From Armatimonadota bacterium (GTDB lineage: Bacteria; Armatimonadota; Fimbriimonadia; Fimbriimonadales; Fimbriimonadaceae): DNA of 33,163 bases. Position numbers and translations under genes: made by a program. Position 1 is the first letter of the stretch. Each line of letters begins with the position of its first letter. Positions 1-33,163 of the stretch are shown in pieces. The notes beneath the pieces are model-generated. The model was not told the origin of the DNA. It saw only the letters and a program-made list of their open reading frames with translations, and did no database searches. The stretch spans positions 1 through 33,163 of the forward strand of contig JAGQUX010000027.1 in assembly GCA_020438215.1 (NCBI GenBank), in the 5' to 3' direction.

Positions 1-678
1 ACGCACATCACTGAAAATCGGTTTTCCCGCGCCTCCCATGAAAAAGAGCCGGCTTCCAGAAAGAGTTGCCCCCTTGATGGCATTGACCTCAGCATCGGAG
101 AGCCGCTCAGCCCCTTCCCCCAAGAAAATGAAATCCATATCCGCATAGCCGATGGATTTCGTTGGTGCCTCCCCAGGCTTGACATAAAAATCTTTGAATT
201 CCAGGTCACTCCAAGCTTTACCCGGGCCATCGGATTGCCGAATATCTAGGAATCCACCGGGGCTATCACTAATAATCGCGACATTCCACTTATTCGGGCG
301 ATTTCCGCTGTATAAGCTAATCGGAATGTATGGTGTTCGCGCTGGCGAATCGTAGCTGAGATTCCCATCCCCCCAGCCTTGGCTGGAGATGTTTAATTCG
401 AAAATTTTTTCAGATCCTTTCGGTAGTTGAACAGGGATCACAATTTTCTGCGTGGGAGATGTCCAAGTTAAGAACCCGGCATCGTCTTTGCCAAGCTCGT
501 TGGTAAGGCGCACTCGAACCGGGTTGATACGGAGTTCGGGCGAAGTCGTTTTCCAAGTGAATTCGTAGCCCATATCCACGAACTTCAAGTCGTTCTCTTG
601 AGCAAAAGATAAAGCCGCCAAGCCCATCAAACTTGCCGCTAAACCACATGCTCGAACCAAAAACTGCTTTGCCCTCAA
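1..678 (-). CDS. Exported protein of unknown function, C-terminus cut off by the window edge
   Basis: An open frame runs from a TTG at 678-676 to the left edge (226 codons, no stop), so the C-terminal part is missing. The start is chosen because AAGGGG lies about 9 nt upstream and because the first residues (MRAKQFLVRACGLAASLMGLAALSFAQ, given only as its class: basic n-region, hydrophobic core, SFAQ end) form a good Sec signal peptide. An in-frame TGA lies shortly upstream and no earlier ATG exists; a second TTG 24 nt downstream is possible. The mature part begins as a beta-rich domain (KFVDMGYEFTWK), and the last visible part (LSDAEVNAIKGATLSGSRLF) resembles the segment of glutamine-amidotransferase-like surface proteins that precedes a GG turn. 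That similarity is weak and I assign no function. It diverges from the small lipoprotein gene at 918 across 239 bp in which I see no clear element. Confidence 0.7.
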   Translation of the reverse strand, partial: MRAKQFLVRACGLAASLMGLAALSFAQENDLKFVDMGYEFTWKTTSPELRINPVRVRLTNELGKDDAGFLTWTSPTQKIVIPVQLPKGSEKIFELNISSQGWGDGNLSYDSPARTPYIPISLYSGNRPNKWNVAIISDSPGGFLDIRQSDGPGKAWSDLEFKDFYVKPGEAPTKSIGYADMDFIFLGEGAERLSDAEVNAIKGATLSGSRLFFMGGAGKPIFSDVR

Positions 679-917
679 AAACGATTGCCCCTTTTCCGTA
701 TTTCTATCACTTTTTCACACCAAATCGTTGCGTTCTCTGCGCATTTCAACAACTTTTTGCAACCGAAATTCCCGAATTTGCGTCTTTGGAGCTGAAGGAC
801 AACATATTTTGTTCCCTTGCATTTCTGCCAGGGTTCGCAGGGTATATTGCACTTCACTCTCAGAAAAGCTGGGAGAACAACCCAAATTCTCGAATTTGGT
901 GGAGGACTAACAAGAAC

Positions 918-1049
918 ATGAAAAAGTGGTTGATGATCGTTTTGACAATGACGATGGTTGGCGCAATGCTGACCGGTTGTGCAGCTAAAGCTGAAGAGGG
1001 CGGAGACACCCCAGCAGCAGCTGGTGCAGAAGACGGCTCCGGCGAGTAA
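918..1049 (+). CDS. Very small lipoprotein (43 aa)
   Basis: The 43-residue product starts at ATG 918, with GGTGGAGGAC at 898-907 as a strong ribosome-binding site. A longer open frame upstream lacks such a site and reads through obvious non-coding sequence, so the short start is preferred. The N-terminus is a classical lipoprotein signal: KK, a hydrophobic stretch, then the lipobox LTGC with the lipidated Cys at residue 21. The mature part is only about 23 residues, acidic and Ala/Gly-rich (AKAEEGGDTPAAAGAEDGSGE), with no fold expected. It could be a small envelope spacer, or a small lipoprotein of the kind that accompanies larger envelope complexes; no function can be read from it. It ends just before a perfect hairpin at 1075-1106. 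Confidence 0.72.
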   Translation: MKKWLMIVLTMTMVGAMLTGCAAKAEEGGDTPAAAGAEDGSGE

Positions 1050-1074
1050 TTTTTAGGCTCACATCGTCACGACC

Positions 1075-1106
1075 AATTGGGCTCGATCGTATGATTGAGC
1101 CCAATT
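1075..1106. terminator. Hairpin between convergent genes, likely shared terminator
   Basis: AATTGGGCTC (1075-1084) and GAGCCCAATT (1097-1106) are perfect inverted repeats. The stem can extend inward by GATC/GATT pairing (one G-T) to a 4-nt loop. It sits between the stops of the convergent small lipoprotein (1049) and nucleotidyltransferase (1121). Neither side has a long T run, so termination strength is uncertain. Confidence 0.6.
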
Positions 1107-1120
1107 ACATTTAACTCCGG

Positions 1121-2050
1121 CTATTCCAAGTCGCTGTATTTGATTTGATCGGCTAACGAGCCTGATGAAGATATCTCACCACCAAGCAAACACCCTTTGA
1201 TTGAGCCCGCAACTTTGATCTTCGCTCCCGGCAGGATAACGGAATCTTCAATCGAATCACATTCAACGGTTGCGCCATCCCCGACAACGACAACACCGTG
1301 TCGAGCACCATTCACTTGCGCCGAGTCGGCAATCAGGTGCTTTTCGCCTGCCAGCGAACGGCTCGTTTCAAGGAAAGAATCGAGCGTGCCCGTATCAAAC
1401 CAGTTCCCAACGTAGACACCTGCCAAAACAGTCTCCTCTCGATCCACAAGGAGTTGGATGGCATCAGTGATCTCGTATTCACCGCGCGCACTTGGCTTGA
1501 GATCATCGAGCACTCCCCAAATCGCAGGGCCAAAAACGTACATCCCCGCCATCGCGAGATTCGATTCGGGATTCTGCGGCTTCTCCACCAGCTTGATAAT
1601 GCGCTCACCATCTACATTCGCAACTCCAAACCGCCGCGGATCTTCCACTTCTTTGACGAGGTTCAGATTCGCGCAACCGGACTCTCGGAACCGATCAACG
1701 AACTTCTTGAGTGGTTGATCGTAAATCACATCGCCCAGATAGAGAACGAAGTCATCGCCGCCGACAAAATCTTTTGCGAAGCTCATTGCATTAGCCAAAC
1801 CAAGCGGCTGAGTCTGGCGGACATAGCTCAGCTTCACTCCGAACTCTGCACCATCCTTCAATGCCGCTCGCATTTCGTCTTCGTTTGCCCCGACTACGAC
1901 GCAAATCTCCTCAATCCCACAATCCTTGAGTTGATCAAAGGCATAGGCAAGCGTTGGGCGGTTAGCGATGGGAAGGAGTGGTTTGGCGATCGCCTTGGTG
2001 ACTGGAAAAAGGCGACTTCCCAATCCGGCGGCAAGGATAACTGCTTTCAT
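1121..2050 (-). CDS. Sugar-1-phosphate nucleotidyltransferase (RmlA/RfbA-like)
   Basis: A 309-residue nucleotidyltransferase that couples a sugar 1-phosphate to an NTP, most likely glucose 1-phosphate with dTTP, giving the first precursor of dTDP-rhamnose-type sugars in the cytoplasm. The start MKAVILAAGLGSRLFP at 2050 gives the family's exact N-terminus; the frame is open further upstream but that part overlaps the divergent gene. The signature loop GLGSRLFPVTKAIAKPLLPI is at residues 9-28, and the active-site region LYLGDVIYDQ, VEKPQNP and WFDTGTLDSF follow in order. The C-terminus is a short degenerate left-handed beta-helix (residues about 240-309), shorter than in the long-form RmlA proteins (about 350 residues). 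No other dTDP-sugar gene is nearby. Exact nucleotide and sugar specificity cannot be fixed from sequence. Only 40 bp separate its start from the divergent lipoprotein. Confidence 0.88.
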   Translation of the reverse strand: MKAVILAAGLGSRLFPVTKAIAKPLLPIANRPTLAYAFDQLKDCGIEEICVVVGANEDEMRAALKDGAEFGVKLSYVRQTQPLGLANAMSFAKDFVGGDDFVLYLGDVIYDQPLKKFVDRFRESGCANLNLVKEVEDPRRFGVANVDGERIIKLVEKPQNPESNLAMAGMYVFGPAIWGVLDDLKPSARGEYEITDAIQLLVDREETVLAGVYVGNWFDTGTLDSFLETSRSLAGEKHLIADSAQVNGARHGVVVVGDGATVECDSIEDSVILPGAKIKVAGSIKGCLLGGEISSSGSLADQIKYSDLE

Positions 2051-2090
2051 AACGGTGTGGTGCATCCAGAATACTTGGGCCTGCGGTACC

Positions 2091-3314
2091 ATGAACCTTG
2101 TGAAACGGATTTCACGCCCCCTGGCCCATTCCGGGCTGATATTCATGGTCGCTTGCGGATTGATGTGCTCCGGTTGCGGCAAAAAGGAAGCTGTGGTCTA
2201 TCCCGAGTTTGTTAAGGGGGAGATTGCACCGGCAACCAACGATCATCCTTTGCAAAAAGCGGGCCAGCAAGCCCTGAATGATGTCGGTGACCTTCGCACT
2301 CGAAGTAACTTCACACCAACTCTTCGTAGTCGTTTCATATCTCGACTGACTCCTAGCCTCAATTCTTTGATTTCAAACGCTGGTGATGGCATCCCATACA
2401 CACCCCGCGATCTTTATGAAGAAACAGAATGGCTTGAAGGGCTTTCCATCATCTCACGGGCGGCGGCAATGAAGATCGAAGACAGCATCAACGAAGGCTC
2501 CTGGGATACGGCGAACCGACTCGTCATTGGAGTGACTCAAGCCGGATATTCTTTGATGGAGGCGGACACACTCTACGCTGCGACAGGAATCGAAATGATT
2601 GAAACAGTGCGGGCCGCTTATGCCCCACACCTCAGCAAAGCGCCAGCGGGGATTCTGAGTCAACTTGCCACCTCACTCACCAATCTTGAGCGAGAGCGAC
2701 CACAAATGGAACTCCCAATCCGCAACGAGGCTCAAAACTTCGATTTTGCTGTGCAGTACATCCAAGATCAAATGATTGCGGGCAAGCTTGAGAACTTAGA
2801 ATCAACCTTTTTCAAGGGATCTCGCCCTGCGATTGACTACCTTAAGAACCTCCCCGAAGAAGAGCGACCTTCATATTTCGACAGGTTTCGAAGTGAGGGC
2901 GATGACTGGATCAAGCACTACTCTGATGCGGTCGTTCTCCCCCGATCACAGCGCACCGAATTTGAATTTGACCGCCGCGCCGACCGCCCTTGGAAGCGGT
3001 TTGCTTTCCAGGTCTATTCCGTCGTGGAAACTTACGTTGCGATGAACGATCGCCACAATGCGCGACAGCGATTATTTATCCTGACGGCGTACTCTTATGC
3101 CCAGTCCAAGGCGAAAGGCGAAGCCCCGCTTGATTTCAACAGCCTCCCCGAGGCAATCAGAATGGATCCGTATTCCGGGCAAGAATTCCCGTATCGCCGG
3201 GCTGGCAAGGACTTCCAAATCTATTCCGTTGGAGAAGATTTGCGCGATGATGGTGGCGAGTCCAATCAGTCCGGCCTGGAACCAGATTTGATGCTGGAAG
3301 GCGCGAGCTTCTAA
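2091..3314 (+). CDS. Large lipoprotein of unknown function with pseudopilin-like C-terminal motif
   Basis: A 407-residue protein starting at ATG 2091 (MNLVKRISRP). It has a hydrophobic signal followed by a lipobox-like GLMCSGC (the -3 Cys is atypical; Cys about residue 30), so it is probably membrane-anchored outside the cytoplasm. The body is mainly alpha-helical without recognised domain. The C-terminal part, residues about 359-389 (DPYSGQEFPYRR, then FQIYSVGEDLRDDGG), matches the ending DP..G..Y.Y...-Y.I.S.G.D..DDGG found in type II secretion pseudopilins and in many planctomycete/armatimonadete hypothetical proteins. Its own stop overlaps the stop of the convergent cyclase gene by 4 nt (CTAA). 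It may share a promoter region with the divergent nucleotidyltransferase. Function unknown. Confidence 0.8.
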   Translation: MNLVKRISRPLAHSGLIFMVACGLMCSGCGKKEAVVYPEFVKGEIAPATNDHPLQKAGQQALNDVGDLRTRSNFTPTLRSRFISRLTPSLNSLISNAGDGIPYTPRDLYEETEWLEGLSIISRAAAMKIEDSINEGSWDTANRLVIGVTQAGYSLMEADTLYAATGIEMIETVRAAYAPHLSKAPAGILSQLATSLTNLERERPQMELPIRNEAQNFDFAVQYIQDQMIAGKLENLESTFFKGSRPAIDYLKNLPEEERPSYFDRFRSEGDDWIKHYSDAVVLPRSQRTEFEFDRRADRPWKRFAFQVYSVVETYVAMNDRHNARQRLFILTAYSYAQSKAKGEAPLDFNSLPEAIRMDPYSGQEFPYRRAGKDFQIYSVGEDLRDDGGESNQSGLEPDLMLEGASF

Positions 3315-4573
3315 CCTGCTGGAGTTTCTGCCGCACCTGCCGGTTGCGGCAGAACGCGCTTGCGTGGTCGCCAAATTGCGACCTCAAAATCTTCAACCGT
3401 GATGCGTTCTTCACTCACCGCACCAAGACCACCAAGGTAAGTCGCAGTCGTGGAGCTCACGCCGAGTCCACCAACGGGAGATTCGTGTTGAATATGGGCG
3501 GCCACATCGATGACGTGGGCAAAGTTGACGTTCTTGGCTTCTTGCCCGGGTGCCAAAACGTTTCCTGTGTGAACTCCTGCCCGCAGTTCGATCTCGTCAT
3601 CCAGCTTATTGCGGAATGCATTGAACTCGAAAAGCCCGCCCTGGATCGCCTTGCCCGCCTGGAACGCCTTGCGAGGGTCTTCAAACACTCCAATGACGCC
3701 ATCACCAGCGGTCGAGTGAATTTCTCCGCCATTCCGCTTGACAATCGACTCGATATAGCGGTGATACTCGTTGAATGTGAATTCCAAATTGAGCGGATCA
3801 GCTTTCGTTTTCATGCGCGTAGAGCCAACAACATCCACGCTCAAATAAGTCACAAACCGCTCATCAGATTTGAGCTTGGTCTGAATATCAACGAGTTGCT
3901 CCAGCAAAATCTGCCGGTCTGCGGCGGGATCGATCATGCCCAGGCGCTTGCGATTTTTACGGAAAAGCGCATGTCCAACCCCACCTATTGCTGCACCAAC
4001 AAACAGTGCCGCTAGAAACTGACCCGGCCCACTTCCAGTGATGTCTGCATTCGGCATCATGAGCCCTTGAATGAACCCCAGCAAAGCTAGGCTCAATTGG
4101 CTTGCACCGCCAGCGAGTGCACCGATAGCAATCGCCCACTTGGTTTCCCGGGCGCTGATTGCATTCCAACCCGCCAGCCCAGCAAAGATCACCGAGAAAA
4201 TCGAGAAAAAGCCGGCATCACCTGTTTGGATAGCACCGCTCAGGAATGAAGTCACCCCAATACAAAGCCCGAGCATCGAGCCTGCAACAAGTTTGCGTGT
4301 GTTCGGATCGAAAGAAAGATACGAAGTCCGCATATGCGAGAAAATGGACTTCTTACCTTGCTTTTCAGGAAGAGTGCGGACGACTAAGCGGACATAGTCC
4401 AACGGGGCTCCGGTCGCTTCTGCAACCGCAACAATCGCTTCGTCATCAAGTTCGCCTCCCGTTTGTTCACGCAATCGAGTGGCAAGGACGAGCATTTCTT
4501 GAATTTCGTCCTCCGACAAGCCCTCACTCGTCGGATTCCGTTGCTCTAACAGTTCTTCTTGCACCGAACTCAA
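3311..4573 (-). CDS. Membrane-anchored class III adenylate/guanylate cyclase
   Basis: A 420-residue protein. Residues 15-70 form a soluble helical domain (LSEDEIQEMLVLATRL, then DEAIVAVAEATGAPLDYV), a common N-terminal module of membrane proteins of unclear role. Four hydrophobic segments follow at about 94-115, 122-141, 145-170 and 186-204. The class III nucleotidyl cyclase domain spans about 240-400: SVDVVGST holds the first metal-binding Asp (247), and GGEIHSTAGDGVIGVF the second (291). It should make cAMP (or cGMP) at the inner face of the membrane. The start is a TTG at 4573; an in-frame TAG lies just upstream and no ATG precedes it, so this start is supported by exclusion rather than by a ribosome-binding site. 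The TTG lies at the edge of an inverted repeat (4561-4598). It is the last gene of the mutS2-cdd-lipoprotein cluster and overlaps the convergent lipoprotein stop. Confidence 0.85.
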   Translation of the reverse strand: MSSVQEELLEQRNPTSEGLSEDEIQEMLVLATRLREQTGGELDDEAIVAVAEATGAPLDYVRLVVRTLPEKQGKKSIFSHMRTSYLSFDPNTRKLVAGSMLGLCIGVTSFLSGAIQTGDAGFFSIFSVIFAGLAGWNAISARETKWAIAIGALAGGASQLSLALLGFIQGLMMPNADITGSGPGQFLAALFVGAAIGGVGHALFRKNRKRLGMIDPAADRQILLEQLVDIQTKLKSDERFVTYLSVDVVGSTRMKTKADPLNLEFTFNEYHRYIESIVKRNGGEIHSTAGDGVIGVFEDPRKAFQAGKAIQGGLFEFNAFRNKLDDEIELRAGVHTGNVLAPGQEAKNVNFAHVIDVAAHIQHESPVGGLGVSSTTATYLGGLGAVSEERITVEDFEVAIWRPRKRVLPQPAGAAETPAG

Positions 4574-4598
4574 TCTATTGTACTAGCGAGTTCGGTGC
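4561..4598 (-). promoter_or_regulatory. Inverted repeat around the cyclase TTG start
   Basis: GCACCGAACTC (4561-4571) and GAGTTCGGTGC (4588-4598) are perfect 11-nt inverted repeats with a 16-nt spacer. In the minus-strand transcript the TTG start (4573-4571) straddles the loop/stem border and codons 2-5 are in the stem. It may control cyclase translation or be a protein-binding dyad. There is no T run, so it is not a usual terminator. Confidence 0.45.
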
Positions 4599-4623
4599 CA
4601 AGTTTCGTTCATTTTGAATATGC

Positions 4624-5424
4624 CTAGATCGTACAGCCGTCTGGCGGTGGTGGAGGGCCATCCACCTGTTGCGGAATGATGATGTTTCCAGAAAGTCCGA
4701 CCGTTCCTCCGCTGACCAATGCTGGAAGCGGCACTCGGCAAACCGCACTCCCAGTTGAGTAGTTTTTGCCAAGGTATTTCATTGCCGCATGGTATTCGGT
4801 AGGAATCGTGTTCGATCGAATTGTGAGCTTAGTGGCGGTTGTCGGGACAGTTGCGGTGAAGGTTCCGTTGGCGAGTGTCAGCGCACCACCAACCAAAATG
4901 CCGTTGTTGTCGTAGCATTCGACGAGAAGGAAAGAAAGCCCGGTCGTACCGTTTGAGGAAATCACTTTTCCGCTGACTTTTGCCGTCGATGTCACCGTGT
5001 TCGGCACATAGCAAGTCACTGATTTCGTGATCGGAGTTGTAATCACAGTGACCGTTGCTGAAACTGTGAAGGTTTGCGTCGTTGTTCCTGTCACGATCAA
5101 CTGACCAGAAGTATTGATCGTTGCCGCGCCTGCCCCGCCTCCCGACAAAGTGAAGTTGCTGGCAACAAGAGGTGTTCGATTTCCAACACCATCGTAGTTT
5201 GCAAAAACCACTTGGTATGTTTGCCCAACTTCCAAGTTCATGGAGTTGACAATCACACCAAATGAGTTGATGATTTCGATGTATTGACCTGCGGTCGGAA
5301 TAACGCCGAGGTTGTTGCCTCCGCCGCCTCCACCGCCACCGGTTCCGCCGCCGCCACAACCGAGAGTTATGGCGAGAAGGGCGAACAACGACGCCCAAGC
5401 TCCAAAATTGAAAACTTTCTTCAC
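4624..5424 (-). CDS. Lipoprotein with poly-Gly linker and two Ig-like domains
   Basis: A 266-residue protein starting at GTG 5424, with AGGA 7 nt upstream. The signal MKKVFNFGAWASLFALLAITLGC ends in a lipobox-like TLGC, followed by a run of about a dozen Gly that acts as flexible tether. Residues about 45-130 look like a bacterial Ig-like domain (SGGGAGAATINTSGQLIVTG is a Big-type strand pattern), and residues about 150-230 (AKVSGKVISSNGTTGLSFLL, GTFTATVPTTATKLTI) resemble a carboxypeptidase-regulatory-like beta-sandwich. The end is Pro-rich (PPPPP). It is probably a surface or periplasmic lipoprotein; no enzymatic motif is seen. It lies 12 nt downstream of cdd and is probably co-transcribed with it, which is co-location rather than evidence of shared function. 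Confidence 0.8.
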   Translation of the reverse strand: MKKVFNFGAWASLFALLAITLGCGGGGTGGGGGGGGNNLGVIPTAGQYIEIINSFGVIVNSMNLEVGQTYQVVFANYDGVGNRTPLVASNFTLSGGGAGAATINTSGQLIVTGTTTQTFTVSATVTVITTPITKSVTCYVPNTVTSTAKVSGKVISSNGTTGLSFLLVECYDNNGILVGGALTLANGTFTATVPTTATKLTIRSNTIPTEYHAAMKYLGKNYSTGSAVCRVPLPALVSGGTVGLSGNIIIPQQVDGPPPPPDGCTI

Positions 5425-5436
5425 TCTTGTTTCCTA

Positions 5437-5829
5437 CTACTTTTTGATGTCCGATTGAAAAGGTGCCGGGCAGAGTTCGCTCAAGCGATAACTATCCGTA
5501 TCTCCGTCTTCGTTCGCACAAATCACCCAAACATTCGATGGGACTGGCGCAAATTCTAGCAGAGACTGCCGACACATTCCGCAGGGAGTTCCCCCATCGG
5601 CAGTAACGACAACGACTTCTTGAATTTCCTGACAGCCAGCGGCCACCATTTGGGCAAGAGCCGATCTCTCCGCGCACATCGTCAAACCGTACGAAACGTT
5701 CTCCACGTTGCATCCGGTATAGACCTTTCCATCTGCGCCAAGAATTGCGGCTCCCACGCGATAGACGCTGTACGGCGCGTAAGCGTTCGCACGCACATCG
5801 CGTGCAGCTTTCAAAAGTCGTTCATCCAT
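5437..5829 (-). CDS. cdd: Cytidine deaminase
   Basis: A 130-residue homotetramer-type cytidine deaminase converting cytidine and deoxycytidine to the uridine forms in pyrimidine salvage. Zinc site and catalytic residues are complete: CAER (Cys52, Glu54) and PCGMC (Cys83, Cys86). The substrate-binding stretch GCNVENVSYGLT lies just before. Length is typical of the small Cdd class. The start at 5829 has AGGAG six nt upstream. It begins 9 nt after the mutS2 stop, so the two are probably one transcript. Confidence 0.95.
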   Translation of the reverse strand: MDERLLKAARDVRANAYAPYSVYRVGAAILGADGKVYTGCNVENVSYGLTMCAERSALAQMVAAGCQEIQEVVVVTADGGTPCGMCRQSLLEFAPVPSNVWVICANEDGDTDSYRLSELCPAPFQSDIKK

Positions 5830-5838
5830 GAATTTCTC

Positions 5839-8187
5839 CTATTTTATCAGCGCAATCGTTACGCCGTGCCCGCCTTGTTCCGCATCGGCAAGTTGAAACG
5901 ATTTGATGCTCTTATGACGCCGCAAAAGATCGTGAGTGACATTCCGCAGAACACCCTCGCCTTTACCGTGAACAATCCGGACACTTGTTGCCCCACCGAG
6001 GATCGCTTCATCCAGAAAACGCTCAAGTTCATCGGCGGCATCTTCCGCCCCAAAGTGTCGCAGGTGAACTTCGCGGGACATTTTCTGCGCCTTATCCCGC
6101 ACAAGTCCAGCGGATTGCCGAGTCGCTTTCTTCGGTTCTGGCTTTGCCGGTGCTTCAATGGCAAGCAAATTCTTCAGCGGTTGTTCTGTCCGCATCTTCC
6201 CGATCAGCACCATCACTTTCTTTCCGCGCGGATCTTCCAGCAAAACTCCATCCGTTTTTAGATTCAAAACACGCACTTTTGTGCCTTTGATGAGCGGGAT
6301 TTCTTTCGACTCAGACTTGGGTTTTTCCTTCGGGCGCATGTCTTTGGAGAACGACTCTCCAACCGACTGTAAATCTTTGAGCCGCTGCCGAGCTTTATCC
6401 CGCCCTTGCTGAGTGGGATTCTTGCGGAGTTCTTCAAACGTTTCCGCCGTCTCAATCCTGATTTGACGGAGCAGTTCATCCAGTTCTTCTGATGCGCGTT
6501 TACGGATTTTCAGCCTCTCGGATTCTGCCTTTTCGAGCTTCTCTTCCATATCGGCACGGAGCTCTTCTAGCTCAGAGGAAAGCTGGTCGGCTCGACTCTG
6601 AGCGCGCGTCGCTTGTTTCTGCGCGACTTCCAGTTTCTCAATCATGCGGGCGATGTCTTGCTCCGACTGAGAGAATCCTTCTTCTGCCGCGCCGATCACA
6701 TGATCGGGAATGCCGTATCGCTTAGCAATTTTCAGCGCGTGACTGCTTCCCGGCGTCCCCATTTGAAATTTGTAGGTGGGCTGGAGTGACTTGACGTCGA
6801 ATTCCACACTCGCATTGACAAAGCCTGGCTGGTTACTCGCAAAAACTTTGAGTTCACCGTAGTGAGAACTTGCCATTACCACCGCTCCGCAACTCTGTAA
6901 CTCGGTCAGGATTGCCCGCGCTAATGCCGCACCTTCGGTTGGATCGGTGCCCGCCCCTGCCTCATCGAGCAACACGAGGCCACCGCGTTCAATGCCATTC
7001 AGCGCCGCGGAAATGTTTTTGATATGCCCGCTGAAGGTGGAAAGGCTCTGCTGAAGCGACTGTTCATCGCCGATGTCCGCCCAAATCTGCGGGAAGAATC
7101 CGATCTTCACAACCTTCGCCGGGAGCATCATGCCGCATTGGTGCATCGCCAAATAAAGCCCGACGGTCTTCATGCTGACGGTTTTCCCGCCTGTGTTCGG
7201 TCCGGTAATGAGAAGCCCTTGCACTTCCCCACCCAGATTCAGACTGAGTGGTACGGCGATCTTCGGATCAAGGAGCGGATGCCGACCATCGCGAATCTCG
7301 ATGGTTGCAAAGTCTGCTGGTTCAGGGAGACAACAACCTGTTTCTCGCCCTAATCGAACTCGTGCGAATATCAAGTCGATTCGCCCGGCAGCCTCTAACC
7401 CCGCAATGATCTCCTGCGCGTGATCGCCGCACCAAGCACTCAACTCGGCAATCACTCGCTCAACTTCGGCTTTTTCTGCCGCTTCCGCCTCGCGCAGCTG
7501 GTTCCCGGCGGCAACAACATCTTCTGGCTCTAGAAAAATCGTCTGACCACTCGCGCTGGAATCATGGACAATCCCACGAATCTTCCCCCGATTCTCCGCT
7601 TTCAGCGGAACAACGTGGCGTCCATTGCGCTGAGTCGTCACCGTATCGCTCAGCAAATCTCTAAATCGCCCTGACGTGTACGCCTGAATACGGCTCAAAA
7701 CCAACTTTTCCGCGCGGAGTTTCTTGCTTCGAGCCTCCGCCAGAGCAGGGCTCGCAGAATCTAACACGAACCCATCCATGTCCACGGATATCTGGATGCG
7801 ATTGCGGAGATCAGGAAGTTCGGGCATCGCATCCGAAATTTCAATCAAGCCCGGAGCACTCGATTCTCGCTCTAAGAGAGAACTTCGCACCCGCTCAAAG
7901 ACATAAAGGCTTTGTCCGACTTTGGCAAGCTCCCCCGGATCCATTGCTCGCCCCTTCGCGGCAAGCTTGAGTGCGCCGTCCACTTGGTAGACCCCGCGCA
8001 AGCTGGGAAGTTCATGCCCCGCCAGATCAAAAGCCTCTCGGGTGAGCGATTGCTCGTGCTGAACTTCAGCTTCGTCAAAGATCGGAAGGCACGAAAGAGC
8101 CGCTGATCGAGCAAGTTCATTTTCGCAATGATCAGCCAGCATCTCCTGAATTCGGGAGAACTCCAGAACTTTAAGGGCGTGCACCAT
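5839..8187 (-). CDS. mutS2: MutS2 family ATPase/endonuclease
   Basis: A 782-residue protein of full family length. It has the MutS-like core and clamp, then the ABC-type ATPase with Walker A GPNTGGKTVSMK (329-340) and Walker B LVLLDEAGAGTDPTEG, a long coiled coil at about 500-580 (the Lys/Glu-rich stretch), and a C-terminal Smr nuclease domain with the VRIVHGKGEGVLR signature. It lacks the N-terminal mismatch-recognition domain of MutS, as the family does. Known members suppress homologous recombination by cutting branched intermediates, and in Bacillus also act in splitting collided ribosomes; which role applies here is open. It heads the cluster with cdd and lies 66 bp from a divergent gene. 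Confidence 0.95.
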   Translation of the reverse strand: MVHALKVLEFSRIQEMLADHCENELARSAALSCLPIFDEAEVQHEQSLTREAFDLAGHELPSLRGVYQVDGALKLAAKGRAMDPGELAKVGQSLYVFERVRSSLLERESSAPGLIEISDAMPELPDLRNRIQISVDMDGFVLDSASPALAEARSKKLRAEKLVLSRIQAYTSGRFRDLLSDTVTTQRNGRHVVPLKAENRGKIRGIVHDSSASGQTIFLEPEDVVAAGNQLREAEAAEKAEVERVIAELSAWCGDHAQEIIAGLEAAGRIDLIFARVRLGRETGCCLPEPADFATIEIRDGRHPLLDPKIAVPLSLNLGGEVQGLLITGPNTGGKTVSMKTVGLYLAMHQCGMMLPAKVVKIGFFPQIWADIGDEQSLQQSLSTFSGHIKNISAALNGIERGGLVLLDEAGAGTDPTEGAALARAILTELQSCGAVVMASSHYGELKVFASNQPGFVNASVEFDVKSLQPTYKFQMGTPGSSHALKIAKRYGIPDHVIGAAEEGFSQSEQDIARMIEKLEVAQKQATRAQSRADQLSSELEELRADMEEKLEKAESERLKIRKRASEELDELLRQIRIETAETFEELRKNPTQQGRDKARQRLKDLQSVGESFSKDMRPKEKPKSESKEIPLIKGTKVRVLNLKTDGVLLEDPRGKKVMVLIGKMRTEQPLKNLLAIEAPAKPEPKKATRQSAGLVRDKAQKMSREVHLRHFGAEDAADELERFLDEAILGGATSVRIVHGKGEGVLRNVTHDLLRRHKSIKSFQLADAEQGGHGVTIALIK

Positions 8188-8253
8188 TTGTCATTGTGAC
8201 AGTCAAGCCTCATCTAGCCTAGAAAAAGGGCCATGCTCAATACGGCGTAAAAT

Positions 8254-8901
8254 ATGGGCATGATTACCGCGCTTGCTTTTCTGGCGATCAATCAAACGAT
8301 GGAAATCGTGCCGACCGATGACATCTGGGTGTATCCCCACGCTGCCGACCAAACCAGCGATGAATTCATTCGATGCTGGGGTAGCAACGGAATCGCGGTT
8401 ACCGAGCCAAGCATTGGTGGTTCTGGAGCAAGCTGGACAGCAATGAAGTTCGATATCTCCAAAACTCCGGCTGATGCTGAAGTTGTCTCGGCTTACCTGT
8501 TGCTTTGGGTGCCCGGCGATGTGGGATATTCCACCGAAGACGCGAAGAAACTCCCAATCCAAATCCGACCGCTCAAGCCAGAATTTGAAGAAGAAGGCTA
8601 TGCGTTCTCCCAAGCCAAGTCGATCATGCCTTCTGCGGATGACAAGGTGATCTTTGGCAAAGGTTCTCCCGAAGTACCGGGCAGCGGTGAACCGTTCTCC
8701 TTCAAAACTGACTTGATGAAAGGGCCAAACTCATTTGCCAAAGCTTGGAAGGAAGCGAGAGCCACCACTCGCAAAGAGATTGCTTTCGCCCTCACATCCA
8801 CGATGGATCCAGATCAAGCGGGCGAAGGCGGCATCTACAAGTTTTATAGCCGATCAGCGGAAGAAAAGTTCCGACCCAAGCTCGTTATCGAATTTCGCTA
8901 A
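8254..8901 (+). CDS. Small exported DNRLRE-like beta-sandwich protein
   Basis: A 215-residue protein. Its N-terminus MGMITALAFLAI is a very short hydrophobic stretch that could be a minimal signal peptide, though export is not certain. The rest has the pattern of DNRLRE/CBM96-type domains: an initial strand with D-x-W-V (TDDIWVYPHA), the S.GA.WTAMKFDIS strand in which aliphatic and small residues alternate, AYLLLWVPG, and a final PKLVIEFR strand. These domains usually occur on secreted polysaccharide-related proteins; a single free-standing copy gives no clear role. No strong ribosome-binding site precedes ATG 8254. Its stop overlaps the stop of the convergent P-type ATPase gene by 4 nt (CTAA). 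Confidence 0.65.
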   Translation: MGMITALAFLAINQTMEIVPTDDIWVYPHAADQTSDEFIRCWGSNGIAVTEPSIGGSGASWTAMKFDISKTPADAEVVSAYLLLWVPGDVGYSTEDAKKLPIQIRPLKPEFEEEGYAFSQAKSIMPSADDKVIFGKGSPEVPGSGEPFSFKTDLMKGPNSFAKAWKEARATTRKEIAFALTSTMDPDQAGEGGIYKFYSRSAEEKFRPKLVIEFR

Positions 8902-10823
8902 GACTTTCCCGGCCCGTTCAACATTCGTAGCCCGTTGAGGATGACCAAAACGGTCGATCCCTCGTGCCCGACGACTGCGAAGGGAAGGAGCAGGTTTCGG
9001 TATTGCGGGGCCACTGCATCAACAATGATTGAACCAATGCTGAGCACCGCCATCACCCCGGTCGCAAAGATGAGGTTAGTCTTGATGATCGCGCCAGTTT
9101 TTCGCCCAAGTGCGATGATCTGCGGGATCTTCTCAAGGCGGTCGTCCATCAGGACGATATCGCTGGCTTCCAGGGCCACATCCGATCCCAAACCGCCCAT
9201 TGCGACCCCAACATGAGCTCGGGCGAGCGCGGGAGCGTCGTTCACCCCATCACCGACCATCATCACCTTCTTGCCTTGATCGGCAAAAGCGGCAATATTG
9301 TGTTCCTTATCCTCGGGTGACATCTGCGCGATGAAATCATCGACGCCTGCCTGCTTGGCGATAACCGCCGCAGTCTCATGATTGTCTCCGGTGAAGAGAT
9401 GAACCTCTCGAATCCCCTTTGTGCGAACGTCTTTGATCGCATCAATAGATTGCGGGCGGATTTGATCGCTCATCCCAAGGGCGGCATAGTGGTTACCGAC
9501 TTGGAGCAGAGCAACCGTCAAACCTTTCTGCCGGAGTTCATCCGCGTGGAATTTGAACCCATCGGGAAGCTGCGGGAAGAACTTCGCCTGACCAATTTTG
9601 ACTTCTCGATCTTCAATTGTTGCTTTGACTCCATGACCCGGCACCACTTCTGTATGAGTTGCTTCTGGAATGACTAGTCCTTTATGCTCCGCCGCCCTGA
9701 CAATCGCTTGCGCCAGAGGATGCTGGCTGTACTGCTCCGCTCCTGCCGCCAACCTCAAAATTTCAATCGCGCTATCTGTCCAGTGATCTTCGCCGTGCCA
9801 GCAGGAATCAGCATCCTCGCAGACCGTGTCTTCACTCGGCAAATGCGAGCAAGCGCAGATCTCAACAAGCTCTGGGCGACCAGCCGTCAGTGTCCCCGTT
9901 TTATCCACAACAAGCGTATCCACTTGGCCCGCTAACTCAATCGACTCTCCGCCACGGCAAAGCACCCCGTTTCGTGCTGACCAGGCGAGTGCACTCAAGG
10001 TTGTTGCCGGCGTAGAAATCACCAGGGCGCACGGGCTCAATGCAACGAGCAGAGTGAGTGACGCATGGATCGCTTCATCCCATTTTTGACCGATCAGTAT
10101 TCTGATAATCAGACTCAAAAGGAACGCACCAATGACAAAAAATGTGTACCGCTGGCCAAACCAAGTCGAGATTTTCTCACCCGAGCTTTCGTTCTCCTGC
10201 GCTTCTTGAACCAGCTTGATGATCCGGTCAAGAGTGGAATTCCCCGATGTGCTGCTCACCCGCACAAGGATCATCCCTTCCAGGTTTTGCGTGCCACCAA
10301 CAACACCATCCCCTGGCCCAACTGAAACGGGCACGGATTCCCCCGTCATTGACGATGCATCAATATGAGACTGATTGGTCTCAACTACGCCGTCAAGCGG
10401 AATTTGGTCAAATGGAGCGACACGAATCAATTCGCCTTCATGGATGTCTTCAAGAGCGACCTTCTCGTCTTTTCCATCGACAACCCTTGTCGCTTGGTCT
10501 GGGCGTAGTTTGATGAGTGCCTCAATCGCACGCTTTGTTTTTCCAAGCGTAAAGCCTTCCAGAGTATTGGAAAGGCTGAAAAGGAAAAGAAGTACCGCCG
10601 CCTCTCCATAGTGCCCCAGCCAAACGGCTCCCGCCGCCGCCAGAACCATCAGGACATTGACATCTATCTCTTTGGCGCGGAGGCTTTCCCAGGCGGTTTG
10701 CAGAGCAAAAACCGATCCGAAAACAACCGAGGCAATCCCAAAGCCAACCGTCCCCGTCACCCAAAAGAGGATGAGAGCAACTGCACAAAGAATTGTGAGA
10801 GCAAGTTGTAGGCGAGGGTTCAA
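8898..10823 (-). CDS. P1B-type metal-transporting ATPase, likely P1B-4
   Basis: A 641-residue ATPase that should move a transition metal across the inner membrane using ATP. Motifs in order: SMTGES (158-163), membrane metal motif SPC (263-265), DKTGT phosphorylation site (307-311), HP (368-369), and GDGVNDAP. The final-helix motif HEGST together with SPC is what defines P1B-4 (Zn/Co/Fe/Cd) pumps. There is no N-terminal heavy-metal-binding domain; the protein begins directly with membrane helices. A Cys/His-rich stretch (C323, C325, H327, C335, C341, H343, H347) is inserted between the phosphorylation site and HP. Start is TTG 10823, with AAGGAAAG upstream, inside a perfect dyad. It follows the RND pump gene with a 31-nt gap and may be the last gene of that operon. 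Confidence 0.9.
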   Translation of the reverse strand: MNPRLQLALTILCAVALILFWVTGTVGFGIASVVFGSVFALQTAWESLRAKEIDVNVLMVLAAAGAVWLGHYGEAAVLLFLFSLSNTLEGFTLGKTKRAIEALIKLRPDQATRVVDGKDEKVALEDIHEGELIRVAPFDQIPLDGVVETNQSHIDASSMTGESVPVSVGPGDGVVGGTQNLEGMILVRVSSTSGNSTLDRIIKLVQEAQENESSGEKISTWFGQRYTFFVIGAFLLSLIIRILIGQKWDEAIHASLTLLVALSPCALVISTPATTLSALAWSARNGVLCRGGESIELAGQVDTLVVDKTGTLTAGRPELVEICACSHLPSEDTVCEDADSCWHGEDHWTDSAIEILRLAAGAEQYSQHPLAQAIVRAAEHKGLVIPEATHTEVVPGHGVKATIEDREVKIGQAKFFPQLPDGFKFHADELRQKGLTVALLQVGNHYAALGMSDQIRPQSIDAIKDVRTKGIREVHLFTGDNHETAAVIAKQAGVDDFIAQMSPEDKEHNIAAFADQGKKVMMVGDGVNDAPALARAHVGVAMGGLGSDVALEASDIVLMDDRLEKIPQIIALGRKTGAIIKTNLIFATGVMAVLSIGSIIVDAVAPQYRNLLLPFAVVGHEGSTVLVILNGLRMLNGPGKS

Positions 10824-10846
10824 AGATTCACTTTCCTTGAACCCTC
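10814..10846 (-). promoter_or_regulatory. Dyad containing the ATPase start codon
   Basis: GAGGGTTCAA (10814-10823) and TTGAACCCTC (10837-10846) are perfect 10-nt inverted repeats separated by 13 nt. In the minus-strand transcript the 3' arm begins with the TTG start and the loop contains the likely ribosome-binding sequence GGAAAG. It could be an RNA switch, a dyad for a repressor, or a weak terminator after the RND gene; the lack of T run argues against the last. Confidence 0.5.
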
Positions 10847-10854
10847 AGCATACA

Positions 10855-13800
10855 TCACGGAGCGTCGCGGAAGCGGCGCATTAGATTGCCGATCGCGGCA
10901 GAGATGTCATCGAAGACCGTGTAGCTACACGGAATGACCAGCAATGTCAGGAATGTCGAAAAGATTGTCCCCCCGATAATCGTGATCCCAATGGTTTCGC
11001 GGAATTCCGAGCCGCGACCAATCGCCAAGGCCACCGGCAACATCCCAAGAATTAGCGAGAACGTAGTCATCATGATCGGGCGCATCCGTGTCCCACCGGA
11101 TTCCACGAGTGCTTCGGTTCGTTCGTATCCCCGCTCACGCAGAGTATTGGCATAGTCAACCAGCAAGATCGCGTTCTTACCAACCAAGCCCATCAGGGCA
11201 ATGATCCCGATAAAGCCAACGATGTTCAGCGTTTTGTCGGTGATAAAGAGGGCAAGCAGTGCCCCCGCCATCGCTTGCGGCTGAGTCAGCTGGATGATTA
11301 GCGGATACAAGACGTTGTTGTACAGCGAAGCAAGAACCATGTACACCAGGATGATCCCAATGAACAGCGCACCTTGCAGATACACCATTTCCCGGGCCTG
11401 AGCATCAGCCTGACCAAGCGGCTTATAGTTCACACCCGCCGGAACAAGCCCTTCATCCTTCATCCACTTATCAATCTCACCTTGAACTGAACCCACCGCA
11501 AACCCAGGAAGAAGGTCAGCGGTCACGTTCACCACTTCCTGGCGGTCACGGCGATCAATCTTATCAAGACCAGACGCCTGCTGGATGGAAGCCACTTCGT
11601 TCAGATAAATCGGATTGCCTTCTTTGAATGCAACCGGTACCGAGCCAAGTAGTTGGGGATTGTTCCGGTCTTCGAGATCAAGCATCACGCGGACATCGTA
11701 TTCCTCGCCCAAATCACGGAGCTTGGCTTGGTTATCGCCTTCGTACATTGTTCGCAGAGCTAAACCAAGATCAGCAACAGTCATGCTCGCTGCCGCGAGC
11801 CGAGCCCGGTCTGGAACCGCGCGGAGTTCCGGCTTTCCTTCCTTCGTCGTGATATCCGGGTTGATAACCCCTTCGATTTCACCATTCGCCAATCGATCCC
11901 GCAGAGTCTTCGCCGTTTTGACCAAAAGATCGCGATCATTCGATGTAAACGAAAGCTGGATATCCGAACCAAAGCTGAACGAGTCACCCGTTACAACGTT
12001 GACGGTTGCGCCTGGCACCCGCTTGATGGATTGAATCAAGTCAGCAGCAACGGTTTCCGCCGTCACACTCATCGGGCGTTGTTTGCCTTCGTGCTTCTTG
12101 AAAAGAATCTTGTCGAGCAAGGCTTCTTTTTCGTAAAGCGTTACGGAAATCTGCGCGAAGTTCGTGCCTCGGAACGATGCACCAAACCCACCCGCTCGCC
12201 GACCAATATCCGAGACAACATATTCCGCCATCGGATGAGCCATTGCTTTTTGCTCAAGGAACTTGACGACCTTCTCTGTTTCGGTGATGTCAGAGCCAGC
12301 CGGGAGTTCGACGTTGATATTAACAACGCCGTTATCGGTTGGCGGAGCAAATGCGAATTTGAAGACGGCCTCGCCTTTCCATTGTTGATAGGCTTTGCCG
12401 AGAACCGGCATGGCGATAAAGAAGCCGATAAATGCGAGCATCCCGAGGAAAATTCCGAATTTGAGCTTCCGCTGGAAAATCAGTCCGCCAATAAATGCAA
12501 GTATGGCGATGGCGACCACTGGCCTGGCCATACCCATGCCAGTCTTGATTGCCGCCGGCACATCGGGAGCAAACGTCCCCGCCGTGAAGAGGAAGACCCC
12601 CACCAACGCGGCAAATCCACCACCAAAGAAGTACCAGCGATGCTTCAAGCTGAATTGCAAGACACCGCGATAGCGGTCAGCAAACCAGTTGAACGACTTC
12701 TCAAACCCTTGCGCGAAGCGGCCTTTGGGATGCTCCCAATCCTCGCCCTTGCGATACCAACGGCTCGCCAGCATCGGCGTCACGGTGAACGATACGAACA
12801 GCGAAATCAAGACCGCAGTGGCGTATCCGATCCCGAGCGGTCGGAAGAACTGTCCAACAATCCCGCCCATGAAACCGATGGGGAGGAAGACCACAACGTC
12901 TGCGAGGGTAATAGCGATTGCCGCCAGCCCGATTTCCATCCGACCATTGATTGCCGCTTCTTCCGGCTCTTCACCCATTGTCAAGTGACGATAGATATTC
13001 TCGATAACAACGATGGCGTCATCAACCAAAACCCCAATCGCCAGCGAAAGCGCCAACATCGAAAGGTTGTTGATAGTAAAGCCAAACACCCAGTACGCAA
13101 TCAGGGTTGTGAAGAGACAGACCGGAATTGCAATCGCAACGATGAGCGTCCCGCGGAAGTTGTGAAGGAACATCCAGATAACCGCAGAAACCAAAATGAT
13201 CCCGAAAATCAACGCAACGTTGAGATCTTCCAGCGATTCTTTGATTTCTTTGGAAGCATCAAAACTGGTTGTGAATGTGATGCCGTACTCCTGCTCCATG
13301 CCTTTCAGCATCGAAGGAGGTGCGGGAGCACCAGGAGCAATTGGAGGCAAAGGCACATTGATCGCTTTAGAAATTTCAACCGCGTTACCAGCCTTTGCTT
13401 TTTGGATGGTGACAATAACAGAATCCAAGCCATCAAGGCGGGAATAGCTACGCCGCTCAGCGTTCGCATCCACGACATCAGCGATGTCTTTAATCTGGAT
13501 GGTCTTGCCTGGGCCTGGGCGATTCGGGTCACGCAGAGTCAGATAGGTGTTCTCAACATCCTCAACGGACTTCGCTTCACCCAAAACGCGAACGGTGTAT
13601 TCCTGGCCTCCACTTTGAAGGCGACCAGCCGGAACATTGATCGTAGCCGCTTGGATCGCTCGCTGAACATCAACAATTCCAACGCCAAAACGCAAGAGAT
13701 CGTCTTTCCGGAGGCGAACTTGGATTTCCCGTTCTTCCCCGCCGGAGACATCAACGGCGGCAACGCCCTTCACCCGCGCAAAACGGTCTTTCAGCTGGTT

Positions 13801-14274
13801 ATCCGCCAAGTCACGAAGCTGGCGATTACTCAGAGAGTCACTCTTGAGAATCAGCGTCAAAACAGGGTCTTGACTGGTGTCCAGTTTGTCAATCAGCGGA
13901 CGCTCTGCTCCATCAGGCAGGCTCGGTATGAGCTGATCAACCTTGGTTCGGACTTCGTTGAGAGCAACATCAATATCCGACCCAATCTCGAAGTTCAGAA
14001 CAACCGCCGAAACCCCTTCCTGGCTCGAACTGTTGACTTCGCGCAGGTTGGCAATCCCCGAAATGGCTTCCTCAACCTTCTTGGAGATGAGCGTATTGAC
14101 TTCATCCGGGCCAGCACCGGGATAAACCGTTGTGATGGTGACAACCCCGAAACTAACGTCCGGGTTGAGTTCGACGCGCATCGACTTGTAGCCGATCGAC
14201 CCCATAAGGATCGCCGCCAGCATCAACATCAAGATGAAGACCGGCCTTGCGATGGCCATTTTTGTCAAGCCCAT
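10855..14274 (-). CDS. RND efflux pump inner-membrane transporter (AcrB/HAE-like)
   Basis: A 1139-residue RND transporter (start at ATG 14274 with a GGAGG site 8 nt upstream; the longer frame to 14340 lacks it). It pumps substrates using the proton gradient, with the fusion lipoprotein and TolC-like channel encoded just upstream. N-terminal GLTKMAIARPVFILMLMLAA, periplasmic core, and the TM4 stretch IGVLVDDAIVVIEN (about 412-425) are clear. The pair VDD in TM4 fits the hydrophobe/drug (HAE) class; metal-efflux RNDs usually carry VDGAV here. It is about 100 residues longer than AcrB, mainly due to a hydrophobic stretch at about 568-640 (see findings). The upstream MFP gene ends 28 nt before, and the operon order is the classical tripartite set. 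Confidence 0.92.
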   Translation of the reverse strand: MGLTKMAIARPVFILMLMLAAILMGSIGYKSMRVELNPDVSFGVVTITTVYPGAGPDEVNTLISKKVEEAISGIANLREVNSSSQEGVSAVVLNFEIGSDIDVALNEVRTKVDQLIPSLPDGAERPLIDKLDTSQDPVLTLILKSDSLSNRQLRDLADNQLKDRFARVKGVAAVDVSGGEEREIQVRLRKDDLLRFGVGIVDVQRAIQAATINVPAGRLQSGGQEYTVRVLGEAKSVEDVENTYLTLRDPNRPGPGKTIQIKDIADVVDANAERRSYSRLDGLDSVIVTIQKAKAGNAVEISKAINVPLPPIAPGAPAPPSMLKGMEQEYGITFTTSFDASKEIKESLEDLNVALIFGIILVSAVIWMFLHNFRGTLIVAIAIPVCLFTTLIAYWVFGFTINNLSMLALSLAIGVLVDDAIVVIENIYRHLTMGEEPEEAAINGRMEIGLAAIAITLADVVVFLPIGFMGGIVGQFFRPLGIGYATAVLISLFVSFTVTPMLASRWYRKGEDWEHPKGRFAQGFEKSFNWFADRYRGVLQFSLKHRWYFFGGGFAALVGVFLFTAGTFAPDVPAAIKTGMGMARPVVAIAILAFIGGLIFQRKLKFGIFLGMLAFIGFFIAMPVLGKAYQQWKGEAVFKFAFAPPTDNGVVNINVELPAGSDITETEKVVKFLEQKAMAHPMAEYVVSDIGRRAGGFGASFRGTNFAQISVTLYEKEALLDKILFKKHEGKQRPMSVTAETVAADLIQSIKRVPGATVNVVTGDSFSFGSDIQLSFTSNDRDLLVKTAKTLRDRLANGEIEGVINPDITTKEGKPELRAVPDRARLAAASMTVADLGLALRTMYEGDNQAKLRDLGEEYDVRVMLDLEDRNNPQLLGSVPVAFKEGNPIYLNEVASIQQASGLDKIDRRDRQEVVNVTADLLPGFAVGSVQGEIDKWMKDEGLVPAGVNYKPLGQADAQAREMVYLQGALFIGIILVYMVLASLYNNVLYPLIIQLTQPQAMAGALLALFITDKTLNIVGFIGIIALMGLVGKNAILLVDYANTLRERGYERTEALVESGGTRMRPIMMTTFSLILGMLPVALAIGRGSEFRETIGITIIGGTIFSTFLTLLVIPCSYTVFDDISAAIGNLMRRFRDAP

Positions 14275-14302
14275 AAACTTCCCTCCTCTGTTCGCTCCAC
14301 GA

Positions 14303-15769
14303 CTATTCCGCCTTGGCGTCCCCAGACGTTGGCTCGCCAATCGTTCCGATCTTCACCGTAGAGCCATCAATCAGCTTTTCTTTGCCCTTCACGATAATGG
14401 AATCGCCTTCTTGGATGCCTTCCACCATCGCGCGGGCACCGACTGTTCGAATCAATTTGATCTGAACTTTCTTGGCTTTCCCGCCAGAATCAACAAAGAC
14501 AAATGCCGTCTCGCCATCACGCACGATGCTTTCGTATGGCACGGTGACCGCGTCATCCATCCCAAGCAGTACAGAACCTGAAGCAAACATCCCAGGCTTG
14601 ATCGCATTGGTGGATTCGTTGATCTGGATTCGCACTCGGAACAGGCGACCGAGATCGCTTGCTACCGGGTCCAGCGCAACCACAGTTCCCGTAAGAATCT
14701 GGTTCAACGCTTGGATTTCGACATCCACCGACATTCCGATCTGAACTTTGCTGATGTCCTTTTCGGGGATTTCGGCTTCGTAGTAAGTGCTTCCCGCACC
14801 AATGATTCGCATGAGGGGAGCGCCTGGCGCGGCATATGTTCCGACCGCCGCTGGCTTCCCACTGACCTTGCCACTCATCGGGGCTTTGATTTTCAAATCC
14901 TCAAGATTCATCTGCGCGAGATTCACTTGTTCCTGCGCGCTATCCACATTGGCACGCGCGGCAAGGACTCGTTGCTCTGCCACTGGGTCAAGTTTTTGAT
15001 TTGCTTTATCCACGCGAAGTTGCTCCTCAGCCTGTCGAACCGCTTCCCGCGCACTGGCGATATCTTCCGGCCGGACCGCATCCAGAATCAAGTTGTAGCC
15101 TTCGAGAGCCTGGGTGTAAGCCGCAAGTGCATTCGCTTGGCGATTTTCGGCTTGTTCCAGATCTGCTTTTGAGATCGCGCCTTCGTCGTGGAGTCGTCTT
15201 GCACGATCCAGAGCCTTATTTGCTGTATCTAAATCAGATTTCGTGCGATCCAAATTCGCTTTGGATTGCCGCTTTTCTTCAGGCCGCGAACCGTTGAGAG
15301 CTTTTTCCAACGCCGCTTTTGCCTGGCGGAGTCGTGCTTCAGAAGCCTTCACCGCCGCATCAGACCGAGTCGAGGTGACCTTCGCATCCATCTCTGCTTG
15401 AACAAGAGAACTCTTCGCCGCTCGGAGTGATGCCTGCGCTTGCCGAAGCCGGGCCAGAGTATCCGCCGTCTCCTGCTGAGCAACGACTTGCCCAGCGCTC
15501 ACCGGGGAACCATCCTTGACATAAACCGCAACAATCCGCCCCGGAATCTGTGCGGACACAGAAAGATCGTCACCCGTCGCAATAGAACCTGTTAGCCCAA
15601 GCGTATTCGGCACTGTTTCTCTCCGTGCCGACTCCACCGTGACCTCGACTGATTGATCGGTAACGATAGCGGCGGTTTCCTTAGCCGCCTTCTGTGCATC
15701 CCGATTCACGCACCCGGTAGCGGCAAGGCTCGCCCCCAGAAGCAAAATTCCCCAAACACGCGCTTTCAT
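14303..15769 (-). CDS. RND periplasmic adaptor (membrane fusion) lipoprotein
   Basis: A 488-residue HlyD/AcrA-family adaptor. Its signal MKARVWGILLLGASLAATGC ends with a lipobox ATGC, so it is probably anchored in the inner membrane. Lipoyl-like half-motifs (IPGRIVAVYVKDGSPVSAGQ and IKAPMSGKVSGKPAAVGTYA) flank a long helical hairpin from about residue 95 to 270 with many Ala/Gln/Arg/Lys heptads. Barrel and membrane-proximal domains follow. It links the RND pump to the TolC channel. The start at 15769 shares its A with the preceding TolC-like stop (TGATG), implying translational coupling; a TTG one codon earlier is possible. The hairpin is unusually long for an AcrA relative but common in adaptors that span a wider periplasm. 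Confidence 0.9.
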   Translation of the reverse strand: MKARVWGILLLGASLAATGCVNRDAQKAAKETAAIVTDQSVEVTVESARRETVPNTLGLTGSIATGDDLSVSAQIPGRIVAVYVKDGSPVSAGQVVAQQETADTLARLRQAQASLRAAKSSLVQAEMDAKVTSTRSDAAVKASEARLRQAKAALEKALNGSRPEEKRQSKANLDRTKSDLDTANKALDRARRLHDEGAISKADLEQAENRQANALAAYTQALEGYNLILDAVRPEDIASAREAVRQAEEQLRVDKANQKLDPVAEQRVLAARANVDSAQEQVNLAQMNLEDLKIKAPMSGKVSGKPAAVGTYAAPGAPLMRIIGAGSTYYEAEIPEKDISKVQIGMSVDVEIQALNQILTGTVVALDPVASDLGRLFRVRIQINESTNAIKPGMFASGSVLLGMDDAVTVPYESIVRDGETAFVFVDSGGKAKKVQIKLIRTVGARAMVEGIQEGDSIIVKGKEKLIDGSTVKIGTIGEPTSGDAKAE

Positions 15770-17091
15770 CAATTTTTATCCTCAGATTTTTGTTCTTCGT
15801 CCGGTTTCTCTTCCCGTTGTAAATTGTTCAAATCGTCTTGACCAACCGCCTTTTGGAGCGCGGCATAAGCAATCCGCACTCGGTAAGCCGCGATTGATCG
15901 TGAATTCATTGCCGAAGTCAAATCGGCTTGGCTCGTTGTGACATCAAGAAGGATTCCCACTCCCTCGTCATACCGAAGCTGGGCCAGCCTCAGGGCTTCC
16001 TTCGCAAGCTCAACGTTCTGCTCAGCCGTCACAAAATTCTCATGAGCGGTCTGGAATTCCGTCATTGCTGTGCGAACTTCCAATGCAATTCCCAGCAAAA
16101 CTTGCTCTTGAGAAATCTTTGCCCGCTCTTCACGCTCCTTGGCTGAGCGAGCGTTGGCCGCAACCGCTCCACCCGTCACAATCGGGATGGTGAAGACAGC
16201 TTGCGCCGATGTTTGTCCATCTGTCTGACCAAAGTTCGGGTTGATATTTCGGGTGTATGCCGCTTGCAATCGCAAACTTGGTCGTCCCGCCTTTTCTTCA
16301 GCTTTGCGGGCTTCCGTCAGGCTCTTAATCGCCCAATCCACTTGCTCAACTTCCGGTCGAGACTCCAAGGCTGCTTGAACCAACTCATCCACCGGTTGTT
16401 CAAGCTCAACGAGGCTCGGAGCCGTCTGTACTTCAAACTCAGTTTCGATGGCTCGGCCCAGTGTGTTATTCAAATCCTGTTTGGCATTTTTGAGTCTGCC
16501 CTTGGCATCAATAATCGCTTGCTCCGATTGCCGCACCTGAGTTTCCAAACGCAATACATCAAAGCGAGGAATTGCCCCTTCTTGCAGGCGAATCCGGGCT
16601 TTTTCAAGACGTTCCTCATTTGCCGTCTTTGTGGCTTCCTGGATTTCTAATGCTTCTGCCGCCTGGCTAACGGCAAAGAACTTCGCTCGAACCTGCCCGC
16701 GCAAAGTGTTTTTGGCAACATCAATTCCCGATCGCTGAGCCTCGATATTGAAGCCTGCCGCCCGAATCTTGCTCTTGTTGATGCCCGAGATATCCAGAAC
16801 TTGCTGTACGCCTAGCTGAACAGAGGTTGTCGTGCTACTCCCCGAAGGGCCGAAGCTGCCACCACCTTCAAAGTTGGAGAAAGAAGTCGTTGTGGTGATG
16901 CTTGCACCAGGGCCAATAGCCGATTGCGCTAATTTCCTGGTTGCTTCCGCTTCATTGACTTGGCTTTCGGCGGTTCGGATAGCAAAGGAATTTCCTTCAG
17001 CGATGGTCAGGGCTTCATCAAGGGTCAGAAAGCCATCGTTTTGAGGAAACCTGAGCAAAGCGGCAGCGAATCCGAGGGCAAGTACGCTCAT
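15769..17091 (-). CDS. TolC-family outer-membrane efflux channel
   Basis: A 440-residue outer-membrane efflux protein of the TolC family (the outer-membrane exit of the tripartite pump). The N-terminal hydrophobic stretch SVLALGFAAALLRF is a likely signal. Two OEP repeats follow: FLTLDEALTIAEGNSFAIRT, NLRGQVRAKFFAVSQAAEAL-type helices and ARIRLQEGAIPRFDVLRLET in the first, then ESRPEVEQVDWAIKSL, SAQAVFTIPIVTGGAVAANA and AQLRYDEGVGILLDVTTSQA in the second. The C-terminus is strongly charged (EEKPDEEQKSEDKN). The start codon overlaps the upstream regulator's stop by 4 nt. Start choice ATG 17091 fits the overlap; a stronger signal peptide would need a different start and none is evident. Confidence 0.9.
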   Translation of the reverse strand: MSVLALGFAAALLRFPQNDGFLTLDEALTIAEGNSFAIRTAESQVNEAEATRKLAQSAIGPGASITTTTSFSNFEGGGSFGPSGSSTTTSVQLGVQQVLDISGINKSKIRAAGFNIEAQRSGIDVAKNTLRGQVRAKFFAVSQAAEALEIQEATKTANEERLEKARIRLQEGAIPRFDVLRLETQVRQSEQAIIDAKGRLKNAKQDLNNTLGRAIETEFEVQTAPSLVELEQPVDELVQAALESRPEVEQVDWAIKSLTEARKAEEKAGRPSLRLQAAYTRNINPNFGQTDGQTSAQAVFTIPIVTGGAVAANARSAKEREERAKISQEQVLLGIALEVRTAMTEFQTAHENFVTAEQNVELAKEALRLAQLRYDEGVGILLDVTTSQADLTSAMNSRSIAAYRVRIAYAALQKAVGQDDLNNLQREEKPDEEQKSEDKN

Positions 17092-17348
17092 CCTGCTTTC
17101 TCCTCGCTTTCTTTCTCGGCTTTCTCAACTTGCTCAATCATGCGGTCCAAGCTCTGCCGAAACTCTTCCACAAAGTCCGAAACGGCGTCGATTTTTGAAA
17201 CCATCAAGCCTTCATAGATCGGGTGACGCATTACTAAAAGCTTGTCTCCTGCTTGGATGTTCAGTTCCGCGCGAGCTTCTGCCGGAATGACGATCTGGCC
17301 CCGCTCCCCAACGGTGACCGACCCGTAAAAATAGTCATGGCATTTCAT
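17088..17348 (-). CDS. AbrB/MazE/SpoVT-type regulator of the efflux operon
   Basis: An 86-residue protein whose first 50 residues form an AbrB-type swapped-hairpin DNA-binding domain: VTVGERGQIVIPAEARAELN and GDKLLVMRH are the diagnostic strands. The C-terminal 35 residues are a helix rich in Glu and Lys (SDFVEEFRQSLDRMIEQVEK), probably for oligomerisation. Placement as first gene, with a 4-nt overlap with the TolC-like gene, and the repeat cluster around its start suggest it controls its own operon. That function is inference. Start ATG 17348 has GAGGG about 9 nt upstream. Toxin-antitoxin MazE is a structural alternative, but no toxin gene is adjacent. Confidence 0.88.
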   Translation of the reverse strand: MKCHDYFYGSVTVGERGQIVIPAEARAELNIQAGDKLLVMRHPIYEGLMVSKIDAVSDFVEEFRQSLDRMIEQVEKAEKESEEKAG

Positions 17349-17387
17349 ACTGCTTGACCCTCGTATGCGAAATCATACTTTTCATAC
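17344..17387 (-). promoter_or_regulatory. Cluster of TCATAC/GTATGA repeats, candidate operator of the efflux operon
   Basis: Three direct copies of (A/T)TCATAC on the plus strand (17344-17350, 17372-17378, 17381-17387) and one inverted GTATG (17363-17367) form a 44-bp cluster overlapping the regulator start codon. On the minus strand GTATGAT at 17378-17372 can also serve as a -10 (TATGAT). The arrangement fits autoregulation by the AbrB-like protein. Confidence 0.45.
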
Positions 17388-17456
17388 ATCACGAAATCGT
17401 CACCAATCTCAAAGAAGGAAGACAAAGACCCACTTGATCGGTAGAATTTGCCTGGT

Positions 17457-18416
17457 ATGAATCGCTCTCAACTCCTCATTGCTACGACATTGTCCGCCGG
17501 GATAGTTGCGAGCGCGGCGCAAGCTCAGGACGCAATCCCCACAAGAAACCACCGCTCAGTAGCACTTGCATTCCTCCGGCCAGTGGCTCTTGGTGAAACT
17601 TTGCCGAACGGCGAAAAGAACATTAGCTGGCAACTCGTGATTGCAAACGAACTGCGTCGTCCGCAATTCAACCTCCACGAAGACTCAGAAACCTGGCGAT
17701 TGCAATACACCTATCGCTACACGGACGACAAAGGCGTCGAATACACATTCTTGGTTCCTGTCCTGTCACGCGGGGGCGGTGTTTTGGATGGGTTCCTCGC
17801 TTGGTATCACAAAACTCTTCTCTCTGATGTGAACCACGCTCGGCTCCTTGCTCCCAATGGGCGATCTATTGTCACCGTGCCAGGGAGCAAAGACTTTGTC
17901 TCAGCATCAGGGATTGGGGATGTCACCGGTGCGGTCGGAATCACCAAACCAGAGGGAACGTACCGACTTTGGCTCAAGCTCCCGACCGGGGATGCCTCAC
18001 GCCTGCTCGGATCAGGGAATGTCGACTTCGCAGTCAGTTGGGAAAAGCAATTCAACCTTCTCCGCAAACTTGACCTACATGCCCAGGCCGGGCTTACTGT
18101 TCAAGGTCGCCCGAGCGAACTCCCGCACGGACGAGGATTGGTTGATAACTACACTCTCGGGCTCGTCTACTCCGCCAATGCGAGTGAGAAATACCACTTC
18201 CAATGGAACTCCGAAACATCACCAACCATCACCGGCAATCGTTCGACCGATGCCGCGCATAGAGTCATCACTCTTGGCTTCACCAAGGTCTACTCCGACA
18301 GCCAGTTCACCGTGTACTTTAGCGAAGATGGCGACTTCGGGCTGTACGACTTCCAAGGCGGGGCGCAAATCGGACCAGACGTCACTTTTGGGTTCATCTG
18401 GTCACAAAAAAAGTGA
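17457..18416 (+). CDS. DUF3187-like outer-membrane beta-barrel protein
   Basis: A 319-residue exported protein starting at ATG 17457 (MNRSQLLIATTLSAGIVASA), with Ala-Gln-Ala cleavage at about residue 24. The mature part has the DUF3187 pattern: an N-terminal RNHRSVALAFLRP strand, then YRYTDDKGVEYTFLVPV, the landmark GGGVLDGFLAWYHKTLL, and alternating beta-strands through GFIWSQKK at the end. That family is thought to form an outer-membrane barrel of unknown role. A TTG start nine nt upstream (17448) is possible. It diverges from the abrB-like regulator, so the GTATGA repeats could influence it too. Its stop lies in the 5' arm of the hairpin at 18411-18440. Confidence 0.8.
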   Translation: MNRSQLLIATTLSAGIVASAAQAQDAIPTRNHRSVALAFLRPVALGETLPNGEKNISWQLVIANELRRPQFNLHEDSETWRLQYTYRYTDDKGVEYTFLVPVLSRGGGVLDGFLAWYHKTLLSDVNHARLLAPNGRSIVTVPGSKDFVSASGIGDVTGAVGITKPEGTYRLWLKLPTGDASRLLGSGNVDFAVSWEKQFNLLRKLDLHAQAGLTVQGRPSELPHGRGLVDNYTLGLVYSANASEKYHFQWNSETSPTITGNRSTDAAHRVITLGFTKVYSDSQFTVYFSEDGDFGLYDFQGGAQIGPDVTFGFIWSQKK

Positions 18417-18440
18417 CTCAACCGACCGGTTGAGTCACTT
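18406..18440 (-). terminator. Rho-independent terminator of rpsR
   Basis: AAGTGACTCAACC (18411-18423) and GGTTGAGTCACTT (18428-18440) form a perfect 13-bp stem with loop GACC. On the minus strand the stem is followed directly by seven T (A run at 18406-18412 on plus), the classic form. On the plus strand the same hairpin covers the DUF3187 gene's stop but has no T run. Confidence 0.85.
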
Positions 18441-18463
18441 CGCTACTTCTGCTGAGTAGAAGA

Positions 18464-18820
18464 CTATTCTTCTCGCGGCTCTCGCGGAGCGCGGCGACGT
18501 GGGCCAGCGTCCACGGTTTCTCGAACCACGAACGGCAATAGAGCCATTTCGCGTGCTCGCTTGATTGCGCGAGTGATCATGCGTTGTTGCGCCGCGGTGT
18601 TACCGGTTTGTCGACTCGGCTTGATCTTTCCGCGATCAGTCAAAAATTGTTGCAGGGTCGCAACGTCCTTGTAGTCCACGCTGTCGATCTTGTTGGTAGT
18701 CAGCATGCTGACTTTTCGACGACGTCGGCTTCGAGGGCGTCCGTCCGAGCGGCCTTCATTGGCATCGACCGCAGCTTTCTCTGCGGCAGGATCTAGGATC
18801 TCTTTGGTCTCTTCGCTCAT
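18464..18820 (-). CDS. rpsR: 30S ribosomal protein S18 with extended tails
   Basis: A 118-residue S18, longer than the usual 70-90. The conserved core starts at about residue 45 with [20 protein letters not shown], then [20 protein letters not shown] and [16 protein letters not shown], which is unmistakable. The N-terminal 40 residues are an acidic part plus a basic cluster (RSRRRRK), and the C-terminus ends in [14 protein letters not shown]18 sits in the platform of the small subunit next to S6. It is solitary here: promoter upstream, own terminator downstream, and no rpsF or ssb, which normally accompany it. Start ATG 18820 has GAAGGA about 14 nt upstream, a rather long spacing. Confidence 0.93.
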
Positions 18821-19132
18821 TTTTCGTACTTGTCCTTCGGATTCAAACGCGAACCCGAGTCAGGAAAACAATTATGCCACACGATTTCATGCGGTCACGA
18901 GCCCACATTTGAACCTGTAGGGCCTCGGTACCTGGTAGTTACCCCATCGTATTTCCGCTGGAAAGCGTGCGCACCCGTATTTCTCGAAGGATTTTTGGAG
19001 ATTAAATCGGGCAAATCAGAAGTAGCAGGGAAACCTGCATTCCGACAAACCCGAAACAACCCAATACCCTCCAGCCACTGGGCCGGTCTCGCCCACCGGT
19101 CTCCACCCAGGGCCAGTGCGTCGCAACCTCTG
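18821..19132. other. Intergenic stretch between rpsR and the C11-type gene
   Basis: The 312 bp contain the rpsR promoter near 18871-18898. Further from rpsR there is a G+C-rich part (about 19070-19130) with imperfect inverted copies of CACTGG/CCAGTG and CCGG that may terminate the C11 gene's transcript. I see no gene or structured RNA that I can name. Confidence 0.5.
18871..18898 (-). promoter_or_regulatory. Predicted promoter of rpsR
   Basis: On the minus strand GTGACC (18898-18893), a 16-nt spacer and CATAAT (18876-18871) match the sigma70 pattern with two mismatches at -35 and one at -10. Transcription would begin about 18864, 45 nt before the rpsR start. Confidence 0.45.
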
Positions 19133-20956
19133 CTACGGCGCCTGGCCCAACCATTCATTCCAGAATGTGTCTTGGGCGAATTTCAATCGTTCGTAATCCG
19201 TTCGGAAGATGCTGTAATTCCCTTGACTTGAGAAGTCAATCGAGAGGCCATTACTCTTGGGTGATTGAGCGTTGTGCCCTTCCCAAATGATCGCCGCGTC
19301 AACCGCTGCACGGGCATTTGCCGCCGCAGTTTTGACATTGGCTGGCACCGTCGCATCGGCTTCCAATATCAGGCAGAGATCAATAATGTCCCGGTAAGTT
19401 CGCGTCGAGTTCGGGCTGTACGATTGCGCTGTTGCCCGCGCCGTTTGCACCGCCGTTGTCACCGCGACCTTGTTGCTAATAAGTTCCTGCGCGAAGTTAT
19501 GCAGAGCCGTAGCTAATGCCGTCATCTGCGTTGTATCAATCACGCTTTGTGTGATTTTGCGGGTGGCGTAAGGTGGATTGTTCACCATGCCATCCACGAA
19601 CGCCTTTGTCAGCGTCGCGGTTGTTGCATCCGGGTTATCGCGGAACACATTGAAGATAGATTGGTACGGATACCCTTCTCCCGGTGGGCTTTCTTCCGAA
19701 CCAACAATGTAGTCTGCATAGCTACGTGCCTCGTAGGCAACTTCCATCATCTGCATTAAGCTGGCATCCCAGGCAATGATGTCGAAGTGTTCGCCAGCAA
19801 GTGCGGCGTCGGTTTCCCAAGTTTTGATCGAGCTGTTGTACTGATCGTCATAACTAAACGCACGCGTTGGGAGATCGTCTTCTGGAGCACGGCTCCAGCC
19901 ATTTCCGTGGTTCCAGAGCACCAAGCAATAACGATCCGCTGGATAGTTCGCTTTGCCCCACTTGATAAAATCGTTGAGCGTTTGCGCTTTCCCCATATCC
20001 AGAGCATTACCAAAGTTGTCTTTGATGTTGCTTTGCACCAGTTCGCTGGCGATATTGCTGGTGCTATCTTGCTTCACCAAATACCGGCGCACACCGTCAA
20101 AACTAGAGCCAGACCAGTTTGATTTCGATTGCTTCCACTGCAACACGAATCGGACATCCGGGTTTCCAGCGACCTGCTCCATCTGGTTTACGTTCAGATC
20201 ACTGAAGGAATACAAGTCGTTTGCCGCATTGATGTAAACCAAAACCGTCCACTTGGATTGAGTGATGATCTTCTGATTCACCGTAACCGGCGCAGAGCCA
20301 ACAACTGCCCCATTATATGTCGCTGAAACCGAGCCAGAACCCGCCGTCGTGGCCGTCAGAACGCCTGCCGTGCTGATTGTTCCAACGCCCCCCGCCACGC
20401 TCCAAGTCATAAGCGATGGATCAACAAAAGTTGCACGACCACCTTGAAACGCCGTAGCAATGTATTGCGCGGTCTGTTGCTGGGTAAGGGTGAGGCTAGG
20501 AATAGAAACTTGAACACTCGTCGGAGTGACACCGTATTGAGTGCTTGCCGTCACCGTAATCCCGCCAGGGCCACCAGCGCAGAGATCGAGTAGGAGGTCA
20601 GTCACACCAAGGACGGTGCCACTGGCATTCGCCCCAGAGTAGATCGTTGCTTTCAGCCGATAAACCGCCGCGTTGATGGATGAAACGTTCAGCGTAGATG
20701 TGGATGATGAACCGCGATTAAGTGAATCTGTACGAACAACGAATCCATCCGTATCAATGATCTGCAGAACTTGCGAAGCCCCCGCTGGAGCAGAGCCCCA
20801 ATCCGTTGTATAGATCAGGTTTCCTGCGACCGTTGCGACCGAACACGCGCCAAATCCTAACCCCGATGACCCCGTAACGGTTCCGCCACCGCCGCCACAG
20901 GCGGCCAAAGAAAAAGCGGTCGCCACACACACAAATCCAAGCAAAAATCGATTCAT
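19133..20956 (-). CDS. Clostripain-like (peptidase C11) lipoprotein with catalytic Cys replaced by Ser
   Basis: A 607-residue lipoprotein. The lipobox LAAC precedes a Gly run (Cys about residue 20), so the protein is anchored on an envelope membrane facing outward. Residues about 35-130 form one beta domain and about 135-230 a Big-like Ig domain (WSVAGGVGTISTAGVLTATT). The C11 domain begins at about 236 with KWTVLVYINAANDLYSFSDL. The catalytic His350 is in VLWNHGNGWS; the site FDIIAWDASLMQMMEVAYEA carries Ser399 where the family has the nucleophile Cys (DACLM). The codon is AGC at 19762-19760. The rest (YIVGSEESPPGEGYPY) is normal. Proteolysis by the usual mechanism is therefore doubtful. A TTG one codon upstream (20959) is an alternative start. 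Confidence 0.9.
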   Translation of the reverse strand: MNRFLLGFVCVATAFSLAACGGGGGTVTGSSGLGFGACSVATVAGNLIYTTDWGSAPAGASQVLQIIDTDGFVVRTDSLNRGSSSTSTLNVSSINAAVYRLKATIYSGANASGTVLGVTDLLLDLCAGGPGGITVTASTQYGVTPTSVQVSIPSLTLTQQQTAQYIATAFQGGRATFVDPSLMTWSVAGGVGTISTAGVLTATTAGSGSVSATYNGAVVGSAPVTVNQKIITQSKWTVLVYINAANDLYSFSDLNVNQMEQVAGNPDVRFVLQWKQSKSNWSGSSFDGVRRYLVKQDSTSNIASELVQSNIKDNFGNALDMGKAQTLNDFIKWGKANYPADRYCLVLWNHGNGWSRAPEDDLPTRAFSYDDQYNSSIKTWETDAALAGEHFDIIAWDASLMQMMEVAYEARSYADYIVGSEESPPGEGYPYQSIFNVFRDNPDATTATLTKAFVDGMVNNPPYATRKITQSVIDTTQMTALATALHNFAQELISNKVAVTTAVQTARATAQSYSPNSTRTYRDIIDLCLILEADATVPANVKTAAANARAAVDAAIIWEGHNAQSPKSNGLSIDFSSQGNYSIFRTDYERLKFAQDTFWNEWLGQAP

Positions 20957-21042
20957 CAATTCTCAGACGCTCCAAAAAGGCAATTCTTCTTGACTATGGC
21001 ACCTATTCATTCCTCAAAAGAGGCCAATCATTGTAATAACCC

Positions 21043-22500
21043 TTGAAGGAACGTGACCTGACTCAGCATCTCGCCCAGTTCATCCCTGAACTCAGCGGGA
21101 ACGCAACGATGTCTGGATTCTCCACTCGTTTGGACTCCGGAACGGGTCAGTCTGTCGAACTCATCCTGCCCACACCGGCTGGGTTCGACCACCTTCCTGC
21201 CGAAGAGCTTGGGCTCATCGTCCTCAACGACCAAGACCAAATTGTTGCGGGATGGGGGATGCTCCAACCGGCCAGCCCAGCCGTCGGTGAACCTTGGCGC
21301 ACCATCGCTAACCATGCGCGCAGAACTGGCCACTATCGCCAAACGCAAGGGGCCATCCAGTTCGTAGCCAAATACGACCAACGCACCAGAGCAGTTACAA
21401 TCCTCGCGGTTTATGTCGAAGCTCTTGGCGTGATGGAGCAACGCATCAAATCGCAAGAACGCTCAACAAGTGCCCTCACCCGAGTTGGCAAAGTTCTTTC
21501 CATGAACCAAACGCTCCACCCACTTGCGGTTTCCACGGTTCACACAATTGTCAATACTCTCGATTTGCAAGCCATCCTGCTTTGGGTGCAACACGAACCA
21601 GGCACACCGCTCCGGCTGATTGGACACACGGGGATTGAGAGGCACGGTCTGGATTACATCAAAGAATTGAATTTAGGAGACGGAATCAACTGCCTCGCCG
21701 AGGCAGTGATGGAAACCAAGCGTCCAATCTGGCTTGCGAGCGTCAACGATTCTGATCTCACCAAAAACTTGGAAGCGAAATACTGCTGTCTCCAGCCAGG
21801 GCCTATTGCGGCAATCCCGCTATCTGGCGGTACAGAAACCATCGGTGTTTTGGAACTGGTCGGCAAAGCCGATGACCAGCTATTCTTGACAGAAAAAACA
21901 CTGCACATCACTTTGGCTGAACACCTTTCTCTTGCATTGAAGAGCGCGCTTCTGTTTGAAAAAGCAGAAATGCAAGCAAACATCGATCCTCTTACCGGGA
22001 TTGCTAACCACCGGACAATGCAGGATTATCTCGCTCGCCGACTCGATGAAGCGAGCCGGAACCAGACTCCGATTGGAGTTGTGATGATCGACGTCGACCA
22101 CTTCCGGCAATTCAACGAAGAAGAAGGGCACGATGCTGGCGATGCCGTTCTGCGGCTTGTTGCCCACACTCTGCAAGATGGAGTGCGGAGCTATGACCTC
22201 GCCGCCCGCTATGGTGGAGAAGAGTTCACGCTCATCCTTCCTGGGCTTGATGGTGAAGCCACGAAGGAAATCGCCGATCGCATCCGCAAGATGATTGCGA
22301 AGCTAGAGTACAAAACCAAGAAGGGCTCTTATCGCCGGATTACCGCGAGTTTGGGATGTTCTTCTTTCCCCGCAACAGGTTCTGCCCCGCAGGAACTCCT
22401 CAAAAATGCGGATATCGCTCTCTACAAATCGAAAGAGTGGGGACGAAATCAGGTTCAACTTTTCGATCCGGAATGGGCGGAATTGCCCGAGTCGGCCTAG
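21043..22500 (+). CDS. Diguanylate cyclase with GAF sensor
   Basis: A 485-residue soluble protein making the second messenger c-di-GMP from two GTP. Domains: an N-terminal PAS-like or unassigned part (1-130), a short coiled coil (about 128-145), GAF (about 150-305, with LGDGINCLAEAVMETKRPIW and AAIPLSGGTETIGVLEL), and GGDEF (about 312-475). The active site GGEEF (391-395) is intact, the DPLTGIANH start signature is present, and RSYD (382-385), five residues ahead of it, is an intact inhibitory I-site, so product feedback is expected. The first available start is TTG 21043, with no good ribosome-binding site; ATG 21109 is an alternative that would remove 22 residues. Divergent from the C11-type gene across 86 bp. 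Confidence 0.9.
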   Translation: MKERDLTQHLAQFIPELSGNATMSGFSTRLDSGTGQSVELILPTPAGFDHLPAEELGLIVLNDQDQIVAGWGMLQPASPAVGEPWRTIANHARRTGHYRQTQGAIQFVAKYDQRTRAVTILAVYVEALGVMEQRIKSQERSTSALTRVGKVLSMNQTLHPLAVSTVHTIVNTLDLQAILLWVQHEPGTPLRLIGHTGIERHGLDYIKELNLGDGINCLAEAVMETKRPIWLASVNDSDLTKNLEAKYCCLQPGPIAAIPLSGGTETIGVLELVGKADDQLFLTEKTLHITLAEHLSLALKSALLFEKAEMQANIDPLTGIANHRTMQDYLARRLDEASRNQTPIGVVMIDVDHFRQFNEEEGHDAGDAVLRLVAHTLQDGVRSYDLAARYGGEEFTLILPGLDGEATKEIADRIRKMIAKLEYKTKKGSYRRITASLGCSSFPATGSAPQELLKNADIALYKSKEWGRNQVQLFDPEWAELPESA

Positions 22501-22528
22501 GTTCAAATTGAACTTGGCGGTATGATCT

Positions 22529-22560
22529 TGATCCCGAAGTACCACAACGGGTCCTTTTTT
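22529..22560 (+). terminator. Possible terminator or attenuator between the diguanylate cyclase and rplU
   Basis: GATCCCG and CGGGTC can pair as a 6-bp stem with one bulged base and an 11-nt loop, followed by CTTTTTT (22554-22560). It ends the cyclase transcript or acts in a longer rplU leader. The stem is short, so confidence is modest. Confidence 0.4.
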
Positions 22561-22584
22561 GTCGTGCCAACGGTACCAGTCCGG

Positions 22585-22614
22585 TTGAAGCGCGACCTGC
22601 CCTAGTGTCATACT
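22585..22614 (+). promoter_or_regulatory. Possible promoter of rplU-rpmA
   Basis: TTGAAG (22585-22590), an 18-nt spacer and CATACT (22609-22614) each match the sigma70 boxes at four of six positions. It would give a leader of about 40 nt before rplU. Confidence 0.3.
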
Positions 22615-22659
22615 TCGCGTTTGCCGACGATTCAATTTGAAGTCGGAGGTTGGACTCTC

Positions 22660-22977
22660 ATGTACGCAATTGTAAAAACTGGCGGTAAGCAATTCAAAGC
22701 CGCAAAAGACGATGTCATCATTGTCGAGAAAATCGACGGTGAAAAAGGCGACACCGTCACCCTGAACGAAGTCGTGATGGTTTGCGACGATAAGGGTGTC
22801 AAAGTGGGTAGCCCGTTCGTAAAGGGCGCTCAAGTCGAAGCCACTATTGTTCGCCAAGGCAAAGCCAAAAAAATCAACGCTTTCAACTACAAGCCCAAGA
22901 AAAACATCCGCAAGCGATGGGGCCACCGACAACCACAAACTCACCTGCGAATCGTCAGCGTGAGCGGAGGAAAATAA
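22660..22977 (+). CDS. rplU: 50S ribosomal protein L21
   Basis: A 105-residue L21 of normal length: [20 protein letters not shown] at the start, the central [15 protein letters not shown], and the basic RNA-binding end [20 protein letters not shown]. It binds 23S rRNA and assembles early in the large subunit. ATG 22660 is chosen because the family begins MYAIV and because GGAGG lies at 22645-22649; the frame is open for 13 more codons upstream, which are not family-like. rpmA follows after 4 nt, the usual pairing. Confidence 0.96.
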
Positions 22978-22981
22978 CTTA

Positions 22982-23236
22982 ATGGCACATAAGAAAGGGC
23001 AAGGTTCTACTAAGAACGGCCGCGATTCAAATTCCAAGCGACTCGGCGTCAAGCGATACGGCGGTCAAAACGTCAAGCCGGGCACAATCATTGTTCGCCA
23101 ACGCGGCACCAAGTTCCACCCTGGAACCAATGTCGGCATCGGCAACGATCACACTCTATTCGCCCTTGTTGACGGCCTCGTAACCTTTGAAGGCCCGAAA
23201 GACAAGCGACGAGTTAGCGTCTACCCAACCGAGTAG
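22982..23236 (+). CDS. rpmA: 50S ribosomal protein L27
   Basis: An 84-residue L27: [20 protein letters not shown], then [40 protein letters not shown] and the end [18 protein letters not shown]. The N-terminal tail reaches toward the peptidyl transferase centre. The protein begins at the mature MAHKKG-type end and lacks the extra N-terminal segment that Prp protease removes in Firmicutes, which speaks against that processing here. The ribosome-binding site (GGAGGAAAA) lies inside the end of rplU. Confidence 0.96.
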
Positions 23237-23256
23237 TTCGCAACGTACACGAGTTC

Positions 23257-23297
23257 AAATAGCCGAGTGAGATTTCCTCACTCGGCTATTTTTGTTT
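23257..23297 (+). terminator. Strong terminator after rpmA
   Basis: AAATAGCCGAGTGAG (23257-23271) and CTCACTCGGCTATTT (23277-23291) form a perfect 15-bp stem with a 5-nt loop, followed by TTGTTT. It ends the rplU-rpmA transcript and may also act on the convergent kdsD transcript, which stops at 23311. Confidence 0.85.
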
Positions 23298-23310
23298 GCA
23301 GATTGGCGCT

Positions 23311-24273
23311 TTATACAATCCCAGAACGAAGCAAGTCCTTCAAAACCAGCAAGCCAACAACGCGCCCATTTTCAACCACGGGCATCTCACCGATCTTCAC
23401 CGGATAGTTCTGGAACACTTCCAGGGCTTCAATCGCGAGCAGGCTCGGCTCAATGATCGCCTTGGTCTGATTCATCAGATCACCAGCGCTCCCTTCCAAT
23501 GGCTGAGCAGAATTCACAAACCAACGCCGCAAGTCTCCATCCGAGATAAATCCAACCAATTCCTGATTCTCATTGGTCACACAAGCGCAACCCGCACCCG
23601 AGCGAGTCACTACTTTCATCAGATCGAGCACCGAAAGTGACCGATCAACAAGCGGAAGTTCGTCACCCGAGCGCATGACATCCGCAACTCGGAGTAAAAG
23701 CCGTTTGCCAAGCGCACCCGCCGGGTGGAATCGCGCAAAATCCTCCGCGCCAAAATTCCGCGCTTCCATTACCGCAACCGCGACTGCATCACAAGCGGCA
23801 ATCATCGCAGTTGTCGATGTTGTCGGAGCGAGATTGTTTGGGCAAGCCTCCTTCTCCACTGAGACATCCAGAACCAGATCAGCTTCCCTTGCCGCTGAAC
23901 TCCCAGTTCGACCTGTCATCAAAATTGTTTTTGCTCCAATCTCGCGAAAGCTAGGGAAAAGGCGAACGATCTCGTCTGTTTCGCCGGAATAAGTAAGAGC
24001 GAGAACAATATCCCGATCCGTCACCATGCCAAGGTCGCCATGTACTGCCTCTGCAGCATGAAGGAAGAAACTTGGCGTCCCGGTTGAGGCAAATGTGGCC
24101 GCCGTCTTTTGCCCGATATGTCCGGACTTCCCTACCCCGCACGTCACCACGCGACCGCCGCAAGCCAGAATCCAATCCACCGCTTGATCAAACCGCTCAT
24201 CCAGCCGACCAGCCAGCGCGTTGAGGGCAGCCCCTTCCTCACGGAGAACTCTTTCTAACCCTGCGTGCTTCAA
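23311..24273 (-). CDS. kdsD: Arabinose-5-phosphate isomerase (KdsD/KpsF/GutQ family)
   Basis: A 320-residue SIS-CBS2 protein interconverting ribulose 5-phosphate and arabinose 5-phosphate, first step to Kdo of lipopolysaccharide. The SIS domain has GVGKSGHIGQKTAATFASTG (46-65), the catalytic-region LHAAEAVHGDLGMV, LTYSGETDEIVRL, and the metal-binding FHPAGALGKRL. Two CBS domains follow (about 198-258 and 262-320), including SDGDLRRW. The start is set at TTG 24273 because it makes a TTGA overlap with the arginase-like stop and gives the family's usual N-terminus; the longer frame from 24318 overlaps arginase by 49 nt. A run GGGGGC about 8 nt upstream could be its ribosome-binding site. rpe, which supplies the same pentose phosphate pool, is elsewhere in the window. 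Confidence 0.9.
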   Translation of the reverse strand: MKHAGLERVLREEGAALNALAGRLDERFDQAVDWILACGGRVVTCGVGKSGHIGQKTAATFASTGTPSFFLHAAEAVHGDLGMVTDRDIVLALTYSGETDEIVRLFPSFREIGAKTILMTGRTGSSAAREADLVLDVSVEKEACPNNLAPTTSTTAMIAACDAVAVAVMEARNFGAEDFARFHPAGALGKRLLLRVADVMRSGDELPLVDRSLSVLDLMKVVTRSGAGCACVTNENQELVGFISDGDLRRWFVNSAQPLEGSAGDLMNQTKAIIEPSLLAIEALEVFQNYPVKIGEMPVVENGRVVGLLVLKDLLRSGIV

Positions 24274-25247
24274 ATCTGCGCCCCCATGATCGTATTCCCA
24301 AAGAGGCTCGCTACCCACTCGTTCGCCATCCGGGCAGTTTCTCCGGCTTGGTCAGTCAAAGGATTGACTTCGACAACATCGAGTCCCACGAGCGTCATCG
24401 GACGCCCGGAATCTCGGAACATCTCACAAAGCAATTCCGCAATCAGGTGGCCCTCGCGATAAGTCAGTCCTCCGCGCACTTTCGTTCCTGTCCCTGGTGC
24501 GAAGAATGGGTCAAGCGAGTCCACATCAAAACTGATCCAGAGCTTGGAGACTCCGACTCGGTGCGCCCACTCATCAATTGCTTCCATCACCCCCGAAATC
24601 CGATCCCGATCCACATCCTGCATAGTCAGAGCCGGACCAGCATTCATTTTTTTCCAATTGGCGACCTCACCCGGGTCAACATCGCGCAAGCCGACCCAAG
24701 CCGTCTTCGTTAAATCCAGCCGAGTCGCCGGCACAATATCGGAGAGGATCTCCTTCCAAGCCGCATTGAGAATGGGGGCTTGCTCAGGATTCTTTGCTGG
24801 GCCAGTGCTCATCCCGGCAAGAGCGGCGAGAGGCATACCGTGGATGTTCCCGCTTGGGCTAGTATCCGGAGTGTTCAAATCCATATGCGCGTCGATCCAA
24901 AGCACGCCGAGCTCCGAACCGTGCACTTTCAGCGCACCTGAAATGGAACCGATCGCCAAGCTGTGATCGCCACCAATGACCATCGGAACCGCGCCCCCTT
25001 TCATCGACTGCGCTACTCGATCGCGCAAATCGCGGTAGACCGGAATCGCTGCTTCCACACGCCCCTGATAATCCGGGATATCAGCATCGACTTCGGCAAT
25101 GTCACCGCGATCTTCCCAAGCAACTCCCAGCCGAGTCAGGGCATTTCCGAGCCCCGACATTCGCACCGCAATCGGACCAAGCCGACTCCCCAGCGTAGGC
25201 GAGCAAAGATCAAAAGGCGCGCCGATGAGATGAACCATAGCGAACAT
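24270..25247 (-). CDS. Arginase/ureohydrolase family enzyme
   Basis: A 325-residue binuclear-manganese ureohydrolase, best matching arginase (arginine to ornithine and urea). Metal-ligand motifs are complete: GGDHS (92-96), DAHMDLNTPDTSPSGNIHGM (119-138), and SFDVDSLDP. The NTPDTSPSGNIHGMPLA segment is the arginase rather than the agmatinase form, so arginine is the likelier substrate. About 25 residues between NPEQAPILN and KTAWVGLRDV are longer than in typical arginases. It is followed by kdsD with a TTGA overlap, and diverges from the CHMI-like gene. ATG 25247 is used; M4 is an equal alternative, since no strong ribosome-binding site is present. Confidence 0.88.
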   Translation of the reverse strand: MFAMVHLIGAPFDLCSPTLGSRLGPIAVRMSGLGNALTRLGVAWEDRGDIAEVDADIPDYQGRVEAAIPVYRDLRDRVAQSMKGGAVPMVIGGDHSLAIGSISGALKVHGSELGVLWIDAHMDLNTPDTSPSGNIHGMPLAALAGMSTGPAKNPEQAPILNAAWKEILSDIVPATRLDLTKTAWVGLRDVDPGEVANWKKMNAGPALTMQDVDRDRISGVMEAIDEWAHRVGVSKLWISFDVDSLDPFFAPGTGTKVRGGLTYREGHLIAELLCEMFRDSGRPMTLVGLDVVEVNPLTDQAGETARMANEWVASLFGNTIMGAQI

Positions 25248-25297
25248 TCTACTTGGCGCACACCCTTCTCACCTGGTCGCGTGAACTAAAATATGCC

Positions 25298-25645
25298 ATG
25301 CCTCATCTTCAAATAGAATGTTGCCCCAAGTTCAATCTCGGGCCGCTGACCGATGCCCTTGTCACTGAGTTTTGCAAAATCGAAACGGTGGAGCCCGCGT
25401 CAGTCAAGGCTTATTACCGATACTCCGAGTGGTTTGTCGGGGGTGAAGGTGCACCAAATGGATTCGTTCACCTCACCATATGTGTACTGAGCGGACGATC
25501 ACCCGAGATACTCAAGTCGATGTCTGACCGACTCTACGAAGTTGGGATTCAACACCTCGCTGGACAAGTCCTCGAACCAATCTCGTGGACCGTAGAGGTG
25601 CGCGAAATGGATCGGGACACATACCGAAAGGGCGTTGTCTCTTAG
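25298..25645 (+). CDS. CHMI-like tautomerase-superfamily protein
   Basis: A 115-residue protein starting MPHLQIECC at 25298. It resembles 5-carboxymethyl-2-hydroxymuconate isomerase: the second residue is Pro, which becomes the N-terminal catalytic base after Met removal, and the middle has GFVHLTICVLSGRSPEILKS as in that family (FVHMTLKIGAGRS). The C-terminal half ends in SWTVEVREMDRDTYRKG. No other homoprotocatechuate-pathway gene is nearby, so the substrate is unknown; a different tautomerase role is quite possible. The longer frame upstream to 25253 lacks homology. It shares a 50-bp region with the divergent arginase and precedes pdxT by 17 nt. Confidence 0.75.
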   Translation: MPHLQIECCPKFNLGPLTDALVTEFCKIETVEPASVKAYYRYSEWFVGGEGAPNGFVHLTICVLSGRSPEILKSMSDRLYEVGIQHLAGQVLEPISWTVEVREMDRDTYRKGVVS

Positions 25646-25662
25646 CAGTACACTCTCGACCG

Positions 25663-26235
25663 ATGGGGATTCACGTCGGCGTTCTTGCAGTCCAGGGGGA
25701 TTTTGAAAAGCACATCAAGGCGGTGCGAAAGTGCCAACCTAAAGCGCAGATCACCGAAGTCCGTACCCCCGAACAAATGGACGGCTTGACCCACCTCATC
25801 ATCCCGGGCGGAGAATCAACAACGGTTGGGTTGCTTCTTGAGCGGTATGGTTTAGGGGAAGCAATTCAGAATGCCGCAAAAGCTGGGCTTCCGATCTGGG
25901 GCACTTGCATGGGCATGATCATGATGGCAAGCTCCGTCGCGGGGCGAGATCAATACTCCCTCAATCTCCTGGATATCACCGTCGAGCGAAACGCTTTCGG
26001 TGCGCAGGTGCATTCTTTTGAAGAGGAGATGCAAATCACCGGGCTCCATGAGCCGCTGATGGCGGTGTTCATCCGTGCGCCGATTGTTACTGAAGTTGGA
26101 GAGGAAGTGGAAGTTCTTGCCACTATCAATGACAAGGTTGTTGCCGTGCGTCAAGGAAACCGGCTCGGAACATCGTTTCACCCAGAGCTGACGGATGACA
26201 CTCGGCTCCATGAATGGTTTTTGAGTTGGAGTTAA
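25663..26235 (+). CDS. pdxT: Glutaminase subunit of pyridoxal 5'-phosphate synthase
   Basis: A 190-residue class I glutamine amidotransferase that frees ammonia from glutamine and passes it to PdxS for pyridoxal 5'-phosphate synthesis (DXP-independent route). The start MGIHVGVLAVQGDFEKH is family-typical. IIPGGESTT (47-54), the nucleophile elbow WGTCMGM with Cys82, and SFHPELT with His173/Glu175 complete the catalytic triad. No pdxS is seen in this window, so the partner must lie elsewhere. There is no clear ribosome-binding site; translation may be coupled to the preceding gene (17-nt gap). Confidence 0.93.
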   Translation: MGIHVGVLAVQGDFEKHIKAVRKCQPKAQITEVRTPEQMDGLTHLIIPGGESTTVGLLLERYGLGEAIQNAAKAGLPIWGTCMGMIMMASSVAGRDQYSLNLLDITVERNAFGAQVHSFEEEMQITGLHEPLMAVFIRAPIVTEVGEEVEVLATINDKVVAVRQGNRLGTSFHPELTDDTRLHEWFLSWS

Positions 26236-26243
26236 AGATAAGT

Positions 26244-26276
26244 GCCCCGCTCTGAGGGCTAGAGACGGGGCGTTTC
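26244..26276 (+). terminator. GC-rich hairpin after pdxT
   Basis: GCCCCG (26244-26249) pairs with CGGGGC (26266-26271), continued by CTCT/AGAG with one bulged A, loop of 7 nt, then GTTTCT. It probably ends the CHMI-pdxT transcript. On the minus strand it lies beyond the ribD stop and may end that operon too. Confidence 0.65.
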
Positions 26277-26386
26277 TCGGTTTTGGGGAGGAGAAGAAAA
26301 TTGCTAAAGAATTTTCAACTTACGTCACTTATGACCGCGCTCCACAAAACCTTGTTCCGCCAGTCCTGAAAATGTCCTAATCTCGC

Positions 26387-27391
26387 TTAGTTGCGCCGGT
26401 AGATGGAGCGTGTATCCGGCCCTATTTGAACCTGTGAAACGAGTTGAACAGGCAAGTCTTCAAGCTTTGGCCCCAGGAAAGCAGGTAGCCCGCTCACCAC
26501 ATCTTTCGGGGCAGTGTAAACAATAATCTCATCGTACACACCAGATTCTAAGAATCGCTTCATCGTCTCCGGGCCGCCTTCCACCAAAAGCCCAACTTTC
26601 TTGTTCGTCCAAAGCCGATCCAAAATCTCTTCAATCGTGAAATTGACGTTGTTGCTCATATGCCACGTGTCAGCATCGGTATTGAAAATCCGCTCGTTCC
26701 CCGAGAGGCGATGCCCAGGATCAAGCACAATTCGTAGCGGTTGATGGACAACTCCTTCTATCCGAGCAGTGAGAAGCGGATTATCTTTTTGTACTGTCGA
26801 TCGCCCAACGAGAACTGCCCCCCGCTCTGCGCGGTAGCGATGCCCATCCAACCGGGCTTCTGGAGAAGTGATCCATTGCTCACCATCACGACGAGCTGCA
26901 AATCCATCGTGTGACTGGGCGATCTTTAGCGTGACATAGGGGCGTTGCATCTCCATTGCGCCGAGCCAAGCATAGTTCACTGATCGCGCCGCCGCTTCAT
27001 CAACACCGCTCACCACTTCCAGCCCTTGAGCTTGGAGAAATGCTCCTCCACCTGCCGCTTTAGGGTTTGGGTCAGCGCAAGCGAAAACGACTCGCTTGAT
27101 CCCGGCTTGCATGAGAGCTAAAGTGCATGGGCCTGTTCTTCCTTCGTGATTGCACGGTTCAAGCGTTACGTAAGCCGTACTGCCCCTTGCGCTATCCCCC
27201 GCTAGAGTCAAGGCATTGACTTCCGCGTGCGCCTGCCCAGCAGATACATGGTGACCGCGCCCAACAACTTCCCCATTACTAACAATCACGCATCCAACAT
27301 GCGGGTTAGGGGTAGGAAATCCGTAGCGAGACTCCAAAACCGCCTCGCGCATAAACTGTTGATCAAGTGTCGCTTGATTCTGATCCTGCAT
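26387..27391 (-). CDS. ribD: Bifunctional riboflavin biosynthesis protein RibD
   Basis: A 334-residue enzyme of two domains catalysing deamination then reduction of the pyrimidine intermediate in riboflavin synthesis. The deaminase part (about 10-145) has PNPHVGCVIV, zinc-site HAEVNAL and PCNHEGRTGPC. The reductase part (about 150-334) has RPYVTLKIAQSHDGFAA, ERGAVLVGRSTVQKDNPLLT and LVEGGPETMKRFL. ATG 27391 is used, giving the family N-terminus; the TTG at 27403 is possible. The start overlaps the preceding membrane protein gene by 29 nt, so it is likely translated by coupling. No other rib gene and no FMN riboswitch are seen here. Confidence 0.93.
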   Translation of the reverse strand: MQDQNQATLDQQFMREAVLESRYGFPTPNPHVGCVIVSNGEVVGRGHHVSAGQAHAEVNALTLAGDSARGSTAYVTLEPCNHEGRTGPCTLALMQAGIKRVVFACADPNPKAAGGGAFLQAQGLEVVSGVDEAAARSVNYAWLGAMEMQRPYVTLKIAQSHDGFAARRDGEQWITSPEARLDGHRYRAERGAVLVGRSTVQKDNPLLTARIEGVVHQPLRIVLDPGHRLSGNERIFNTDADTWHMSNNVNFTIEEILDRLWTNKKVGLLVEGGPETMKRFLESGVYDEIIVYTAPKDVVSGLPAFLGPKLEDLPVQLVSQVQIGPDTRSIYRRN

Positions 27392-27770
27392 CGCCCTTTG
27401 CAATATCTGACTCGGTGACGTTGTCCAAAGATTCGTCCCAAGCCGGTTTATCCATATTCATTATGGACTCGGATGAGGCAGATTTTTTCTCGTGATCACG
27501 CATTGCCCCTTCCACGAACTGCTGCATGTGCCCCTTAATTTCATCCTGTAGTTCGCGGCGGGTGTGGCGCAATACGATCATTGCGCAAATAATCACTGCT
27601 ACCCACACCAAAAACATGACGATGACGTAGCTCAGCGACATGACAGCAAACTGGGCAAGCTCCTTTCGGGGAGCATCCGCCTCCGGCTTCATCCGGAACA
27701 AAAACGGAAAGCCAATCAGCATGATCCCGCCAAAGATCATCAACCCGGTGGTGAATGTCTTCAGACGCAT
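27363..27770 (-). CDS. Small membrane protein with two helices and acidic tail
   Basis: A 135-residue protein with two hydrophobic segments at about 8-25 and 40-66 (SLSYVIVMFLVWVAVIICAM), a helical charged linker (RHTRRELQDEIKGHMQQFVE) and an acidic, Ser-rich C-terminus that is probably disordered. No family recognised. The N-terminus overlaps rpe by 10 nt and its 3' end overlaps ribD, so it is embedded in the operon. It might be a scaffolding or anchoring protein for the pseudokinase transcribed upstream; that is only a location argument. Confidence 0.7.
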   Translation of the reverse strand: MRLKTFTTGLMIFGGIMLIGFPFLFRMKPEADAPRKELAQFAVMSLSYVIVMFLVWVAVIICAMIVLRHTRRELQDEIKGHMQQFVEGAMRDHEKKSASSESIMNMDKPAWDESLDNVTESDIAKGDAGSESSDT

Positions 27771-28408
27771 GCCCGCTTCAACTCCGCAATACCCGCCGCA
27801 ATAGTCGGCGTTTTCATCAGGTAGCTCCCCGCGACAAAATGGGTTGCCCCCGCCTCAAACACAGGGCGGATCGTGTCACCGGCAATCCCGCCATCAACTT
27901 CAATGGGCATATCTGGCGCGATTTTTCTCAGAGCAGAGACTTTATCAACGCATTCTTGGATGAGCTTCTGTCCACCCCATCCCGGATTGACGGTCATCAC
28001 CAAGATCATATCGGCAACTTCCAGAACCGACAATACTGCCTCAATCGGTGTCCCTGGATTGATGGCAACGCCTGCTTCCACGCCTTTCTCGCGGAGGGTT
28101 TGGCAAAGCCGGTGACTATGGATCGCCGCTTCGGCATGGAAGAGTATTCGCTTGCACCCAGCCTCAATGAATCCGTCGAAGTGAGCTTCGGGCGTCATCG
28201 TCATCAGGTGCGCTTCCACCGGGCAAGCGAACTCCTGGCAAAGGCTGGCGGCCAGATCCGCGCCAAATGTAATCGGAGGCACAAACTGCCCATCCATCAC
28301 ATCCAGGTGAATCCAATCACATCCACCTTCAACCATTTCCCGCACCGGATCCATGAAGTTCGCGGGATCACAGCTCAGAATCGATGGGCAAATCTGCGGT
28401 TCAGGCAT
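27761..28408 (-). CDS. rpe: Ribulose-phosphate 3-epimerase
   Basis: A 215-residue TIM-barrel enzyme interconverting ribulose 5-phosphate and xylulose 5-phosphate (pentose phosphate pathway). Diagnostic stretches: CPSILSCD, HLDVMDGQFVPPITFG, EAHLMTMTPE, MTVNPGWGGQKLI, and EVDGGIAGDTI. The metal ligands (His in HLDVMDG, Asp, His in HLM, and Asp in VDGG) are present. The ATG at 28408 shares its A with the preceding TGA stop (TGATG); a GTG one codon earlier would give a GTGA overlap, but GGGGA spacing (7 nt) favours ATG. It also overlaps the next gene by 10 nt. Confidence 0.95.
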   Translation of the reverse strand: MPEPQICPSILSCDPANFMDPVREMVEGGCDWIHLDVMDGQFVPPITFGADLAASLCQEFACPVEAHLMTMTPEAHFDGFIEAGCKRILFHAEAAIHSHRLCQTLREKGVEAGVAINPGTPIEAVLSVLEVADMILVMTVNPGWGGQKLIQECVDKVSALRKIAPDMPIEVDGGIAGDTIRPVFEAGATHFVAGSYLMKTPTIAAGIAELKRACV

Positions 28409-30168
28409 CACTCGTCCCCAGGAGTCTTAGTGATTTGCTTCACAAGTTCGTTATCAAAGAATATGCGGAAGATAACTTCTGTTCCGTATCCTCGAGATTC
28501 TTCTTCAATCGTGTCGCCAGGGTTGTTGTTATCTTCGTAAACCGTTTTTGTCCCGCGATCATCCGTCATCTCAATCCGAACAAGAACCGCCGCATCAAGG
28601 AGAGCAGGCACCTCGACCGAAATGTTGTAGTTCTTGCTGACGTTGGAGCGACCATCGGAAGTCACGCGCTCATTACCGTTGCTCACTTTGAGCTTGATCG
28701 CAGTTCGGCGTTCCACCGATTTGCGTGGCTCCGGAACTTGTCCTATCACCATTCCCGGCTCAGAGTCGCGATCCCGAACGTATTCAATGTCTTGATCCGT
28801 GAGGCGGAGATCCAGGCTTTGGATCAGCTCTTTCACTTCAGCAAGATCGCGTCCACGGAAATCGGGAAGTTCGACGAACTTGCTGCCGCTACTTACCACC
28901 GCGTTGATGTAGAAATTCTCCTTGATCATCTCGCCCGAAGTCGGGTTTGTTGAGATGATTGCCCCTGGCTCAAATTCATCGCTTGGTTCGCGACGAACTT
29001 CTTTGATCGTCACATTGTGCTCACGCATTTCCTTGCGTGCTTCATCGATGTTTTTGCCGACAAAATTCGGAATCGCGAATGATTTCGGTTGGCTCGCTCG
29101 GAAGAACATCCAGCCGCCAATCACAATAATGAAGGCGATGGACATCATATAAGCGATGACCGAGAGCCAAATCGGCACTCCATCTTCACTGCGCTTTTTG
29201 CGCTCTTTCTTGACTTTCGCTTCCTTCTTCACTCGTTTCTCTTCCGATTCCGGGTCGGAATCGATGGCATTCATCTCGGGAGCAACGCGACCCAATTCTT
29301 CCGCAGATGCCTCGCCGGTGATCGGCCAAGCCAGCTTCTTACCAAACCGCAATGCATCCTGAATTTGACGCAGATCATTGAGAAGACTTCCCAGCGAGCT
29401 GTACCGTTTCAAAGGATTCTTATCCATGCACTTTCGGATCAGGTGATCGAGTGCATCCGGAACAGCGGCAACGACGGTTTTGACGCTCGGCACGGGTTCG
29501 GAAGCATGCTTAGTTGCAATCTGAACAGCGTTGTCGCCGTGATACGGCGTTCGCCCGGCAAGAATCTGCCACATCAGTACGCCAATGGAATAGATGTCGC
29601 TGAGTTGAGTTGGCATTCCTCCGGCAGTTACTTCCGGAGCGAGATAAGGAGCCATCCCTTTCAGCATTTGGTGAGCGGCAAATTCTGAGTGGGCGAATGC
29701 TTTCCAGAAACCAGGCGTGAGAACTTTTACTCCATCGGTAGACGTTGTCATCACTGTGTGGGCAGAAATATCACCGTGGATGACGCCCGCATCATGGAGC
29801 GGCTGAAGAGCTTCGCAAATCTCAATCACAGTTGCCACTGCAACCGGAACGCTCAGGCTCGCAAGCCTCTTCAATCGTGTTGAAAGACGGGAGCCAGGCG
29901 AATACTCGCTCACAACATAAGTGGATCCCTTGTTATCTTCGACGCCGAAAAATCGCTCGACCCCGCCGCTTTTGATCTCGGAGTTTCGACCAACTACCCG
30001 GCGAAGCTCGTCAATAAAATCGGACTCGTCCTGAATTTTTGAGTCAACAATACGGAGATAGACTTCCCGATTCGCGGTTCGATCTTTCCCGTGATAGCAT
30101 TTGAACGCCGGCTCACGATCAAGTTCCTCAATGATCTCATAGCGGTCGTTGAGAAGCTCACCGATCAT
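28408..30168 (-). CDS. PASTA-domain receptor with degenerate kinase domain (pseudokinase)
   Basis: A 586-residue protein: cytoplasmic kinase-like domain (about 8-270), Lys/Arg-rich juxtamembrane (310-328), one TM helix (about 333-355), two PASTA domains (about 362-428 and 430-497), and a C-terminal beta domain (about 513-580) seen after PASTA domains in some Hanks kinases. Fold landmarks remain (APE at 177-179, LSDIYSIGVLMWQILAGRTP), but the catalytic set is missing: Gly-rich loop replaced by ELDREPAFKCYHG, the beta3 Lys apparently Arg39, HRD-x-K-x-x-N changed to HGDISAHT (131-138), and DFG to TPG (151-153). PASTA domains bind muropeptides or lipid II in relatives. Probably a signal-binding scaffold rather than an active kinase. 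Overlaps its neighbours by 1-4 nt. Confidence 0.88.
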   Translation of the reverse strand: MIGELLNDRYEIIEELDREPAFKCYHGKDRTANREVYLRIVDSKIQDESDFIDELRRVVGRNSEIKSGGVERFFGVEDNKGSTYVVSEYSPGSRLSTRLKRLASLSVPVAVATVIEICEALQPLHDAGVIHGDISAHTVMTTSTDGVKVLTPGFWKAFAHSEFAAHQMLKGMAPYLAPEVTAGGMPTQLSDIYSIGVLMWQILAGRTPYHGDNAVQIATKHASEPVPSVKTVVAAVPDALDHLIRKCMDKNPLKRYSSLGSLLNDLRQIQDALRFGKKLAWPITGEASAEELGRVAPEMNAIDSDPESEEKRVKKEAKVKKERKKRSEDGVPIWLSVIAYMMSIAFIIVIGGWMFFRASQPKSFAIPNFVGKNIDEARKEMREHNVTIKEVRREPSDEFEPGAIISTNPTSGEMIKENFYINAVVSSGSKFVELPDFRGRDLAEVKELIQSLDLRLTDQDIEYVRDRDSEPGMVIGQVPEPRKSVERRTAIKLKVSNGNERVTSDGRSNVSKNYNISVEVPALLDAAVLVRIEMTDDRGTKTVYEDNNNPGDTIEEESRGYGTEVIFRIFFDNELVKQITKTPGDE

Positions 30169-30371
30169 TCCTTTGCCTCCTTATCAGGAAGGAATGCGAG
30201 CACCAGCACGGTCAAAAGGAGGACAAGGGCCAAAACCGGGAGTGGTGAGCTATCGAGCCCTTTGATATAAGCCTCAGTGTTGCCGCCCCAATAAGCTGAT
30301 TGACTGGCAAAGTAGCCCCCGGCCATGAGTAATAGCCCAATCACCGAGACTGCCAGTCGAACACTTTTCAT
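30165..30371 (-). CDS. Small two-helix membrane protein (68 aa)
   Basis: A 68-residue protein with hydrophobic segments at about 5-22 and 44-61, a short extracytoplasmic loop (SAYWGGNTEAYIKGLDSSPL) and a charged C-terminus (PDKEAKE). It overlaps aroB by 4 nt (ATGA) at its start and the pseudokinase gene by 4 nt at its end, which strongly supports translation. No homology recognised. Its position directly upstream of the PASTA receptor suggests, by location only, that it may interact with that receptor. Confidence 0.72.
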   Translation of the reverse strand: MKSVRLAVSVIGLLLMAGGYFASQSAYWGGNTEAYIKGLDSSPLPVLALVLLLTVLVLAFLPDKEAKE

Positions 30372-31390
30372 TGATGCTCAAGTAAACCTCGCACTTCTGC
30401 GGGGTTGATATTGGTGAGAAGTTTACACGTTCCCAGGGCCGGAACTACGCTGAAAGCCAGCCCTTCTTGCGTTGCTTTTTTATCTAAAGTCATCGCTTGC
30501 ATCAGTTCATCAATCTCGATGCCTTCCGGCATCGCGGTTGGTAATCCATGAGAACGTAAAACTGCTTTGATCCGTTCCGATGTCCCAGGCTCGGTATGGA
30601 GCAATTTTTCGGTAATTCCAGATTCGACGACCATCCCGACGGCGACTGCTTCGCCGTGCTTCAATCCTTTGTAGTCCTGCACTTTTTCAATGGCATGTCC
30701 GATCGTATGTCCGAAATTCAGGATTGCTCGCAGCCCCGTTGTTTCGAATTCATCTTCTTCAACCACGAACTTCTTGTGTTCAATACACTGCCGAATGATC
30801 AGTTCCTCTCGCTCATCGCCTGGGAGCATGGGAGTTTCTGCCAGAGCTTCGAACAGGTTCTGATCCATGATCGCTCCGTACTTGATCACCTCTGCCATCC
30901 CATTCCGATACTCTTCTTCGGGCAGAGTTTTGAGACACTCGGCTGAGATGCGAACTTCGTGGGGCGGCCAAAACGCTCCAACAAGGTTTTTCCCTTCGGG
31001 AAGATCAATTCCCACCTTGCCCCCCACAGAAGAATCCACCATAGCAAGGAGGCTTGTCGGAATTTGAATAAGTTCTACACCGCGCATGTACGATGCCGCG
31101 GCAAAGCCAGCCAAATCGCCGACCACTCCTCCACCAAAAGCAAAAACGCGGCCCTTGCGTTTCAATCCTAACTTTGCGAATTGTGAGATCAGTTCTCGGT
31201 ATATGTCGAATGACTTACTTGCTTCTCCAGCAGGAACGACTATTGCTTGATCTGGGATGGTTGATTTGTAGTGTTTTGCAAGATTTTCATCTGTAACAAC
31301 GATATCTTGCACAGCGAAATCTTCGAGTAGATGTTTAGGTTCTACGAACCGAATGTCGTAGTCTCGAGTTGAGCTTTTGACTTTGATCAT
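30368..31390 (-). CDS. aroB: 3-dehydroquinate synthase
   Basis: A 340-residue enzyme closing DAHP to 3-dehydroquinate, second step of the shikimate pathway; needs NAD and a divalent metal. Clear motifs: PAGEASKSF, FGGGVVGDLAGFAAASYMRG, QIPTSLLAMVDSSVGGKVGI, NLVGAFWPP, metal ligands in ECLKTLPEEEYRNGMAEVIK and in FGHTIGHAIE, and LKHGEAVAVGM. Length is normal. Start overlaps the aroK stop by 4 nt, the usual aroK-aroB linkage. Confidence 0.96.
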   Translation of the reverse strand: MIKVKSSTRDYDIRFVEPKHLLEDFAVQDIVVTDENLAKHYKSTIPDQAIVVPAGEASKSFDIYRELISQFAKLGLKRKGRVFAFGGGVVGDLAGFAAASYMRGVELIQIPTSLLAMVDSSVGGKVGIDLPEGKNLVGAFWPPHEVRISAECLKTLPEEEYRNGMAEVIKYGAIMDQNLFEALAETPMLPGDEREELIIRQCIEHKKFVVEEDEFETTGLRAILNFGHTIGHAIEKVQDYKGLKHGEAVAVGMVVESGITEKLLHTEPGTSERIKAVLRSHGLPTAMPEGIEIDELMQAMTLDKKATQEGLAFSVVPALGTCKLLTNINPAEVRGLLEHQ

Positions 31391-31890
31391 GGAGCTAACT
31401 TCTCCACGATCTGCCGAACCACATTGTCAAAACCGTCCTCGGTGACTTCTACTCGGAAATCTGCCTTTGCATAAAGCGGACGTCTTGCGTTCAAGAGGTT
31501 ATCGAGACGGATCTCCCAGTCTTCGTACTCCAGAAGCGGCCTCCTTTTGAGAGATTTGTCGAGGCGGTCCTTGAGAACGGTATCGTTGACATCGAGCCAA
31601 ACGGTCATCCCGATCCGCTTGAATTCATCCCAATTATCATCGCGAACAACAATGCCCCCGCCTGTTGCCAAAATGCCATCGGAATCATCGATGCACTGAA
31701 GGACAGAGTTCTCGTGTTGGCGAAATGCATCTTCGCCGTACATCTGAAAGATTTGGGGAATAGAGCGACCCAGACGTCGCTGAAGCATGACATCCGTATC
31801 CTCGAAAGGCAAATCAAGATATTCGGCTAAGAGCTTTCCAACGGTGCTCTTTCCGCTACCCATCATGCCAACGAGAATGATTTTGCTCAT
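31387..31890 (-). CDS. aroK: Shikimate kinase
   Basis: A 167-residue kinase phosphorylating shikimate at O3. Walker A GMMGSGKSTVG (8-18), substrate-site DTD (residues about 32-34), Arg in EDAFRQHEN, GGGIVVR, and the LID RRPLLE are all present. The order secretin-aroK-aroB follows that of pilus operons in Proteobacteria (pilQ-aroK-aroB). A perfect hairpin lies only 15 nt upstream of the start codon, leaving at best a weak ribosome-binding site (TAAG), so expression presumably depends on read-through. Confidence 0.95.
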   Translation of the reverse strand: MSKIILVGMMGSGKSTVGKLLAEYLDLPFEDTDVMLQRRLGRSIPQIFQMYGEDAFRQHENSVLQCIDDSDGILATGGGIVVRDDNWDEFKRIGMTVWLDVNDTVLKDRLDKSLKRRPLLEYEDWEIRLDNLLNARRPLYAKADFRVEVTEDGFDNVVRQIVEKLAP

Positions 31891-31905
31891 GCTTAGTAAA
31901 GAACA

Positions 31906-31933
31906 GACAGCGGCGAGTCACCTCGCCGCTGTC
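31906..31933 (-). terminator. Perfect hairpin between secretin and aroK, possible attenuator
   Basis: GACAGCGGCGAG (31906-31917) and CTCGCCGCTGTC (31922-31933) pair over 12 bp with a 4-nt loop. On the minus strand TGTTCTTT follows, a modest U-rich tract. The aroK start is 15 nt later, leaving little room for a separate promoter, so partial termination or an RNA-processing role fits better than a full stop. Confidence 0.6.
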
Positions 31934-31965
31934 GTCTGGGAATTTTGATAAGGTTGATTTTCCGC

Positions 31966-33163
31966 TTATGGTCGGATACCGTTGTCATCTTCAACAATGG
32001 TTGGCGTTACGAAGACAATCATTTCGCTCGATGTGAGGTTTGTAGATCGTCCGCGGAACAGCTGACCAATGATCGGAAGTTCGCTCAAGATGGGGATTCG
32101 GCTTTGTGTAAAGTCGTCCCGCTTGTCGGTAATACCGGCAAGAGCAATTGTTTCGCCGTTTCGCACTCGTATAGCTACAGAGAGCCCTTGAGTGATGATG
32201 TCTGGCGTTTCATTCCCAAGCGAATCTCGTCGTCGTGCACCGAATGACGAAATTTGTGGTGACAACGACATTGTGATTGTCCCATCACCATTGATCCGAG
32301 GTCGAACAACCAAAGTCGTAAACGATGTAAGCGGTGTAGCAATCGAGTTGGTAATAGCGATACCGTTAGTGATCGTGGTTGAAGATGAGAAAATGGTCGT
32401 TTGAACCGAGCTAAATACTTGACCGGTTTGATTATTGAATGTTCTGATCAACGGTGAAGATTCGGTTCGAGCATAACCGTCGGTTAGGACTGTTCGTAAT
32501 CGAGTCGAAATATTACCGGTTGCATAGTTCAAGAAGATCGGGTCTCCTGAGCGAGCGAACGTTCCTGGAACGTTGCCGGCAAAGATGCCGCCGCGCTCAT
32601 AAAGCCAGTCGATACCAAGAGATTTTTCAGCACCCTGAGATGTGGTGATGAATTGCACTTTGATTTCAACTTGTTTCGGAGCTTTGTCGAATAGGTCAAG
32701 CAAGTCGATCAACTGTTGATAAGCTTCGTCAGTTCCAACAAAGATGATCGAGTTGTCAGTTGGATCGTAGCCAAGGGACGTGACACCTTGAGGTACCAAA
32801 CCTTGTCCACCTTGAAGTGATCCAAAGTCTCCGCCACCTTGCTGACCACCGCCACCAACGCCGCCGAGCTGACCGCCGCCACCGACACCGCCGAGCTGAC
32901 CGCCGCCACCGACACCACCAAGCTGACCGCCGCCGCCTACGCGGCCTTGTCCAGCTGCTGAGCCAGGGAGACTAATCAAATCGTTCAGTTCTGTAGTAGC
33001 TCCGCTTCTTCCAGACTGTTCTCCAACATAGTTGATTTGATTATTGGGCGTTCCAAAACTTGAAAGTGGCATGCCCTTACGCCGAGCAATTGCAATATCA
33101 TCCAAATAACGATCCGGATTGTAACCGGTCCCCGTTTGTATCATTTCCAATACGTCACGTGGA
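31966..33163 (-). CDS. Secretin (GspD/PilQ family), N-terminus cut off by window edge
   Basis: At least 398 residues of an outer-membrane secretin, open to the right edge; an apparent start TTG at 33150 is internal because codons continue upstream (PRDVL). The visible part begins inside the N-domains, then a Gly-rich linker with tandem GVGGGGQLG units (32841-32940), an N3-like stretch (DPTDNSIIFVGTDEAYQQLI), and the secretin core: VEIKVQFITTSQGAEKSLGI, LNDLI-type beta strands, LVVRPRINGDGTITMSLSPQ, IRVRNGETIALAGITDKRDD, and the diagnostic IPILSELPIIGQLFRGR followed by IVFVTPTIVE. It forms the outer-membrane ring for type IV pili or type II secretion. PilQ is favoured by the downstream aroK-aroB. 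Confidence 0.9.
   Translation of the reverse strand, partial: PRDVLEMIQTGTGYNPDRYLDDIAIARRKGMPLSSFGTPNNQINYVGEQSGRSGATTELNDLISLPGSAAGQGRVGGGGQLGGVGGGGQLGGVGGGGQLGGVGGGGQQGGGDFGSLQGGQGLVPQGVTSLGYDPTDNSIIFVGTDEAYQQLIDLLDLFDKAPKQVEIKVQFITTSQGAEKSLGIDWLYERGGIFAGNVPGTFARSGDPIFLNYATGNISTRLRTVLTDGYARTESSPLIRTFNNQTGQVFSSVQTTIFSSSTTITNGIAITNSIATPLTSFTTLVVRPRINGDGTITMSLSPQISSFGARRRDSLGNETPDIITQGLSVAIRVRNGETIALAGITDKRDDFTQSRIPILSELPIIGQLFRGRSTNLTSSEMIVFVTPTIVEDDNGIRP
32841..32940 (-). repeat. 27-bp tandem repeat in the secretin gene
   Basis: Near-identical 27-bp units begin at 32841, 32868, 32895 and (degenerate) 32922, each starting GCTGACC on the plus strand. They encode nine residues (GVGGGGQLG) in the Gly-rich linker. 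Length changes by slippage would stay in frame. Confidence 0.8.

Follow-up and report, generated by a model that had tools for sequence, protein, structure and literature searches.

A clostripain-like lipoprotein with serine in place of the catalytic cysteine

The window (the whole stretch of DNA that was analysed, 33,163 nucleotides of a contig from an Armatimonadota bacterium) carries on its minus strand a gene for a lipoprotein of 607-608 residues, the single match to the Pfam Peptidase_C11 profile (PF03415) in this Fimbriimonadia genome, and beside it a divergently transcribed diguanylate cyclase gene. Residue numbers start from the TTG at 20959, such that numbers counted from the ATG are lower by one. 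The features that concern us here are as follows:

19133..20956, minus strand: C11 (clostripain)-like lipoprotein gene, with its ATG start at 20956
19133-20959, minus strand: open reading frame as listed, with a TTG start at 20959, one codon 5' of the ATG
20897..20956, minus strand: signal peptide and lipobox (SLAA-C21), read from the sequence; lipid-anchor Cys codon at 20899-20897
20537..20824, minus strand: N-terminal beta-sandwich, residues 46-141, from predicted strands in the AlphaFold2 model; no family
20267..20527, minus strand: Big_2-type Ig-like domain, residues 145-231
19136..20263, minus strand: C11 caspase-like catalytic-fold domain, residues 233-608
19907..19909, minus strand: His351, equivalent of PmC11 His133
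19862..19864, minus strand: Arg366, equivalent by alignment of the self-processing sites clostripain Arg190 and PmC11 Lys147 (PMC4850288)
19766..19768, minus strand: Asp398, equivalent of the PmC11 S1-pocket residue Asp177 (PMC4850288)
19760..19762, minus strand: Ser400 (399 from the ATG), codon AGC, at the catalytic Cys position by sequence and alignment
19685..19690, minus strand: Ser424-Pro425, a pair that co-varies with Ser400 and lies in the substrate-binding loop GSEESPPGEGYPY
21043..22500, plus strand: GAF-GGDEF gene for a diguanylate cyclase, divergently oriented and conserved beside the C11 gene

The lipid anchor proposed in the first-pass annotation is borne out by the lipobox SLAAC, which is followed by a Gly-rich linker; lipobox-like N-termini were recognized by a crude pattern match in 53 of 84 relatives, many of them continuing into Gly runs. 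The Big-like domain proposed at the same time is also present, as residues 145-231 of the model match a Big_2 crystal structure (7r3t) with Z 11.8, the Pfam Big_2 match alone being sub-threshold (E 0.32). The second beta-sandwich (residues 46-141) had been absent from the earlier domain list. For the C-terminal domain, PF03415 matches residues 241-604 with 165 bits against a cut-off of 25.8 (E 4e-48), and the AlphaFold2 model aligns over 357 residues with clostripain (9cip_B, Z 38.0), with Z 33 to 6n9j and 6mzo and Z 18 to the heavy chain of 3uws, in keeping with the intact fold that had been supposed to surround the active site.

Caspases, legumain, gingipains, separase and clostripain are members of clan CD. 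This is described as a clan of cysteine peptidases (PMC12445089), whose motifs were defined as H(G/A) and D(A/S)C in the PNT1 paper (PMC4850289), and a 2023 study of C11 states a His/Cys dyad for all C11 proteases (PMC10315481). The translated window protein has WDASLM where the family has DACLM, the Ser being encoded by AGC at 19762-19760 just as first noted, and the His of the NHGNGW motif, numbered 350 earlier, is intact at residue 351. The window protein has a PF03415 score above the gathering score, the C11 fold in the predicted model, the HG-motif His351 and the S1 residue Asp398, whereas the catalytic Cys of the D(A/S)C motif is Ser400. By profile and predicted fold it is a member of the C11 homology family; annotation as a C11 cysteine peptidase is inappropriate, because the defining catalytic Cys is replaced.

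The C11 lipoprotein gene and its divergent GAF-GGDEF neighbour (window 19133-22500) stay together in most genera of the family, with roughly 35-52% identity of the GGDEF protein over about 30 loci, and rpsR often lies downstream of the C11 gene at these loci. A functional link between the two genes, for example c-di-GMP-linked surface proteolysis, is possible. Convergent with rpsR, window 17448-18416 encodes a DUF3187 protein (weak Pfam match, 7e-7), homologues of which occupy the corresponding position by the C11 gene within the genus and in some other genera. Just upstream of an OEP-HlyD-AcrB efflux operon, window 17088-17348 encodes a MazE-type antitoxin-like DNA-binding protein, for which a toxin partner is not evident and which likely regulates the efflux pump; its homologues lie near the pump or the C11 locus in several relatives.

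The serine is shared by most Armatimonadota relatives

Among 226 distinct C11 domains, drawn partly from Armatimonadota and partly from genomes outside this phylum, the nucleophile column holds 137 Ser and 89 Cys and no other residue, and the His is invariant (226/226). Ser400, His351 and Asp398 are all invariant in the 137 Ser forms, at a mean identity of 44%, and Asp398 is present in 86 of the 89 Cys forms. Alignment of homologues from the same class, as suggested in the first-pass annotation, revealed a clade of Ser forms: the Ser is found in 7/7 same-genus relatives and in 85 of the 90 class genomes in the tree (80 with Ser only and 5 with both forms, by group code), in a further Armatimonadetes genome (L176) and in that of Armatimonadetes bacterium Uphvl-Ar1 (CP021423.1), a single contig of 2.99 Mb. 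This Ser clade falls outside both the motif definition (PMC4850289) and the dyad statement (PMC10315481) cited above. By contrast, all C11 proteins sampled around genome G291, from Bacillota, Cyanobacteriota, Actinomycetota and one phage contig have Cys, and searches of plasmids and phages returned only distant C11 proteins, the four examined likewise having Cys.

A sequencing or assembly error, which the first-pass annotation had entertained, has a negligible probability, as has an inactivating mutation that arose recently in the source genome alone, and both are refuted by the Ser of the relatives. In their favour, the window does stem from a draft assembly of 119 contigs, but the same residue recurs in independent genomes, single-contig ones included, and in 137 distinct domains. 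Nor does the AGC codon represent one TGC-to-AGC change in the window protein, as had been implied: the Ser is inherited within a phylum-deep clade that uses AGY and TCN codons. From these comparisons, the Ser state is ancient, strictly kept and common to most Armatimonadota relatives.

The small genomes G291, G292 and G293 and their relatives (L173-L198, L241-L249), apparently outside the phylum group of the window, carry up to 13 C11 genes each, and all those read have Cys; the S1 Asp is lost in L199, L245 and L249 of this group.

The codons of the 137 Ser forms (the AGC of the window included) are AGY in 77 and TCN in 60, and the tree holds 14 changes among AGY, TCN and TGY, including six Ser/Cys changes. 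Along the Ser-state branches of a 145-row tree, amounting to ∼41 substitutions per site, the residue changed only to Cys and never to Ala, Gly, Thr or Asn. Switches between AGY and TCN pass via another residue and are linked to selection for serine in work cited in PMC6916188. The intermediate TGY codon here encodes Cys, the ancestral nucleophile. This pattern points to strong selection for the hydroxyl group of Ser400.

Cysteine was restored repeatedly, in several cases in place

A 226-row tree, built without columns 399-400 and 424-425 and rooted on divergent Cys paralogues, needs six Ser/Cys changes. The main Cys-to-Ser origin falls on the basal branch, with a support of only 70, of a large Armatimonadota clade that has 136 Ser forms, and L171 represents a separate, possible minor origin. 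The other four changes are Ser-to-Cys reversions that restored DAC (in L158, which forms a Ser/Cys sister pair with L138; in L226/L228; in L115; and in L038/L088/L068/L094). A single Ser clade without nested Cys rows was rejected on the 145-row tree (p-AU 0.0001), and the reverted Fimbriimonadaceae proteins keep the clade markers A246 and K276. Several reverted genes have the divergent GAF-GGDEF gene close by (L251, L253, L255, L256), and the Ser-to-Cys swaps at these loci therefore took place in situ. Horizontal transfer or paralogy behind the nested Cys forms is unlikely for L038, L068, L094 and L226, given their position near this GGDEF gene; a GGDEF match near the C11 gene was not found for genomes G063 (L250), G191 (L254) and G067 (L252). 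In G067 (L252:3909-7392), C11 genes of both types stand in tandem, one with Cys (DACDM, SEELTP) and one with Ser (DASLM, SEESPP).

A loop change accompanies the nucleophile change

The loop after the next strand reads SEESPPG in Ser forms and mostly SEETEPG, or has another pair, in Cys forms. S424 occurs in 137/137 Ser forms versus 6/89 Cys forms, P425 in 136/137 versus 1/89, and the S424-P425 pair in 136/137 versus 1/89. The Cys-type Armatimonadota orthologues (for example L038, L088, L068, L094, L115, L158, L226) have the same domain and in several cases the same GGDEF-side locus, and combine DAC with L, N, I or S followed by T or V at 424-425, the reverted Cys state. At the reversions P425 was lost in four of four cases and S424 in three of four, whereas the other 38 of the 40 columns with at least 95% conservation in the Ser clade were lost at one of the four at most. 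The likelihood ratio for dependent evolution was 50.9 for P425 and 39.9 for S424, compared to 1.9-18.1 for six other columns. Tests on independent pairs went in the same direction in most pairs (five pairs, too few for significance), sign tests on the four reversions alone fall short of 0.05, and columns 424 and 425 were picked after inspection of the data, which flatters their p-values; coupling is argued more strongly by how these two columns differ from every other conserved one.

This loop aligns with the PmC11 loop that carries Asp207, a loop reported to matter for substrate binding (PMC4850288), and S424 probably lies close to Ser400. The coupling of Ser400 to S424-P425, as judged from the alignment and the trees, is new here. 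As opposed to this pair, A246, W275, K276 and W381 were rejected as partners of Ser400, being lineage markers that are largely kept in reverted Cys proteins. Position 399 is Cys (D-C-S) in 22 of 137 Ser forms and in 0/89 Cys forms; at this frequency Cys399 cannot be the general replacement nucleophile of the group, and in the 22 proteins that have it, it may act as a nucleophile.

A basic residue is also retained at the processing site. The cleavage sites of clostripain (Arg190) and PmC11 (Lys147) align with each other (PMC4850288); in the corresponding column, 129/137 Ser forms have R or K (R in 128), as do 73/89 Cys forms. The loop preceding R366 (residues 353-364) is of variable length and has a pLDDT under 50 in the AlphaFold2 model. 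The persistence of a basic residue amid such a variable flanking loop is as would be expected of a cleavage site, and R366 may be kept for structure instead.

A candidate serine hydrolase on the clan CD fold

Compared with clostripain and PmC11 (MEROPS C11, clan CD; 9cip, 3uws), the window protein has the same fold over the whole domain, the His, the S1 Asp, the basic processing-site residue and the flexible activation loop in common, and differs by the Ser in place of the nucleophilic Cys, by SP at residues 424-425 where these enzymes have TE/ET/VV-type pairs, and by the lipid anchor and the two N-terminal beta domains. Our best explanation, to which we give barely better than an even chance, is that it represents a lipid-anchored, Arg-directed Ser-His hydrolase of clan CD fold that activates itself at R366 and whose cleft is adapted to a serine nucleophile by S424-P425. 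In an ancient Armatimonadota subfamily of C11, the nucleophilic Cys was exchanged for Ser together with the change of the loop to Ser-Pro. His351 would deprotonate Ser400, which would attack the bond after an Arg P1 residue held by Asp398, and the S424-P425 loop would shape the Ser site or hydrogen-bond to it. The protein would be made as a lipid-anchored zymogen and cut at R366 in the disordered loop, like clostripain and PmC11, and we infer a role at the cell surface in protein degradation or processing. A serine variant, which the first-pass annotation had listed among its alternatives, is favoured because of the invariant His, Asp and Ser, the coupled S424-P425 pair, the repeated in-place exchanges with Cys and the retained Arg site.

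The main rival is a pseudopeptidase, in which Ser400 abolishes hydrolysis and the cleft formed by His, Asp, Ser400 and S424-P425 binds peptides or regulates a partner, akin to TbMCA4. We consider this reading doubtful, about half as probable as its denial, and it stays alive because serine activity is putative and because known exchanges of the nucleophile in Cys-adapted scaffolds were detrimental: PNT1 C136S is not viable and loses function (PMC4850289), and PmC11 C179A (PMC4850288) and globupain C185A (PMC10315481) are inactive. It also has a natural precedent in the Trypanosoma brucei metacaspases TbMCA1 and TbMCA4 (C14, clan CD), in which the Cys position is occupied by Ser and flanked by a Cys, recalling the Cys399 that is confined to Ser forms; both are expected to be inactive, and peptidase activity of TbMCA4 was not found (PMC3058108). 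These proteins are, however, from a different family, TbMCA1 is also without the His, and a phylum-deep clade, a coupled loop and reversions are not described for them in PMC3058108. Binding alone poorly explains a catalytic His that is invariant over 137 sequences, where drift of the His would be expected of many pseudoenzymes. Together with an exchange exclusively with Cys, the four restorations of DAC, several at an orthologous locus, and the kept processing residue, this sequence record is hard to explain with a dead enzyme.

A different chemistry is improbable by comparison. Ser400 and His351 would then form a non-peptidase site (esterase or acyl transfer), or Ser400 would be modified post-translationally, with S424-P425 marking a new class of substrates. 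The coupled change in the loop equivalent to that of PmC11 Asp207 suggests that specificity may have shifted with the nucleophile, and D246A and D276K are further changes in the pocket region in Fimbriimonadia; A246 and K276, however, do not follow the nucleophile state, no modification motif was recognized, and the retention of the S1 residue Asp398 and of the Arg/Lys processing site suggests an unchanged P1 preference.

A search of the open-access literature retrieved no paper naming clostripain together with Armatimonadetes, and no Ser-type C11 protein or clan CD serine nucleophile was found there, which does not prove absence. The wider proposal, of a naturally occurring branch of the caspase fold that uses a serine nucleophile, with at least five Cys/Ser switches, several in place and each with a change at S424-P425, is tentative, and we hold it at slightly less than an even chance. 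The sequence record described here makes a natural serine enzyme of the caspase fold plausible; if true, the phylum-wide Ser form would be the first caspase-fold serine enzyme known to us, or else an unusually well-conserved pseudopeptidase. The natural Ser/Cys pairs, even in tandem (L252), may tell what else an active site needs when its nucleophile changes, and, should the serine branch be real, S424-P425 would constitute a ready-made minimal residue set for exchanging Cys and Ser.
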